A stretch of 64,000 bases of DNA, from the NCBI RefSeq assembly GCF_900187295.1, contig NZ_LT906473.1:1364001-1428000 (forward strand), written 5' to 3'. The position numbers were made by a program, and so were the translations under genes. Below, one piece after another: positions 1 through 64,000 of the stretch. Under the pieces are notes generated by a model. It did not search any database and was not told the origin of the DNA. It was given only the letters and a program-made list of their open reading frames with translations. Position 1 is the first letter of the stretch; each line of letters starts with the position of its first letter. Source of the DNA: Corynebacterium cystitidis (GTDB lineage Bacteria; Actinomycetota; Actinomycetes; Mycobacteriales; Mycobacteriaceae).

Positions 1-819
1 AACCGCTCGAATCTGCTCCACAAAGACGTCCGCTCCGTCAAGTATGAGTCCCTCGATAAGTGGCTGGATGACTGGGACATCCGCGGTGGCAAGGCTATTG
101 ACGACGCCACGGAGTTGTTCTATGCAGCCCCTGGTGGTGTGCGCTCTACGGAGGCATTTTCCCAATCCAACCGCTGGGAGGAACTAGACACCGATTCCGT
201 CAATGGTGTCATCCACGACACCGATCACCCATTCACGTCTGACGGTGGCCTTGTCGTTCTACGCGGCAACCTCGCTACGAACGGTGCAATCCTAAAGACG
301 GCCGGTGTGGAAGAAGAACTATGGGAGTTCTCCGGCCCAGCACGCGTGGTGGATTCCCAGGAACAGGCTGTCTCCATGATCCTTAACCGCGAGGTCCAAC
401 CCGGCGAGGTTGTGGTAATCCGCTACGAGGGCCCATCCGGCGGCCCAGGTATGCAGGAGATGCTGCATCCTACCTCTTTCCTGAAAGGAGCAGGCCTGGG
501 CAAGAAGTGTGCTTTGATCACCGATGGTCGCTTCTCTGGTGGCACCTCAGGTCTATCCATTGGACACATCTCCCCTGAAGCGGCACACAAGGGCCTGATC
601 GGCTTGATCGAAAACGGTGACACAATTTCCATCTCAGTGAATAAGCGCGAGCTCAGCCTCGATGTGGATGAGGAGGTGCTGGAGCAGCGTCGTCAAGCGA
701 TGGAAGCCTCCGACGCGCCGTGGACCCCGAAGCGTGAACGAAAGGTCTCGAAGGCCCTGCGTGCGTACGCAAAGATGGCCACTAGTGCTGATAAAGGCGC
801 GGTGCGCCAAGTCGATTAG
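1..819 (+). CDS. ilvD: Dihydroxy-acid dehydratase, C-terminal part (cut by window start)
   Basis: The last 272 codons of dihydroxy-acid dehydratase, which dehydrates 2,3-dihydroxy-isovalerate and 2,3-dihydroxy-3-methylvalerate in valine and isoleucine synthesis in the cytoplasm. The reading frame is open from base 1, so the start lies outside the window; full-length enzymes have about 560-615 residues. Diagnostic stretches seen are [14 protein letters not shown], the [13 protein letters not shown] block that contributes to the active site, and [12 protein letters not shown] near the end. The C-terminus ([11 protein letters not shown]) is complete. The cluster-binding cysteines are upstream of the window and cannot be checked. 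The GT87 gene starts 35 bases downstream but has its own promoter-like hexamer, so the two are probably not a strict operon. Confidence 0.97.
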
Positions 820-841
820 ACCCAAGCACTACACACGGGAC

Positions 842-847
842 TAGACT
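842..847 (+). promoter_or_regulatory. -10 hexamer for leaderless GT87 transcript
   Basis: TAGACT lies 7 bases before the ATG at 855. This is the spacing expected when the start codon is itself the transcript 5' end. It supports that start; no clear -35 box is seen. Confidence 0.5.
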
Positions 848-854
848 GTCACAA

Positions 855-2165
855 ATGATCGATCGTGACACCCGCCAGTTATTGCCCATCATTGTCAAGT
901 TTCTGACGGTGGTGGGCTTTGGTGCTGGCTTGGGTGTGATATGGACGCACATCGCACAGACCGATTTCCCCGTAGACATGATTATCTACAGGGAGGGCTC
1001 CCGCGCCTTCTTTTCCGGCGCAGAGGTGTATTCCGAGCCCATGTACGCCGGTGATCTAGCGCTGCCCTTCATCTATCCGCCGTTCGGCGCACTCGCGCTC
1101 GGCCCGCTAACCCCGCATGTCATCTCGGATTCCTTGGCCGGCGACATCATGATCGTGATCTCCGATGCGCTGCTATTGCTCTGCGCCTACCTCGCTTTCA
1201 AGGCACTTCTGCCGCACGCCGAACGTGGCCTGCGCTGGTGCGTCACGACGATCGCATGGGTCGCCGGCATGCTCATCGAACCAGTGGTGCTTAACCAAGG
1301 CTTCGCACAGATCAATATCGTGCTGATGGCGCTTGTGTTCATTGACTTGGTGCCGCGCAAACGCTACTTACCGCGTGGCTTTTGGATTGGGATCGCAGCG
1401 GCCATCAAGATTTCGCCGCTGGCCATGTGCCTGTATTTCTTATTACGCAAGGAGTTCCGCGCAATCCTCGTCGCAGCGCTTACTGCGGTTGCGGCAACAC
1501 TGGTTGCTGCCGCCGTGCGGTGGGACGCCACAGTAGAGTTCTTCTCCGTCACACTGCTGGGTATGGGCTCAGGCAACGAGTTTGGGGTGGACTCTACGTA
1601 CCAGTCCAATAGCTCCATTAAAGGAGCGCTGATGCGATTTGCGCAGTCCCAGGAGCACCTGGAGGCATACGGCACACTGGTCAACGTGCTCTGGCTAGTA
1701 CTGTCACTGATCACCATTGTGCTCGGTGGGTGGTTGATGGTGGCGTTGCTACGTCGCGGGATGAACGTTGACGCGATCTTAGTGAATTCGGTGATTATGC
1801 TGCTGATCTCGCCGGTCTCTTGGTCGCATCACTGGGTGTGGCTCGCACTGATTCTGCCGGTGGTGGTGTGGCGTTTACTGACCGCTTTCACAGGAAACAC
1901 CGCCCTGGCAGTGGTGACTGCGCTGTGGGCGGTGTTGGTGCTCACCAACCCACCAAAGTGGTGGTTTGGTGATCAGATTGCCGTGTTTGAACTGGCTATC
2001 TGGCAAAAGATTTTGGTCAGCGACTTTGTCTGGCTGGCAATTGCTATGCTGATCTCGCTGGCAGTGGCGATCAAGCAAGTGTCTCTCCAGGCGAGTCAGC
2101 CACTAGGCGAACGGGTTTATCCCGGTGCCGAAGATCCACACGGCGATGACAATGGCGATGCCTAG
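855..2165 (+). CDS. GT87-type membrane mannosyltransferase (DUF2029)
   Basis: A 436-residue polytopic membrane protein with about ten hydrophobic helices. Near the N-terminus are the acidic residue D41 and a YREG motif (45-48), followed by FIYPPFGAL. This arrangement is typical of polyprenyl-phosphate-mannose-dependent GT87 enzymes, which add alpha-1,2-mannose to lipomannan and lipoarabinomannan on the outer face of the membrane in Corynebacteriales. The acceptor cannot be told from sequence. The ATG follows a TAGACT box by 7 bases, so the mRNA is probably leaderless. The 3' end overlaps the convergent DoxX gene by 63 bases, so the two may interfere in transcription. Family assignment is fairly secure; substrate is inference. 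Confidence 0.8.
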   Translation: MIDRDTRQLLPIIVKFLTVVGFGAGLGVIWTHIAQTDFPVDMIIYREGSRAFFSGAEVYSEPMYAGDLALPFIYPPFGALALGPLTPHVISDSLAGDIMIVISDALLLLCAYLAFKALLPHAERGLRWCVTTIAWVAGMLIEPVVLNQGFAQINIVLMALVFIDLVPRKRYLPRGFWIGIAAAIKISPLAMCLYFLLRKEFRAILVAALTAVAATLVAAAVRWDATVEFFSVTLLGMGSGNEFGVDSTYQSNSSIKGALMRFAQSQEHLEAYGTLVNVLWLVLSLITIVLGGWLMVALLRRGMNVDAILVNSVIMLLISPVSWSHHWVWLALILPVVVWRLLTAFTGNTALAVVTALWAVLVLTNPPKWWFGDQIAVFELAIWQKILVSDFVWLAIAMLISLAVAIKQVSLQASQPLGERVYPGAEDPHGDDNGDA

Positions 2166-2939
2166 GACGATAAAGATCCAGGAGCTGGCTAATGGGCGGC
2201 GAGCCCAGCCGCGGCCGGTATCAAATGAGTAGAGACCAGGGCCGGTGAATTGCAAAACAACGGACAGCCCCAGCAAAATCACGGCCAGCCACACGGTCTC
2301 CGGCCACGCGAAGACGTTGAACCCGGCACCTTCAGCGGCGATCGCGTGCAGCGCCATAAACCCGGTAGCTACCGTTGCCACCATGGCAGCGACTGGCGTG
2401 AGCAGGCCGAGCAGCAGGAACACACCCGCAGCCAGCTGGGCTGTCGGCAGCGCAACCGCGAGGATATTACCGTACGCGTAGCCAGCAAACGCCTGATCAA
2501 GTCCGCTAAGCCCCGCGTTTCCTCCCAAGCGGAAAAAGGTGGCCACCGAGGTAAGGATGAGGAATCCTCCGGCTAGAATGCGCAGGATCAGAAGTCCCAG
2601 GTCGATGGTTCCGCGTCGTGGATCCTCGATCTGCTTTTCGACGACCACTTCGTCGTCATAGGCAATGGGCACATCCGTAGCTACTGTGGCAGGCGCGGTG
2701 TAATCGTCGTTAAGCGCGGTCGATGACGTGGTTGTGACCGGTGTTTCAAATATGGTGGTGTTGGCATCTGCCGGGTCGATATGTTCTGGCGCGGCGCGAC
2801 CAGTGCGGTCATAGATGGTTTCGGTTTTATGCTGGGAATCGTAGGTTGGTACGTCGAGCTCGTTGATATCGTTGATGTCTTCAACTTGGTGATAATCGTC
2901 GTACCGTGGGTTTTTATCGGGGGGAAGTTTGCTACTCAT
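2103..2939 (-). CDS. DoxX family membrane protein with acidic N-terminal extension
   Basis: A 278-residue protein. About the first 115 residues are polar, acidic and low in complexity (rich in D, T and Y), probably a disordered cytoplasmic region. The C-terminal half has four to five hydrophobic segments with the DoxX pattern (LRILAGGFLILTSVATFFRLGG, GVFLLLGLLTPVAAM, VLQFTGPGLYSFD). DoxX proteins are small membrane proteins tied to thiol and oxidative stress in mycobacteria; the role here is unknown. I chose the ATG at 2939 over one 57 bases upstream because TAGGTT sits exactly 7 bases before it and the extra residues look non-coding. The 3' end overlaps the convergent GT87 gene. Confidence 0.8.
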   Translation of the reverse strand: MSSKLPPDKNPRYDDYHQVEDINDINELDVPTYDSQHKTETIYDRTGRAAPEHIDPADANTTIFETPVTTTSSTALNDDYTAPATVATDVPIAYDDEVVVEKQIEDPRRGTIDLGLLILRILAGGFLILTSVATFFRLGGNAGLSGLDQAFAGYAYGNILAVALPTAQLAAGVFLLLGLLTPVAAMVATVATGFMALHAIAAEGAGFNVFAWPETVWLAVILLGLSVVLQFTGPGLYSFDTGRGWARRPLASSWIFIVLGIAIVIAVWIFGTGINPFA

Positions 2940-2946
2940 AAGCCCA

Positions 2947-2952
2947 AACCTA
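2947..2952 (-). promoter_or_regulatory. -10 hexamer for leaderless doxX transcript
   Basis: On the minus strand TAGGTT stands 7 bases before the ATG at 2939, the leaderless spacing seen at many genes in this window. It decides the start. Confidence 0.5.
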
Positions 2953-3010
2953 GACGAGGTACGTACCGGGATTCGGGAGCATAAACGGCGCGCCAAGAAA
3001 AATTAACTGA

Positions 3011-3039
3011 TTGACACATCATTGGCCCCCGCCTACACT
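3011..3039 (+). promoter_or_regulatory. Consensus-like sigma-A promoter of the GST gene
   Basis: TTGACA (3011-3016), a 17-base spacer and TACACT (3034-3039) form a near-ideal housekeeping promoter. Transcription would start near 3046, leaving a leader of roughly 27 bases that holds GGAG at 3063-3066 before the GTG at 3073. A second hexamer, TAACAT at 3048-3053, lies 7 bases before an in-frame ATG at 3061 and is the competing reading. Confidence 0.55.
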
Positions 3040-3072
3040 TGTTGACATAACATCAAATGAATGGAGCTAGCT

Positions 3073-4164
3073 GTGACCAACCACTATCATGACGAACCTG
3101 CACAAAACGCATCGCCCGACGGCGAGTTTGTCCGCGACACCACCTATATCGAAGACCGCATCGTCGCGGACATCCAACCAGGTACCCAACCTCAGCCACG
3201 CGGCGACAATACTTTCCACTGGCCTGTCGAGCCAGGCCGCTACCGCCTCATGGCTGCGCGTGCCTGCCCGTGGGCGCACCGCACCATCATTACCCGCCGC
3301 CTACTCGGCCTCGAAGACGTGATTTCCTTGGGTCTTGCGGGCCCTACTCATGGCAAAAGCTCCTGGAAATTCGACCTTGATCCGGGAGAAAAAGACCCAG
3401 TAACCGGTATCCACCGACTGCAGGAGGCGTACTTTAACCGCTTCCCGGACTACCCGCGCGGAATTACCGTGCCTGCGATCGTTGAGGAAGAATCCGCCAA
3501 AGTGGTCACCAATAACTTCCCGCAGATCCCCGTCGATTTCATCGACCAGTGGGCCGAGTTCCACCGCAAGGGTGCACCCGATCTCTATCCGGAACACTTA
3601 CGCGAGGAGATGGAACCGATCATCACGGAGATCTACCATGAGGTCAACAACGGCGTATACCGTTGCGGCTTTGCCGGCTCCCAGGAAGCTTATGACGAAG
3701 CGTACGAGCGCCTTTGGAAAGCGATGGATTGGCTTGAGCAGCGCCTGTCTACCCGACGCTTCTTGATGGGCGAGCACATCACCCTGGCCGATATTTACCT
3801 CTTCCCTACCCTGGTGCGTTTTGATCCGGTGTACTATTCCCACTTCAAGTGCTCGCGGCATAAGATCACCGAGATTCCCAACCTGTGGGGGTACTTGAAG
3901 GAGCTATTCCAAACACCGGGCTTTGGCGACACCACCGATTTCACGGAAATCAAGCAGCACTACTTCATCACCCATGCCGAGGTGAACCCCACACAGATCG
4001 TACCGGCCGGCCCAGATATGTCTACAATCATGGAGCCACACGGCCGCGACCACCTGCCTGGTTCACCATTTTCGGCTGGTACTACCCTGCCAGGGCCGGT
4101 GCCAGCAGGCGAAGAGGTTAAGCACCCGGAGCCGTTCCAGCGTGACGCAGAACTTCACCGGTAA
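3073..4164 (+). CDS. Xi-class glutathione S-transferase-like reductase (YqjG/ECM4 family)
   Basis: A 363-residue member of the xi-class GST family, whose studied members are glutathionyl-hydroquinone reductases. The thioredoxin-like domain carries the catalytic cysteine in CPWAHR (C65), and the alpha-helical GST domain has RRFLMGEHITLADIYLF and PVYYSHFKCS. Corynebacteria make mycothiol rather than glutathione, so the thiol partner is probably mycothiol or another thiol; that is inference. GTG 3073 is preferred because GGAG lies 6 bases upstream inside a transcript from a strong promoter; an in-frame ATG at 3061 would add four residues. The last 47 bases overlap a decayed GNAT gene on the opposite strand. 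Confidence 0.85.
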   Translation: MTNHYHDEPAQNASPDGEFVRDTTYIEDRIVADIQPGTQPQPRGDNTFHWPVEPGRYRLMAARACPWAHRTIITRRLLGLEDVISLGLAGPTHGKSSWKFDLDPGEKDPVTGIHRLQEAYFNRFPDYPRGITVPAIVEEESAKVVTNNFPQIPVDFIDQWAEFHRKGAPDLYPEHLREEMEPIITEIYHEVNNGVYRCGFAGSQEAYDEAYERLWKAMDWLEQRLSTRRFLMGEHITLADIYLFPTLVRFDPVYYSHFKCSRHKITEIPNLWGYLKELFQTPGFGDTTDFTEIKQHYFITHAEVNPTQIVPAGPDMSTIMEPHGRDHLPGSPFSAGTTLPGPVPAGEEVKHPEPFQRDAELHR

Positions 4165-4440
4165 GCCGGAAAGTGTCCCATTCCTGCAGCGGATACGCCC
4201 CATTGACTCATAGAAGTTGATGGAGGGCGTATTCCATTTCAGCACAGTCCATTCAACGCGCTGGTAGTCGTTGTCGACGGTGATGCGTGCCAGGTTGGTC
4301 AGCAGTGCTTTGCCGAATCCCCGCCCGCCATGTTCTGCGGCGCTCGCCGGGTGCGGTCGGCCTGATAATCGCCATGCCCACATTAATCGTCTCCTCCCAC
4401 CGGCCCCACTGGCTGGGCGCGTTAATCTGCAACATTTAAG
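4118..4440 (-). pseudogene. Decayed GNAT N-acetyltransferase fragment
   Basis: On the minus strand a frame reads GGRGFGKALLTNLARI, VEWTVLKWNTPSINFYESMG, the acetyl-CoA-binding motif A and the following strand of diamine-acetyltransferase-like GNAT proteins. After ESMG the frame breaks. A shift of one base near 4177-4180, in a run of four G (five would restore the frame), gives AYPLQEWDTFRLTGEVLR, the normal end of that family, with a stop at 4118-4120. The N-terminal half is missing or scrambled: only short pieces such as NAPSQWGRW and AIIRP in another frame hint at it. The divergent MarR gene starts just beyond. I read this as a remnant, not a working enzyme. Confidence 0.65.
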
Positions 4441-4458
4441 TTTCATCCGAATCCGGCT

Positions 4459-4464
4459 TATTAT
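4459..4464 (+). promoter_or_regulatory. -10 hexamer for leaderless marR transcript
   Basis: TATTAT lies exactly 7 bases before the ATG at 4472. This supports a leaderless mRNA starting at that ATG rather than at an upstream in-frame ATG that would add 67 unlikely residues. Confidence 0.5.
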
Positions 4465-4471
4465 TCTCAGT

Positions 4472-4945
4472 ATGGACAAGACGCGCTGGCTCAATCAAAA
4501 AGAAACAGACACCTGGCTTGCCCTGTGGGCTGTCTCGTCGTGGATGCCCACGCGTCTCGACGAACAACTCAAGGCCGACAACGAGATGAACCTGCACGAT
4601 TACTTTACGCTCGCGCAGGTCTCGCTTGCCGACGACGGACGCCTTTCGATGACCGAACTGGCGTGCAGAACACAAATGTCGCCCTCACGGCTATCCCACG
4701 TTGTCGGAAGGCTGGAAAAGCGTGGCCTGGTGGAACGCAATCCAGATGAGCAAGACCGGCGCACCAATATCGCCTCGGTTACGCCCGAGGGGTGGGATTT
4801 CCTCGACAACGCAGCCCCCGGCCACGTCGAACGCGTCCGCGAGATCGTTTTCGACCCGCTCACCAAGGAGGAAGCGGAGCAATTCGGGGTACTACTGCAG
4901 AAGATTCTCAAGAAACTGGACCCACCTGCCTTACCCCGCGCCTAG
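4472..4945 (+). CDS. MarR family transcriptional regulator
   Basis: A 157-residue winged-helix repressor-type protein. The recognisable core is LSMTELACRTQMSPSRLSHVVGRLEKRGLVER, the helix-turn-helix, followed by the wing NPDEQDRRTNIASVTPEGW; helices at both ends should form the dimer interface. MarR proteins usually bind palindromes near their own gene and are released by phenolic ligands. It sits next to a xi-class GST, which acts on quinone conjugates, so control of quinone or phenol stress is a reasonable guess. Its own start region lies over the remains of a GNAT gene on the other strand. Regulatory target not visible. Confidence 0.85.
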   Translation: MDKTRWLNQKETDTWLALWAVSSWMPTRLDEQLKADNEMNLHDYFTLAQVSLADDGRLSMTELACRTQMSPSRLSHVVGRLEKRGLVERNPDEQDRRTNIASVTPEGWDFLDNAAPGHVERVREIVFDPLTKEEAEQFGVLLQKILKKLDPPALPRA

Positions 4946-5004
4946 TACGCGGCGCGGTTATCCATCTCGGCACAGTGATTCAGGGAGAAGAAAGTAAGTG
5001 CCCA

Positions 5005-5019
5005 GGCCCTCACCGGGCC
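5005..5019. terminator. Weak bidirectional hairpin between convergent marR and ykvI-like genes
   Basis: GGCCC (5005-5009) and GGGCC (5015-5019) form a 5-bp stem with a 5-base loop between the two converging genes. The minus-strand reading is followed some bases later by a T-rich stretch. Weak as a terminator. Confidence 0.35.
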
Positions 5020-5028
5020 GAATAATCT

Positions 5029-6306
5029 CTAGTTTTGCATCGCACCCTTCGCTGAGCCGGCACCATCGTCGGAACTTAGCGAAAGATCCTCGGCGACGTC
5101 GTCCTGGACGGACTCCCACAGCTCCTTTCCATCCACCAGGGAATCACGGGCCAGCTCGCGCACCTCATCTTTTTCCTGTTCTGTCAGATCAGGTGTTTCA
5201 GGATTGAGCTTTTGCTCTGCGAGTTTTGTCATGCGCTCGCGCACGTCTGCTTCCCGAAGGATATGGCGGTGGTTTTTAATCCACGACAGAGAAGTCACCG
5301 CAATCATTACCATGCCGATATAACCGATAACTGGGTACACCCAGCCCAGCAGGTTAGAAAAGCCCAAGAAGGACACGACGAAGCCGGCCAGGGTCACGGC
5401 GAAGAATGCCACTCGGAACTTTTCTGGATTGTTCGTGGTAATGCGTCGCGCCAAGGCATAAAACATGCCGATTGCTGTGTTATAGATCATCGCGTAGATA
5501 ATCCAGGAAACCACAAAACCGACAGCAGGGTGCATCGCATCGAACACTCCCAGCAGTGGCAAGTCAAGGCCACCGACCTTGTCGATATTGAAGAAGATCA
5601 CGAATGCTAATACCAGCAGCATCAGGGAGAAAATTATGCCACCCAGGATCCCGCCACGAAACGCGGCGCGTGACGAGGACTGGTTGCCGCCAATCACCAA
5701 CATCATCGACACACCCAGCATCAAAGCCATAGCGGTGTAGTTCACTGCAGAAAGCAACCAGTGTGGCATCGCAGAAGTTTGCTGCATTGCAATCTCATTG
5801 AGCTGGCTGGTGTCTTCCGGGAAGTTCATCAAAGTGATCACGAATGCCACAATGATCGCAATGATGATGAACGGAGTGATCGACGAGATCACATTGGTGA
5901 TTTTGTCAACGTCGAGCAGGCCAGAAATCAACACCAGTACTGTCATAATGCAGGCCCCAACCCAAGTAGGCCAGCCGAACTGTTGCTCAAGGTTAGAACC
6001 TGCACCTGCGAGCATCACAAAACCGATGGCGAACAGGGTGACCACAGTGGTGATGTCCAAGAACTTTGACACATACGGGTGCGCAACGTTTTTAAACACC
6101 GTGTTGTGATCTCCAGCAAGGAAGTGCGAACCCAGTTGAAATAGCACCGCACCGGAGAACACCATGACTATCCCCGCGATGACAACGCCGACTAGGCCCA
6201 TATATCCGAACGAGACGAAGTACTGTACAACTTCTTGGCCGGTTGCAAAACCTGCGCCGACGAGAAGTCCCACGAATGCCAAAGCTATTGTGATACTTCT
6301 TTTCAC
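5029..6306 (-). CDS. YkvI family polytopic membrane protein (COG3949), putative transporter
   Basis: A 425-residue membrane protein with about ten transmembrane helices. It opens with ALAFVGLLVGAGFATGQEVVQYF, the glycine-rich unwound first helix typical of the LeuT-fold amino acid/cation symporter group to which YkvI belongs. The last 85 residues are soluble, acidic and charged. Substrate unknown; an ion-coupled amine or amino acid carrier is likely by family. Start is GTG 6306, with TTAAGGA about 8 bases upstream. Its upstream region holds three CGTACAGG repeats that may be operator sites. It stands alone between marR (convergent) and gatB (same strand). Confidence 0.8.
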   Translation of the reverse strand: MKRSITIALAFVGLLVGAGFATGQEVVQYFVSFGYMGLVGVVIAGIVMVFSGAVLFQLGSHFLAGDHNTVFKNVAHPYVSKFLDITTVVTLFAIGFVMLAGAGSNLEQQFGWPTWVGACIMTVLVLISGLLDVDKITNVISSITPFIIIAIIVAFVITLMNFPEDTSQLNEIAMQQTSAMPHWLLSAVNYTAMALMLGVSMMLVIGGNQSSSRAAFRGGILGGIIFSLMLLVLAFVIFFNIDKVGGLDLPLLGVFDAMHPAVGFVVSWIIYAMIYNTAIGMFYALARRITTNNPEKFRVAFFAVTLAGFVVSFLGFSNLLGWVYPVIGYIGMVMIAVTSLSWIKNHRHILREADVRERMTKLAEQKLNPETPDLTEQEKDEVRELARDSLVDGKELWESVQDDVAEDLSLSSDDGAGSAKGAMQN

Positions 6307-6353
6307 AGAATCAGTCCTTAACTTATAGGAAACGAATTTTGGCCGTTAACAAA

Positions 6354-6429
6354 CGTACAGGGTTTCCTAAAGTAATGCGAAAGATTACCGTGCCAGCGCC
6401 TGCATACGTACAGGCACACGTACAGGCAC
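6354..6429. repeat. Three CGTACAGG copies, two as a tandem 12-mer, upstream of the ykvI-like gene
   Basis: CGTACAGG occurs at 6354-6361, 6407-6414 and 6419-6426. The last two are part of a tandem ACGTACAGGCAC repeat (6406-6417 and 6418-6429). They lie in the 159-base gap between gatB and the ykvI-like gene, upstream of the latter's start. Candidate binding sites; no other gene is seen in the gap. Confidence 0.55.
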
Positions 6430-6465
6430 CTGTGCAAGGGACTGGTTCACCATTGAACGGTGCTT

Positions 6466-7965
6466 TTACGACAGTTTCTTCGCGATCAGTTGGTTGACTA
6501 CCTTCGGGTCAGCCTTACCTTGAGTGGCCTTCATCACAGCACCCACGATGGCACCGGTGACCTTGGTGTTGCCTGCCTTGTACTTCTCGACGATGTCTGG
6601 GTTTGCCGCTAATGCCTCGTCGACAGCAGCCTCGATAGCTCCGTCGTCACGCACAACCTCCAGGCCACGCTTAGCGACGACCTCATCAACGTTGCCCTCC
6701 CCCGCAATAACACCGTCAAGTGCCTGGCGAGCAAGCTTAGTGGTCAACTTGCCTTCCTTAACCAGTTCAACCACACGGGCAACATCTGCGGGTGTGACAC
6801 CAAGCGCGTCAAGGTCCTTGTCCAGCTCGTTCGCTTTACCAGACAGGTATGACACCCACCATGCCCGCGCCTCATCCGGCGTGGTGCCCGCCTCGACGGT
6901 ATCTACGACGAGGTCGAGCGCGCCAGCATTGACGAGGTCGCGGAACTCCGCCTCCGGCAGCTGCCACTCCTCTTGGATCCGCGCGCGACGCACCCATGGC
7001 ATCTCGGGCAGCGTGGAACGAATCTCCTCCACCCACTCCGCAGGTGCGAACACTGGCGGCAGGTCGGGATCATTAAAGTAACGGTAATCGTCAGAGTTTT
7101 CCTTCGGGCGCCCCTTCGAAGTGGTGCCGTCAGTTTCCTGATAGTGGCGGGTTTCTTGCACAATCTCCTCGCCATTCGCAATGGCCTGCGCCTGACGCTG
7201 CATCTCAAAACGCACCGCCTGCTCCACCGACTTCAGGGAGTTGATGTTCTTGGTCTCGGTACGGGTACCGAATTCCTCCTGGCCGTGTGGGCGCAGCGAC
7301 ACGTTAGCGTCGCAACGCATCGTGCCTTGGTCCATCCGGCCATCGGACACGCCGATGGCTCGGACCAGCTCACGGATCGCGCTCACATACGCGCGCGCGA
7401 TCTCCGGCATGCGTGCACCAGCACCAATGATTGGTTTGGTCACAATCTCGATCAGTGGGACACCTGCGCGGTTGCAATCCACCAATGAAGCGGTCGCACC
7501 ATGGATGCGCCCCGACGTGCCACCGATGTGGGTGAGCTTGCCGGTGTCTTCTTCCATGTGTGCACGCTCAATCTCTACGCGCCACTCGGTGCCGTCGTCC
7601 AGCAGCACATCCAGGTAGCCGTCGTATGCGATGGGCTCGTCGTACTGCGAAATTTGGTAGTTCTTTGGCTGGTCTGGGTAGAAGTAGTTCTTGCGTGCAA
7701 ACCGTGAGGATTCTGCAATCTTGCAGTTCAGCGCCAGTCCAATTTTGATGGCCCATTCAACGCCCTTAGCGTTTACCACGGGAAGTGCGCCAGGCAAGCC
7801 CAGCGACACCGGGTCCACATTCGAGTTTGGCTCCGCACCGAAATGTGCGGAGGCGGTGGAGAACATCTTGGTCTCGGTGGCTAGCTCGACGTGTACCTCA
7901 AGCCCCATCACGGGGTCAAATTTGTCAAGTACATCGTCGTAATCCATCAGGTCATACGCAGTCAT
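6466..7965 (-). CDS. gatB: Asp-tRNA(Asn)/Glu-tRNA(Gln) amidotransferase subunit B
   Basis: A 499-residue GatB, the tRNA-binding kinase subunit of GatCAB, which amidates misacylated Glu-tRNA(Gln) and Asp-tRNA(Asn). Seen in order: the N-terminal cradle with [17 protein letters not shown], the family signature around [32 protein letters not shown], and the C-terminal YqeY-like tail ending [21 protein letters not shown]. Length is normal. It is separated from gatC-gatA by about 7 kb holding pfkA and the ABC/MFS genes. TAGACT sits 7 bases before the ATG, so the message is probably leaderless. Confidence 0.97.
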
Positions 7966-7972
7966 GGCAGAT

Positions 7973-7978
7973 AGTCTA
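7973..7978 (-). promoter_or_regulatory. -10 hexamer for leaderless gatB transcript
   Basis: On the minus strand TAGACT stands 7 bases before the gatB ATG at 7965, matching the leaderless spacing. Confidence 0.5.
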
Positions 7979-7986
7979 GTTCCCTC

Positions 7987-8901
7987 TTATTCTGCGTGCC
8001 GCGTGAGGGTGCCACGTTGTGCCGACCGGTTATCCACGCTGCGGAACACCATCGCCACCACTGCTCCAGACAAGTTGTGCCACACAGAAAACACGGCAGC
8101 TGGCAAAGCTGCCAGCGGAGTCATGTACTGTGTCGCCAGCGACGCAGCCAGGCCGGAGTTTTGCATACCAACCTCGACAGCCATCGTCCGGCTGGCGGTT
8201 TCGGGTTGGCGGGTTGCCTTGCCCGTGAGATAGCCCAATAGGTAGCCGAGCGTATTGTGCAGGATCACCGCGACCAGAACCACCAAGCCGGCTGAAGCCA
8301 GTTGCTCACGTGATCCGGACACCACAATCGCCACAATCATGGAGATCGCAATGACCGATGCCCACGGCAAGATTGGTTCGATTACCTTGACAATGCTAGG
8401 CAGAAGCAACCGAACAACCAGACCGGCGACAACCGGGATCAGGACGACCTGAACGATCGACCATGTCATGGCTCCGGCCGAAACGTCCATCATTTCGCCA
8501 GCCAACCACAACGTCAGAAGAGGCGTGAAGAAAGGCGCCAGCACAGTGGATACAGATGTCATAGTAACCGATAGGGCCACGTCACCTCGCGCCAAGTAAC
8601 TCACAACATTCGACGAGGTTCCGCCAGGTGAACAACCCACCAGGATCACTCCGACCGCAATTTCCGGCGGAAGATTGAGCACCCATACGATAAGCACAGC
8701 GAGCAACGGCATGATGACGTATTGGGCTACCACGCCAATCAGCACCGGTAACGGTCGCTTGAGAATTAAAGCGAAGTCAACAGGCTGCAGTGTCAGGCCC
8801 ATGCCGAACATGATGATGCCAAGCAGCGGTGTCACCCACCCAGAAATTGGCGAGACTACCTCAGGTGCGAAATAACCAATCAGCCCGCCGATGATCACCA
8901 A
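7987..8901 (-). CDS. Bile acid:sodium symporter (BASS) family transporter, 5' end frameshifted
   Basis: An open frame of 304 codons with eight to nine transmembrane helices. Family motifs are LLGIIMFGMGLTL, VGCSPGGTSSNVVSYLARG (crossover region near the sodium sites) and VEVGMQNSGLAASLA. BASS proteins carry organic anions with sodium. Only TTG 8901 or GTG 8898 can start this frame, and they leave out the first part of helix 1. The residues expected there (METQQDRSAYIATLGFP) are found in the neighbouring frame from ATG 8954, which has a promoter hexamer at the right spacing. One missing base in a run of four C (plus strand GGGG 8904-8907) would join the two. Either an N-truncated protein is made or the gene is broken. 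Confidence 0.8.
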   Translation of the reverse strand: MVIIGGLIGYFAPEVVSPISGWVTPLLGIIMFGMGLTLQPVDFALILKRPLPVLIGVVAQYVIMPLLAVLIVWVLNLPPEIAVGVILVGCSPGGTSSNVVSYLARGDVALSVTMTSVSTVLAPFFTPLLTLWLAGEMMDVSAGAMTWSIVQVVLIPVVAGLVVRLLLPSIVKVIEPILPWASVIAISMIVAIVVSGSREQLASAGLVVLVAVILHNTLGYLLGYLTGKATRQPETASRTMAVEVGMQNSGLAASLATQYMTPLAALPAAVFSVWHNLSGAVVAMVFRSVDNRSAQRGTLTRHAE

Positions 8902-8903
8902 GA

Positions 8904-8954
8904 GGGGAATCCGAGAGTCGCGATATACGCCGACCTATCCTGTTGCGTTTCCAT
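8904..8954 (-). pseudogene. Displaced 5' end of the BASS transporter gene
   Basis: From ATG 8954 the frame reads METQQDRSAYIATLGFPSW and then stops at a TGA just past the frameshift. The residues fit the N-terminus of the BASS transporter encoded directly downstream one frame over. Restoring one base in the GGGG run (8904-8907 on the plus strand) gives a continuous start of the form LGFPLLVIIGGLIGYF. Confidence 0.55.
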
Positions 8955-8962
8955 AAAGTAGC

Positions 8963-8968
8963 ACTTTA
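8963..8968 (-). promoter_or_regulatory. -10 hexamer upstream of the BASS gene's original ATG
   Basis: On the minus strand TAAAGT lies 8 bases before ATG 8954. It supports that ATG, not the later TTG/GTG, as the original start. Confidence 0.4.
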
Positions 8969-8999
8969 GCCTGCGCCTCCGGTGCCACGTTCGATTACC

Positions 9000-9614
9000 T
9001 CATGAGTCCCTTGCTGCCCGCCTACTTCTTGCGTGGCGAAGTCTTTCCGTTAAGCCGAGCTTGACGGTGGGCCATTCGTCGTCAAGCACGGAATACACAC
9101 ATGTGTCGCGCACGGTGCCGTTCTCGAACACCGTATGTTTACGCAGTACGCCGTCGAGCTTCGCTCCAAGCGCCTCAATCGCCCGGCGCGACTGACGATT
9201 GTGCCAGTGACAGCGGAACTCCACGCCGAGGCAGCCCAGGGTCTCAAAGGCGCGCTGCAGAAGCAGCAGCTTCGACGCCGGGTTCACCACAGTGCCCTGC
9301 GCATCGCGCCCGAGCCACGTCGAGCCGATCTCCAGGCGCCGGTTATCGGGGTCAAGGTGCAGGTAGGTGGTCATGCCAACCGCGTACCCATGCGTGTCTA
9401 CTATTGCCCAAGCCGCGATTTCCCCGCGCGATTGTTTGTCCAAGCGCGCGTCAATCTCCGCTGCCATCTGCTCTGGGTGCGGAATATGCGTGTACCATGT
9501 CTCCCACAAATCACCGACAGCGTGGGCGAGATCTGGCGCATGTTCATGCCCGAGCGGTTCGAGGCGAACGTGTTCGTTGGCAAGCGGCACCGGAGTGGCG
9601 TACTCTCCCGTCAT
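9000..9614 (-). CDS. GNAT family N-acetyltransferase (RimJ/RimL type)
   Basis: A 204-residue acetyltransferase of the RimJ/RimL-like GNAT branch. It shows the early NEHVRLEPLGHEHAPDLAHAV strand-helix, the WLGRDAQGTVVNPASKLLLLQRAFE acetyl-CoA pyrophosphate-binding segment, and the HNRQSRRAIEALGAKLDGVLRKH motif typical of this branch. The substrate, perhaps a protein N-terminus or a small amine, cannot be told. Its ATG follows the pfkA stop codon directly with no gap, so it is almost certainly co-transcribed and translationally coupled to pfkA. The C-terminus is basic. Confidence 0.85.
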   Translation of the reverse strand: MTGEYATPVPLANEHVRLEPLGHEHAPDLAHAVGDLWETWYTHIPHPEQMAAEIDARLDKQSRGEIAAWAIVDTHGYAVGMTTYLHLDPDNRRLEIGSTWLGRDAQGTVVNPASKLLLLQRAFETLGCLGVEFRCHWHNRQSRRAIEALGAKLDGVLRKHTVFENGTVRDTCVYSVLDDEWPTVKLGLTERLRHARSRRAARDS

Positions 9615-10646
9615 TTAGCCGAACATCGCCTTGGCGGTCTTGTAGCGGTGCTCTGGGACGGTCTTGAGCTTGCCGACGGCCTCTTCCAGCGACACGAGTG
9701 CAATGTCTTCACCATGCAGCGCCACCGAGGTACCGAACTTGCCCTCGTGTGCTGCACGGGCTGCCGCCACCCCGTATCGGGTGGCGAGCACGCGGTCATA
9801 AGCCGTGGGGGTGCCGCCGCGCTGGATGTGGCCCAGCACTGTTGTGCGCACGTCGTAGCCGGTTCTCTTGTGGATCTCGTCGCCAATGATCTGGCCCATG
9901 CCCTTGAACGTCTTGTGCCCAAACTCGTCTTCCTCGCCCAGGCCCGCGTCCATGGTGCCTTCCTTGGGCACAGCACCCTCGGCGACCACGATGATGCCGT
10001 ACTTCTCACCCATCTGGAAGCGGCGTTCCATGGCTTTGGTGATCTCAGCGATATCGAAAGGTTCCTCTGGGATCACGGTGTAGTGAGCACCGCCAGCCAT
10101 GCCAGCGTGCAAGGCGATCCAGCCTACGTGGCGGCCCATGACTTCCACGATCAGGATGCGATTGTGTGATTCAGCGGTAGTGTGCAGACGATCAATGGCA
10201 TCAGTAGCCACAGAGACCGCAGTATCGAAGCCGAAAGTGTAGTCAGTCGCGTTGACATCATTATCAATTGTCTTCGGCACACCCACAACGGGGATGCCGT
10301 TGTCCGAGAGCCACTTCGCACCCTTCAATGTTCCTTCGCCGCCAATTGCGACAAGTGCATCAATTTCTGCCTCAGCGAGGTTGTCCTTGATTTGGTCCAA
10401 GCCGGCCTTAAACTTGTCAGGGTGGAGGCGACCAGTACCCAAGATCGTGCCTCCTCGCAGGAGGATCGAGTCGATGAAGTGATCGTCGTAGAGCTGCATG
10501 CGTTTGTCTTCAAGCAGCCCTACCCAGCCGTCGAGGTAGCCCACGCAGGTTGAGCCGAACTCAGTATTGGCGGTACGGACAACTCCACGGATAACAGCAT
10601 TGAGGCCGGGGCAATCGCCACCGGAGGTCAGTGTAGCTAATCGCAT
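9615..10646 (-). CDS. pfkA: ATP-dependent 6-phosphofructokinase
   Basis: A 343-residue phosphofructokinase that commits glucose to glycolysis. Motifs: the N-terminal [16 protein letters not shown] nucleotide loop, GGEGT at 102-106, PKTIDND at 124-130 carrying the catalytic aspartate, and the fructose-6-phosphate-binding [12 protein letters not shown]. In this family glycine in GGEGT marks ATP use, whereas pyrophosphate enzymes carry aspartate there. The lysine of PKTIDND is shared with the pyrophosphate-related group, as is usual in actinobacteria. TAGGGT lies 7 bases before the ATG, suggesting a leaderless mRNA. The GNAT gene follows without a gap. Confidence 0.97.
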
Positions 10647-10653
10647 AGATTCA

Positions 10654-10659
10654 ACCCTA
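10654..10659 (-). promoter_or_regulatory. -10 hexamer for leaderless pfkA transcript
   Basis: On the minus strand TAGGGT lies 7 bases before the pfkA ATG at 10646. It falls just beyond the 3' end of the MFS gene, so pfkA can be transcribed separately from the trio upstream. Confidence 0.5.
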
Positions 10660-11994
10660 GCGCTTTCGGGCCTGAATGTCCGACTGGAGGAAAAACGATG
10701 CTATCAATCCAGCACACATCACTGCGGCCAGGATCAACATCGTGCCTGCCGCAGCGTGCTCCACACCGAATTGTGGCAGCCACACACCCATCGCTCCGCC
10801 AATAGTCGCAACACCGACCACGCTACCAACCTGTCGCACCGTGTTGTACGCCCCCGACGCAGCTCCCGCCATCTCTCGAGGTATGGTCCGCATGGTGGTT
10901 GCAGCGTTTGGTGCCCAAATGAAAGCACTACCCACACCTTTAAGCGCGGTAATCCCCAGCATCCACCAGACCGCTGCGCCCGAGACCATCACCCACCACG
11001 CCCACACCATCGACGCGCTCATGGTGGCAAACCCAATCGCGCTTAAAATTTTCGGGTTGACTTTGTCGGCTGCCACGCCCACAAATGGTGTGAGGATCAG
11101 TGCAACCACAGACATCGGCACGGTCAGTGCCCCTGCTGTCACCGCATCCATGCCGCGCCCATCTTGGAGCCAATACATAATCGGGATGAACTGGGCCGCC
11201 ACCGCAAACCCCATCGCAGCGATACCTAATGATCCGAGCGTAAAATTCCGGTTGGCAAAAAGACACAGCGGAAGCAACGCTTCATCTCCGCCGCCGCGTT
11301 GTAGCCACATGAATATCAGCAGCGCAAGCGTTCCGACGATTCCGGCCGGCCACGAACCATACTGGATGCCGTAGATGACACCTCCAAGGCCCACCAGAGA
11401 CACGATCACACTTGGGGCATCGATGCGCGCGGTAGTCGTCGATAAGCGTGGAACCCACATCACGGCCAAGCCTAACGCGACCAGGCCACATAGCACCTGC
11501 GCTGCAAAGGTGGCGCGCCACCCAGCGCCTTCTACGACAGCCCCTGCAAAGACGGGCCCGATTAATGAACCAAGGGAACCTACAACTCCCCACACCGCGT
11601 AGGCCGGGCCCCGCGCATCAGCGGGAAAAACCCGGTTAATCACGCCAAAAGCCTGTGGCAAGAACGCGGCTGCTCCGAGGCCTTGGATGGCCCGTGCGAT
11701 AACCAGGACGCTTATCGACGCCGCTACGGAAGCTAATGCCAGTCCCGCGAGATAAACCACCAGACCGATGAGGTACATGCGGCGCTGGCCGACACGGTCG
11801 CCCAACCTGCCGGTGACCAACATGGGAACCACGGTGAAAAGTAAGTAGACGCTAGTGATCCACACAGAATCCTCGACACCTGCGGGCAGGTGTGGGGTAA
11901 GCACTGGCACGATGGCCTGGTCTGCCATCACCAAGAAGTAGCCGAGTGACAGCGCGCTAAGCGCATACCAGCGACTATTCCTCTTCGACTGCAT
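10657..11994 (-). CDS. MFS transporter, multidrug efflux type
   Basis: A 445-residue major facilitator with about 12-14 helices. Motif [17 protein letters not shown], lies between helices 2 and 3. The pattern [22 protein letters not shown] and [24 protein letters not shown] resembles EmrB/QacA-like drug exporters (DHA2), with motif C-like [13 protein letters not shown]. Substrate unknown. I chose ATG 11994 because the 18 residues before it are not membrane-protein-like; the gene then overlaps the end of the ABC gene by 20 bases, implying coupling. The downstream pfkA hexamer lies against its stop codon. Confidence 0.85.
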
Positions 11995-13630
11995 CTTCGT
12001 CGGGAACATCCTTGCAGTAATCATCTTCCTCGATGAGAACACCATCAACGTCCCATATTATGCGGTCCTCTGGAAGCTTCTCTGGGTGGGAGGTACTAAT
12101 GATCACCACGCCTGGATAATCCGCAACAAATTCAAAGAAAGTATCCATTGCCTCTGGGTCCAGCTGGTGGTCAACATCCTCGAAAACCAGCAACGCGGGC
12201 TGATTCAAAATGGCACGGGCCACCTTCAAGCGCATGACATCGCCAATCGTCCAAGGCGCGCCGTCATTTTTCAGCTGGCGCGATAAGCCCTTCTCATCGT
12301 TGGCCACCGTCTTAGTCAGATCGACCATTTCGAGCACCTCCGCCACGTCTTCTTCCGAAGCATCAGGGACACGGAATTTGAGCAGACGGGATACTGATCC
12401 CCGCTCGAGCGGAATGTAGTCAGAAGCGAACCCCACCAACGCGCGGCGCGCCTTTTCCGGAGCAAGACCGAAGTCATAACCGTCCACGTAGAACTGGTCT
12501 TCAACATGTGAGGACAGCACAGCTGAGAGAACCATGCGCACCTGTGACGGGTCGGATGCTGTAATTTCGACGACCTGTCCCTCCTCCGCGTGAAGCGGCT
12601 CCACCAGATAGTCGTTGACGATGAGGTGATCGATATCAACGGGGCCAAAATCTAACTGGTTGATATCCGCGCCCGTCTTTCGCCACGCACGCTGACGCCT
12701 GGCCTCGCGTTCCCGCAACCTATCTGCCTTTTCCAGCAACGGGGCAAGGATCCGTGTGGCGGCCTTGTAATTCTGGCGGTACTCCACCACCCTGCCGAGA
12801 TCAGTCACCGGTGTTGCCAAGACACCCAGCAGCGTCATCGCGGACGCCACTGTCGCTGCATCTGCCAAACCGCGGTCCGCGACCAAAACGACAACTACCG
12901 TGCATGCTGAGGCCGCGGTCGCAGTGACAGCGCGCGTCAGACCGGTGACCCAAGCGCGATCTACCGCAGCGCCGACCACCTTGTCTGACTGCTTATTGAT
13001 TTGCTTGAGCTCACGCGCTACAGCACCTGATGCACGCACGGACTCACTTGCCATCACCGTGTCTGCGATGCGAGCAGAAAGCCGGCCACGTTGGCGTCGT
13101 AAAGCACGTGAACGCTCAAAGGTGAGCTTGGACAACATGGGGATTGCAGCACCGATCAAAACCAGTGGAATGGTCACCCCCAACCCGATCTCGCGGTCGA
13201 GGATCAATAAAGCGAACAAAACCACGCCGATGAGCGGAATACCGGTTACCAGTGGCACAATCCCCATCGCGATCCAGTTGCGCACCGCAGACAAATCGTT
13301 GGACGCGCGGGTCACGGTGACACCGAGGGAACCCGAATAATCCGCGCCTGCCACCGAGGAGGTAATCAACCGGTGGCGCTGCTCAAAGACGTAATCCTGA
13401 CCGAGATCCTCCGCTACTACCCGCTCAATCCAGCGAGCAAGGCCAATTCCCAAAGCGGAACCAACTAACGTGGCGATATCCCAGATGTCAGTCTGCACCG
13501 CAGCACTCAGCATCGTGTCAACTGTCAACGCCATAATTAAGGCGAGAAAAGCTTGCAAAACGCCGAGGGCGACGAGAGCGATGAAAAGCCCTCGCCGCCT
13601 CCCAGCCCAAATTGGTGGCATCTTAGACAC
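11975..13630 (-). CDS. ABC exporter-like protein with degenerate nucleotide-binding domain
   Basis: A 551-residue protein laid out like an ABC exporter: about five to six transmembrane helices in the first 300 residues, then a cytoplasmic NBD-like domain. The catalytic motifs are badly eroded. The Walker A position reads EITASDPSQVRMVL with no glycine-rich P-loop lysine; the signature LSGGQ is replaced by WTIGDVMRLKVARAIL; the Walker B-like strand ALLVFEDVDHQLDPE remains, and a histidine persists in STSHPEK. It probably cannot hydrolyse ATP alone and may need a partner NBD or act in another way. It overlaps the upstream P-loop gene by 8 bases and the downstream MFS gene by 20, a tightly coupled trio. 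Function unknown. Confidence 0.8.
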   Translation of the reverse strand: MSKMPPIWAGRRRGLFIALVALGVLQAFLALIMALTVDTMLSAAVQTDIWDIATLVGSALGIGLARWIERVVAEDLGQDYVFEQRHRLITSSVAGADYSGSLGVTVTRASNDLSAVRNWIAMGIVPLVTGIPLIGVVLFALLILDREIGLGVTIPLVLIGAAIPMLSKLTFERSRALRRQRGRLSARIADTVMASESVRASGAVARELKQINKQSDKVVGAAVDRAWVTGLTRAVTATAASACTVVVVLVADRGLADAATVASAMTLLGVLATPVTDLGRVVEYRQNYKAATRILAPLLEKADRLREREARRQRAWRKTGADINQLDFGPVDIDHLIVNDYLVEPLHAEEGQVVEITASDPSQVRMVLSAVLSSHVEDQFYVDGYDFGLAPEKARRALVGFASDYIPLERGSVSRLLKFRVPDASEEDVAEVLEMVDLTKTVANDEKGLSRQLKNDGAPWTIGDVMRLKVARAILNQPALLVFEDVDHQLDPEAMDTFFEFVADYPGVVIISTSHPEKLPEDRIIWDVDGVLIEEDDYCKDVPDEDAVEEE

Positions 13631-14555
13631 GGGACAGTAGCTTAGCAGCTACTTTCTTGTCAGTCAGTTCAAAAGTGCCGATAACAGGCACATTTAGGTC
13701 CTTTAAAACGTCAGCAGCTTCCTTCGTTGCCAGCGGTGAGGCCGTCATGACGCCTGCCGCGCACGCCACCTTTAAGCCGGCCTCTTGCAGGGTTTGAACG
13801 CCTGCACGTGCTCCCAGAGCATCAACTGCGGAGAAAACTACTTGGTCCACAATATCCTTGAACAAGTCGTCGCGCAGCAGACGCGCGGTCTCAGTCTGGT
13901 ACACGCCGTCGGCGATCTCAACGATCACCACGTCGCAGCCCTTATCCTTAGCCAAGACCTCAATCATATTAACGGTCAGATCACGGATCTTCTCGAAGTC
14001 CATTTTAAAGGTGGTGCCGTAGCCGAAATCGGTGAAGTCGATTACTTCCTTCGCGCCGGCATCGTGGTAAATCATGCGGTCATTTCCAGCGCCGGTACCG
14101 GTGATCTTGCCGGCGCCGACCTTCTTGCCAGCTTTAGTCAGACCATTAGCCAGGCATGCCATGGTAGTGGACTTACCGGAGTTCATAGAAGTACCCAACA
14201 CGGCGATGACCTCTGGCAAGCCCTCAGGCTTAGAATCACGGGCCTCGTTGGCATATGGTGCGGTTTCTATAATGTTCACCACACCCTCATCGGTTGCCAG
14301 CAGGCCCAGAGGCTCAATCAGAGTTGGGTCATCCATCTGTTCGTGGGACTCGGTGACCACGCCGGCGATTCCACCAGCAGCAACCAGGTGGCAGTAGTCG
14401 AGATTTTCTGGAACGTGTGCGAGGAACTGATCTGCAGCGTAACGGTTGCCGTAGGCGAGCAGAACCAGGTTACTGTCGAACAGGATTGCCTTCCGGGACT
14501 GCTCGGTTTCCACACGCTTGTGGTTGTGGATTCCCACGATGCGGGCCAGGACCAC
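13623..14555 (-). CDS. DUF1611-like P-loop NTPase, main frame (5' part cut off by TAG)
   Basis: A 310-codon frame from GTG 14555. It contains a P-loop GTSMNSGKST (121-130) preceded by a hydrophobic strand (VIAVLG), and later VVIVEIADGVYQTET and VFSAVDALGAR, the nucleotide-binding C-terminal domain of DUF1611-type proteins. The frame is open further upstream: 33 more sense codons reading NSYTCRFITEPYHENPDAY and then LIAGADVTPKAGDVVLARI precede GTG 14555 and look coding, up to an in-frame TAG at 14655-14657. Beyond the TAG the same frame continues to an ATG at 14804 with a good ribosome site. Reinitiation at GTG 14555 is possible (AAGG lies 8 bases upstream). Substrate unknown; coupled to the ABC-like gene. 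Confidence 0.75.
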   Translation of the reverse strand: MVLARIVGIHNHKRVETEQSRKAILFDSNLVLLAYGNRYAADQFLAHVPENLDYCHLVAAGGIAGVVTESHEQMDDPTLIEPLGLLATDEGVVNIIETAPYANEARDSKPEGLPEVIAVLGTSMNSGKSTTMACLANGLTKAGKKVGAGKITGTGAGNDRMIYHDAGAKEVIDFTDFGYGTTFKMDFEKIRDLTVNMIEVLAKDKGCDVVIVEIADGVYQTETARLLRDDLFKDIVDQVVFSAVDALGARAGVQTLQEAGLKVACAAGVMTASPLATKEAADVLKDLNVPVIGTFELTDKKVAAKLLSRV

Positions 14556-14654
14556 GTCGCCTGCCTTAGGGGTGACGTCTGCACCTGCGATGAGATGGTA
14601 GGCGTCGGGGTTCTCGTGGTACGGCTCGGTGATAAAGCGACAGGTATAAGAGTT

Positions 14655-14804
14655 CTAGATGTGCTGAGGTGGCAATGGTTCGATTCGACGCTCACCCTGC
14701 GACGCCTGAGCAGGACCACTTGGCAGGTTCTGTTCATTAAGAGCCTCGTTGAGGGCAGCTGTCTGTCGCTGAAGAACTCCGGCTTTGACCAATTGTGCAG
14801 TCAT
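14655..14804 (-). CDS. 49-codon leader ORF, in frame with the P-loop gene across a TAG
   Basis: ATG 14804 has AAAGGA at good distance and opens a 49-residue peptide beginning MTAQLVKAGVLQRQ and ending EPLPPQHI, followed by TAG. The TAG is in phase with the downstream P-loop protein, and the codons right after it look like the continuation of the same protein. A single change, for example TGG to TAG, would explain it, making this the severed 5' end of a roughly 393-codon gene. The alternative is a separate short peptide, for example a precursor acted on by the adjacent P-loop/ABC/MFS products. The sequence is Gln/Ala-rich with no cysteine, which gives little support to a RiPP. Confidence 0.55.
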   Translation of the reverse strand: MTAQLVKAGVLQRQTAALNEALNEQNLPSGPAQASQGERRIEPLPPQHI

Positions 14805-14915
14805 ATGGCATTCCTTTCAAAAGCTTTCTGATCAATTCCCAAACTTATTGGAATGGTATGAACGCCTAATGAAACAAGCATGAAAGCCTCTTCATGGAAG
14901 TGACTAAAGATGGGT

Positions 14916-14957
14916 AAAAAATGCTCCGACTGATCCCCTTGGGAGATCAATCGGAGC
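14916..14957 (-). terminator. Rho-independent terminator of gatCA
   Basis: On the minus strand GCTCCGATTGATC pairs with GATCAGTCGGAGC (one U-G pair) around an 8-9 base loop, followed at once by ATTTTTT. It lies 33 bases after the gatA stop. The rest of the 185-base gap to 14804 holds only the leader of the P-loop gene. Confidence 0.9.
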
Positions 14958-14989
14958 TTTCTCGACGGGACTACCGCCTGAGTTGATGG

Positions 14990-16474
14990 CTATTTGTGAG
15001 CAGCCTCATAGGCAGCGCCCACCCGGTACAGACGATCGTCCTGGAACGCGGGCGCCATCAACTGCAGGCCAACCGGCAACTTGGTGTCGTTGGCAACCCC
15101 AACCGGCAGGCTCATTCCTGGCAGACCCGCCAGGTTCAAAGGTAGCGTGTACAGGTCGAAGTTGTACATGGCCAATGGATCATCAACCTTCTCCCCCAGC
15201 TTGAACGCCGTAGTTGGAGTGGTTGGTGCGGCGATAATGTCAACCTGCTCGAACGCCTTGGCAAAATCATTCGCTATGAGCTGGCGGACACGCTGCGCCT
15301 GCAGGTAGTAGGCATCGTAGTAGCCCACCGATAAAGCATAGGTGCCCAGCATGATGCGGCGCTTGACCTCAGCACCGAAACCTGCAGCGCGCGACAGGGC
15401 CATCACGTCATTGGCAGAGTTCGAGCCGTCATCACCAACACGCAGACCATAGCGCATGCCGTCGAAACGCGACATGTTCGACGACACCTCGGACATCTGG
15501 ATGATGTAGTACGCGCCCATCACGTCGTCGAAGTGTGGGCAATCCACCCACACAAGTTCTGCACCTTGCTTTTCTAGTTCCTGGAAAGCATTGACCACGG
15601 CCTCGCGGACCGAGGCCTGGTTACCTTCGCGGTCGAACTGGCGCACCATACCAATCTTCATTCCGCTCAAGTCACCTGAGGCACCCTCACGTGCTGCCTG
15701 CACCACGGGTGCGATCGGCTTGTCCACGCTGGTTGCATCGAAGGGGTCTACACCTGCCATGACTTCATGCAGCAATGCGGCATCCAGCACTGTGCGTGCC
15801 GACGGCCCACCCTGGTCAAGCGAGGACGCTGCTGCAATCATGCCGTAGCGCGATACCGTGCCGTAGGTGGGCTTCACACCAACAGTGCCGGTCAAGGCTG
15901 CTGGCTGGCGAATCGAACCACCGGTATCGGTGCCAATTCCTAGCGGTGCTTGGCCCGACGCTACTGCTGCTGCCGTACCGCCTCCGGAACCACCCGGAGT
16001 GCATTCGGTGTCATGGGGGTTACGCGTGATCTGGAAGGCAGACAGCTCGTTGGACGAACCCATGGCAAATTCGTCAAGGTTCGTCTTGCCGAGGATGGGC
16101 AGCCCTGCCTCGCGCAGCTTAGCCACCACGGTGGCGTCGTATGGCGACATGTAGCCCTCGAGCATTTTCGAGGCAGCCGTGGTCGGCGCATCGGTAGTGA
16201 CAAAGAGGTCCTTCACTGCCACTGGAACACCAGCCAGCGGGGAGGCGAGCTCTTCGCCTGCCTTGATCTGCTCATCGACTTTGTCGGCTGCTGCCAACGC
16301 CTCTTCCGCACCGACGTGCAGGAACGCGCCCAGGTGGTCATCAGTCTCTGCGATGCGGTCGAGGTGAGCCTGCGTCGCTTCGCGGGAGGTCACGTCTCCG
16401 GAGTGGATTTTCTGCGCTAACTCGGCGGCTGTCAGGCTGGTCAGACCAGATGTTGGAACGGTGTAGTCAGTCAT
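14990..16474 (-). CDS. gatA: Asp-tRNA(Asn)/Glu-tRNA(Gln) amidotransferase subunit A
   Basis: A 494-residue amidase-signature enzyme that releases ammonia from glutamine for the GatCAB transamidation. The Ser-cisSer-Lys triad is visible: K88 in PVAVKDLF, S163 in the GGSGGG loop and S187 in [11 protein letters not shown]. Length and C-terminus are normal. It lies two bases after gatC in the same direction, and a strong terminator follows, so gatC-gatA is a closed two-gene operon, with gatB elsewhere. Confidence 0.97.
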
Positions 16475-16476
16475 GA

Positions 16477-16776
16477 TTATTCAGCCTCTCCCAAGATCTG
16501 TGGAACAACAAAGCGGTCATCTTCAACCTCAGGTGCCTGGTCTAAAGCCTGCTGCTGGGTCAAGGTCTTCACGAACACATCCTCGCGCATGGGTGCTTTG
16601 ATGGCGTGTGGGTGGCTCATCGGCTCTACACCGCTGGTGTCCACCTGGGCCACCTTGGACATTGCTTCCATGATTTGATCCAGCTGATCAGCGTAGGTAT
16701 CGAGCTCCTCGTCCGTCAGTGCGAGACGAGCAAGGCTGGCGAGGCGGTCAATATCCTCGCGGGAGATGTCAGACAC
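16477..16776 (-). CDS. gatC: Asp-tRNA(Asn)/Glu-tRNA(Gln) amidotransferase subunit C
   Basis: A 99-residue GatC, the small clamp that wraps GatA and GatB together. It starts [19 protein letters not shown] and shows the [12 protein letters not shown] turn and LREDVFV-like segment (MREDVFVKT) of the family, then the glutamate-rich tail ending [10 protein letters not shown]. Start is GTG 16776 with AAGGA 7 bases before it, so unlike many neighbours it has a leader. First gene of the gatC-gatA pair. Confidence 0.95.
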
Positions 16777-16862
16777 GTGAATATCCTTCTTTGCACTTTG
16801 CTTCCGTTAACCGATCCTATGATACGGCACGAAAGTTAATCTCCCTTCGTTGGGAGCACTGG

Positions 16863-16868
16863 TAGATT
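16863..16868 (+). promoter_or_regulatory. -10 hexamer for leaderless ACT-domain gene
   Basis: TAGATT lies 7 bases before ATG 16876. This favours that ATG over the TTG at 16867. Confidence 0.5.
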
Positions 16869-16875
16869 GGCGGGC

Positions 16876-19581
<2,706 letters not shown>

Positions 19582-19582
19582 C

Positions 19583-19588
19583 TAGAGT
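19583..19588 (+). promoter_or_regulatory. -10 hexamer for leaderless exonuclease transcript
   Basis: TAGAGT stands 7 bases before ATG 19596, back to back with the ligA -10 box. Confidence 0.5.
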
Positions 19589-19595
19589 AGAAGCC

Positions 19596-20270
19596 ATGCC
19601 CACGTTTAACGCCTCCCGTATGCTGTCTTTCGACTTAGAGACCACGTCGGCGAACCCGCGTGAAGCGCGTATTGTTACCTCGGCGATCGTGAAGATCGAC
19701 GGCGCCACGGTGGAAGCCAACGAAGAACTTGCTGACCCAGGTGTGGAAATCCCTGAGGAAGCCGCCAAGATTCATGGTATTTCCACCGAGAAAGCACGTG
19801 CCGACGGACGCCCACACGATGACGTTCTTGCCGAGACAGTCGCTGCAATTAAGCGTGGCTGGGACGAGGGGCTCACACTGGTCGTGTTCAACGCGCCGTA
19901 TGACTTATCCGTATTGCGCCAACTCACTGGTGATTTCACGGTGACCGGCCCAGTGTATGACCCGTACCTGATCGACCGCGCGAAAGATCGTTACCGCAAG
20001 GGCAAGCGCAATCTCTCTGCTTTGTCGGAGTTTTACGGCATCGAGCTAGGCACTGCGCACGAAGCTACGGCGGACTCCCTAGCGGCTGCGCGGATCGCGT
20101 GGAAACAAGTAAATAAAGTGTGGCCTGAGCTGTCTCACATGGGCACTGAGGAACTCATGGAATTCCAGGCAGTGAAATATTATGAGCTCCAGACTGACCT
20201 GCGCAAATATCTCGAATCACGGGGCCGTGACGCCTCCGACGTCTCCCTGTCCTGGCCCATGTTCAATTAA
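19596..20270 (+). CDS. DEDDh 3'-5' exonuclease (DNA polymerase III epsilon-like)
   Basis: A 224-residue exonuclease of the DnaQ superfamily. Exo I is FDLETT (D13 and E15), Exo II lies around VFNAPYDLSVL with its aspartate, and Exo III is HEATADSLAA, giving the histidine and last acidic residue of the DEDDh set. It probably degrades DNA or RNA 3' ends in repair; it is a stand-alone exonuclease with no polymerase domain. It shares a divergent promoter region with ligA and ends 6 bases from the convergent MetE-like gene. Confidence 0.88.
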   Translation: MPTFNASRMLSFDLETTSANPREARIVTSAIVKIDGATVEANEELADPGVEIPEEAAKIHGISTEKARADGRPHDDVLAETVAAIKRGWDEGLTLVVFNAPYDLSVLRQLTGDFTVTGPVYDPYLIDRAKDRYRKGKRNLSALSEFYGIELGTAHEATADSLAAARIAWKQVNKVWPELSHMGTEELMEFQAVKYYELQTDLRKYLESRGRDASDVSLSWPMFN

Positions 20271-20276
20271 ACGGGT

Positions 20277-21161
20277 TTAGCTCAAGAAATCCCGCTGCAG
20301 GATCTCATCGCACTCGCGAGCTTTCGCGTAGTTGTGCGCAGTGGCCTGCAGGGTGTCCGCGGCCTCGGCATAGACGTCGAGCTTCGTGAGCGTCGGGTCG
20401 ATATTGAGCTTATCGACGATTTCGCCTACCTTCTTTGGTTCCTGCGCAGCGATAGCGAACGTGTGTCCCTGCTCGAGTGCGAAACCTGCTGCGTCTAACA
20501 ATGCAGAGGTGGTTAAGGAAGCTAAATTCACAGTGATCCACGGCGCGCGGAAAAGCGGTGCCGTTGTGTGCAACAGATGCGGCCCAAAGAGTGCGAGCCG
20601 GGCCAGGATATCGTCGTCACGCACTGCCCCTATCGTGTCAAAGTCCGTTGTACCGGGCACTTGCCCGATACGGATGTCGTTCAACCGGGGCTCGTCGAGC
20701 TGCAAGACCACGTCTGCATCGAAGCGTCGTGCGACCTTACTAACATGCTGTTGAGCGGCCTCTAGGAGTGCATCGGTGAGGTCGTTGAGCGCACCGTGGT
20801 CTGATAGCATTCTGTGGCCGTTGGCCATCTCGATCTCGGCGCTGAGTGTCCATGGGCCTACAAGCTGGACCTTGATGGAGGTGAGTTTTCCCGCCCAGAG
20901 TTCTTCCAACACATCGAGGTCTCGTTCCATCTGGTCAGCAGCGCGCCGCGTGAGGATTTGCGGACGAGGGGTGACTCTCCATGACCGCGGGCCTTTGTCG
21001 AAGTAGATGGGCAGTAGTGCAGCTGTGCGCCCGATCAGGTCCGAGCCGAGACCACGGCCTGGCAATTGCGGAAGGTGTGGAAGTGGTGTCTCCGACAGTG
21101 CTACATCCGCGGCGTGTTCCAGATTTGTACCGGGCATCGCTCCGAGACCAAAAGCTGTCAT
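20277..21161 (-). CDS. MetE/UROD-like protein (short cobalamin-independent methionine synthase homologue)
   Basis: A 294-residue protein related to the C-terminal half of cobalamin-independent methionine synthase. It carries IKVQLVGPWTLSAEI, VVLQLDEPRLNDI and HTTAPLF, resembling the barrel strands of MetE. True MetE has about 750 residues and clear zinc ligands (H, C, E, C); the usual cysteine ligands are not evident here, so methionine synthase activity is doubtful. A protein of this kind sits next to ligA in mycobacteria too (from memory). TAAAAT lies 7 bases before the ATG. Role unknown. Confidence 0.8.
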   Translation of the reverse strand: MTAFGLGAMPGTNLEHAADVALSETPLPHLPQLPGRGLGSDLIGRTAALLPIYFDKGPRSWRVTPRPQILTRRAADQMERDLDVLEELWAGKLTSIKVQLVGPWTLSAEIEMANGHRMLSDHGALNDLTDALLEAAQQHVSKVARRFDADVVLQLDEPRLNDIRIGQVPGTTDFDTIGAVRDDDILARLALFGPHLLHTTAPLFRAPWITVNLASLTTSALLDAAGFALEQGHTFAIAAQEPKKVGEIVDKLNIDPTLTKLDVYAEAADTLQATAHNYAKARECDEILQRDFLS

Positions 21162-21168
21162 GGGGCAG

Positions 21169-21174
21169 ATTTTA
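21169..21174 (-). promoter_or_regulatory. -10 hexamer for leaderless MetE-like gene
   Basis: On the minus strand TAAAAT stands 7 bases before the ATG at 21161. Confidence 0.5.
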
Positions 21175-21193
21175 ACACTGGAGGATCGGCTGG

Positions 21194-22273
21194 TTAGTCG
21201 GTGTGGCAGATCGTGCCGGAGCCCAGCACAATGTCTCCCAGGCCATCGGGATCAGGTAAGTACAATACAGCGGCTTGGCCCCTGGCAACTCCTGAGAGCG
21301 GTTCTTTGAGGTCGAGCACCATGGTGTCCTCGTCGACACGCGCCCAGCATGGCACTACTGAACCATGGGCGCGGATCTGCACGTTCGCCTCAAACTCCCC
21401 TTTCATATCTGGGTGCAGCACTTTCAGGCGATCGGCGGTGATGTGGTTGACCTGTAGTGCAGACCGGGGGCCAACTGTGACGGTACCTGTTGCAGCATCG
21501 ACATCAGTCACGTAGCGGGGCTTTCCGTCAGCCGCTGGTATCTTAATGTCCAAACCGCGGCGCTGGCCGATGGTGTACTGAAATGCGCCATCGTGTTGTT
21601 TCAGCTCGGTCCCATCCTGGTCCACCACCATGCCGGGCCGCATGCCAATCGAGCGGCCTAAGAAGGCCTGGGTGTTGCCGTCTGGGATGAAGCAGATGTC
21701 GTAGGAGTCCGGCTTGGAGGCGGTAGCGAAACCATAACGCTTCGCCTCTTCGCGGATCTCGGGCTTTTCCGTATCGCCGATGGGAAACAAGCAGTGATCA
21801 AGCTCGTCTCGTGTCATGACGCCCAAAACATAGGACTGGTCTTTATTCGGGTCGACAGAACGGCGTAGGTTTCCTGCATCGTCGACGATGGCGTAGTGGC
21901 CCGTCGCCACGGCGTCGAAGCCGAGGGTGCGGGCGCGTTCTAGTAGTGCAGAAAACTTGATTTTTTCGTTGCACCGCAAGCACGGATTAGGCGTCTCACC
22001 AGCAGCGTAGGACTCAATAAAGTTATCGATGACCTCAAGTTTGAATTTGTCGGAGAAGTCCCACACATAAAATGGTATTCCTAGGTGATCGCAGACTCGG
22101 CGGGCATCAGCTGAATCTTCTAAAGAACAGCACCCGCGGGCAGAGTCGCGCGTTTGCTGGGCATCCTGAGACAGCGCCATGTGCACACCAACCACATCAT
22201 GGCCTGCGTCCACGAGGCGGGCGGCCGCCACTGAGGAATCGACACCGCCGGACATAGCTACGAGAACACGCAT
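21194..22273 (-). CDS. mnmA: tRNA-specific 2-thiouridylase MnmA
   Basis: A 359-residue enzyme that puts the 2-thio group on the wobble uridine of Lys, Glu and Gln tRNAs, using sulfur delivered from a cysteine desulfurase; such a desulfurase is encoded about 6 kb downstream. Motifs: the PP-loop [12 protein letters not shown], the catalytic cysteine in TPNPCLRCN, the second cysteine in [10 protein letters not shown], and [16 protein letters not shown] in the C-terminal barrel. ATG 22273 is chosen because TACACT lies 7 bases upstream; an in-frame ATG nine codons earlier would invade the divergent gene. Confidence 0.96.
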
Positions 22274-22280
22274 GTCAGGC

Positions 22281-22286
22281 AGTGTA
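22281..22286 (-). promoter_or_regulatory. -10 hexamer for leaderless mnmA transcript
   Basis: On the minus strand TACACT stands 7 bases before mnmA ATG 22273. It shares two bases with the opposing hexamer at 22285-22290. Confidence 0.5.
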
Positions 22287-22290
22287 CCCT
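22285..22290 (+). promoter_or_regulatory. -10 hexamer for leaderless spermidine-synthase-like gene
   Basis: TACCCT lies 8 bases before ATG 22299. It overlaps the mnmA -10 on the other strand, so the two promoters probably exclude each other. Confidence 0.4.
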
Positions 22291-22298
22291 GTATGTCC

Positions 22299-23132
22299 AT
22301 GGCCAGAAAACAGCAGGAAAACCACTCCTACGAGATAGATACCGGCATCGCCGAGGTCGTCGAGGAACCGGACGGGTCGGTCACTCTTTTGGTCAACGGG
22401 GTACCCTCCTCCAATAATGTTGCCGGCGCTCCGGAACGCCTGGAGTTCGAATACATGCGGTGGATTGTGGCAGCTGTCGAAGAGTTCGCTCCCGCAGAGC
22501 TCAAGCGGCCCCGTCTGACTCATCTCGGCGGCGCTGGATGCTCCTTAGCACGCTATTTCGCACACGTTTGGCCAACATCACGCAATACGGTAGTTGAGAT
22601 CGATATGGAATTAGCCCAGCTCGTAAGGCAGATATTTGATATTCCCAAGTCCCCTTCCGTTAAGATTCGCGTCGGCGACGCCCGTGAGGAAACCACTAAC
22701 TTCTACCCGTCGAGCAGGGATGTCATCATCCGCGATGTCTTCGCGGGCGCGTCCACGCCCCGCAACCTCACGACAGTTGAATTCTTCTCTGCGGCCAGGG
22801 CATCGCTTGCCGACGACGGCCTCTACGTTGCCAACTGTGGCTCTCACGCAGATCTTATTAACGCCAAGGACGAGCTCGCGGGAATGTGCGAAGTGTTCCC
22901 TGACGTGGCTGTTATCGCTGATCCGCCCATGCTGAAAGGGCGCCGTTACGGCAATATCATCCTGCTGGGTGCCAATCGGCGCCTAGTCGATGATGGAGCG
23001 TTGACTCGGCGGCTTTTGCAGGGCGCCGTTCCCGCTCATTTTAAGGATGCTGCGTGGGCAACTGCGCTTGCGCGGAAAGGTACTGCGCGACATGATACGC
23101 GACATGATGCGCAGCTTTTTGGAACTTGTTGA
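22299..23132 (+). CDS. Spermidine synthase-like methyltransferase-fold protein
   Basis: A 277-residue protein with the Rossmann fold of the spermidine synthase/methyltransferase superfamily. Seen are [15 protein letters not shown] (nucleotide loop), [16 protein letters not shown] (acidic residue after strand 2), [10 protein letters not shown] and [12 protein letters not shown]. Aminopropyltransferase activity is not proven, and corynebacteria are not noted for spermidine synthesis, so this may be a related enzyme of unknown substrate. ATG 22299 is chosen from the TACCCT box; ATG 22293 would add two residues. A tandem 12-mer (23087-23098 and 23099-23110) encodes the repeated RHDT-RHDA near the C-terminus. 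Confidence 0.75.
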
Positions 23133-23313
23133 GATGAAACAAGCTTTCACGCATATTATTTCTGAGCTTTGATTTCTTACTTTCGTCAGAACCTTAGATT
23201 AATCTTAGATGAAAATATCTTCACTTTCCCCCTTTTTGTCCTTGTTAACCCCATTGAACTGCCATAACATCGAAAATTATTAGAAGAGATGTTCATTTGC
23301 AAAGGGCAAGAAG
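23133..23313 (+). promoter_or_regulatory. AT-rich leader of the PIG-L/ATP-grasp/GT2 operon
   Basis: This 181-base gap is much richer in A+T than the flanking genes. It contains a perfect 10-base palindrome AGATTAATCT inside TTAGATTAATCTTAG, and a possible promoter with TTGAAC followed after 17 bases by TTATTA. AAAGGG lies 8 bases before ATG 23314. No gene is seen. The palindrome is a candidate operator; the promoter call is weak. Confidence 0.4.
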
Positions 23314-24228
23314 ATGATATCAATTGTTTTAGGGTCATTAGTTTTGGTGATCTCTGTCGTAGCACTGGCGGTTTTATTACGCCCACAGAGTCGGAGAGAC
23401 TTCAAACGTTCCTTCCGTCACCCAAGCCAGCTACTCGGTTTCGTCGCGTTTGGTTTTGTGGTCACCGGCCTCCTAGCCTGCATCCACCTTGTTACTGACA
23501 ACGGTTGGCTGCTGCTTGCATCGGTGGCAACACTCTTACTCACGTTCATTGCCTGCCTGATCATCAGCCATAACTACCGCATCCCCGAGCGTGAACCCAA
23601 TCGCCACACCAGCATTCTCGTTGTCGCAGCACATCCCGATGATTTAGAGATTGCGTGTGGATCTACCATCGCGAAATTGGTCGACACCGGACATGACGTA
23701 CACGGCATCATCATGTCCGATGGCGCGGACGGCGGTGATGCGTCGTTACGCCCGGATGAAGCCCGCGACGGCGCAACCTTCCTCGGATTGAACTCGCTGA
23801 AAGTCATGCACATGACTGACCGCGCGCTAGACACGCACATGAATGACATGATTGCTGTGATTGAAGAAGCCATCGTCCAGCACAATCCGGACATGATCTT
23901 CACCCATTCCCAGCATGAAGTCCATCAGGACCACCTGGCAGTCCACCAGGCAGTCATGCGCGCTGGCCGCAACCACCACTCCATCCTCTGCTTCGAGTCG
24001 CCCTCTGTCACTGCCGATTTCAAACCGACCGTTTTCATCGACGTGACTGATTACGTAGACGTCAAGGCAGAAGCTATCGCGGCCCATGCCAACCAATCTG
24101 GCAAGCCTTATATGACTCGTGAGATCACCGATTCCATCACCACGTTCCGTGGGCGCCAGGCACGTGTACGTCGTGCCGAAGGATTTGAACCGATGCGCCT
24201 GAACCTGAACGACCCGATGTCCCTCTAA
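23314..24228 (+). CDS. Membrane-anchored PIG-L/LmbE family deacetylase
   Basis: A 304-residue protein. Two to three hydrophobic helices fill residues 1-85, followed by a PIG-L domain. The zinc motif AHPDD (106-110) and the distal HQDH (204-207) with the required histidine are both intact, and SDGADGGDASLRPDEARDGATFLG is the family's substrate loop. PIG-L enzymes remove acetyl groups from N-acetylglucosamine conjugates such as mycothiol precursors. The membrane anchor and the neighbouring processive glycosyltransferase suggest a membrane-bound or polymeric amino-sugar substrate; that is inference. First gene of a four-gene operon. Confidence 0.85.
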   Translation: MISIVLGSLVLVISVVALAVLLRPQSRRDFKRSFRHPSQLLGFVAFGFVVTGLLACIHLVTDNGWLLLASVATLLLTFIACLIISHNYRIPEREPNRHTSILVVAAHPDDLEIACGSTIAKLVDTGHDVHGIIMSDGADGGDASLRPDEARDGATFLGLNSLKVMHMTDRALDTHMNDMIAVIEEAIVQHNPDMIFTHSQHEVHQDHLAVHQAVMRAGRNHHSILCFESPSVTADFKPTVFIDVTDYVDVKAEAIAAHANQSGKPYMTREITDSITTFRGRQARVRRAEGFEPMRLNLNDPMSL

Positions 24229-24237
24229 GAAAGTATT

Positions 24238-25053
24238 GTGTTGACTACCTTCCTCATTACCGGAGTCGGCGGACCAGCCGGCTCGTCGTTAAGCACTCAA
24301 CTTCAAGAACGTGGACACACCGTCGTGGGCGTGGACATGCTTGAGATTGCTGGGGCCCTCCAAGGCCCTCGCGCAGACTCCCCTGACCTAATCCCATTTC
24401 TCCGCACCGCAATCGCCGAACATGACGTGGATATCTTCATCCCCACGGTGCAAGACGAACTTCCCTTCGTCGCTGCTGCCGCCCCGTTGCTGCCGTGCAC
24501 CGTAGTGCTATCAGATCCACTCGCCATCGGTCTCGCACACGACAAATGGTTTACCGCCCAGTATTGCTCCGACAACGGACTTGCAGTTCCGGCAACCGTG
24601 ACCGGCAGCAACGAGTTCAGCGAGTTCCCTCACGTGGTTAAACCTCGTGTAGCACGCGGTGGACGCGGCGTTGTCGTCATTGATACGCCGGAGGATGATT
24701 CGAGCGAGCGTAACGACGCGCTGATCCGGCAGTCTTTCGCCTCGGGCGACGAGTACTGTCCACAGTTGTTCATCGGCCGCGACGGCGATGTGCTCTGCGT
24801 CAACTTGCGTAAGACGAAGCTCCGCGACGGCCGTGTGGGCAACGCGGACGGGGTTGAACGTGCAGACCACGCAGGAGTCGAAACGCTAGCGAAGCAGGTT
24901 GCACAGCTTTTCAACCTGCGTGGCCCTGTCGATATGGATATTCGTCTGACCAACGAGGGCACCCCCGTGCTATTGGAAATCAATGCACGCTTCGGCGCTA
25001 ATTCGGCTCACGCCCCAGAAATTCTGGATGCGCTGCTGGCGGAGGTGGGCTAG
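24238..25053 (+). CDS. ATP-grasp domain protein (carbamoyl-phosphate synthase L-like ligase)
   Basis: A 271-residue protein with an N-terminal Rossmann-like part (TFLITGVGGPAGSSLSTQL) and an ATP-grasp domain. HDKWFTAQYCSDNGLAVP begins the grasp, VVKPRVARGGRGVVVI is the lysine-bearing nucleotide loop, and GPVDMDIRLTNEGTPVLLEINARFGANS carries the metal-binding acidic residue and asparagine. ATP-grasp enzymes join a carboxylate to an amine or thiol. Together with a deacetylase that exposes amines, ligation of an amino acid or acid to an amino sugar is a natural hypothesis. Start is GTG 24238 or TTG 24241. It lies 9 bases after the deacetylase gene. Confidence 0.8.
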   Translation: MLTTFLITGVGGPAGSSLSTQLQERGHTVVGVDMLEIAGALQGPRADSPDLIPFLRTAIAEHDVDIFIPTVQDELPFVAAAAPLLPCTVVLSDPLAIGLAHDKWFTAQYCSDNGLAVPATVTGSNEFSEFPHVVKPRVARGGRGVVVIDTPEDDSSERNDALIRQSFASGDEYCPQLFIGRDGDVLCVNLRKTKLRDGRVGNADGVERADHAGVETLAKQVAQLFNLRGPVDMDIRLTNEGTPVLLEINARFGANSAHAPEILDALLAEVG

Positions 25054-25056
25054 ACC

Positions 25057-26358
25057 ATGATGGCCTTCTACATCTTCACGATGGGCTTGCTACTATTCCG
25101 GCTACTGTTCGTGCCTTTCGGTTTGGTTCATGAGTTCTTGGCGCGTCGCCGTCAGACACGTGGCAATCTCGGTGTGCTTCCTACCGCCCCTACCGTCTCG
25201 GTGGTTGTGCCCGCCCACAACGAAGAAACGGTCCTGGAAGCATGCGTCATGTCGATCTTGGGTTCAGGCTACGAGAACATGGAGATTGTGATCGTCGACG
25301 ACGGTTCGACAGACCGCACCCGTGAAATTGGTGAAGCACTGGCTGCTCAGCGTGACAAGGTCCGCTACATCTACCAGGACAACGCCGGCAAAGGTGCGGC
25401 ACTCAATCATGGGTACCGCGAATCCACAGGCGAATTCCTCATGTTCATCGACGCAGACAGCGTTTTTACCCCACAGACTGTTCCGGAAATGCTGAAGGCT
25501 TTCCATAGCGCAAATATTGGCGCTGTGTGTGGCGATGACCGCCCGTCTAACCTCGACCGCGTGCTCACTCGCTTCTTGGCGCTGATTACTCACGTGGGTA
25601 CCGGTTTGGTGCGTCGCGCATTCGACGTCTTGCGCGTGGTGCCCGTCATCTCCGGCAATTGCGGCACTTTCCGACGCTCCTGCCTTGACGAAGTAGCTCT
25701 CGCTGACCCAGGCCGTCCCCTGCGCGAAGATACGATTGGTGAGGATCTCGAGTTGACGTGGAAGATTCATCGCACTGACTGGCGCATCGCATTCGCACCC
25801 CACGCTTTGGTGTATGCTGAATCCCCATCGACGGTGAAAGCACTGTTCAAGCAGCGTGTGCGCTGGGCGCGTGGTTTGCTGCAGAGCCTGCGATACCACT
25901 GGAAGTGTATGTTTACTCTCAAGTACGGTTCTTTCGGGCCCTACCTGTGGTTTGCAGTGGCCACTATGATCGTGCTGCCCATCACGCAGATCGTGCTCAT
26001 GGGCTGGGCTATTTGGGACCTTCAAAACGTGACTTGGGCGACGTCGGCACGCGAATTCTGGGCCGGCACTTGGGGCGTACTCTTGGCCTCCGGCTTGGTT
26101 CTCTCCGTGATCCTGCTGGTCATCGCTATGGCAATGTCGAACTCCTTGAAAGATCTGCGTCACGCTTGGGCGCTGCCCATCTGGCCTTTTTACTCGATAC
26201 TGATGTCGTTTACGATGGTACGGGCTCTCCACCTCGAGATCGCTCATGCAGAGCAGGTGTGGAACAAACCGGAACGTACTGGTGTGATCTCGCGCTCTGA
26301 TACTACCCAGCTGGAATCTCCCCCGGCTATCAACGGCTCCACCACCATCGCAGTCTAA
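25057..26358 (+). CDS. Processive GT2 glycosyltransferase (PgaC/NodC/hyaluronan synthase-like)
   Basis: A 433-residue membrane glycosyltransferase. One N-terminal helix is followed by the GT-A domain with VSVVVPAHNE, VDDGS (80-84), the metal-binding DAD (132-134), the acceptor-site ED (229-230) in GEDLELTWKI, and QRVRW (266-270), then three C-terminal helices. D, DxD, ED and QxxRW together mark processive enzymes that polymerise and extrude a polysaccharide such as poly-N-acetylglucosamine. It is third in the operon, 3 bases after the ATP-grasp gene. The sugar used cannot be read from sequence. Confidence 0.88.
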   Translation: MMAFYIFTMGLLLFRLLFVPFGLVHEFLARRRQTRGNLGVLPTAPTVSVVVPAHNEETVLEACVMSILGSGYENMEIVIVDDGSTDRTREIGEALAAQRDKVRYIYQDNAGKGAALNHGYRESTGEFLMFIDADSVFTPQTVPEMLKAFHSANIGAVCGDDRPSNLDRVLTRFLALITHVGTGLVRRAFDVLRVVPVISGNCGTFRRSCLDEVALADPGRPLREDTIGEDLELTWKIHRTDWRIAFAPHALVYAESPSTVKALFKQRVRWARGLLQSLRYHWKCMFTLKYGSFGPYLWFAVATMIVLPITQIVLMGWAIWDLQNVTWATSAREFWAGTWGVLLASGLVLSVILLVIAMAMSNSLKDLRHAWALPIWPFYSILMSFTMVRALHLEIAHAEQVWNKPERTGVISRSDTTQLESPPAINGSTTIAV

Positions 26359-26372
26359 GAAAGTAATTCTCC

Positions 26373-27452
26373 TTGAAACCCATTCCAATAATTCTGCTTT
26401 CCACCCTGGTTTCTGTCTGTACTGGCCTTGCTGCTTGTACTCAGTCCACACCACAACCGGAAGCAAAAGACTTGGGGCCTACGGGTAGACCTCTCACATT
26501 AGGCATCGGGTGGGAATCTGTTAAAGATGACACCGTCAATTGGGACGAGGTACGCGAGCGGCTCGATTCCACCGGCGCGAATCAAATCACCGTCGGGGTG
26601 GGTCGCTCAGATTTCATCGGCTTTCCCGCCGCCGGCCAAGAAGACTATTGGGCTGCCGGGGTTAATGAGGACGAGGACCTTGTTCAGGATGTCGTTGACA
26701 CGCTTACACGTGGCAGCGACCGTGAGGTTACGCTCACCATCGATGTCATGGCGCCCACTATCGTCGAAACCAATCCGGACTACGTCGGCGCATTCGCAGA
26801 CGGCTCCGCCTCAGAAGACTTCCCCTCCGCCACAGCGCTCTACCGGGGCTCGGTTGGTGACCGGATAGAGAGCATGTGCGAAGCAGTCGACGAGCGCTAC
26901 AACCCTGATGCGATTGCGCTGACTGAGCTCATCGGTGACACCTTCTTCTCGCCTGCCGATGAAGAACTATTCGCCGAAATGACCGATGAAGATGAATTTC
27001 CGCGCCATGAAAACGGCAGTGTGAACACAGCGGATGACACCGTGAACGACTGGCAGTCTCAGATCATTACCAGCGTTATCGATCGCTGTCAGAGCGCTTC
27101 GGGTAACCAGGTGGTGATGGACACTCGCGTGAACTGGGAGGCGCCCGGCGAGAACCGTTTTGATTCTGGCCATCGTTATGACGACATTCTGGCCACCGGC
27201 GCAGATTTAACTCTTTGGGTTTACACCAGCCTGTCGGACGAAGAGCCAGAGACCGCGGGTGCGGTTGCTGAGGGCTTACAGGAGCGTTTCGACGACTCCG
27301 AATTAGAGCGCATCACCCTCTCGTTGGGCCTGTGGGGAGATCTCACCCCAGATCAGCTGGAAACGGCGTTGGAGCAGACGCAAGATTTTCAAACCTCGGT
27401 CACTCCACTCTCTCTGATGACAGATGAGCACTGGGCTGTCCTCAAACTATGA
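26373..27452 (+). CDS. Secreted lipoprotein, possibly glycoside-hydrolase-like, of the polysaccharide operon
   Basis: A 359-residue predicted lipoprotein. It has a signal peptide (MKPIPIILLSTLVSVCTG) and a lipobox ending LAAC with lipidated C22. The mature part is acidic with alternating strands and helices (LTLGIGWESVKDD, VTLTIDVMAP, DAIALTELIGDTFF, VVMDTRVNWE, DLTLWVYTSL), a layout that could be a TIM barrel like the C-terminal glycosidase domain of PgaB, but no catalytic motif is certain. It starts with TTG 26373, 14 bases after the GT2 gene, so it belongs to the operon. Likely role: processing or anchoring the polymer outside the membrane. Function is inference. Confidence 0.7.
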   Translation: MKPIPIILLSTLVSVCTGLAACTQSTPQPEAKDLGPTGRPLTLGIGWESVKDDTVNWDEVRERLDSTGANQITVGVGRSDFIGFPAAGQEDYWAAGVNEDEDLVQDVVDTLTRGSDREVTLTIDVMAPTIVETNPDYVGAFADGSASEDFPSATALYRGSVGDRIESMCEAVDERYNPDAIALTELIGDTFFSPADEELFAEMTDEDEFPRHENGSVNTADDTVNDWQSQIITSVIDRCQSASGNQVVMDTRVNWEAPGENRFDSGHRYDDILATGADLTLWVYTSLSDEEPETAGAVAEGLQERFDDSELERITLSLGLWGDLTPDQLETALEQTQDFQTSVTPLSLMTDEHWAVLKL

Positions 27453-27471
27453 CAGTCGTGAAAGTTTGAGG
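27440..27471. terminator. Inverted repeat between convergent lipoprotein and GH25 genes
   Basis: CCTCAAACT (27440-27448) and AGTTTGAGG (27463-27471) form a perfect 9-bp stem with a 14-base loop that contains the lipoprotein stop codon. It ends two bases from the GH25 stop. There is no T-run, so a bidirectional terminator or RNA-protecting structure is likely but not sure. Confidence 0.5.
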
Positions 27472-27473
27472 CC

Positions 27474-28523
27474 CTAACGCGCTGCTTTATTGGCGTTATC
27501 CAAAAGGATCAACAGGTCTCCCACCGTGTAATCTCCGACCACCATGTTTTCCAAGTCTTCGACTGGTAGCTGACCCGTTTCAACCTGGTGTGCCACAGTG
27601 CCTGCAATATTGGATGCATCTTCCGCATCGAAGCCAATGGACTGTGCGGCCTCCTGCAACGCAGGTGCTGCTGCTACGCCCAGGCCGACTGCAAGGATCG
27701 CAGCGACTAGTGCAGTGTTATCTTGGCCAAGAACAGCCAGAGACGAAGATTCAGGTGCTTGCAGAAATTCCAAGACACCGCCAGGCGAAGCGAGGTTACC
27801 GGCGGCAAACGCGCCGAGCTGGCCTTCACTGCCGTTGAAAAGATTCATATCTACTGGCGTATCGATACCGGCAACGCGACCATTATCCGAGCGCTGCCAG
27901 AACGAGATTGTGCTCCAGCCTCCTACGGGTGCGGGCGCGTGGTTCTGGTAAGCGGCGAGCCACAGTGGGTACTCCGAGAATTCAGAGGTGTTGGCCATGG
28001 CATCATGCCAGAAATAACGGTAGGTGTAAATCATTGGCGTCTTGCCGGTCAGTGCCTTCAGCTCTTTCAGGAAGGTGCGGGTCCAGTCTTGCAGCTGGAC
28101 TGGGCTTAAGCCTTCTGAAACCTCGATATCCAGGACTGGGGGCAGGCTGGTTGCAGGAGCCTGTGCCATCACTGTGGCGAAGTGCGCTGCCTGAATGTGC
28201 GGGTCGGTTGCTGGGCGCGCATAGTGGTACGCGCCGGTCAGCAGGCCGGCGTTGTTCGCCGCTTCTACATCTTGAGCGTAGAACTCGTTGGTGAAGCCGT
28301 AACCTTCTGTAGCTTTTATGAATGCGTAACGCTGGCCGTCTGCTGCTACGGAACTCCATTCAATCGCGTTGCCACCGGGGTGTTGGTGGCCTGCGACGTC
28401 AACACCGGATGGTGCAAGCGGGTTGGTAAATGCGTTAGCGTGTGGTGAAAAAGGGACAGCGAGCAAAGCACAGGCCATCGCGATTGCGGCGATGACAGAA
28501 TTCATCTTCAGAGAAAGGCGCAT
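27474..28523 (-). CDS. Secreted GH25 family muramidase
   Basis: A 349-residue secreted lysozyme-like enzyme that cuts peptidoglycan glycan chains. A signal peptide (SVIAAIAMACALLAVPFS, cut near ANA) precedes a GH25 barrel: SGVDVAGHQHPGG, YAFIKATEGYGFTN, GAYHYARPA, PPVLDIEVSEG (catalytic acid region) and PMIYTYRYFW. The last 120 residues are non-catalytic and end in an amphipathic region. ATG 28523 is chosen because TAGAGT lies 7 bases upstream; ATG 28529 is only one base from that box. It faces the polysaccharide operon and may act in wall remodelling or release. Confidence 0.88.
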   Translation of the reverse strand: MRLSLKMNSVIAAIAMACALLAVPFSPHANAFTNPLAPSGVDVAGHQHPGGNAIEWSSVAADGQRYAFIKATEGYGFTNEFYAQDVEAANNAGLLTGAYHYARPATDPHIQAAHFATVMAQAPATSLPPVLDIEVSEGLSPVQLQDWTRTFLKELKALTGKTPMIYTYRYFWHDAMANTSEFSEYPLWLAAYQNHAPAPVGGWSTISFWQRSDNGRVAGIDTPVDMNLFNGSEGQLGAFAAGNLASPGGVLEFLQAPESSSLAVLGQDNTALVAAILAVGLGVAAAPALQEAAQSIGFDAEDASNIAGTVAHQVETGQLPVEDLENMVVGDYTVGDLLILLDNANKAAR

Positions 28524-28530
28524 AGTCATA

Positions 28531-28536
28531 ACTCTA
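28531..28536 (-). promoter_or_regulatory. -10 hexamer for leaderless GH25 gene
   Basis: On the minus strand TAGAGT lies 7 bases before ATG 28523, which fixes the start two codons inside the longest frame. Confidence 0.5.
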
Positions 28537-28579
28537 AACCAGTTATGTCACATCTGCCACATGCGAAACACCATTAACG

Positions 28580-29698
28580 TTATAAACTTCCTGCAGCTCG
28601 TGCTTTATCAACAACATCAGCAATGTTATCCACCACAAACCGCACGTCGTCGCGAGTAGTAGTCCTGCCCAAGGTGAACCTTAAAGCCCCCATCCCGGTA
28701 CGCTGGTCTACCCCCATCGCCTCAAGCACATGGCTCATTCGGTTCACTCCGCTGGCACATGCAGACCCTGTTGAGGCCGCTATTCCCAACGTGTCGAGCA
28801 GCATAATCAGCGAGTCCCCATCAGCACCAGCAAACATGACATGGGCATGCGTCGGAAGCGCCGGCTTACTGGTGGTCACGATCACGTCGTCGACCCGCGA
28901 GCGCACTCCGGCAATCAGCTCGTCGCGCAGCTGCCGCACCCGTGCTATCTCTGCGTCCATCTCATCAACCGACGCACGCAAAGCAGCCGCTGTCGCTGCG
29001 GCAGAAGCAACGTCAACAGTTCCGGGCCGGAGACCTCGCTCCTGTCCCCCGCCGAATACGGTTGCAGCAGGCACAGGTGAGCGACGAGCAAGTAAGATCC
29101 CCGTACCGCGCGGCCCACCAAATTTGTGGGCACTGATAGCTAGGGTCGTCGCTCCGAGCGCATGAAAATCGATGGGTAGCTTGCCGGCGACCTGGACCGC
29201 ATCGATATGCACGGGCGTGCCAGCGGCTGCTGCGCGCGCCACAACCTCACCCACCGGTTGAATAGCGCCGGTCTCATTATTGGCCCACATACACGTGGCC
29301 ACGGCGGCCGGCTGATCAAGAGCCGACAGCTCAGCAATATGGCCGGACCTTTCGACGGGTAGCCACTCCACCGTGGCACCCTCAAGAGCCTTCACTGTTT
29401 CTAACACAGCCGGGTGCTCGATTGGTGCCGCAACAACCCTGTCAAGCACTGAGGCTTGATATAGCCCGCGGATTGCGATGTTGTTGGCCTCAGTGCCCGA
29501 ACCGGTGAACACCACCTCGACCGGGTCTGCCCCCAGCACAAGCGCAATTTCCTCACGGGCTTCCGCCAACACTTTATTGGCGTGACGCCCGTCAGCATAT
29601 TGTCCCCCAGGGTTCAGCGCGCCGGAATGCTCCACCCATGCGTCAATTGCGCACTGACGCATGGGTGTGGTTGCCGCATGGTCGAGGTAAATACTCAC
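28580..29698 (-). CDS. Cysteine desulfurase (NifS/IscS-like)
   Basis: A 372-residue PLP enzyme that turns cysteine into alanine and delivers persulfide sulfur. The N-terminus YLDHAATTPM, the GSGTEANNIAI cofactor loop, the PLP lysine in ISAHKFGGPRGTG and the catalytic cysteine in STGSACASG are all present. No iron-sulfur scaffold gene is next to it; the likely client is MnmA, encoded about 6 kb away on the same strand. The GTG start overlaps the etfA stop (GTGA), so it is coupled to the etf genes. Confidence 0.93.
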   Translation of the reverse strand: MSIYLDHAATTPMRQCAIDAWVEHSGALNPGGQYADGRHANKVLAEAREEIALVLGADPVEVVFTGSGTEANNIAIRGLYQASVLDRVVAAPIEHPAVLETVKALEGATVEWLPVERSGHIAELSALDQPAAVATCMWANNETGAIQPVGEVVARAAAAGTPVHIDAVQVAGKLPIDFHALGATTLAISAHKFGGPRGTGILLARRSPVPAATVFGGGQERGLRPGTVDVASAAATAAALRASVDEMDAEIARVRQLRDELIAGVRSRVDDVIVTTSKPALPTHAHVMFAGADGDSLIMLLDTLGIAASTGSACASGVNRMSHVLEAMGVDQRTGMGALRFTLGRTTTRDDVRFVVDNIADVVDKARAAGSL

Positions 29699-30645
29699 TT
29701 GCGTTTGTTGATCTCGTCGATAAGCGCCGGAACGATCTCTTCGACATCACCGACCACGCCAATATCCGCAATCTGGAAGATCGCTTCATCGGAATCCTGA
29801 TTCACGGCGACAATGGTGCCGGACGTCTGCATGCCGGAGGTGTGCTGGATCGCCCCCGACAGGCCCAGGCCGATGTAGAGATCCGGCGAAATGGTCACAC
29901 CCGTCTGGCCGATCTGCGCGCTCGCAGGTGCCCACCCCTCATCGACGACGTCGCGAGTAGCCCCCACGGCGCCACCCAGCGCGTCAGCCAGAGGTTCGAC
30001 GTACTCCTCGAAGCCTGTCTCAGACACGCCGCGGCCCCCAGCGACCACAACGGATGCCTGGTTCAGGTGTGGGCGGTCGCCCTGCTCCGCAGGGGTGAAG
30101 GACGTAACGACGACATCCTTGGCCGTCGCAGCGGGAAGGGCCATTGCAGCAACCTGGCCTGCACCTGGCTCAGCTACCGGTTTTAAAGCACCTGGGCGGA
30201 CGGTGTACACAGGGCATGAGCCACCGGCAACCGCGGTGGTCACCACGGAACCGCCGAAGATCTCGTGGCGTGCCGCGCCTCCGGTTTCGATCCCGACAAC
30301 ATCGAGCAGCACGCCAGAGGCCAGGCGCGCCGCCAGGCGTCCAGCGATCTCGTTGCCCGTCGCTGTCGCAGCGATTACGAACGGCGCTGGATTGGCAGCC
30401 CCTAAAGCGTGAAGCGCATCTACCTCGGGCAGGATTAAACGCTGTGCATAATCTTCGGCTGTGGCATCGATCACCTGGACTGCACCGGCCTCCGCTAACG
30501 CAGGTGCCAGTGCTTCCGCCTGCCCGGTAGCGCCGACAACCACGGCAGAGACAACACCAAGTGGGCGTGCTGCAGTAATAAGTTCGTTGGTGACAGGGTC
30601 TAGCTGGCCGGATGTGTGCTCGACCAGGACATAAACGTGTGACAT
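29695..30645 (-). CDS. etfA: Electron transfer flavoprotein alpha subunit
   Basis: A 316-residue EtfA, the FAD-carrying subunit that takes electrons from acyl-CoA and related dehydrogenases. The C-terminal FAD domain contains VVAGGRGVSE, the LADALGGAVGATRDVVDEGW signature, GQTGVTISPDLYIGLGLSGAIQH and IVAVNQDSDEAIFQIADIG. It begins 8 bases after etfB with AGGAG just before the ATG and overlaps the desulfurase gene by four bases. No ETF-quinone oxidoreductase gene is next to it. Confidence 0.96.
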   Translation of the reverse strand: MSHVYVLVEHTSGQLDPVTNELITAARPLGVVSAVVVGATGQAEALAPALAEAGAVQVIDATAEDYAQRLILPEVDALHALGAANPAPFVIAATATGNEIAGRLAARLASGVLLDVVGIETGGAARHEIFGGSVVTTAVAGGSCPVYTVRPGALKPVAEPGAGQVAAMALPAATAKDVVVTSFTPAEQGDRPHLNQASVVVAGGRGVSETGFEEYVEPLADALGGAVGATRDVVDEGWAPASAQIGQTGVTISPDLYIGLGLSGAIQHTSGMQTSGTIVAVNQDSDEAIFQIADIGVVGDVEEIVPALIDEINKRK

Positions 30646-30653
30646 GTGTTCTC

Positions 30654-31442
30654 CTAGATGAGGTTCTTCGCAGCGAGCTTGTCCACTACCTGGGCTGCAA
30701 TTTCTTCCGGCGAGCCAGAGTCAATAATCTCGCCTGCGGTACGAGTGGGCACCTCGGTGACCGTCTGGACCACGGTTGCAGAGTTATTCAAACCAACCTG
30801 GCCTGCATCCACACCAATCGCAGCGAGATTCAACTGGGTAACGTCGGCCTTTTTGGCGGCAGCCAGGCCCTTAAAGTTGGGAAACCGTGGGCTGGCAGCC
30901 TTGTCCGAGACCGCAATAATGGCAGGTGTCGCTGCCTCAAGCTCCCAGGTGCCCTTATCGTCGTAACGCGTGGCAGTTACTGTGCCACCTGCAAGCGACA
31001 CCTCGCCAACCTCAGTCAGAGCGGGGATCTGGCGGTACTCGGCCAATAGGCCTGCCATCACGCCGCCCTGGCCGTCTGATGACTGGTTCCCGGTGACAAT
31101 GAGGGCAACATCGTCAATGGTGTTGATCGCGTTGGTCAACGCCCACGCCGTGGCAACGGCATCGGAACCAGCCAGTGCTTCGTCGGAAAGCAAAACGGCA
31201 TCATCCGCTCCCATCGCTAGAGCCTTGCGCAGGGCCTCGTCGCTACCTTCCGGGCCCATGGACAGCGCGACGACGCGATGCTCGCCTGCTTCTTTAATTT
31301 GCAAGGCAGTTTCGACGGCGTATTCATTAATCTCATCGATGATGGAATCGATGTTCGTGCGATCGAGTGTATGGTCCGGTTCCAGGACTTTTTCAGACCA
31401 GGTATCCGGAACGTTTTTCACCAGCACCACGATGGTGGTCAT
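30654..31442 (-). CDS. etfB: Electron transfer flavoprotein beta subunit
   Basis: A 262-residue EtfB, the AMP-binding partner of EtfA. It starts TTIVVLVKNVPDTWSEKV and shows INEYAVETALQIKEAG, LSMGPEGSDEALRKALAMGADDAVLL and VTGNQSSDGQGGVMAGLLAE, the nucleotide-binding strands of the family. ATG 31442 is chosen with AAAGG upstream; the 38 extra codons before it do not look like EtfB. First gene of an etfB-etfA-desulfurase operon. Confidence 0.96.
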   Translation of the reverse strand: MTTIVVLVKNVPDTWSEKVLEPDHTLDRTNIDSIIDEINEYAVETALQIKEAGEHRVVALSMGPEGSDEALRKALAMGADDAVLLSDEALAGSDAVATAWALTNAINTIDDVALIVTGNQSSDGQGGVMAGLLAEYRQIPALTEVGEVSLAGGTVTATRYDDKGTWELEAATPAIIAVSDKAASPRFPNFKGLAAAKKADVTQLNLAAIGVDAGQVGLNNSATVVQTVTEVPTRTAGEIIDSGSPEEIAAQVVDKLAAKNLI

Positions 31443-31504
31443 GTGTGCTTCACCTTTCCGTTGTTGCTTCCTTTGTAACGCTCTACAGTAGCCTAGCCCG
31501 AATC

Positions 31505-32683
31505 CTAGCCCGAAAGTTGAGGCCGAACACTGCCCGCCCACTGGCGGGCGCCGCAAAGGTAGGCAGTGGCGGTATCCCCAATTCGCGCAACGACTACCGC
31601 CATCGCCCGCTTTCCTTTAAGTTTCATCTTTTTCCGCAGCTGATCGGGGTTAATGTCCACCCCGCGCACCAAAATTTCCAAACTACCCGCCCCGTGCGCG
31701 TGCAACGCCGAGCGAAGTTTCTTCAACGACACCTCTTCGATGAATGGAAATCCACTCCAGCCCGCAGGAATATCCTCGCCGCTCAGAAAAGCGATGTGGC
31801 TATCTAGCATCCACAGCCCGTGGCGCGCCGCCCAGCCTCGGACGAGCCCGGCGCGAATCACGGCGCCATCGGGTTCGATGATGTATTGACCAGGCCCGCG
31901 CACGTCGACTTCGGCGGAGTCGAGGTCAGTAACGACTTCGTGGCGCGCACCTAACATGGTTGCTTCACGACGAGCGCCCGTGGTGAGTCCCGGCGTGTAG
32001 AGGCACGTCTCTTTTACCGCACCGTCAACGCTGACTACGTTAACGAGGCCTTCCCATCCCGAGTAGTCGATCCCCGGCGCGCATTTTATGGCAAGCTCGC
32101 TTTCGGCGTAGGTGGCCAGCAGCTCCGGCAGCGGTGGAATGAGCTGTGCGGGGTCGGTGATGCGCCGACCTGCTGCGCGCCGAGCGGGGTCTGCGACTAT
32201 GACGTCAGCGTGGCTGGTGCGCCCTAAGGCGTCGGCACGCACCAGCCACGCGTCCTCGCCGAGGTTGTGGCGCGCCATGCGAAGGCGTTGGGCATCGAGA
32301 TCGCTGCCCAACCAGTCCATGTCACGGCCGCGAATACTTGGCGCTTCGGTGCCGATGGAACACGTGACGTCATGCACGAAGCGCACCCCGGCCGCCTGGA
32401 GATGTGCGGCGCGGTGCTCGGCCACCGCCGCTGGGGTGGCTTGTTGGGCTGCGTCTGAGTCGGTGAGCCAACAGGCGGGGAACTTATCGACGGCGCTACG
32501 ACGGGCGACCACGAGTTCAGTGACGGCCCGTGCATAGGTGCCAAAGTGAGTGCGCAGTATTGTGTGGTCGGCCAGCATCGATTTCTTGGTTAACGCGAGC
32601 TCGGCAGTCACCTCGTCGATAAGCGTGCTGTGCGCTGTGAGGTAGTCAATGTCTTTGTCAGTGAAGGCCACCGATTTTGCCAA
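31505..32683 (-). CDS. Class I SAM-dependent methyltransferase with THUMP-like C-terminal domain
   Basis: A 392-residue protein. The middle part is a Rossmann methyltransferase: VRFVHDVTCSIGTEAPSI is the SAM-binding strand and loop, WLGSDLDAQRLRMARHNL the acidic post-strand, and VIVADPARRAAGRR a D-P-A-R motif like N-methyltransferase active sites. The last 80 residues (GVDINPDQLRKKMKLKG) match the THUMP-like domain of these actinobacterial proteins, suggesting an RNA substrate. TTG 32683 or GTG 32671 may be the start; it overlaps the NUDIX gene's end, implying coupling. Exact substrate unknown. Confidence 0.8.
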   Translation of the reverse strand: MAKSVAFTDKDIDYLTAHSTLIDEVTAELALTKKSMLADHTILRTHFGTYARAVTELVVARRSAVDKFPACWLTDSDAAQQATPAAVAEHRAAHLQAAGVRFVHDVTCSIGTEAPSIRGRDMDWLGSDLDAQRLRMARHNLGEDAWLVRADALGRTSHADVIVADPARRAAGRRITDPAQLIPPLPELLATYAESELAIKCAPGIDYSGWEGLVNVVSVDGAVKETCLYTPGLTTGARREATMLGARHEVVTDLDSAEVDVRGPGQYIIEPDGAVIRAGLVRGWAARHGLWMLDSHIAFLSGEDIPAGWSGFPFIEEVSLKKLRSALHAHGAGSLEILVRGVDINPDQLRKKMKLKGKRAMAVVVARIGDTATAYLCGARQWAGSVRPQLSG

Positions 32684-33524
32684 TCCTGTCCTCGGGGCTG
32701 TGGTTGAAAAAGTCTGCGTAGCGCTCGATATGTGTGGGGTCTCCTACAACAGGGCTGAGATCCTGCTCGCGTGCGGCGGATTGGACTTCAGCAACCGTTT
32801 CAAAGCGGGAAAGATCGAGCAGCTGCGCCCACGTGGCTACGGCGAAGCGGACTAGCCCGACGCGCCAGCCCTCGATGAGCAAGCTCGGCGGGAACCAGTT
32901 CGCGTCGTCGGCCTCGCCGGTATCGCCGTCGGGGGTTTGACCTTCCGGCACGGTGGCCACGAACGAGAAAGTGTCAAACCAGTTACCTACCTCGGACTGG
33001 CCGACCCATCTGCCCCACGGTTCTAATTTGTCTGCGTTGACCTTGAGGTTGTTCTTGCGCAACACGTCGGTCAGCGCGGCGGTGTGGTTGACCAATTTGT
33101 CCCGTGCATCTGAGAAGGGGCGGGTATCAGACAGCATTCGTCCGTCTGCGTCGGCGACTAGCAACGTACCAGTCTCTTCGTAGATCTCGCGCACTGCGGC
33201 GAACACGAGTGCGTGGGCTTTGTATTTGTTCAGGCCGAGCCGGCGCGCGATCGATACAACGCTGCGGCCCGTCCATAAATCACCGGAGTCCCACGAGCGG
33301 GGCGGAAAGTCGCGGCTGTCCACGCCCCCTCCGGGAAAAACCGTCATACCAGGATAGTTACGCATGGTGCGCACACGTTCTTGGGCCCACACTTCGAGCC
33401 CGCTATCGCCGTCGCGGATGAGCATGACCGTTGCGGCGAGGCGTCCCCCGTTGAAACCTGTAGTTTCGGTGGGATCGATTCTGTCGACCTGATCGGCCGA
33501 AAACGCTCCGCGCGATCGGCGCAT
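32658..33524 (-). CDS. NUDIX hydrolase
   Basis: A 288-residue NUDIX protein. The box is stretched: FPGGGVDSRDFPPRSW, then a roughly 30-residue insert, then AAVREIYEETGTLL, which has the catalytic REXXEE residues and the GTLL end. Such insertions occur in larger NUDIX enzymes acting on CoA or nucleotide diphosphate compounds, so the substrate is uncertain. AAGGAGG lies 8 bases before the ATG. Its 3' end overlaps the methyltransferase gene by 26 bases. Confidence 0.85.
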   Translation of the reverse strand: MRRSRGAFSADQVDRIDPTETTGFNGGRLAATVMLIRDGDSGLEVWAQERVRTMRNYPGMTVFPGGGVDSRDFPPRSWDSGDLWTGRSVVSIARRLGLNKYKAHALVFAAVREIYEETGTLLVADADGRMLSDTRPFSDARDKLVNHTAALTDVLRKNNLKVNADKLEPWGRWVGQSEVGNWFDTFSFVATVPEGQTPDGDTGEADDANWFPPSLLIEGWRVGLVRFAVATWAQLLDLSRFETVAEVQSAAREQDLSPVVGDPTHIERYADFFNHSPEDRIGKIGGLH

Positions 33525-33545
33525 CTACCCCACCTCCTTGTCCAG

Positions 33546-33585
33546 CCTGAATAATCCTGACTCAGGTTGACTAAGCCTGACTAAG
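33546..33585. repeat. Degenerate 10-bp tandem repeat
   Basis: Four consecutive 10-mers (CCTGAATAAT, CCTGACTCAG, GTTGACTAAG, CCTGACTAAG) fill the gap between the ABC ATPase stop and the NUDIX leader, one DNA turn apart. Confidence 0.5.
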
Positions 33586-34414
33586 CCCTGTGTGCTCCTC
33601 CTCGACGCGAGCGCCGTGCGAAGTACCGACCGTCCACCTGGTCTAACTGGATTGGTTGGTGGTAGGCAGCAGTCAGGTTGTTACTTGTCAGCACGTCGTC
33701 GATGAGTCCTTGAGCCACCACGTTACCTTCATCCAGCAACATGGCGTGGGTGAAACCGTACGGGATCTCTTCGACGTGGTGGGTGATCATCACGATCGCG
33801 GGCGCGTCTGCGTCGAGTGCTAGGTCACCCAAGTAGGCCACTAGATCTTCGCGTCCGCCTAAGTCCATTCCGGCACCGGGCTCGTCGAAGATGAGCAGCT
33901 CAGGGTCTGTCATAATTGCGCGTGCAATCATCACGCGTTTGCGCTCACCGTCGGAAAGCGTGCCCCATTCACGCTCCAGCAGGTGCAGCGCACCGAGCTG
34001 TTCTAGTTTTTCCGCGGCCTGCGCATAATCCATCTCGTCGTATTGCTCGCGCCAGCGGCCCAAGATCGAGTAGCCTGCCGAGACGACTAGGTCGCCGACT
34101 TTCTCGGTACCTGGCACGCGCTCGCTGATCGACGAGGAGGCCACGCCGATGGAGGCGCGGAGGTCACGCAAGTCGGTACGACCAATCTGCTCACCCAGTA
34201 CGAAAGCGGTGCCAGCTGATGGTTGTACTTCTGCTCCTGCCATTCGGATCAGGCTTGTTTTGCCCGCCCCGTTGGGGCCGATGATCACCCAGCGCTCATC
34301 AAGTTCCACCTGCCAGTCAACGGGGCCAACAAGAGTACGACCGCCACGGCGAAGCTCCACACCGCGAAAATCGATCATCAAATCGGAATCAGTTTCCAGC
34401 TGGATGTCATTCAT
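33581..34414 (-). CDS. ABC transporter ATP-binding protein (single NBD, no adjacent permease)
   Basis: A 277-residue ATPase. Walker A is GPNGAGKTS, the signature is LSDGERKRVMIARAI, Walker B is LLIFDEPGAGMDL and the switch histidine lies in MITHHVEEIPYGFTHAMLL. The signature and the HHVEEI ending are like the ModF/iron-type stand-alone ATPases. No membrane partner is seen nearby, so it may have a non-transport role or a distant partner. GGAG lies close (2-3 bases) before the ATG. It is divergent from glgE with a 100-base gap. Confidence 0.85.
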   Translation of the reverse strand: MNDIQLETDSDLMIDFRGVELRRGGRTLVGPVDWQVELDERWVIIGPNGAGKTSLIRMAGAEVQPSAGTAFVLGEQIGRTDLRDLRASIGVASSSISERVPGTEKVGDLVVSAGYSILGRWREQYDEMDYAQAAEKLEQLGALHLLEREWGTLSDGERKRVMIARAIMTDPELLIFDEPGAGMDLGGREDLVAYLGDLALDADAPAIVMITHHVEEIPYGFTHAMLLDEGNVVAQGLIDDVLTSNNLTAAYHQPIQLDQVDGRYFARRSRRGGAHRA

Positions 34415-34506
34415 GTCTCCTATTGTGACCTATTTTCCATCTCTACGGTGAAAGTGACACGTTTTGACTAGGGTAGAAGGCGAAGCATTTTCCTAGAGAG
34501 AGAGCT

Positions 34507-34518
34507 ATGAAACAATGA
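34507..34518 (+). other. Three-codon upstream ORF overlapping the glgE start
   Basis: ATG AAA CAA TGA lies directly before glgE, and its TGA overlaps the glgE ATG as ATGA. A ribosome translating it would stop on the glgE start, so it could tune glgE initiation. The only upstream purine stretch (GAGAGAGAG) could serve either start. Confidence 0.35.
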
Positions 34519-36539
34519 CTGGACGACTTGGGATCGATGATGTAAGGCCACAGATTTCCGGCCGCACCCTACCGGCAAAGGCGGTAGTCGGCGAAGTAGT
34601 GCCGATCTCCGCGTTAGTTTGGCGCGAAGGCCATGACGCAGTCGCAGCCACTGCCGAAATCACCCCGCCGCAGGAGGAACGCTTCTCGATCCATATGCAG
34701 CAGGAGACCTACCGTCCAGATAACGTCCACGCCGTCTTCGTACCCGATACTGAGGGCTTGTGGCGTTTCCGCATTGACGCATGGTCTGACCCGATGGCTA
34801 CGTGGCGCAACGCGGTGACCAAGAAGCTAAACGCCGGTCAGAGCGCAGACGAGCTGGCGAATGACCTGCACCATGGCGTCGAGCTATTCGAACGGGCAGC
34901 AGAGCAAGCCCCGAAGGCTGACCGCGAGGTGCTGCTTGGTGTGGCGCGCACGATTAACGACGACACCCTCCCGATCGACCAGCGCGTCAACGCAGGTTTG
35001 ACTGATGAAGTTCGCGAAATCCTCGATGAGTACCCACTGCGTGAGCTGGTGACCCGCGGCCCCATCTGTGAAATCGCAGTCGAGCGTCGTGAAGCATTGG
35101 TGAACTCCTGGTACGAGCTCTTCCCTCGCTCTACCGGCGGGTGGGACGCAGACGGCAACCCTGTCCACGGCACGTTCGAGACCACCGCGGCAGCACTTGA
35201 TCGCGTGGCGAAGATGGGATTCGACACCGTCTATTTCCCGCCGATTCACCCCATCGGTGAAATCAACCGGAAGGGCAAGAACAACACGTTGACCGCCGTC
35301 GACGGTGACGTGGGCTCGCCCTGGGCCATTGGTTCCAAGGCTGGTGGACATGATGCCGTCCACCCTGAGCTCGGCACCGAAAAAGACTTCGTGCGCCTAG
35401 TCAAGCGAGCCGAAGAACTCGGCCTTGAAATTGCGCTCGACCTCGCATTGCAGGCTGCACCAGATCATCCTTGGGCTCGCGATCACCGCGAGTTCTTCAC
35501 TGAGCTTGCCGACGGCACTATCGCCTACGCCGAGAACCCGCCGAAGAAGTACCAAGATATCTACCCAATCAACTTCGATAACGATCCGAAGGGTATTTAC
35601 AACGAGGTGTACCGCGTTGTCATGCACTGGGTGAATTTGGGTGTGACCACCTTCCGGGTGGATAACCCACACACCAAGCCGGTGAATTTCTGGCAGTGGC
35701 TGATTGACCGCGTGCACGAAACCAATCCGGAGGTCATTTTCCTCGCTGAAGCATTTACCCGCCCGGCTCGCATGTTCGGCTTGGCAAAGATTGGATTCTC
35801 GCAGTCCTACACCTACTTCACCTGGAAGACCTCAAAGGAGGATCTCACTGACTTTGCGTTGATGGTCTCTGGTCTTGCCGATGTGTCGCGGCCGAACTTG
35901 TTCGTAAACACCCCAGATATCCTCCACGAATCACTCCAGAAGGGAGGCCGCGCGATGTTCGCCATCCGGGCAGCGCTGGCGGCCACAATGAGCCCGCTAT
36001 GGGGCGTGTATTCCGGTTATGAACTCTACGAACATGTGCCGGTCCACGAAGGCAGCGAGGAGTATCTGGACTCTGAGAAGTATGAGCTGCGCCCGCGCGA
36101 CTTCCAGACTGCGCTGGACAACGGTGACTCGTTGGAGCCGTACATCACCCAGCTCAATCACATTCGGCGTGAAAATCCTGCGCTGCAGCAGCTGCGCAAT
36201 ATTCACTTCCACGACATCGAGAACCCGAATCTGATCGCCTACTCGAAGGTAGATGCAGTAACTGGCAACGCTGTCTTGGTCGTGGTGAACCTGGATTCTT
36301 ACGGTGGGCAGGAAGGCATGATCAATGTGGACATGGAGGCGATCGGCTTGCGCCACGGTGACACCTTCAAGGTCCACGATGCCGTCAGCGGTGCTGAATA
36401 CATCTGGGGAGATCGGAACTTTGTGCGCCTCGAGCCGTTGAAGGACGTCGCCCACATCTTCATCTTGCCGGATGTTCTTCCGGAGCGCCGCGAGAAGCTC
36501 GCGTGGCGCGAAATTCCTGAGCACGACTATCGGCCATAG
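34515..36539 (+). CDS. glgE: Alpha-1,4-glucan:maltose-1-phosphate maltosyltransferase
   Basis: A 674-residue GH13_3 enzyme that extends alpha-1,4-glucan with maltosyl units from maltose-1-phosphate, the last step of the trehalose-to-glucan route in actinobacteria. Seen are the N-terminal domain ([20 protein letters not shown]), [35 protein letters not shown], the nucleophile D383 in [10 protein letters not shown], the acid/base E412 in FLAEAFTRP, and [13 protein letters not shown] purine-rich stretch precedes the ATG. glgB follows after 125 bases with its own leader. Confidence 0.97.
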
Positions 36540-36553
36540 TGCGCCATAGTGCG
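36529..36553 (+). repeat. Tandem GCGCCATAGT duplication across the glgE stop codon
   Basis: CGGCCATAGT GCGCCATAGT GCGCC spans the TAG at 36537-36539. The unit is 10 bases, so a read-past of the first stop soon meets further in-line variants. Short, probably slippage. Confidence 0.4.
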
Positions 36554-36617
36554 CCCAAAGAGATTGCATTCAGTTTCCTGGGAACTTCATAAGACACAAC
36601 CGAGGCTCTCAGGTAAC

Positions 36618-36647
36618 TTCACTATTGAATACCTTTTCACTATCGAA
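36618..36647 (+). repeat. Direct repeat TTCACTAT(T/C)GAA upstream of glgB
   Basis: Two 12-mers, at 36618-36629 and 36636-36647, start 18 bases apart, just before the AAAGGA ribosome site of glgB. Possible regulator site. The 125-base gap holds no gene. Confidence 0.45.
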
Positions 36648-36664
36648 CATTAAAGGAACTACCC

Positions 36665-38869
36665 ATGACTGAGGGCCAGAACATCGACTCCGCTCTGTTG
36701 ATCCCCGACACAGACCGCGAACGACTACGTAAATGTAGCCACCATGCACCACATGATTTCTACGGCTGGCACTCCACCTCCACGGGATCAGTCATCCGCA
36801 CCCGCCAGCTCGGTGCCGAAAACGTCGCGCTGCTCATTCACAACCAGTCTTTTGACATGACCCCGATCGGCGACGACATCTGGGTCTACGGGCTTGACGA
36901 CGAACTGACTCCGGATTACCGGCTCAGTGTGAAGTACCCAAATGCGGAACCCGTCATCATCGCGGATCCGTACCACTTTCTGCCCACCCTCTCCTCTTTC
37001 GATCTGCACCTGATTGCAGAAGGCCGCCACGAACGGCTCTGGGAGGTTCTCGGCGCTAACGTTCACACCTACCAGACCACCATGGGCTCAGTCTCCGGGA
37101 CCGCGTTCGCTGTGTGGGCACCGAATGCCGAAGGTGTTGCGGTGATCGGTGACTTCTGTGCGTGGAACCCCAACCAGTACCCCATGCGAGTCCTCGGCTC
37201 GACGGGGATCTGGGAGATCTTCATCCCCGGTATCGAGCCCGGCACAACCTACAAGTTTGCGATCCAGACGAAGGACGGCCACCGTCGCGACAAGGCTGAC
37301 CCAATGGCGAAGCAAACCCTGGCTCCCCCGGAGACCGTATCCCAGGTCGTCGACCAGTCCCTATATGAGTGGGGCGACGCAGAATGGGTCAAGGCCCGCG
37401 ATGAGCGCGACACGATCAACGCCCCGATGAGCATCTACGAAGTCCACCTAGGCTCGTGGAGAATTGGGAAGGGCTATGCAGAACTCGCCGACGAGCTAGT
37501 GGAGTACGTCTCCGAGCAAGGCTTCACCCACGTGGAGTTTCTCCCTGTTGCGGAACACCCTTTCGGCGGATCCTGGGGCTATCAGGTCACCGGCTACTAC
37601 GCACCGACCGCGCGCTGGGGTTCCGCCGATGACTTACGCCTGCTCATTGACCGCCTCCATCAGGCCGGCATTGGCGTCATCATCGACTGGGTTCCCGCCC
37701 ACTTCCCGAAGGATGATTGGGCGTTGGCGCGATTCGACGGCACCGCGCTCTACGAACATCCAGACTGGCGCCGCGGTGAACAGAAGGACTGGGGCACTTA
37801 CGTGTTCAACTTCGGCCGCAACGAGGTGCGTAACTTCTTGGTTGCCAACGCACTGTACTGGCTAGAAGAATTCCACATCGACGGGCTGCGTGTCGACGCC
37901 GTGGCATCCATGTTGTACCTCGACTACTCTCGCGAAGACGGCGAGTGGCTCCCCAACCAGTACGGTGGCCGCGAGAACCTCGACGCTGTTCAGTTCCTGC
38001 AGGAGATGAACGCTACTGTCTTACGCGAGCACCCCGGTGTGGTCACCATCGCCGAAGAGTCCACCTCGTGGCCGGGCGTCACCTCACCTACTGAGCACGG
38101 TGGCCTAGGCTTCAGCTTGAAGTGGAACATGGGCTGGATGAATGACACCCTCGAGTTCTTCAAACTCGACCCTGTTCACCGCTCCTACCACCACAACGAG
38201 ATCACCTTCTCATTGGTGTACGCCTTCTCCGAGAACTATGTTCTGCCATTCAGCCACGACGAGGTTGTCCACGGCAAGGGCTCTCTCTGGGGCCGGATGC
38301 CAGGCGACGACTGGAACAAGGCCGCTGGCCTGCGTACCCTCTACGGGTACATGTACTCCCACCCGGGCAAGCAACTGATGTTCATGGGCCAGGAATTTGG
38401 CCAGACCGGCGAGTGGGATGAGGCACACTCCATCGACTGGTCCAACCTCGAAGGATGGGGGTCCGAGTACCACCTTGGTATTCAGCGTCTGGTGCGCGAC
38501 CTCAACAATATTTACAAGGACCAGCCCGCCCTGTACTCCCAGGACAACACTCCGATGGGATTCCAATGGGTCAAGGGCGACGACGCAGCTAACAACCTGC
38601 TGGCCTACGTTCGCTGGGGCACCGACGGCACCCCGATCCTGGTGACCATCAACTTGTCGGGCGCCTCCCAGCTGAACTACCGCCTCGGTGTGCCGCGCGC
38701 AGGTGAGTGGGAGCTGCTGCTCAACTCCGATGACAAGGTATACGAAGGCGCCGGCAACGATCTTGCCCGCACTGTCTACACATCGCCGGAGCCGTGGGAT
38801 GGTCAAGACCAGTCGGTGGAACTGCACATCCCAGCGATGAGTGTGCAGTACTACATCTTCAAGGGATAG
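36665..38869 (+). CDS. glgB: 1,4-alpha-glucan branching enzyme
   Basis: A 734-residue branching enzyme that creates alpha-1,6 links in glycogen or alpha-glucan, acting on the product of the neighbouring GlgE. Two N-terminal beta domains (a family N1 module and a CBM48 with FAVWAPNAEGVAVIGDFCAW) precede the GH13 barrel, with D411 in DGLRVDAVASML, E464 in TIAEESTSWPG and the transition-state region PFSHDEVVHGKGSL. The C-terminal beta domain ends SVQYYIFKG. AAAGGA lies 7 bases before the ATG. Confidence 0.98.
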   Translation: MTEGQNIDSALLIPDTDRERLRKCSHHAPHDFYGWHSTSTGSVIRTRQLGAENVALLIHNQSFDMTPIGDDIWVYGLDDELTPDYRLSVKYPNAEPVIIADPYHFLPTLSSFDLHLIAEGRHERLWEVLGANVHTYQTTMGSVSGTAFAVWAPNAEGVAVIGDFCAWNPNQYPMRVLGSTGIWEIFIPGIEPGTTYKFAIQTKDGHRRDKADPMAKQTLAPPETVSQVVDQSLYEWGDAEWVKARDERDTINAPMSIYEVHLGSWRIGKGYAELADELVEYVSEQGFTHVEFLPVAEHPFGGSWGYQVTGYYAPTARWGSADDLRLLIDRLHQAGIGVIIDWVPAHFPKDDWALARFDGTALYEHPDWRRGEQKDWGTYVFNFGRNEVRNFLVANALYWLEEFHIDGLRVDAVASMLYLDYSREDGEWLPNQYGGRENLDAVQFLQEMNATVLREHPGVVTIAEESTSWPGVTSPTEHGGLGFSLKWNMGWMNDTLEFFKLDPVHRSYHHNEITFSLVYAFSENYVLPFSHDEVVHGKGSLWGRMPGDDWNKAAGLRTLYGYMYSHPGKQLMFMGQEFGQTGEWDEAHSIDWSNLEGWGSEYHLGIQRLVRDLNNIYKDQPALYSQDNTPMGFQWVKGDDAANNLLAYVRWGTDGTPILVTINLSGASQLNYRLGVPRAGEWELLLNSDDKVYEGAGNDLARTVYTSPEPWDGQDQSVELHIPAMSVQYYIFKG

Positions 38870-38892
38870 TTTTTTCGCACGCTCGTAGCTGG

Positions 38893-39780
38893 CTAGAAAA
38901 TGGAAGAGGCTAGGCGCGTCCTCGCCTCTTTCACGCGCTCATCCGTGGAATCGAACAGGCTGAGCAATTCAAGCAGACGTGTCTTGGCCGCCTCTTTGTC
39001 GCTGCCAGCGCTGCGTTCCATGAACAACAGTAGGCGCCCGAATGCCTTCTCGGGTGCCCCGGCAACCACTTCAGCGTCCGCCGCGTCAAGCTGCTTATCG
39101 ACGACATCCGGTTCGGCCTCCGCCTCCGCAAGAGGATCGGTAGTCCGGTTCTGCGGATCCAAGCGCTTCATCACAGCGACTGTCGCTTTGGCCTGCTTGA
39201 TCTCTTTATTTGAGGGATCTTCAGCCAGGATGTCGTCGTAAATGCGTGTCGCAGCGTCAAAGTCACCGACGTTGAGGGCAGCCGTAGCCGCCTCCAGACG
39301 CGGATCCTCCGGCTCGTCGTGTTCTGTGGCACCCTCAGGCAGGCCCTGCAGCTGCGGCCCCACCTGCTGCACTAAAGTATCAACCCACTGTTGCACCATC
39401 TCTGCCGGTTGGGCACCCTCGAATGACGTCACGGGCCGCTGCGCTGCCAGTGCCAACACCGTGGGCACGCCACGCACCCCCAGTGCTTGTGCAATCTGCG
39501 GGTTGGTATCCGCGTCGACGTACCCCACAACAAAGGAGTTGTTGCCTTGTGCAGCTAACTGTTGGAACGTGGCCTTGAGGCTTTCTGACTCCTCAGAACG
39601 CGCCGAGCCAACCAACACCACAACAGGAACCTGCACGGAGCGCTGCAACACGTGGGACTCGAGGTTGTCTTCGCTGACAGTAAAGAAACTCTCGACCGTA
39701 CTCGAGGCCAACTTTTCGCGGGCCTCGGCCTGTTGTTGCAACCGGGCCAGATCCACGGCACCGTATCCTGGGTTAGTCAT
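38893..39780 (-). CDS. Thioredoxin-like protein with TPR tail (CnoX/YbbN type), no CXXC
   Basis: A 295-residue protein. The N-terminal thioredoxin fold is clear (VPVVVLVGSARSEES, FVVGYVDADTNPQIAQALGVRGVPTVLAL), but the usual WCXXC reads GSARSEES, with no cysteines, so it has no disulfide activity. The C-terminal half is TPR-like (AATAALNVGDFDAATRIYDDIL, DAADAEVVAGAPEKAFGRLL). This matches YbbN/CnoX proteins that hold unfolded clients for GroEL and DnaK. Its ATG overlaps the end of the thiamine-binding protein gene by 8 bases. Convergent with glgB. Confidence 0.87.
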   Translation of the reverse strand: MTNPGYGAVDLARLQQQAEAREKLASSTVESFFTVSEDNLESHVLQRSVQVPVVVLVGSARSEESESLKATFQQLAAQGNNSFVVGYVDADTNPQIAQALGVRGVPTVLALAAQRPVTSFEGAQPAEMVQQWVDTLVQQVGPQLQGLPEGATEHDEPEDPRLEAATAALNVGDFDAATRIYDDILAEDPSNKEIKQAKATVAVMKRLDPQNRTTDPLAEAEAEPDVVDKQLDAADAEVVAGAPEKAFGRLLLFMERSAGSDKEAAKTRLLELLSLFDSTDERVKEARTRLASSIF

Positions 39781-40096
39781 TTAGTTTTCCTTCCTTATAC
39801 CTCAAAGCTTTTTCCAGCGAGTCCATTTTCTGGTGGAGCTGGTCCGTATACCCCTCGCGGATATCCACCTTAATGACCAGCGACACCCGCGGCGACACCG
39901 CACGGACAGCGTCGGTAGCACGCTTAATCACATCCATCACCTCGTCCCACTCACCCTCCACGATGGTGAACATCGCGTTGGTCTCGTGGGGTAGGCCCGA
40001 ATCCCGCACAACTGCGACGGCTTGGGCGACTGCATCGGACATTTCGGCCCGAGGATTATTAGTAACGGTAGGTGCGACAGAAAATGCAGCGATCAT
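39773..40096 (-). CDS. MTH1187/YkoF-type thiamine-binding protein (DUF77)
   Basis: A 107-residue ferredoxin-like fold protein of the MTH1187 family: IAAFSVAPTV, VVRDSGLPHETNAMFTIVEGEWDEVMDVIKRATDAV and RVSLVIKVDIREG. Studied relatives bind thiamine or related pyrimidines as tetramers; the physiological role is unclear. TACACT lies exactly 7 bases before the ATG, so it is probably leaderless. It is co-transcribed with the CnoX-like gene through the 8-base overlap. Confidence 0.87.
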   Translation of the reverse strand: MIAAFSVAPTVTNNPRAEMSDAVAQAVAVVRDSGLPHETNAMFTIVEGEWDEVMDVIKRATDAVRAVSPRVSLVIKVDIREGYTDQLHQKMDSLEKALRYKEGKLND

Positions 40097-40103
40097 GCAG
40101 ACC

Positions 40104-40109
40104 AGTGTA
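40104..40109 (-). promoter_or_regulatory. -10 hexamer for leaderless thiamine-binding protein gene
   Basis: On the minus strand TACACT stands 7 bases before ATG 40096. Confidence 0.5.
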
Positions 40110-40120
40110 ACGATTTACGC

Positions 40121-40429
40121 TTAACGACGGTCCCAGCAGTGTCGGTGCCAATGACGCCGGTCATCTCCCCGACCGCCATAATCCCGGGGCCACGCCACGA
40201 TGTGCGCCACCCCGGGCGGGATATTCTGATTACACCCCGGGCACACATAGAATTTCGTGGCCCGCGATGCCCCGATGTGCCGCACGAGAAAAATTTCGCC
40301 CTGCGTCCACCTCGGCCCTTCTACTTCCTGGGTGCCTAGGTAAGCCGCACCATCGCGAGGCAACTGACGAGGAGGGTGAGCCGACACACCCCTATTGCGT
40401 CTCCGCGAAGGACGATTCCGCCGTGGCAC
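40121..40429 (-). CDS. Small basic Cys/His protein, conserved type, downstream of nucS
   Basis: A 102-residue, arginine-rich protein. The second half carries YVCPGCNQNIPPGVAHIVAW followed by RRHWHRHCW, a C-X2-C ... H ... H ... C arrangement like a zinc ribbon or HNH-type metal site, with WPRDYGG between. Proteins like this are often mislabelled ATP/GTP-binding in actinobacterial genomes (from memory). The GTG start at 40429 immediately follows the nucS stop, so it is coupled to nucS and may help in mismatch correction; that is inference from position only. Confidence 0.7.
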   Translation of the reverse strand: MPRRNRPSRRRNRGVSAHPPRQLPRDGAAYLGTQEVEGPRWTQGEIFLVRHIGASRATKFYVCPGCNQNIPPGVAHIVAWPRDYGGRGDDRRHWHRHCWDRR

Positions 40430-41122
40430 TTAGAACAGCCTCAGTTCGTTGGTCTCAATACCGCGCAAATCATCATAGTCCAGCACGACACAGCGGATTC
40501 CCCGGTCTTCTGCCAGCGTGCGAGCCTGGGGCTTTATCTCTTGGGCAGCAAAAACACCAGAAACAGGCTTGAGTAGTTCATCACGATTCAACAACTCAAG
40601 ATAACGGGTGAGCTGCTCTACTCCATCAATACCGCCACGCCGTTTAACTTCCACAGCCACGTTCGTGCCATCAGCAGCCTGGGCAAGCAAATCCACCGGG
40701 CCGATCGCAGTCGGGTACTCTCGCCGTATCAGTGAATAACCCTCGCCAAGAGTCGTAATATGCTCCGCTAGTAGTTGCTGCAAGTGGGCCTCAACGCCAT
40801 CTTTGACCAGTCCTGGGTCTTCCCCCAAGTCAAAGGATTTTTCGTGGTAGATCTCCTCGATGGTCAGACGCAGCTGTTCCCCTTTCGGATTTTCCACGAT
40901 CCACAGCAGTTCCCCGGTGTCCTCACCGTCGATATCCACGATACTTTCCTCCGCTAACGTGCACGGAGGTGTCATCCAGTTGAGCGGTTTGTAGGCACGA
41001 TCATCAGCATGCACAGACACCGAACCATCGGCTTTCACCATGATCAACCGATCTGCCATGGGCAGATGGGCATCCAAACGGCCAACATAATCGACACAGC
41101 AGCGGGCAATCACAAGACGCAT
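40430..41122 (-). CDS. nucS: Mismatch-specific endonuclease NucS (EndoMS)
   Basis: A 230-residue NucS, the nuclease that cuts both strands at mismatches in actinobacteria lacking MutS-MutL. The N-terminal dimer domain starts [16 protein letters not shown] and includes [21 protein letters not shown]. The C-terminal RecB-like nuclease shows [25 protein letters not shown] and [18 protein letters not shown], the D ... E-X-K catalytic set. ATG 41122 is chosen over a start 13 codons upstream because TAAAGT lies 7 bases before it and the N-terminus matches the known family start. Confidence 0.95.
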
Positions 41123-41129
41123 GCCCTCT

Positions 41130-41135
41130 ACTTTA
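41130..41135 (-). promoter_or_regulatory. -10 hexamer for leaderless nucS transcript
   Basis: On the minus strand TAAAGT stands 7 bases before ATG 41122; it overlaps the DUF2550 stop codon. Confidence 0.5.
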
Positions 41136-41597
41136 ACCTTGCTGACGCGCCCGCCCAACACGCTGTGCCAGCGCGCGGTGGTCTACCTTTTCTTGGCGCA
41201 CATCGGGAGCTGCCTCAAGCCAGGAAATTAACGCCATAATGCCCCGTCGGTCCGACGCAATCTCATAAGAACGATCCCCTACCAAGATCTGAGTAATGCG
41301 CGTACCGCGGGGCATAATTTCAAATTCCTGCGCAGTCGGCGTGCGATGTGCCTTCACCACAACATTCTTCCGATCAATCACAAGATCAGCACGCGGTGCT
41401 ATTGAACGCAGCTTGTAAAAGTACACCAACTCTGTGTTATACCGGATAGCTCCGTGACGCCATGAGTTCAGACTTTTCGCCGGAAACCGACGAAGCAGCA
41501 CCGTCGTAGCTCGAGACCGGAGAGTGATAAAACGCCAGGCAGATAAGGCCAGGCAGGCCACTGCGAGGATGACCAAGATCCAACCGATAAATTCCAT
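41133..41597 (-). CDS. DUF2550 family membrane-anchored protein
   Basis: A 154-residue protein with one N-terminal transmembrane helix ([18 protein letters not shown]) and a soluble part with the DUF2550 pattern: [62 protein letters not shown]. Proteins of this family sit between the ATP synthase and nucS genes in many actinobacteria (from memory), function unknown. AGGAG lies 7 bases before ATG 41597. A palindrome TCAATT-AAG-AATTGA (41625-41639) lies in its leader. Confidence 0.85.
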
Positions 41598-41741
41598 CAC
41601 AGTTCTCCTGAGGGACCACGAAACTCAATTAAGAATTGATGTTACCCCGATTTGCTTGACGCACCAATCGGCTATTTGGTTGATGTTTCAGGCCACAACC
41701 ACCCAGGTAATCGTCGTAAAGCACACCAACGAGGAAGAACA

Positions 41742-41786
41742 AGCCCGGGGCCTACCACACGATGTACGTGCGGTAGGCCCCGGGCT
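41742..41786 (-). terminator. Strong terminator of the atp operon
   Basis: AGCCCGGGGCCTACC and GGTAGGCCCCGGGCT form a perfect 15-bp stem with a 15-base loop that can pair further (CAC/GTG). It lies 36 bases after the atpC stop. On the minus strand the next bases are TTGTTCTTCC. Confidence 0.85.
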
Positions 41787-41821
41787 GAATCTATCCGAGA
41801 AGGAAGACAGGCTTACTGCCC

Positions 41822-42190
41822 TTAATTCTTGCTGCGACGTACAGCGGCCAGCTCAGCTTCCGAGCGAGCCTTGAGGGTATCGTCATCACTGTCAAGCTCG
41901 GACTCGGCCTTAGAGGTGTCAACCTCGTCAGCAAAAATGGCGTAATCCGCAAGGATTGTCACCTTATCCGCAGTAACTGACAAAAACCCGCCCTGGACGG
42001 CGGTAATAATCTTGTCGCCGTCAACAGGGGTGATGGTCACGACACCATTTTCCTTGAGTTGGCCCAAGATTGGCTCGTGCCCAGGCAGCACACCGATCTC
42101 ACCCTCGGTGGTCTGAGCGGTAACGATGCGGGCCTGACCAGACCACAGCATGCGCTCCACTGCAACCAGTTCAACGGTGATTTCAGCCAT
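41822..42190 (-). CDS. atpC: F-type ATP synthase epsilon subunit
   Basis: A 122-residue epsilon subunit of the F1 central stalk. The beta-sandwich is seen in [42 protein letters not shown] and [18 protein letters not shown]. The C-terminal helical arm is short ([26 protein letters not shown]), as in related actinobacteria. Last gene of the atp operon, 9 bases after atpD and followed by a strong terminator. Confidence 0.96.
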
Positions 42191-42199
42191 GTGCTTCTC

Positions 42200-43654
<1,455 letters not shown>

Positions 43655-44629
43655 TTAGTCACTTTCTCCGCTGTCTGACAGCGCGCCAGCGCCGCCGATA
43701 ATTTCGGTGATTTCCTGGGTGATCTGTGCCTGACGGGCCTGGTTCGCTTCACGAGACAAGTCATTGACCAGTTCGGTTGCGTTATCCGTAGCCGCCTTCA
43801 TCGCAGTACGACGTGCAGCCGACTCGCTTGCCGACGACTCGAGCAAGATCGCGTAAAGCGTCCTGGAGACGTAGGTGGGCAGCAGAGCGGTGAGCAACGT
43901 ATCTGCATCCGGTTCGAACTCCATATCTGCATGAACCTCGCCGGAAGATTCCAGCAAGGACTCTTGGCGGACATCGACTTCTTCGATAACCGGTTCGATC
44001 GGCAGAATCTGGTTCACTGTTGCCTCCTGCACCAGCATGGAAACAAACTTGGTGTACACCACGTGAACCTGGTCGAAACCGCGGACCGGGGTGCCCTCGC
44101 TAGTGAACAGGCCTTCACGCCACTTGGCTTCACCGTCGGAGCTCGCTTGGAACCCGTCGATGAGATGGCGACGCACGTTGTGCGTCTCTTCCCAGGTTGG
44201 GTCCTGTGACCAACCGGTCCAGGCACCAGCAATCTCCATATTGCGGAACTGGTAGTGCCCGACGCCCTTGCCGCCTGTGACGTAACGAACGACCTCGTAA
44301 CCGTTTTCCTCAAGAAGCTTCTCGAGTTCAGCGGCTTTCTTCAGGACGTTGTAGTTATAGCCGCCGGCCATACCACGGTCAGAGGTGACCACGAGTACGG
44401 CTGCGACCTTTCCATCCTCACGCTCACGGAGCATGGGGTGGTCCAGGGAGCTGGCGGCAGCGAGCCGCTCCATGACGTCTTGCAGTTCATTCGCGTACGG
44501 CTTGGAAGCCTCGACGCGCTGCTGGGCCTTGGTGATGCGCGAAGTAGCGATCAGCTCCTGGGCCTTCGTAATCTTCTTCGTTGAGTTGACGGACCGGATC
44601 CGGTCACGTAATTCGCGAAGTGTTGCCAT
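43655..44629 (-). CDS. atpG: F-type ATP synthase gamma subunit
   Basis: A 324-residue gamma subunit, the rotating shaft. The N-terminal helix ATLRELRDRIRSVNSTKKITKAQELIATSRI and the C-terminal helix with ALLPTYVSRTLYAILLESSASESAARRTAMKAATDNA are conserved. Between them VVTSDRGMAGGYNYNVLK starts the Rossmann domain. It is longer than the E. coli protein because of insertions typical of actinobacteria (around GKGVGHYQFRNMEIAGAWTGW and the acidic EVHADMEFEPDADT). Confidence 0.97.
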   Translation of the reverse strand: MATLRELRDRIRSVNSTKKITKAQELIATSRITKAQQRVEASKPYANELQDVMERLAAASSLDHPMLREREDGKVAAVLVVTSDRGMAGGYNYNVLKKAAELEKLLEENGYEVVRYVTGGKGVGHYQFRNMEIAGAWTGWSQDPTWEETHNVRRHLIDGFQASSDGEAKWREGLFTSEGTPVRGFDQVHVVYTKFVSMLVQEATVNQILPIEPVIEEVDVRQESLLESSGEVHADMEFEPDADTLLTALLPTYVSRTLYAILLESSASESAARRTAMKAATDNATELVNDLSREANQARQAQITQEITEIIGGAGALSDSGESD

Positions 44630-44680
44630 GGTTTACTCTCCTCCCTTCCTTGTGCTTAAGACGGTGAGTAACAAATTTGC

Positions 44681-46324
44681 TTACTTACTGACTGTCTTGC
44701 GCTGGACGGAGAGCTGGGACTTTTCAATGTCTTTTTGATCCATCGCCTGTGCTTCAGGCTCACGCACAATGCGCTCACCGGAGCTGGTCTGGAAGTTTCT
44801 CGCGAATTCAGCGTTGGCCTTCTCGATGGTGTCCTTGGACTCGTCGGAAAGCACCGCGCCGCCAGCAATCTGCTCATAGACCTCCGGGTTGGAGGAGCGC
44901 AGGTGCTCTTGGAAATCGCGCTCGTAACGGCGAACGTCTTCGACGGGAACGGAGTCAAAGCCGCCTTCGTTGGCGAGGTGAATGGATACAATCTGGTACT
45001 CCACCGGCTGCGGGGAGGACTCTGGCTGCTTGAGCAGCTCGACGAGGCGCTCACCGCGCTCCAGCTGTCGCTTCGAAGCAGGGTCAAGATCGGACGCGAA
45101 GGTAGCGAACGCTTCAAGATCACGGTACGCAGCAAGATCCAGACGCAAGTTACCAGCAACCTTCTTCATGCCCTTGGTCTGTGCAGCGCCACCGACACGG
45201 GACACAGAGATACCCACGTCGACTGCAGGGCGCACACCCTGGTTGAAAAGATCCGACTGCAGGAAGACCTGGCCGTCAGTAATGGAAATAACGTTGGTCG
45301 GAATGAATGCGCCGACGTCATTTGCCTTGGTCTCGATGATTGGCAGGGCGGTGAGGGAACCAGCCCCTAACTCATCGTTGAGCTTTGCCGCACGCTCCAA
45401 CAGACGGGAGTGGAGGTAGAAGACGTCACCTGGGTAAGCCTCACGGCCTGGAGGACGACGCAGCAGAAGCGAGATGGCACGGTATGCCTCAGCTTGCTTG
45501 GTCAGGTCATCGTAGATCACCAGAACATGCTTGCCCTGGTACATCCAGTGCTGACCAAGAGCTGCACCGGAAAACGGTGCCAACCACTTGAAACCAGCAG
45601 AGTCAGACGCAGGAGCCGCCACAATGGTGGTGTATTCCAGCGCACCGTTGTCCTCGAGGGTCTTGCGCACACCAGCGATGGTGGAACCCTTCTGGCCAAC
45701 AGCAACGTAGATGCATCGCACCTGCTTGGATGGGTCACCGGACTCCCAGAAAGACTTCTGGTTCAAGATCGTGTCAATACAGATCGCGGTTTTACCGGTC
45801 TTGCGGTCACCAATGATCAGCTGGCGCTGGCCACGGCCGATCGGGGTCATTGCGTCAATCGCCTTGATGCCTGTCTGCATAGGTTCTTCAACCGGCTGAC
45901 GGTCAAGAACACCTGCAGCCTGCAATTCAAGTGCACGCTCTTCGTCGGAATTAATTTGGCCCAAGCCATCGATTGGCTGGCCAAGTGGGTTTACAACGCG
46001 GCCGAGGAATTCATCCCCGACCGGAATCGACAGGACCTCTCCGGTCCTGCGTACCTCGTCACCCTCAGTAAGGGTCTCGAATTGCCCCAAGACCACGACA
46101 CCGATGGTGTCTGTGTCGAGGTTCTGTGCGACGCCGATGACGCCATTGGGGAACTCGAGCAGCTCATTTGCCATGCAGCCTGGTAGCCCGGAAACCTGGG
46201 CAATACCGTCCGCTGCCGAAATGACCACGCCGACCTCCTCTCGGGAGGCCTCCGCGGAGTAGCTCGAGGTGTAGTTCGCTATCGCGCTACGGATCTCATC
46301 GGAGGAGATCGTCAGCTCCGCCAT
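44681..46324 (-). CDS. atpA: F-type ATP synthase alpha subunit
   Basis: A 547-residue non-catalytic nucleotide-binding subunit. It has [10 protein letters not shown] (Walker A), [38 protein letters not shown] (with the arginine region that reaches the catalytic site) and [20 protein letters not shown]. The last 30 residues form an added tail, common in this order. ATG 46324 is chosen by homology of [15 protein letters not shown]; the upstream ATG would add 11 residues. Confidence 0.97.
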
Positions 46325-46375
46325 GTTCTTCCTGCTCTCGGTAGATTCTTCCAGCATAAGTGTTTCTATTGGTCC

Positions 46376-47206
46376 TTAGTAGTTCGTGGTCGCAAGGTTA
46401 GCGCGGAGACGGGTGAGTTTGCCACGCGTCGAACCATCGATAACCTCGTCGCCAACACGGATGATCATTCCACCGAGGAGGCTGGGGTCAACCTCGGAGT
46501 GAATGGACATCTCTTGACCGTAAATTCGTCCCAGCTTCTCGGCGAGTGCCGAACGCTGTCCTTCGTTCAGTTCTGCCGCAGACTTGACGTGAGCCGCCGT
46601 CCGCCCAGTCAAGGCAGCTGCCTCGACCGCGAGGTTTTTCACATCGTCTGCGGGGTTAAGCTCTGGTCGGCCAATGACCTGCAAAGCTAGTGCTTCGGTA
46701 ACCGTAGTCACCTTTCCGTAGAGGACGTTTGCCAAGAGGCTTCGACGGCGCTCTGCGGTTTCTGTGCGATCGGACAGCAGCTGCGTGAGCTCGCCTTCTC
46801 GGTCCAGGATTCGCGACAGTTGGAAGAGTTCTTCTTCTACCTGTCCGAGCTGGCCTTCAGCTTCGGCTCCGCGCAGAAGTGCGTGACGGCCAAGCTGAAC
46901 CAGTCCGCTACGCATTTCGCGTGGTGTGGACCATTCACATTCGGCCGCGGCACGCAACACCTCGAGGGTGCTGTCTGCAACCTTGCCCTGGAAAACCTCG
47001 GTCATGATTCCGGTGCGCTGGCCACTCTCCGCAGCGGAGTTAGCAACCGCAACACGCAGCGGGCGGTTTTGATCGAGCTGTTCCACAGCGAGGAATAGTT
47101 CGGCACCAGTTTGCTTGGCCAGGGGCACTGTGTTCTCTGCGTTTTTCAGCATCGTGTCAATGTGCTGCCTGACCTGCGCTAGTGCTTCGCGACTTGCTGC
47201 TCGCAT
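46376..47206 (-). CDS. atpH: F-type ATP synthase delta subunit
   Basis: A 276-residue delta subunit joining F1 to the outer stalk. The N-terminal half is an added helical region (EALAQVRQHIDTMLKNAENTVPLAKQTGAELF). The canonical end is ILDREGELTQLLSDRTETAERRRSLLANVLYG ... VDPSLLGGMIIRVGDEVIDGSTRGKLTRLRANL. It is much longer than the usual 180 residues, as in corynebacteria, but is not fused to a b-type subunit as in mycobacteria. It starts 5 bases after atpF. Confidence 0.96.
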   Translation of the reverse strand: MRAASREALAQVRQHIDTMLKNAENTVPLAKQTGAELFLAVEQLDQNRPLRVAVANSAAESGQRTGIMTEVFQGKVADSTLEVLRAAAECEWSTPREMRSGLVQLGRHALLRGAEAEGQLGQVEEELFQLSRILDREGELTQLLSDRTETAERRRSLLANVLYGKVTTVTEALALQVIGRPELNPADDVKNLAVEAAALTGRTAAHVKSAAELNEGQRSALAEKLGRIYGQEMSIHSEVDPSLLGGMIIRVGDEVIDGSTRGKLTRLRANLATTNY

Positions 47207-47211
47207 ATCGC

Positions 47212-47781
47212 CTACTTTCGTGCCTGGGAAACGTTGTCGAGCTCAGACAGGAAGTTGTCGATCGTACCCGAGCGGCGGGTGGAGTCCGACAGTTCGGAGC
47301 CCAGCAGCTGCTCTGCAAGGGTGATCGAGTTCTGTCCAAGTTCGGTACGCAGCTCTGCGACAACCTGATCGCGGGATGCCTGCAATTGCTTCTCGCCAGC
47401 TTCTACGATGCGACGGGCCTCGGCTTCTGCTTCTGCACGCATATCCGCCTGGATCTGCTTACCCTTTTCACGGGCTGCTTCGCGGATCTCAGCGGCTTCA
47501 GCGCGTGCTTCTGCCAGTTGCGAGTTGTTCTTCTCCAGGGCAGCCTTGGCTTCAGCCTGAGCAGCTTGAGCACGCTCAATGCCGCCCTTGATCCGGTCTT
47601 CGCGCTCTGCCATCATTTCCTGGAATTTGGGAAGAACGTACTTCCACATCAGCAGGAGAATAATGATGAAAACAACGGCAGACCAGACGACATCGTACAG
47701 CTTTGGCAGCAGGATGGAGTTGCCACCCTCAAGTGACAAGGTTTCACCCTCTGCCGCCAGGTAATAAATGACGTTCGTCAT
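47212..47781 (-). CDS. atpF: F-type ATP synthase b subunit
   Basis: A 189-residue stator subunit. One N-terminal transmembrane helix ([19 protein letters not shown], ending with the conserved VLPKF) is followed by a long charged coiled coil ([22 protein letters not shown], [45 protein letters not shown]) that dimerises and holds delta. Gene order B-E-F-H-A-G-D-C is standard. Confidence 0.96.
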
Positions 47782-47829
47782 AGGTTGCTCCTGTTTCTAA
47801 AGAATTGAATGTCTCTTTGGTGATTCTTC

Positions 47830-48087
<258 letters not shown>

Positions 48088-48093
48088 CTAGAT

Positions 48094-48128
48094 GTCCGGA
48101 AGCGTTGAGATTTGTTTGTGCTTCGGAC
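48094..48128 (-). other. Stem-loop before atpE
   Basis: GTCCGGAAGC and GCTTCGGAC pair over 9 bp with one bulged G around a 16-base loop, in the 114-base atpB-atpE gap. Confidence 0.5.
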
Positions 48129-48166
48129 GGTTGTGACGAAGTAATATGTGGGGTATTCAGTTGGTC

Positions 48167-48180
48167 ACGCGCGGACGCGT
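48167..48180 (-). other. Short stem-loop after atpB
   Basis: ACGCG and CGCGT enclose the tetraloop TCCG (minus strand), three bases after the atpB stop codon. Possible processing or stability element. Confidence 0.4.
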
Positions 48181-48183
48181 TTG

Positions 48184-48993
48184 TTAATGCGAATCTGCAT
48201 GTAGTGAGAGCTCGATATATACAGCCGTCAGCAGAGCGAAAATATACGCCTGCAGGAAGATAATGATGAGCTCATACAAGGTGAACAGAACCGCTGCGAA
48301 GATGGTCACTGCCGACATCGCAGTCCAGGCGTTGAGCTGCCAGAAGAAGAAGTTCGTAGCAGAGTACAGTAGGACCAAAATGATGTGGCCGGCCAGGAAG
48401 TTCGCCATGAGACGAAGAGCCAGGGTGACCGGACGCAGAATGAATGTCGAGAAGAACTCGATTGGCACCACCAGCAGGTGTAGTGCTGGAGGCAGGTTCG
48501 GGATAACCACCGAAGACTTGATGTATTTGCCGAAGCCGTAACGCTGGGCGCCGGCGTAAATCATTGCTATGTATGCAACAATCGCGAACACGATCGGAGC
48601 ACCGATTCGTGCGTTTGGCGAGATGTTGAGACCAGGAATGATCGTGGCAACATTCATGATGATAATGGTGAAAAATAGCGTCGCGATCACCGGAAGGAAT
48701 CGCTTGCCATCTTTCTTGCCAAGAATGTCCTCAGCAATGTGTACCCTCACGAAGTCAACTGCGATTTCACCAAAGTTCTGCAGACCTTTAGGAACCAGCT
48801 TTGGGTTCCTAAAAGCAAGAACAAAAAAGATCACAAGGATTGCCGCCATGAGCAGGCGGACAATCATAATGCGATCTAGTGCGAACGCACCGCCGAGGAA
48901 GTCCTCCCCGATGATGTGACCGTAGTATTGCCCCGGGAAAAATTCTGGGTCCAGTTGGGGTGGATGGAACTCACCCTTCATGGCCAAAGTCAT
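48184..48993 (-). CDS. atpB: F-type ATP synthase a subunit
   Basis: A 269-residue proton channel subunit with five to six helices. The essential arginine is in TLALRLMANFLAGHI, and the last helix has FLQAYIFALLTAVYIELSLH. The N-terminus contains FHPPQLDPEFFPG. ATG 48993 is chosen; a second in-frame ATG at 48981 (MKGEF) is possible and neither has an ideal ribosome site. The longer frame to 49059 adds charged residues unlike the family. Confidence 0.94.
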   Translation of the reverse strand: MTLAMKGEFHPPQLDPEFFPGQYYGHIIGEDFLGGAFALDRIMIVRLLMAAILVIFFVLAFRNPKLVPKGLQNFGEIAVDFVRVHIAEDILGKKDGKRFLPVIATLFFTIIIMNVATIIPGLNISPNARIGAPIVFAIVAYIAMIYAGAQRYGFGKYIKSSVVIPNLPPALHLLVVPIEFFSTFILRPVTLALRLMANFLAGHIILVLLYSATNFFFWQLNAWTAMSAVTIFAAVLFTLYELIIIFLQAYIFALLTAVYIELSLHADSH

Positions 48994-49341
48994 AACGCTC
49001 AGCGTTCCCTCCCGTTCTCGGGCCGCAGCTTTGCGCTGCGGTGCGATGGACGTCTTCAAATCATCTGCCCCCGCGGCGGACTCCGTCGCACATCAGCGTC
49101 CGCGGTGGCAGGGGATGTTCCTTGGCAGATGAATCCGCCTAGGTAACCCGCAGATTAACCTATCAGCCCTCTCCCCTTTCGTTGTCCGCAAGGGGTACAA
49201 AACGTGTTTCTGGTACGTCCGGCATCCCCCGTTTCAGGGGATTCTGCGGATCTTCGCAGCTCACACAAAAATGTAAAGTGTGTCACAAAGGTGGTTTTAT
49301 GTTCAACTTGAGCAGCGCTATAACGAATAGATTCTGATTAG
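48994..49341 (-). promoter_or_regulatory. 348-base atpI-atpB gap with stacked hairpins
   Basis: No gene is seen. Three structures stand out: ATCCCC/GGGGAT (49224-49242, 7-base loop), CTGCG/CGCAG (49244-49259, 6-base loop) directly beside it, and CTGCC-C-CCGCGG paired with CCGCGG-T-GGCAG (49065-49111, 11 of 12 pairs). A TAGGTT (minus strand, 49157-49162) could be the -10 of an internal atpB promoter, but no matching -35 is seen. CACACAAAAATGTAAAGTGTG (49263 on) is a loose dyad. Probably a leader that decouples atpB-C from atpI. Confidence 0.45.
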
Positions 49342-49812
49342 TTATCCCACATAGGTCACGCGCGTTGTCACCACACCCCACACTTCAGTGGCCAGCACAA
49401 CAACCAGCGCTGCGATAGTTGTTACACCCAACGCGGTACTGTCGTAAAAGTCCATGGTGCGAAGCCACGCGAGCACCAGCAGCAACACCACTATCTTGAC
49501 TAGCCAGCCCCCAAGAACCACAGCCAGGGTTGTCGAAGGTGAAGTATTTGACGTTGCCAACACCGAGATGACTGTCGCCAACACGAAACCACCTCCGATG
49601 GCGGCACCGATGAGAACTCCCCAAATCCCTGGTAACTCCCGCAGACCTCCCCAGACGGCCAATGAAACGATAGTCAAAATCACCAGCGCCCACGATCCAA
49701 GCCGGAGGGCACGAAGCAGGGGGCGCTTGGGATCTTCGTAATCTACGCCATCAGGGGATGTTGAGTGTGGTTCTTCGGGGGTACGCGACGATGCGGTCGT
49801 AGAGTCATTCAC
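49342..49812 (-). CDS. atpI: AtpI-like membrane protein (ATP synthase protein I position)
   Basis: A 156-residue protein with a 30-residue polar N-terminus and four transmembrane helices (WALVILTIVSLAVWGGL, GVLIGAAIGGGFVLATVISVL, TLAVVLGGWLVKIVVLLLVLAWL, VTTIAALVVVLATEVWGVV). Its place upstream of atpB and its four helices fit AtpI, a helper of c-ring assembly or magnesium/proton handling. Sequence identity in this family is low, so the name rests mainly on context. GTG 49812 is preceded by TAGGAT at 7 bases, which can be a -10 or a ribosome site. Confidence 0.75.
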   Translation of the reverse strand: MNDSTTASSRTPEEPHSTSPDGVDYEDPKRPLLRALRLGSWALVILTIVSLAVWGGLRELPGIWGVLIGAAIGGGFVLATVISVLATSNTSPSTTLAVVLGGWLVKIVVLLLVLAWLRTMDFYDSTALGVTTIAALVVVLATEVWGVVTTRVTYVG

Positions 49813-49819
49813 AGCGGTG

Positions 49820-49825
49820 ATCCTA
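49820..49825 (-). promoter_or_regulatory. -10 hexamer for leaderless atpI transcript
   Basis: On the minus strand TAGGAT stands 7 bases before GTG 49812. AGGA within it could also act as a ribosome site on a longer mRNA. Confidence 0.4.
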
Positions 49826-49845
49826 CCGAGAGTGCCACCGGTTAC

Positions 49846-51021
49846 CTAGTCGCCAGATGAAGCGATCGCTTCTTCCGTAGCCCGCCGACGTCGGCCAATT
49901 TTGCCTTGAGCGACGGGAACTGCAGTCGCCCCCGCCGCCACAGCCAGGAAAAACAACGAAAGTCCAGCCGCAAACCTTGACGGGAAGATTGAAAAGCTGA
50001 CTGCACCGAACGCTGTTGCGGAAACCCAAAGATAAAGAACAAGCACCGTACGGCGATGGGTGTGGCCGAGGGCAAGTAAACGGTGATGAATATGTTGGCG
50101 GTCTGCAGCAAACGGGCTTTTTCCTTGCGAGAGTCGGCGCACCACTGCCAACACCAAATCAAGCACCGGAAGAGCTACAGCAGCAGCCACCACAATGATT
50201 GGGCTCATAAGTGCTACTAAGTCCGCAGTGCCGTACAAAGACATGTTAATTTTGCTCGATGCTGAGATGCTCGCGGCCGACAGAAGCAACCCGATCAGCA
50301 TCGCACCTGAATCTCCCATGAAGATGCGTGATGGCTCGAAGTTATGCGGAAGAAAACCAACGCACACGCCTACCAGTGCCGCACAGATGATAGCTGGCGG
50401 ATAGGCAGACACAGCACCACCTTGATCATGCAAAACAGTGAGGGAAAACACCAGGATAGCGCCCCCTGCGATCGCTCCGAGGCCAGCGGCTAAACCATCA
50501 ATTCCGTCTACGAAGTTAATCGCGTTTATCAGCAAAACTGTCACGACGGTACTGAACATCACGCCTTGGACTTGGTCCAACATCAACGTTGTTCCCTCAC
50601 CGAAGGGGACATAGAGCGACGTCACTGACAGTCCGAGAATGCTCATGAGCAACGCCGCGAATATCTGGCCTATCAGCTTCGTCAGCGCGTTGAGCTCATA
50701 TAAATCGTCGATCACTCCGACAATCACGATGGCAAACCCGCCCCAGACTACTGCGGTCATTTCTGGGGTGACGGGGGCGAAACCCCGAGTCAATGCCGGT
50801 AACTGTGCTGCCAAGTAAGTTGCGGCAAGAAAACCGGAGAACATGGCCGACCCACCCACGCTCGGGGTTGGCAGGGTATGCACGTCTCGGGTGCGGATCT
50901 CCGCAACCTTCCCGGTGCGCACCAAAATGGAACGTACTGGCCCAGTTGCAAGGTACGTGATTGCAGCAGCGACTAAAAGGACAAGGCCTAATTCGCGCAG
51001 CGGAACGCCAGCGCCGCCCAT
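49846..51021 (-). CDS. wecA: Decaprenyl-phosphate GlcNAc-1-phosphate transferase (WecA/MraY family)
   Basis: A 391-residue membrane enzyme with about eleven helices. It moves GlcNAc-1-phosphate to decaprenyl phosphate, the first step of the arabinogalactan linker in Corynebacteriales. Family motifs: VGVIDDLYELNALTKLIGQ (the DDxx(D/N) loop), LINAINFVDGIDGLAAGLG, NFEPSRIFMGDSGAM and the histidine motif FAADRQHIHHRLLALGH. WecA enzymes favour GlcNAc rather than MurNAc-pentapeptide, supported by the HIHHRL motif. The ATG immediately follows the tsaC stop. Confidence 0.93.
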   Translation of the reverse strand: MGGAGVPLRELGLVLLVAAAITYLATGPVRSILVRTGKVAEIRTRDVHTLPTPSVGGSAMFSGFLAATYLAAQLPALTRGFAPVTPEMTAVVWGGFAIVIVGVIDDLYELNALTKLIGQIFAALLMSILGLSVTSLYVPFGEGTTLMLDQVQGVMFSTVVTVLLINAINFVDGIDGLAAGLGAIAGGAILVFSLTVLHDQGGAVSAYPPAIICAALVGVCVGFLPHNFEPSRIFMGDSGAMLIGLLLSAASISASSKINMSLYGTADLVALMSPIIVVAAAVALPVLDLVLAVVRRLSQGKSPFAADRQHIHHRLLALGHTHRRTVLVLYLWVSATAFGAVSFSIFPSRFAAGLSLFFLAVAAGATAVPVAQGKIGRRRRATEEAIASSGD

Positions 51022-51681
51022 CTAATTCCTCCGGAGTTGCTCCGCGGAAAGGTTCAGCACTTCCCCGAGGCGTTCGGCACTGATCGCTCCCTCGCGCAGA
51101 ATTACAGGTTCACGGCCGGAAATATCGATGATCGTCGATGGTTGCCCAATGGAGGCTTCTCCCCCATCAAGATACACCCCCACTGCGGAGCCAAACTGTT
51201 GTTTGGCCGCAATCGCAGTAGTCGGTGGCTGTTTTCCGGAGATATTGGCACTTGATACGGCCATCGGCCCGGTCTCACGTAGCAGCTCTATGGCGATGGG
51301 TTGTAGGGGCATGCGCAGCATTACTGTGCCACGGGTGTCGCCTAAATTCCACGGCAGGCTCGGGGCCTCCGGCACTACTATCGACAGCCCTCCGGGCCAG
51401 AATGCTTCCACCAGGGTCTGTGCTGTCTCGGTGAACTCGCGCACAAGACCTTGAATAGTGTCCCACGATCCCACAAGCACCGGCACCGGCATATCCGGCC
51501 CGCGACGCTTCGTGGCAAGCAAACTTACCACGGCATCATTGTTAAAAGCATCAGCACCAATGCCGTAAACCGTGTCGGTGGGCAGCACAACGGTACGGCC
51601 CGCACGCACAGCATCCACCGCGCGCGCAATGCCTTCTTTGCGCCCTGCCGCGTCACGGCAGTCGTAGATCTTGCTGACCAT
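51022..51681 (-). CDS. tsaC: L-threonylcarbamoyladenylate synthase (TsaC/Sua5/YrdC family)
   Basis: A 219-residue enzyme that makes threonylcarbamoyl-AMP for the t6A modification of ANN-decoding tRNAs. It contains VVLPTDTVYGIGADAFN, the TKRRGPDMPVPVLV loop (Lys/Arg binding), FWPGGLSIVV and GPMAVSSANISGKQPPTT. It is the short form without the Sua5 C-terminal domain. ATG 51681 is chosen; AAGGAG lies 11 bases before it. It lies between prmC and wecA in one operon. Confidence 0.93.
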   Translation of the reverse strand: MVSKIYDCRDAAGRKEGIARAVDAVRAGRTVVLPTDTVYGIGADAFNNDAVVSLLATKRRGPDMPVPVLVGSWDTIQGLVREFTETAQTLVEAFWPGGLSIVVPEAPSLPWNLGDTRGTVMLRMPLQPIAIELLRETGPMAVSSANISGKQPPTTAIAAKQQFGSAVGVYLDGGEASIGQPSTIIDISGREPVILREGAISAERLGEVLNLSAEQLRRN

Positions 51682-51707
51682 AGCCAGGTCGTCTCCTTGG
51701 GGTCTCA

Positions 51708-52550
51708 CTATTCTTGTGCAAGCTTACTCGTTATCACAAATCGGTCGCGACCGGTCAGGTCTGTCATTGATTCGGGAGCCTCAAACCCACCGTGCTTCAC
51801 GACGGCCTCCTGAACCTCAGCACTCGTCGCATCGTCATGTTCAATACCCAATCCCCCACCAGACGCCAGCAGAAAGCCAGCAACCGGCACAAGATCACGG
51901 ATCACACTCATTCCATCGATACCGGCAAATACCGCCTCCGGCGGATCCGCGTAGACTTCGCGCTGTAAACTTTCTGATTCAGGAACATATGGCGGGTTAG
52001 TCACCACCAAATCTACTGTGCCGTGCAGTTCTGCGAGCAAATCGGGGTCAGTCATGTCCCCCTCAACAAGCGTGATGTCTACACCGATTGAATCTGCATT
52101 GCGCTGGGCGTAGTCGCAGGCCTGCCTGGATTTCTCTACTGCGTATACACGCGCATCTGGTCGCGCGTGTGCGATATATAACGCCAGTGCCCCCGACCCC
52201 GTGCCCAAATCGACCACGACGGGCTCGTCGGCAAGCGCGATGCGCCCGACAGCCCAATCGGCCAGCGACTCGGTCTCGGGCCGCGGAATGAACACGCCGG
52301 GGCCAACCGCTAGCTCGAGCGGCCCGAAGGGTGCGGAACCGACGATGTGTTGGAGCGGTTCACGCGCTTCACGACGAGAAACCCACTGCTCAAACTTTTT
52401 AAAGAACTCGGAAGGCACCGACTCTACCTGGCGTAGCTGAAGAGGGCGTACGCCCAACAGCTCGGCGGCGAGCCATTGAGCGTCTGCCTCGGGGCTGTCC
52501 ACCCCTGCAGCCTTGAGCCGGGAAGTGGCGTCTTCAAGGAGATCTTTCAA
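51708..52550 (-). CDS. prmC: Peptide chain release factor N5-glutamine methyltransferase
   Basis: A 280-residue methyltransferase that modifies the glutamine of the GGQ motif in release factors; its substrate PrfA is encoded directly upstream. It has an N-terminal helical domain (PLQHIVGSAPFGPLELAVGPGVFIPRPETESL), the SAM loop VVDLGTGSGALAL, and the catalytic NPPY in VVTNPPYVPESE. Start is TTG 52550, the only start codon that gives a complete domain; prfA ends 21 bases before it. Confidence 0.95.
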   Translation of the reverse strand: MKDLLEDATSRLKAAGVDSPEADAQWLAAELLGVRPLQLRQVESVPSEFFKKFEQWVSRREAREPLQHIVGSAPFGPLELAVGPGVFIPRPETESLADWAVGRIALADEPVVVDLGTGSGALALYIAHARPDARVYAVEKSRQACDYAQRNADSIGVDITLVEGDMTDPDLLAELHGTVDLVVTNPPYVPESESLQREVYADPPEAVFAGIDGMSVIRDLVPVAGFLLASGGGLGIEHDDATSAEVQEAVVKHGGFEAPESMTDLTGRDRFVITSKLAQE

Positions 52551-52571
52551 ATCACTGTGCGCAGACAGGGT

Positions 52572-53645
52572 TTACTCCGCTTCGAGTCGTTCTGCACGCT
52601 CGTGGGCCTGCAGTGCAGTAATCAGATCGTCCATATCACCGTTCAAAACCGAATCCAGATTGTTGGCCTTGTAATTAATCCGGTGATCAGAGACACGGTT
52701 CTCGGGCCAGTTATAGGTGCGGATGCGCTCAGAGCGGTCCATGGTACGCACCTGCGAAGCGCGGCCCTCGGAGGCTTCTGCCTCTGCCTCTTCACGCTTC
52801 ATCTGATCCAAGCGGGCTTGGAGCACCTGCATGGCGCGCGCCCGGTTTTGAATCTGTGAACGTTCATTCTGGCAGGTCACCACAATGTTCGTCGGCAAGT
52901 GCGTGATGCGCACCGCCGAGTCAGTCGTGTTCACGCCCTGCCCACCCTTTCCGGACGAACGGTAGACGTCGACGCGGATATCCTTGTCATCGATCTCTAC
53001 GGCCTCGACTTCCTCGGGCTCTGGGTAGACATAGACGCCCGCTGCTGAGGTCTGGATCCGCCCCTGCGATTCCGTCACGGGTACGCGCTGCACGCGGTGC
53101 ACGCCACCTTCGAACTTCAGTTTCGACCATGCACCATCACGCGACGGAGTCTTCGCTTTGATTGCTACGGTCATGTCCTTCACACCATCGAGGTCGGACT
53201 CGGACAGTCCGAGAACGTCCCACCCCAAGTCGTGCTTCTCGCAGTACCGGCGGTACATGTTGGCCAGATCACCAGCAAATAGTGCGGCCTCCTCGCCACC
53301 AGCACCCGCCTTGATTTCCATGATCACGTCGTCACCGTCGTGCTCGTCGCGTGGAGCGAGCAAATCAGCCAACTCCTCTTCGAGACGCACGATTTCACTT
53401 TCGAGACGCTCCGCCTCCTCAGCGAATTCCTTATCTTCGCTGGCCATCTCCGATGCCGCTTCGTGGTCTTCGCGGGCCTGCCGCAGCGCGTTGTTCACGT
53501 TGATAATCGGCTGAATCTCGGCATAGCGTTTCGACAGCTTCCGGAACGCATTTTGGTCACCTGTGATTTCCGGGTCAGCCATCTGGGCCTGGATGCCCTG
53601 GTATTCGGCGACATAGTCGTCGACAAGTGAAACTTCGCTGGGCAT
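52572..53645 (-). CDS. prfA: Peptide chain release factor 1
   Basis: A 357-residue RF1 that ends translation at UAA and UAG. The stop-recognition tripeptide is PVT in [13 protein letters not shown] (PAT in E. coli) and the catalytic GGQ is in [15 protein letters not shown], with [17 protein letters not shown] in domain 2. The start overlaps the rho stop codon (TAATG), so prfA is translationally coupled to rho. Because RF1 reads UAG, it matters for the in-frame TAG found in the P-loop gene elsewhere in the window. Confidence 0.98.
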
Positions 53646-55477
53646 TAGAGGTAATCCTCCGGTTCCGCATCGGCGGCCATCGGCGCAGATTGAGCAATCT
53701 GCATCAGGAACTCGCCGTTCGAATTCGTTTTCTTCAGCTGCTTGATCAGCAAATCAATCGCTGCCTGGGAATCCAGCGCCGACAGAATACGGCGCAGCTT
53801 GTGCATAATGCGCGCCTCCTCAGGAACCAACAAGAGTTCATCCTTGCGGGTACCAGACGGATTCACGTCCACCGCTGGGAAAACACGACGCTCAGCAATC
53901 TTGCGATCCAGCTTCAGCTCCGCGTTACCTGTTCCCTTGAACTCCTCGAAGATCACGGTATCGCCGGCCGAACCCGTCTCCACCATCGCCGTTGCGACGA
54001 TGGTGAGTGAACCACCTTCTTCGATGTTGCGGGCAGCACCCAGGAAGCGCTTCGGTGGGTACAGCGCGTTGGAATCCACACCACCGGACAGGATACGGCC
54101 TGAAGCTGGAGAAGAATTGTTGTATGCACGGCCCAAGCGAGTGATGGAGTCAAGTAGAACCACGACGTCTTGGCCCATCTCCACCAAGCGCTTCGCACGC
54201 TCAATCGCCAACTCAGCAACCGCGGTGTGTTCTGAAGGCGGACGGTCGAAGGTCGACGCAATCACTTCGCCCTTCACAGAGCGCTGCATGTCGGTAACTT
54301 CCTCAGGGCGCTCGTCGACAAGCACGACCATCAGGTAGCACTCAGGGTTATTGGTGGAAATCGCATTCGCCATGTTTTGCAGGATCGTGGTCTTACCTGC
54401 CTTTGGGGGCGACACAATCAGAGCGCGCTGGCCCTTACCAATCGGCATCACCAAGTCGATCACGCGCGTGGTGAGGATGTTCGGCTCGGTTTCCAAGCGC
54501 AGACGCTGGTTCGGGTATAGCGGCGTGAGCTTGTGAAATTCGGGCCGATCCTTCACCTGATCTGGTTGCTGGCCGTTGACAGAATCGACGCGAACCAGCT
54601 TGTTGAAACGCTTGCGGTTGCGGCCGTGGCCGTGGGACTGGTTCTGTCCATTCGCGCGGACCTGGCCGATGACAGCATCGCCGGAGCGCATACCAAACTG
54701 ACGAACTAGGTTGTTGGGGACAAACACATCATTCTGGCTGGCCTTGTAACCAGTGGTGCGGATGAAAGCAGCGTTGTGGTCAACAATGTCGAGGATCCCG
54801 CCAACTTCTTGCAGCTCAGCAGGATCCAGCTCTTGGTTCTGCTGATTGTTGTCATTGCCACCGCGGTTGTAATCGCGGTTGTCCTGGTTGCGTCCCCGGC
54901 GGTTCCTGCGCCCACGACGACCACGACGACCCCCACCGTCACGGTTGTAGTCGCGATTGTTGTCGCGATTGCTATCGCGGTTGTTGTCGCGGTCCTGGTG
55001 CTCGTTCTGCTGATCCTTGTCACGATCACTGTCACGATCACTGTCACGATCGTCGTCACGATCCTTGTCGTGCTGATCTGGCTGATCGTTATTGTGTCGG
55101 GCGCGGTAGCGGCGCGCACGGCGTGCTGCCGAACGCGACTCATAACGCTGCTCACCCTTGTTATCGTCACCGGAAGAGTCCGACTTTTCTTGGGCTGCGT
55201 CGGCAGCCCCCTTCTCTTGGGCCGCGTCGGCAGCCCCCGCCGGGCGGGTGGCGCGGCGCGGCTTCTTTTCTGCCGGTGTAGCCTCGTCGGATTTCTTTGC
55301 CGCCGCCTTTGTCGCAGTTTTCCTATTCGGCACCTTTCCGGTCTGGATAGCCTCAATCAGCTCGCCCTTGCGCAGGGCGGAAATACTTTTGAGTCCCATG
55401 TCTGCAGCCATTTTGCGCAGTTCCGGAAGTTTCAAAGCAGCAAGGTTCTGTGTTGCTACGTTATCCGTTTCAGTCAC
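53645..55477 (-). CDS. rho: Transcription termination factor Rho with long disordered insertion
   Basis: A 610-residue Rho helicase. The N-terminal Rho_N helices ([21 protein letters not shown]) are followed by about 140 residues of low complexity: Ala/Lys-rich, then Asp/Arg and Asn/Arg repeats, then Arg-Gly. Next come the cold-shock RNA-binding domain ([19 protein letters not shown]) and the ATPase, with SPPKAGKTT (Walker A), [16 protein letters not shown] and [15 protein letters not shown] (Walker B). The insertion is typical of high-GC actinobacteria and can bind RNA and drive condensation. GTG start with AAAGGA upstream. First gene of rho-prfA-prmC-tsaC-wecA. Confidence 0.98.
54832..55068 (-). 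repeat. Tandem repeats in the rho disordered region
   Basis: Four 12-mers at 55021-55068 (CACGATCACTGT twice, then CACGATCGTCGT and CACGATCCTTGT on the plus strand) encode DRDS-type units; further NNRD-type repeats run down to about 54832. All keep the reading frame. Confidence 0.7.
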
Positions 55478-55887
55478 GGAGTTCCTTTCGTCGCTTGAAC
55501 GCGGTCAGTACCCAAAAGGTGGGTCCAGCGCGGGAAGCTTTCGTGTGGAGTTTGTGGCCCGCTTCCTCGTCCAACGCAAACTTGCGTTAGCACGCGAATT
55601 ATGACAGGCCAGTATGGGTTTTCGCACCGCTTCACGCCCAGCCCTGATGAGGGGCAAACCTGTTTCGCAGGCTACGCAGAGAGGTGGAAAATTCTACATG
55701 CAATAAAGATCGGATCCATGGAAGGAGTCTTTGTTAGATTCGACATCCCCGGACGCGGAGTATATCCGCTAGTGAGCGCTCGAAATTGTGCGCATCACCG
55801 ATGATCTTGTGCTCTAGTGTAACGCACATTTCACAAAGATGTATTTCCGACCCCCAATAAAAAGGATCCACCGCTAGAGTAGTGTGC
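55478..55887. promoter_or_regulatory. 410-base divergent region between rho and the acyl-CoA synthetase gene
   Basis: No convincing gene. For rho (minus strand) a TAGAAT near 55693-55698 could be a -10, which would leave a leader of about 200 bases. That leader holds ACCCA/TGGGT (around 55508-55522) and the palindrome AACGCAAACTTGCGTT (55573-55588). GCCC/GGGC and CCTG/CAGG hairpins lie near 55640-55665. A long leader fits the known self-control of rho genes, but the promoter is weakly supported. Confidence 0.4.
55875..55880 (+). promoter_or_regulatory. -10 hexamer for leaderless acyl-CoA synthetase gene
   Basis: TAGAGT stands 7 bases before ATG 55888 and decides between that ATG, GTG 55882 and ATG 55900. 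Confidence 0.5.
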
Positions 55888-57621
55888 ATGCTCTCCACCA
55901 TGCAGCAAGTCCCGATGTCTATTGGCCAGCTCTTAGAGTACGGCTCTACGGTGCACGGATCCACCAAGATCACCACGTGGCGGACGACACTTGCGGAGGA
56001 GACCACCTTCGCATCAATCGGCGCGCGTGCGGCTGCTTTCGCACACACCCTGCATGACACATTTGGCATTGACGGAGACCAGCGCGTAGCGACGATGCTC
56101 TATAACTGCTCCGAGCACCTTGAGGTGATGTTTGGTGTGGCGGCCAAGGGGGCAATTTTCACTCCCCTGAATAAGCAACTAATGCCGGATCAGATCGCCT
56201 ACATCATTAATCACTCCGGCGCAGAAGTGATTGTGGTGGATCCGCGGCTCGCGTCCCTGTTGGCGGGCATCGTCGTTAAGTGCCCTGCGGTGCGCGCGGT
56301 TGTAGTCACAGGGCTTTCCCCACACGACGAGCTGCGTTCTATGTTCCCCACCTCCGTCGAGATACATTCTTATGAGGGGCTTCTCGACGGCCGCTCCACC
56401 ATCTACGAGTGGCCGGAACTACCGGAGGACACAGCAGCCGCGTTGTGCTATTCGACGGGTACTACTGGCGCCCCGAAGGCCGTGATGTACTCGCACCGTT
56501 CTTTGTGGATGCAGGCGATGAGCCTGCGAACCACGGATTCTTTGGCGATCACGCACGGTGAATCTTTCCTGTGTTGTATCCCGATCTATCACGTACTGAG
56601 CTGGGGTGTACCTTTTGCGGCGTTCATGTCTGGCACGCCCCTGGTACTGCCGGATTCGGATGTCTCACCTGAAACATTGGCCAAGTTGATTGCGAGCACC
56701 CACCCGCGTGTCGCCCACGGTGTGCCTACTTTGTGGATCCAATTGATGGTTCATTACATGCACAACCCTCCAGAGCGGATGAGCCTGACCGAGATTTATG
56801 TGGGTGGCTCGCCTGCCCCTCCAGCGATGATCAAGATTTGGGAGGAACGCTACGGTGTGGACGTGATCCATGTGTGGGGCATGACGGAGACCTCCACAGT
56901 GGGCACGGTGGCACGTCCACCGTCGGGGGCATCGGGTGAGGCCCGCTGGGCGTACCGGATCTCTCAGGGCCGTTTCGTGCCCAGCCTGGAGTATCGGGTG
57001 GTCAACGATGGCCAGGTGGTCAGTGCTACCGACCGCAACCAGGGTGAAATTCAGGTCCGTGGCAACCTTGTGATCTCCAGGTATTGGACATCCGCTGCGG
57101 AAGAGGCTGGCGGTACTGCTCATGAGTTCCGTGGCAACGTCGTCGATAGTGGCGAAGAACTTTTCACCGACGATGGTTGGCTGCGCACGGGTGATGTAGG
57201 TTCGGTGACTGAAGATGGCTTCCTCACTTTGTATGACCGGGCCCGTGACGTGATCCGCTCTGGTGGTGAGTGGATTTATTCCGTCCAGCTGGAAAACCTC
57301 ATCATGGAGGCCCCCGAGGTTGTCGAGTGCGCCGTCATCGGGTACCCGGATGAGAAATGGGGCGAGCGTCCACTGGCAGTCACGGTGTTGTATGAAGAAC
57401 ACGGTCCCAGCGTGGAAATGGCGGAGCAATTGCGTGACCGCCTGCGCGGCGAGTTGCCTAACTGGATGCTGCCGGAGTACTGGACTTTCGTGCGTTCGAT
57501 TGACAAAACGTCCGTGGGAAAGTTTGACAAGAAGGACCTGCGCCAGCATCTGGCTCACGATAAATTCGACATCATCGCTTTGAAGGGCCCGGGCAACCGC
57601 TCCCACCCCAAATCGAATTAA
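55888..57621 (+). CDS. Long-chain fatty acid-CoA ligase-like AMP-binding enzyme
   Basis: A 577-residue adenylate-forming enzyme. Core motifs: LCYSTGTTGAPKAVMYSHRS (P-loop A3), VIHVWGMTETSTVG (A5), DGWLRTGDVGSVTEDGFLTLYDRARDVIRSGGEWIYSVQLEN (A7-A8) and the catalytic lysine in VGKFDKKDLRQ. It resembles medium- or long-chain acyl-CoA ligases; the chain length cannot be told. The length is normal. It lies between rho and moaA, as I recall for C. glutamicum, without an obvious link to molybdenum. Leaderless start from the TAGAGT box. Confidence 0.87.
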   Translation: MLSTMQQVPMSIGQLLEYGSTVHGSTKITTWRTTLAEETTFASIGARAAAFAHTLHDTFGIDGDQRVATMLYNCSEHLEVMFGVAAKGAIFTPLNKQLMPDQIAYIINHSGAEVIVVDPRLASLLAGIVVKCPAVRAVVVTGLSPHDELRSMFPTSVEIHSYEGLLDGRSTIYEWPELPEDTAAALCYSTGTTGAPKAVMYSHRSLWMQAMSLRTTDSLAITHGESFLCCIPIYHVLSWGVPFAAFMSGTPLVLPDSDVSPETLAKLIASTHPRVAHGVPTLWIQLMVHYMHNPPERMSLTEIYVGGSPAPPAMIKIWEERYGVDVIHVWGMTETSTVGTVARPPSGASGEARWAYRISQGRFVPSLEYRVVNDGQVVSATDRNQGEIQVRGNLVISRYWTSAAEEAGGTAHEFRGNVVDSGEELFTDDGWLRTGDVGSVTEDGFLTLYDRARDVIRSGGEWIYSVQLENLIMEAPEVVECAVIGYPDEKWGERPLAVTVLYEEHGPSVEMAEQLRDRLRGELPNWMLPEYWTFVRSIDKTSVGKFDKKDLRQHLAHDKFDIIALKGPGNRSHPKSN

Positions 57622-57667
57622 TACGGAAAGACGTTTAATAATACTTTGTTTTTCCATTCGATCTTCG

Positions 57668-57673
57668 TACTAT
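57668..57673 (+). promoter_or_regulatory. -10 hexamer before moaA
   Basis: TACTAT lies 9 bases before the ATG at 57683, slightly more than the usual 7; the message would be nearly leaderless. Confidence 0.35.
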
Positions 57674-57682
57674 GGGGGCATC

Positions 57683-58831
57683 ATGACCGACCGCACCAGC
57701 ACTACCATTACCCCACTACCGCTGCCCCTGTCACTGCCCCTGTCTGTGACACCGAAGCACCCAGCCACGCACTATACCGCGCCCGCCGATCTGCCAGATG
57801 CATACCCCGATGGCTTACGCCTGTTGGCTGACCGTTTTGGTCGCATCGCCCGTGACTTGCGTGTAAGCCTGACCGACCGGTGTAACCTGCGCTGTACCTA
57901 TTGCATGCCGGCCGACGGGCTTGAGTGGATTCCCACCGATTTCACGCTTAACGACGATGAAATGATTCGGCTGATCCGGATTGGTGTGGAAAAACTGGGG
58001 ATTCGCATGGTGCGCTTCACTGGTGGCGAACCTCTGCTGCGCAAGAACTTGGACCACATCCTGGCCGCAACCAAAACACTGATCACCGACGAGGGTGTGG
58101 CACCCCAGACCGCGCTGACCACAAACGGTGTGAGCTTGGCGCGACAGGCGCAGAAGCTTGCCGACGCTGGCCTGGACCGGGTGAATATTTCACTAGACAC
58201 CATCGACCCAGAGCTTTACACCCGTTTAACCCGTCGCAACCGCATTAATGACGTGTTCAAGGCCATCGATGCGGCGTTGGACGCCGGGCTCAACCCTGTC
58301 AAGATCAACGCCGTGGTCATGCCCGGGGTCAATAAGGACGGCATTTTAGATCTTGCTCGTTTCGCCTTGGATAAGGGCACCCAGCTGCGCTTCATCGAGC
58401 AGATGCCCCTGGGCCCACGCGAAGAGTGGAAGCGCTCGGATATGGTCACTGCCGAGGACATCATTGACAAGCTCAAGCAGGAGTTTGAACTTTCTCCAGC
58501 GAAGCAGCCTCGCGGATCCGCACCGGCGGCATTATGGAATGTCACCAACGGTGAATTGGAAGGTTCCATCGGCATCATCGCGAGTGTGACCCACCCATTC
58601 TGTGGTGATTGCGACCGCACGCGCCTGACCACTGACGGAGCGATTCGCAATTGTCTGTTCGCCAGCCAAGACTCGGAGATTTCGCTGCGCGATCTGCTGC
58701 GCGCCGGGGCCAGCGATGACGAGCTTGCCCGTGCCTGGGCAGGCACCATGTGGGTGAAAAAGCCTGGCCATGGCATAGATGATGAGGGCTTCCTGCAACC
58801 GGATCGCCCGATGTCTGCCATCGGGGGCTAA
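57683..58831 (+). CDS. moaA: GTP 3',8-cyclase MoaA
   Basis: A 382-residue radical SAM enzyme that begins molybdenum cofactor synthesis by cyclising GTP. The first cluster motif is in LTDRCNLRCTYCMPADG (C-X3-C-X2-C), GGEPLLRKN is the SAM-binding GGE, and the second cluster is held by HPFCGDCDRTRLTTDGAIRNC (C-X2-C-X13-C). The C-terminal double glycine (SAIGG) needed for activity is present. The first 45 or so residues (threonine/proline/leucine-rich) are an extra N-terminal tail. First of the moaA-moeA-moaC-mobA genes. Confidence 0.96.
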   Translation: MTDRTSTTITPLPLPLSLPLSVTPKHPATHYTAPADLPDAYPDGLRLLADRFGRIARDLRVSLTDRCNLRCTYCMPADGLEWIPTDFTLNDDEMIRLIRIGVEKLGIRMVRFTGGEPLLRKNLDHILAATKTLITDEGVAPQTALTTNGVSLARQAQKLADAGLDRVNISLDTIDPELYTRLTRRNRINDVFKAIDAALDAGLNPVKINAVVMPGVNKDGILDLARFALDKGTQLRFIEQMPLGPREEWKRSDMVTAEDIIDKLKQEFELSPAKQPRGSAPAALWNVTNGELEGSIGIIASVTHPFCGDCDRTRLTTDGAIRNCLFASQDSEISLRDLLRAGASDDELARAWAGTMWVKKPGHGIDDEGFLQPDRPMSAIGG

Positions 58832-58842
58832 AGTTAGGCCTT

Positions 58843-60090
58843 ATGTCTTCCGGTGAACGCACCATTCAAGAACATTTAGGAGCGGCGGTCGCACTCGCCG
58901 TCCCGCGTCTCCAGCGCGGGGTGCGGGTGCGCGACGGCCTTGGGTTAGTGCTTGCCGACGACGCTGTGGCTCAGGTAGCCGTTCCCCCATTCGATAACTC
59001 CGCAATGGACGGGTTCATCGTGCACAGCTCTGATCTCTCCGGCACTGGGCCGTGGGAATTACCGGTGATTGGTGATATCCCTGCGGGAAGCCACCCGATT
59101 GACGTGGCCCCCGGGACTGCTGCGCGCATCATGACGGGAGCGCCAGCCCCTACCGGCTCTGGTACTGAAGATCTGCTTGTCGTGCCTGTAGAGAACACAA
59201 ATATTGGCCGCGGCCCGGTCCCTTTGCCTCCAACCGTAGTGATCAAGGAGGCGGACACCTCTCGGACCCATCTGCGCCGGGCGGGCTCTAACATGCGCCC
59301 AGGCGAGATCGCTGCGGCTCGCGGCACGCGTATCGACGCTGGTACGGTGGCTGCTTTGATCTCTTTGGGTGTGGACGAGGTCGCCGTGTATGCAGCTCCG
59401 GTGGTGGCCGTCATTTCTACTGGCGCTGAGCTGGTGGAGCGCGCCTCGGACGCGTTGGGCCACCAGATCCCAGATTCCAATCGCCCCATGCTGGCAGCAC
59501 TTGCTGAAGCCAACGGTGCCGGCCACGTCCTTGAGTTTCACGCGGGAGACGACGACGGGGCTTTTCGGGCTGTGCTCGACGAGGCGGCACATCGGGCCGA
59601 TATCGTTATCACCTCCGGTGGTGTATCTGTGGGAGCGTTTGATGTTGTCCGCACTGTTACCGGTACCAGTCCAAAGATGTGGTTCGGCCCTGTGGCGCAG
59701 CGCCCCGGCGCGCCACAGGGACTTGGTACATGGAACGGTACGCCGCTGGTGTGCCTGCCGGGAAACCCGGTTGCTGCGTTCAATTCTTTCCTTACCTATG
59801 TGGTTCCGTTAATGCAGGCCACAGCGGGTTTTTCTGCCCAGTCCGCGTTGACGGACCGCCCGCATCTGCATGTGCGTGTCGACGAGCATTTCCCTGCTCC
59901 TCACAAGCCGGTGACGCTGCTGGTGCCTGTCCGGCTTGATTTTTCTGAGGCCGGCGTGAGCGCCACCCCGTTTTCCTCATACGGGCCGGGTTCTCACCTT
60001 GTCGGGTCGCTGGCGAACACGAATGGTTTGGCTGTTGTGGAGTATGGGGATTCGTCTAATGACCGTTTAGTTTTGCATACCCGCACTTAA
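58843..60090 (+). CDS. moeA: Molybdopterin molybdotransferase MoeA
   Basis: A 415-residue enzyme that inserts molybdate into adenylated molybdopterin. It contains VAVPPFDNSAMDGFIV (the substrate site), GDIPAGSHPIDVAPGTAARIMTGAP, the MoCF-like domain with VAVISTGAEL, IPDSNRPMLAALAE and TSGGVSVGAFDVV, and GTPLVCLPGNPVAAFNSF. It follows moaA by 11 bases. No separate mog/moaB gene is in view. Confidence 0.95.
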   Translation: MSSGERTIQEHLGAAVALAVPRLQRGVRVRDGLGLVLADDAVAQVAVPPFDNSAMDGFIVHSSDLSGTGPWELPVIGDIPAGSHPIDVAPGTAARIMTGAPAPTGSGTEDLLVVPVENTNIGRGPVPLPPTVVIKEADTSRTHLRRAGSNMRPGEIAAARGTRIDAGTVAALISLGVDEVAVYAAPVVAVISTGAELVERASDALGHQIPDSNRPMLAALAEANGAGHVLEFHAGDDDGAFRAVLDEAAHRADIVITSGGVSVGAFDVVRTVTGTSPKMWFGPVAQRPGAPQGLGTWNGTPLVCLPGNPVAAFNSFLTYVVPLMQATAGFSAQSALTDRPHLHVRVDEHFPAPHKPVTLLVPVRLDFSEAGVSATPFSSYGPGSHLVGSLANTNGLAVVEYGDSSNDRLVLHTRT

Positions 60091-60118
60091 GTACCTGCTT
60101 TATTTTACGAAGGACGTT

Positions 60119-60595
60119 ATGAAATTTACGCACTTAAATGATTCCGGCCAGGCTTATATGGTCGATGTGACGCAGAAGCAGCCGACTATCCGTACTGCCA
60201 CAGCCGAGGGTGAGGTGGCGTGTTCAGCTGAGGTGATGCAGGCACTGCGCGACGGCACGGTACCGAAGGGCGATGTGTTGGCCGTGGCCCGCATCGCTGG
60301 TATTTCTGCGGCGAAGAAGGTGCCTGAGCTTTTGCCTCTGGCTCACACGATCGGTGTGCATGGTGCCGCTGTGGACTTGGAGTTGCGGGAGGATCACGTG
60401 TTTATTTCCGCTACTGTGCGCACGGCTGATCGCACGGGCGTGGAGATGGAGGCACTGACCTCCGTGTCTGTTGCTGCGCTGGCGATCATCGACATGGTCA
60501 AGGGTGTGGACCGTTCCGCTGTGATTCGCCGGATGGGCATTGTTGCGAAATCGGGCGGGCGTTCCGGTGATTGGTCGCGAAAGTTGCCCCAGTGA
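60119..60595 (+). CDS. moaC: Cyclic pyranopterin monophosphate synthase MoaC
   Basis: A 158-residue MoaC, the partner of MoaA that finishes cyclic pyranopterin monophosphate. Conserved residues are in the start FTHLNDSGQAYMVDV, in AKKVPELLPLAHTI (substrate histidine) and in RTGVEMEALTSVSVAALAIIDMVKGVD (the active-site region), with KSGGRSGDW at the end. AAGGA lies just before the ATG. Confidence 0.96.
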   Translation: MKFTHLNDSGQAYMVDVTQKQPTIRTATAEGEVACSAEVMQALRDGTVPKGDVLAVARIAGISAAKKVPELLPLAHTIGVHGAAVDLELREDHVFISATVRTADRTGVEMEALTSVSVAALAIIDMVKGVDRSAVIRRMGIVAKSGGRSGDWSRKLPQ

Positions 60596-61146
60596 TCAGG
60601 CTCGGCGTAATCATCCTGGCTGGCGGCCGCTCCACCCGCATGGGGGCAGATAAAGCCCAGGTGAAGGTGGACGGGGTACGTCTGGTGGACCGCGTTGTAG
60701 CAGGGCTTGCCGACGACATCCCCTACGTGGTGGTTTCACCTTATGATCTGGGGATCCCGACGGTGAGCGAGGATCCTCCTTTCGGTGGCCCTGTCGCGGG
60801 GATCGCTACTGGCGCCGCGGCATTGGATACGGAGTTGAAAGCAGTGTTGTCGGTGGATGCTCCAGACTCCCCCGCGCTGTTGGATAGCTTGAAAGGGGCG
60901 CTGGAATCGTCGTCAAGCGATGTTGCGGTGGTGCAGGCAGCCGATGGATTTCTGCAGCCGTTGTGTGCGCTGTGGACAGCCAGCGGGCTGGACGCTGCCC
61001 TAGACGCGCTGAGCGATCCACGCGATAAGTCCGCGAAGAAGCTGCTGCTTGCTGCGGGTTCTCGTGTAGAGGTGGCAGGCGACGGCCGTGAGGTGGACTA
61101 CGATACCTTCGCTGAGCTTGGACAACTTGGCAAAGTTGAACTGTAA
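60592..61146 (+). CDS. mobA: Molybdenum cofactor guanylyltransferase MobA
   Basis: A 184-residue nucleotidyltransferase that adds GMP to Mo-molybdopterin to form bis-MGD. The start VIRLGVIILAGGRSTRMGADKAQVKV holds the LAGGRSxRMGxDK motif, with the PFGGPVAGIATGA and SVDAPDSPALLDSLK segments. GTG 60592 overlaps the moaC stop (GTGA), so the two are coupled. Presence of MobA implies a DMSO-reductase-type molybdoenzyme such as nitrate reductase; none is in this window. Confidence 0.92.
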   Translation: MIRLGVIILAGGRSTRMGADKAQVKVDGVRLVDRVVAGLADDIPYVVVSPYDLGIPTVSEDPPFGGPVAGIATGAAALDTELKAVLSVDAPDSPALLDSLKGALESSSSDVAVVQAADGFLQPLCALWTASGLDAALDALSDPRDKSAKKLLLAAGSRVEVAGDGREVDYDTFAELGQLGKVEL

Positions 61147-61182
61147 CTAGACAGATATTGGCAGGCTGGGTACGACAGCTTC

Positions 61183-61220
61183 CTCCGCAACGGAGACCTG
61201 TTTCCGCTTTTGCGGTTTAA
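61183..61220 (+). promoter_or_regulatory. Competing hairpins before modA (attenuator-like or terminator)
   Basis: CTCCG-CAA-CGGAG (61183-61195) can fold alone. Alternatively CCGCAA-CGGA (61185-61194) can pair with TCCG and TTGCGG (61203-61206, 61210-61215) to give a longer hairpin followed by TTTAATTC. The two folds exclude each other, as in attenuators. The 153-base gap between mobA and modA holds no gene. Confidence 0.45.
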
Positions 61221-61299
61221 TTCAGTTATTTCTTTTGTTTTTGCGCTTCTAACGGGGCTATTATTGGGTACATTCTCCTGCCTTGAAAGGATTGCTGTT

Positions 61300-62055
61300 A
61301 TGTTTCGGCCCGCTCGGCTCGTCGCTGTTATTGCTGCCTGTGGCGTGGTTGTTACCTCCGTTGTCGGGTGTGCCTCCCCAACGTCGTCGCCCTATGATGA
61401 AGGTTTGACGGTGTTGGGGGCGTCGTCGACACGCGTGATTAATGAGGTTGTGGCAGATTATGCAGGCACCGATTTGGAGTTCGTCAATGCGGGATCATCG
61501 ACTTTAGTCCAGCAGCTTGCAGACGGTGCGGACGGTGACGTCCTGATCACCGCTGACCGTGAAAGCATGCAGCGCGCACATAACGATGGCACTGTGACCT
61601 CCCCGCAAGTGGTAGCAAGCAACACTCTGGTTATGGTGGTACCCGCGCACAATCCGGCGAATATCACGAGCGTGACAGATCTGAACGACGACGCGACAGT
61701 GGTTTTCTGCGACCCGCAAGTACCGTGCGGTGCGGCAACCGAAGACCTCTTAGCTGCCAATGAGCTCAACGTTACAGCGGATTCTTTGGAGCATGCGGTG
61801 GCTGATGTCCTAGGGAAGGTGATCTCCGGGGAGGCCGATGCTGGGTGGGTCTACCGCACTGACGCATTGGCGGCCGGTGAGCAAGTCAGCACCGTGGAAA
61901 TTCCACATGCAGACGATTTTCCCAATGAGGTGATGGCGGCGGTGACCACGGCCACGGATGCCCCCGCAGAGGCGGAATCACTGGTGCAATTGTTGGTCAG
62001 CCCCGAATTTGCCCAGGTATGGCAGCGCTTCGGATTTACCCCGGTGGCGACGTAA
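61300..62055 (+). CDS. modA: Molybdate-binding lipoprotein ModA
   Basis: A 251-residue solute-binding protein of the ABC molybdate importer. The signal peptide ends in a lipobox with VVGC, so it is membrane-tethered. Mature features are LTVLGASSTRVINEVVADY (oxyanion-binding serines), NAGSSTLVQQLADGADGDVLITADRESM, VFCDPQVPCGAATEDLL and ISGEADAGWVYRTDALAAG. ATG 61300 with GAAAGG upstream is chosen rather than an earlier frame start. The stop is followed at once by the modBC start. Confidence 0.92.
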   Translation: MFRPARLVAVIAACGVVVTSVVGCASPTSSPYDEGLTVLGASSTRVINEVVADYAGTDLEFVNAGSSTLVQQLADGADGDVLITADRESMQRAHNDGTVTSPQVVASNTLVMVVPAHNPANITSVTDLNDDATVVFCDPQVPCGAATEDLLAANELNVTADSLEHAVADVLGKVISGEADAGWVYRTDALAAGEQVSTVEIPHADDFPNEVMAAVTTATDAPAEAESLVQLLVSPEFAQVWQRFGFTPVAT

Positions 62056-64000
62056 GTGCCAACGAAGCAGGCGATACCGAAGCAGGCGATACCGTCGCGG
62101 CTGGCGCCTCCCACTCCATGGGTGGCCGCCGGCCTTGGCGCGGTTGCCCTGGCCTGGATTGTCGGGCCGGTTCTCGCCCTCGGTGTTCGTGTGCCGTGGG
62201 GTCGCATCGGCGAGGTAGCCACAGCACCCGAAACCCGCGACATGTTAATGATTACGCTGGCGGCGGCGATTCAGGCCACGCTCGTGACCGTACTGCTGGG
62301 GCTTCCGCTTGCTGTATGGATGCAAAACCTTCGGCGCGGGCGCCATCTTGTCCGGTTGCTGGTTCTACTACCCCTGGCTATGCCCCCGGTGGTGGCAGGG
62401 TTGGCACTGACAGCTCTGATTGGGCGTCGAGGTGTGCTCGCCCCGATACTTGATGCGGTGGGGTATCATTTCGCTTTCGAGTTCGCTGGTGTCGTGGCCA
62501 GCCATGTGTTTGTGGCGTTGCCATTTGTCGTCGTCACACTCGATGCAGCTCTGCGCCAGATTGATCCAGAGATTCCGGCATCGGCTGTCGGCGTGGGATT
62601 AAGCCCCAGCCGAGTCCTTCACCAGATCACCCTGCCTACCATCGCGCCGGCCCTTGCTACTGCGGCAGGGTTGGCGTTTGCGCGTTCACTCGGCGAGTTT
62701 GGCACCACACTCACGTTTGCAGGCTCAATGCCGGGGGTCACCCGTACCATGTCATTGGGTATTTACCTGCTGCGCGAAACTGACCAAGGTGCTGCGTACG
62801 CGATGTCTGCCCTGCTGATCGTCTTGGCCCTTGTGTCGCTTCTTTTAGGGCAGCTACCTGCCTGGTTTCAGCGCACACCTCCCCCAGCGGCACGTACCAT
62901 TGGCCAGGTTGATGTGGAGCGCCTGCGCGCGCTGACCCGGCCCGCAAGCAATGGCACCAGCGTCACAATCGATCACACCGTCATCCCGGCGGGTCGAATC
63001 ACCGCGATTGTGGGCGCAAACGGCTCCGGGAAAACCACTCTGGTCAGCATGATTGCGGGCCGCCTCACTGGGGCCACGGTCGCACTGGGAGACACAATCG
63101 TTGATCAGCCCGGGATGCGTCCGGTCCCCGCGCACAAGCGGGGTGTGGTCCTGTTAACTCAGCGCCCCGGCCTGCCGCGCACCATAACGGTGGCGGGCGC
63201 GATCACCATGGTCACAGGGGATGGCAGCAAAACACGCGCGCTTCTCGACGCCGCGGGCCTCGGAGAGCTGCAAGACGTCCCTGTTCCTGCTCTTTCCGGT
63301 GGCCAAGCCGCACAAGTAGCACTAGTGCGCGCCCTCGCAGCGAAGCCTGAGGTGCTCATCGCCGACGAGCCCTTGGCCGCAGTCGATGCTGTCTCTGCTC
63401 GGGGGTGGCGGCAAGTGCTGCGAGCAACTGCCGATGACCGCACCACGCTCATGATCACTCACAACCCGCTGGATATAGCAGGCTTGTCGGAGCATATGAT
63501 CGTGATGGACGAGGGAAAAATTATCAGTTCCCAAAGCACCGCAGCAGAACTTGCGGTTCCGTCCTCAAACTTTGTTGCCGGGTTAGTGGGACTCAACCGC
63601 CTAACCGGAACCATGAGCACTATCTCTAATGCTATGATTACGCTCAATGCCAATGGAACCACCATTGCCGGGGTTGTTTCGGAAGAGGTGCTAGAATCGC
63701 GCACCCTGACTGAAGGAATGCCCGCGGTGGCCACCATCGCCCCGGCAGCCACGACCGTCCGGCTCCCCCGCCCCGCACCATGCGCTGACGATCCGACAGA
63801 ATCGGCCCGCAACGTGTGGTCTGGGACAGTAGAAGCGATCGACAACGCACCAGGTGGCACCCACGTCACCCTCACGGTGAATATCGGGGCGGGAACCATC
63901 ACGGTTCCGGTAACGCGGCAGTCTGCGCTAGAACTTGATATTGAGCCTGGCATGGAACTCGAGTGTGTCACCAAAGCACTCAACGTCTCGGTGCACCCGC
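62056..64000 (+). CDS. Molybdate ABC transporter permease-ATPase fusion (ModB-ModC), cut by window end
   Basis: Reading from GTG 62056, directly after the modA stop, the frame stays open for 648 codons to the window end. Residues 1-275 are a ModB permease with about six helices and the EAA-like loop IDPEIPASAVGVGLSPSRVL. After a short linker, residues 295-500 are a ModC ATPase: GANGSGKTT (320-328), LSGGQ (413-417), VLIADEPLAAVDA (Walker B) and MITHNP. The rest is a MOP/TOBE region with two repeats (LTGTMS-like near 517, NVWSGTVEAIDNAPGG near 588) that bind oxyanion. ModB and ModC are usually separate genes. The true end is outside the window. Confidence 0.85.
   Translation, partial: MPTKQAIPKQAIPSRLAPPTPWVAAGLGAVALAWIVGPVLALGVRVPWGRIGEVATAPETRDMLMITLAAAIQATLVTVLLGLPLAVWMQNLRRGRHLVRLLVLLPLAMPPVVAGLALTALIGRRGVLAPILDAVGYHFAFEFAGVVASHVFVALPFVVVTLDAALRQIDPEIPASAVGVGLSPSRVLHQITLPTIAPALATAAGLAFARSLGEFGTTLTFAGSMPGVTRTMSLGIYLLRETDQGAAYAMSALLIVLALVSLLLGQLPAWFQRTPPPAARTIGQVDVERLRALTRPASNGTSVTIDHTVIPAGRITAIVGANGSGKTTLVSMIAGRLTGATVALGDTIVDQPGMRPVPAHKRGVVLLTQRPGLPRTITVAGAITMVTGDGSKTRALLDAAGLGELQDVPVPALSGGQAAQVALVRALAAKPEVLIADEPLAAVDAVSARGWRQVLRATADDRTTLMITHNPLDIAGLSEHMIVMDEGKIISSQSTAAELAVPSSNFVAGLVGLNRLTGTMSTISNAMITLNANGTTIAGVVSEEVLESRTLTEGMPAVATIAPAATTVRLPRPAPCADDPTESARNVWSGTVEAIDNAPGGTHVTLTVNIGAGTITVPVTRQSALELDIEPGMELECVTKALNVSVHP

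Follow-up and report, generated by a model that had tools for sequence, protein, structure and literature searches.

The synthesis of mycothiol and bacillithiol is described, in the part of the source consulted, as the work of a glycosyltransferase, a deacetylase of the PIG-L type and a ligase that acts on the freed amine (PMC4360819). For Nod factors, the available section of the source lists a GT2 glycosyltransferase (NodC), a deacetylase (NodB) and N-acylation (NodA) (PMC5380657). The excerpt at hand on the capsule of Campylobacter jejuni reports Cj1438, a GT2 fused to an ATP-grasp amidoligase that acts on GlcA (PMC11800379). Portions of a C. difficile pig-L study (PMC12613277) and of one further paper (PMC2824669) served as context. 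A search for PIG-L, ATP-grasp and glycosyltransferase together returned no paper; it covered the CC-licensed literature, in which the term PIG-L itself can be found, so that the absence is a weak one. Here we describe a four-gene cassette that is real and, within the literature searched, undescribed. It is located in the 3.01 Mb genome of Corynebacterium cystitidis, in a stretch of 64,000 nucleotides that was analysed as a whole and is called the window below.

The cassette genes and their products

The cassette consists of four open reading frames on the forward strand. A deacetylase of the PIG-L family, whose N-terminal part has three hydrophobic (membrane) segments (23314..24228, 304 aa, ATG start) is followed by a PylC/CPSase-like ATP-grasp ligase (24238..25053, 271 aa, GTG start), a membrane GT2 glycosyltransferase with synthase-type motifs (25057..26358, 433 aa, ATG start, PF00535/PF13641) and a secreted lipoprotein (26373..27452, 359 aa, TTG start). 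The coordinates and the gaps of 9, 3 and 14 bases, which had been noted in an earlier, sequence-only reading of this DNA, were reproduced. The ATP-grasp protein and the lipoprotein are 98% and 96% identical, respectively, to C. cystitidis entries.

The promoter of the cassette likely lies in the 181 intergenic bases that precede it (23133..23313, forward strand). A promoter scan of positions 23000-27700 was uninformative (3 sites vs 2.3 in shuffles), a terminator scan remained at shuffle level and a search for tRNAs found none. The single Rfam match, an atpB RNA (RF02916, 114 bits, window positions 48989-49111, minus strand), is unrelated to the cassette. A spermidine-synthase-like protein is encoded 181 bases upstream on the same strand (22302-23132), and a GH25 (lysozyme-type) protein, assigned by Pfam, is convergent with the cassette (27474-28529); loci L006 and L035 have GH25-like proteins, judged by eye, in the same position.

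The three enzymes match their Pfam families, and their catalytic motifs, previously read as intact, are invariant in alignments with relatives. The PIG-L domain covers residues 102-217 (about 23617-23964, forward strand; PF02585, E 3.8e-26) with 92.5 bits, the cut-off being 28.2, and its motifs AHPDDxE and HQDH are invariant among seven aligned sequences, including relatives at 26-30% identity. All the NCBIfam equivalogs compared, namely MshB (18.5 bits), BshB1 (79 bits) and BshB2 (47.2 bits), scored below cut-off. We rejected the idea that this protein is the mycothiol enzyme of the genome, since MshB and Mca are encoded elsewhere in it. A further PIG-L gene, the fourth of the genome when that of the window is counted (contig positions G000:C1:670800-672400), also stays below every MshB, Mca and BshB cut-off.

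The ATP-grasp protein reaches 59 bits against PF02655 (ATP-grasp_3; cut-off 23.2, E 7.7e-16). Its residues K103, K135, E247, N249 and R251 are invariant in 28 aligned sequences, and it is nearest to 2pn1, Ddl and PylC. The GT2 matches Pfam Glycos_transf_2 (6.3e-37) and has about four likely membrane segments; D82, D132xD134, E229D230 and Q266xxRW270 are invariant, again among seven sequences that include relatives at 26-30% identity. It had been called PgaC/NodC-like. This description stands insofar as TIGR03937 (PgaC_IcaA) is its best NCBIfam model, but the score of 182.5 bits is far under the equivalog cut-off of 422.3. The NodC model gave 95.4 bits vs a cut-off of 550, and NodC lies on a separate long branch of the GT2 tree.

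The hydrophobic segments of the deacetylase span residues 4-22, 42-60 and 66-84, and the loop that joins the first to the second is positive. Ten of the 11 PIG-L proteins in the topology set, from which L037 was left out, have three such segments, a strongly positive loop 1-2 and a near-neutral loop 2-3; the remaining one (L036) shows one segment, and its chosen start is probably too late. Because of these loop charges the catalytic domain is predicted to be cytoplasmic, in agreement with the earlier proposal of a cytoplasm-side anchor and with a relative in which PIG-L is fused to a receiver domain. Deacetylation outside the cytoplasm, in the style of PNAG, is therefore unlikely.

The product of the fourth gene carries a lipobox, LAAC, at residues 19-22 (26427..26438, forward strand) and matches no Pfam family at E 1. 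Its 25 relatives did not match PF14883 either; their few Pfam matches, at E 0.027 or worse, correspond to signal peptides or chance. A PF14883/PgaB search of 149 genomes of the phylum gave no match while the E. coli control was positive, and hhalign of the lipoprotein against GH153/PgaB stayed under 1%. With the Pfam, 149-genome and hhalign results all negative, we rejected membership in GH153 by sequence. A sequence search against solved structures returned chance-level matches only. A profile search in 5.8 billion proteins, in which scoring was confined to the 7994 candidates sharing most words, matched 31 proteins, none of them with a Pfam domain.

The structure of the lipoprotein was predicted and compared with the use of Foldseek and VIA-align. 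The predicted fold is a (beta/alpha)8 barrel that lies closest to the hydrolase domain of PgaB, so that the suggested likeness to PgaB holds at the level of the fold. Glu185 (26925..26927, forward strand), which sits just after strand beta4, is invariant (25/25). It is our proposed counterpart of the catalytic Asp474 of GH153, an equivalence drawn from strand order and not from a residue-by-residue alignment.

Conservation of the four-gene unit

The lipoprotein profile matched 17 of 242 genomes of the genus, one of these matches (G239, E 4.9e-4) being a fragment only. The GT2 profile at E 1e-60 matched 14 of the 242, all within the 17. Eleven of the 14 neighbourhoods have the order PIG-L, ATP-grasp, GT2, lipoprotein, and one (L007) has all four genes with the lipoprotein first. 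The other two (L033 and L034, from closely related genomes) keep the GT2 and the lipoprotein; they have no adjacent PIG-L, and their ATP-grasp is a C-terminal part of 159 residues, so that this gene is present, at least in part, in all 14. We infer one joint loss of PIG-L and half of the ATP-grasp, the direction of the change being part of this reading. It suggests that the cassette is built of two modules, a synthase with its lipoprotein and a deacetylase with its ligase. Beside the reduced cassette in L033 (713-5244) there are a second GT2 and a protein of 1034 residues that by eye resembles a secreted glycoside hydrolase.

When grouped by proteins common to the approximately 5 kb on either side (only one flank was usable for L043), the 14 cassettes fall into 8 flank groups; hence the composition of the unit is kept in different surroundings. 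In two related genomes the stretches beside the cassette (L008, 149-6241; L037, 10942-15118) contain repeat-rich frames, presumably translated CRISPR arrays, together with what we take to be a large Cas9-like protein and a Cas1-like neighbour. Two of the three remaining lipoprotein genomes (L009, L042) have the lipoprotein without the other cassette genes, and genome G153 has a second, lone copy (L041). An ATP-grasp relative in L010 (7909-8817) is 37% identical over its first part, and the match splits into two frames; no other cassette gene was matched at that locus, and it is perhaps a remnant.

A scan of genome contigs with the ATP-grasp gave C. pilosum as the only match; the cassette is present in this species, and C. 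renale has matching proteins. C. cystitidis, C. pilosum and C. renale are colonisers of the bovine urinary tract. Beyond the genus, plasmids were searched by tblastn, and GT2 and ATP-grasp turned up side by side on a megaplasmid of Arthrobacter sp. StoSoilB13, where all four genes occur in the same order with identities of 42, 41, 45 and 34%. The lipoprotein profile matched 2 of 149 genomes in another order of the class, both in full cassettes with the same gene order. The set thus recurs in the genus and beyond it as a linked unit and is not scattered, in support of the sequence-only reading; a chance neighbourhood of four genes was rejected because of this recurrence.

The enzyme trio without this lipoprotein

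The three enzyme kinds also occur in other company, and we call the four-gene cassette type A. In type B (L011, 5437-9866; L012, 7086-11420; L013, 6545-10824) a receiver-PIG-L fusion, an ATP-grasp, a PHP-type protein and a GT2 form one run, the receiver and PHP domains being confirmed by Pfam in L012 only. The PgaB-fold lipoprotein had no match in these three loci, where by eye a short protein with a single membrane-like segment comes after the run. Type B is perhaps a signalling-controlled relative of the trio. In type C (L054, 4199-9498; L055, 7909-14001) the run starts with PIG-L, GT2 and an ATP-grasp with an extra N-terminal part and continues with a protein of the UDP-GlcNAc 2-epimerase family and a HAD protein, with names checked by Pfam in L055 only; by eye these runs sit among threonine-pathway-like and rho-like genes.

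In a sample of 197 genomes of the class, and at the thresholds used, 7 genomes were matched by the PIG-L profile, 5 by that of the ATP-grasp and 32 by that of the GT2. All 7 PIG-L genomes, that of the window included, have the three gene kinds in one neighbourhood, although some of these genes fell below the profile threshold and were found by BLAST. Since types A and B supplied the sequences for the profiles, the class searches favour relatives like these. In trees from which L033, L034, L037, L039 and L043 were left out, type A (12 rows) forms one clade for GT2, PIG-L and ATP-grasp. The GT2 tree keeps types A, B and C apart as deep clades with weak joins, and in the PIG-L and ATP-grasp trees A and B together do not form an exclusive clade. 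The association of the trio is consequently either old or recurrent, and a single common ancestry in the three types, to which the trees give no support, is not claimed.

Proposed function and comparison with known systems

Our reading, which we hold tentatively and put a little short of an even chance, is that the cassette makes, N-modifies and trims an amino-sugar polymer of the cell envelope. Judging from its family, the GT2 would use a UDP-sugar to build a chain of the GlcNAc type. PIG-L would remove the N-acetyl group on the predicted cytoplasmic side, from the nucleotide sugar, the growing end or an unexported chain; the ATP-grasp may then couple the freed amine to a small carboxylic acid that it has activated and that might be an amino acid. 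Extrusion would come last; once outside, the chain may be bound, cut or guided by the lipoprotein, given the predicted fold of the latter. With a PIG-L that is predicted to be cytoplasmic, and is receiver-fused in a relative, an extruded polymer is unlikely to follow the order first proposed (polymerise, deacetylate, ligate). Deacetylation and ligation would thus take place on a precursor, at the nascent end or before the chain leaves the cytoplasm.

An unlikely alternative, though one deserving discussion, is a plain, partly deacetylated PNAG-like polymer, in which PIG-L replaces the CE4 enzyme and the ATP-grasp has a minor part in precursor supply or recycling. It would agree with PgaC/IcaA as the best curated model for the GT2 and with the PgaB-fold lipoprotein, but the retention of at least part of the ATP-grasp in all 14 Corynebacterium cassettes, its catalytic residues conserved in 28 aligned sequences and a PIG-L predicted on the wrong side for an exported polymer argue against it. 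We regard it as rather improbable that the GT2 is no polymerase and that a small mycothiol-like glycolipid or glycoside is exported and then bound or cut by the lipoprotein. Glycosyltransferase, PIG-L and ligase reproduce exactly the logic of thiol synthesis, as far as the source describes it. QxxRW is found in non-processive GT2s too, and the GT2 has about four likely membrane segments; on the other hand, the predicted lipoprotein fold is nearest a polymer-binding hydrolase and PgaC_IcaA scores above all other NCBIfam models listed. More doubtful still is a polymer in which the sugar gives the carboxylate, the ATP-grasp amidating a uronic acid with a small amine while PIG-L acts on a neighbouring residue. 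The fusion acting on GlcA in the Campylobacter capsule provides a precedent (PMC11800379), but no sugar dehydrogenase family occurs among the six window proteins scanned (four genes and two neighbours), and the Campylobacter domain is TupA-like in the part of the source consulted, whereas the cassette ATP-grasp is nearest 2pn1, Ddl and PylC. It is very improbable that the lipoprotein hydrolyses peptidoglycan or another wall glycan and that the operon tailors the existing wall without a new polymer, since the GH25-like neighbour is seen by eye only in L006 and L035, at the same site as in the window, while the four genes recur elsewhere, and the synthase-type GT2 is present in 14/14 cassettes.

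Within our reading of an N-modified amino-sugar polymer, a broader and more speculative version, possible but on balance doubtful, is an undescribed class of envelope polymer. In it, the amines of a poly-glucosamine would be re-acylated, perhaps aminoacylated, within the cell by PIG-L and ATP-grasp before export, and a new hydrolase family of PgaB fold would act outside. Such N-acyl-exchanged polymers would be widespread and overlooked in actinobacteria, because at least three cluster architectures, spread over the Actinomycetes, contain the trio. If true, synthase-dependent polysaccharides would gain an N-acyl exchange in the cytoplasm, a PNAG-like polymer would acquire a different charge and chemistry, and a new lipoprotein family, possibly polymer-cutting, would be recognised. 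The Arthrobacter megaplasmid copy may permit tests outside animal pathogens.

Among the known biofilm-sugar operons that were tested, the cassette corresponds to none. It shares the logic of glycosyltransferase, PIG-L and ligase with mycothiol (MshA/B/C) and bacillithiol (BshA/B/C) synthesis, as the consulted part of the source presents it, but has a membrane GT2, an ATP-grasp instead of MshC/BshC and a lipoprotein outside. With Nod factor synthesis, as outlined in the section available, it has in common a GT2, a deacetylase and a proposed N-acylation; here PIG-L stands in place of the CE4 enzyme NodB and ATP-grasp in place of NodA, and neither NodB nor the NodA acyltransferase is among the six proteins scanned. 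Cj1438 likewise combines a GT2 with an ATP-grasp amide former in one polysaccharide pathway, but there the sugar gives the carboxylate, and the fusion has no PIG-L part in the excerpt used. The receiver-PIG-L clusters of actinomycetes hold the same three enzyme kinds in one run; they differ by the receiver fusion, the added PHP protein and the lack of a lipoprotein match in L011-L013. Compared with pgaABCD/icaADBC, the best model of the GT2 (PgaC_IcaA), the PgaB hydrolase-domain fold predicted for the lipoprotein and a deacetylase in the operon are alike. In contrast, the GT2 is under the equivalog cut-off, the lipoprotein is without a GH153 sequence match, PIG-L is predicted to be cytoplasmic and an ATP-grasp is added. 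No CE4/polysaccharide deacetylase family was found by Pfam in the four genes and both neighbours, and no PgaD/IcaD partner lies beside the GT2, which is flanked by the ATP-grasp and the lipoprotein across gaps of 3 and 14 bases. Although most tests for membership in the PNAG group were negative, the cassette would work most like a PNAG-type synthase system.
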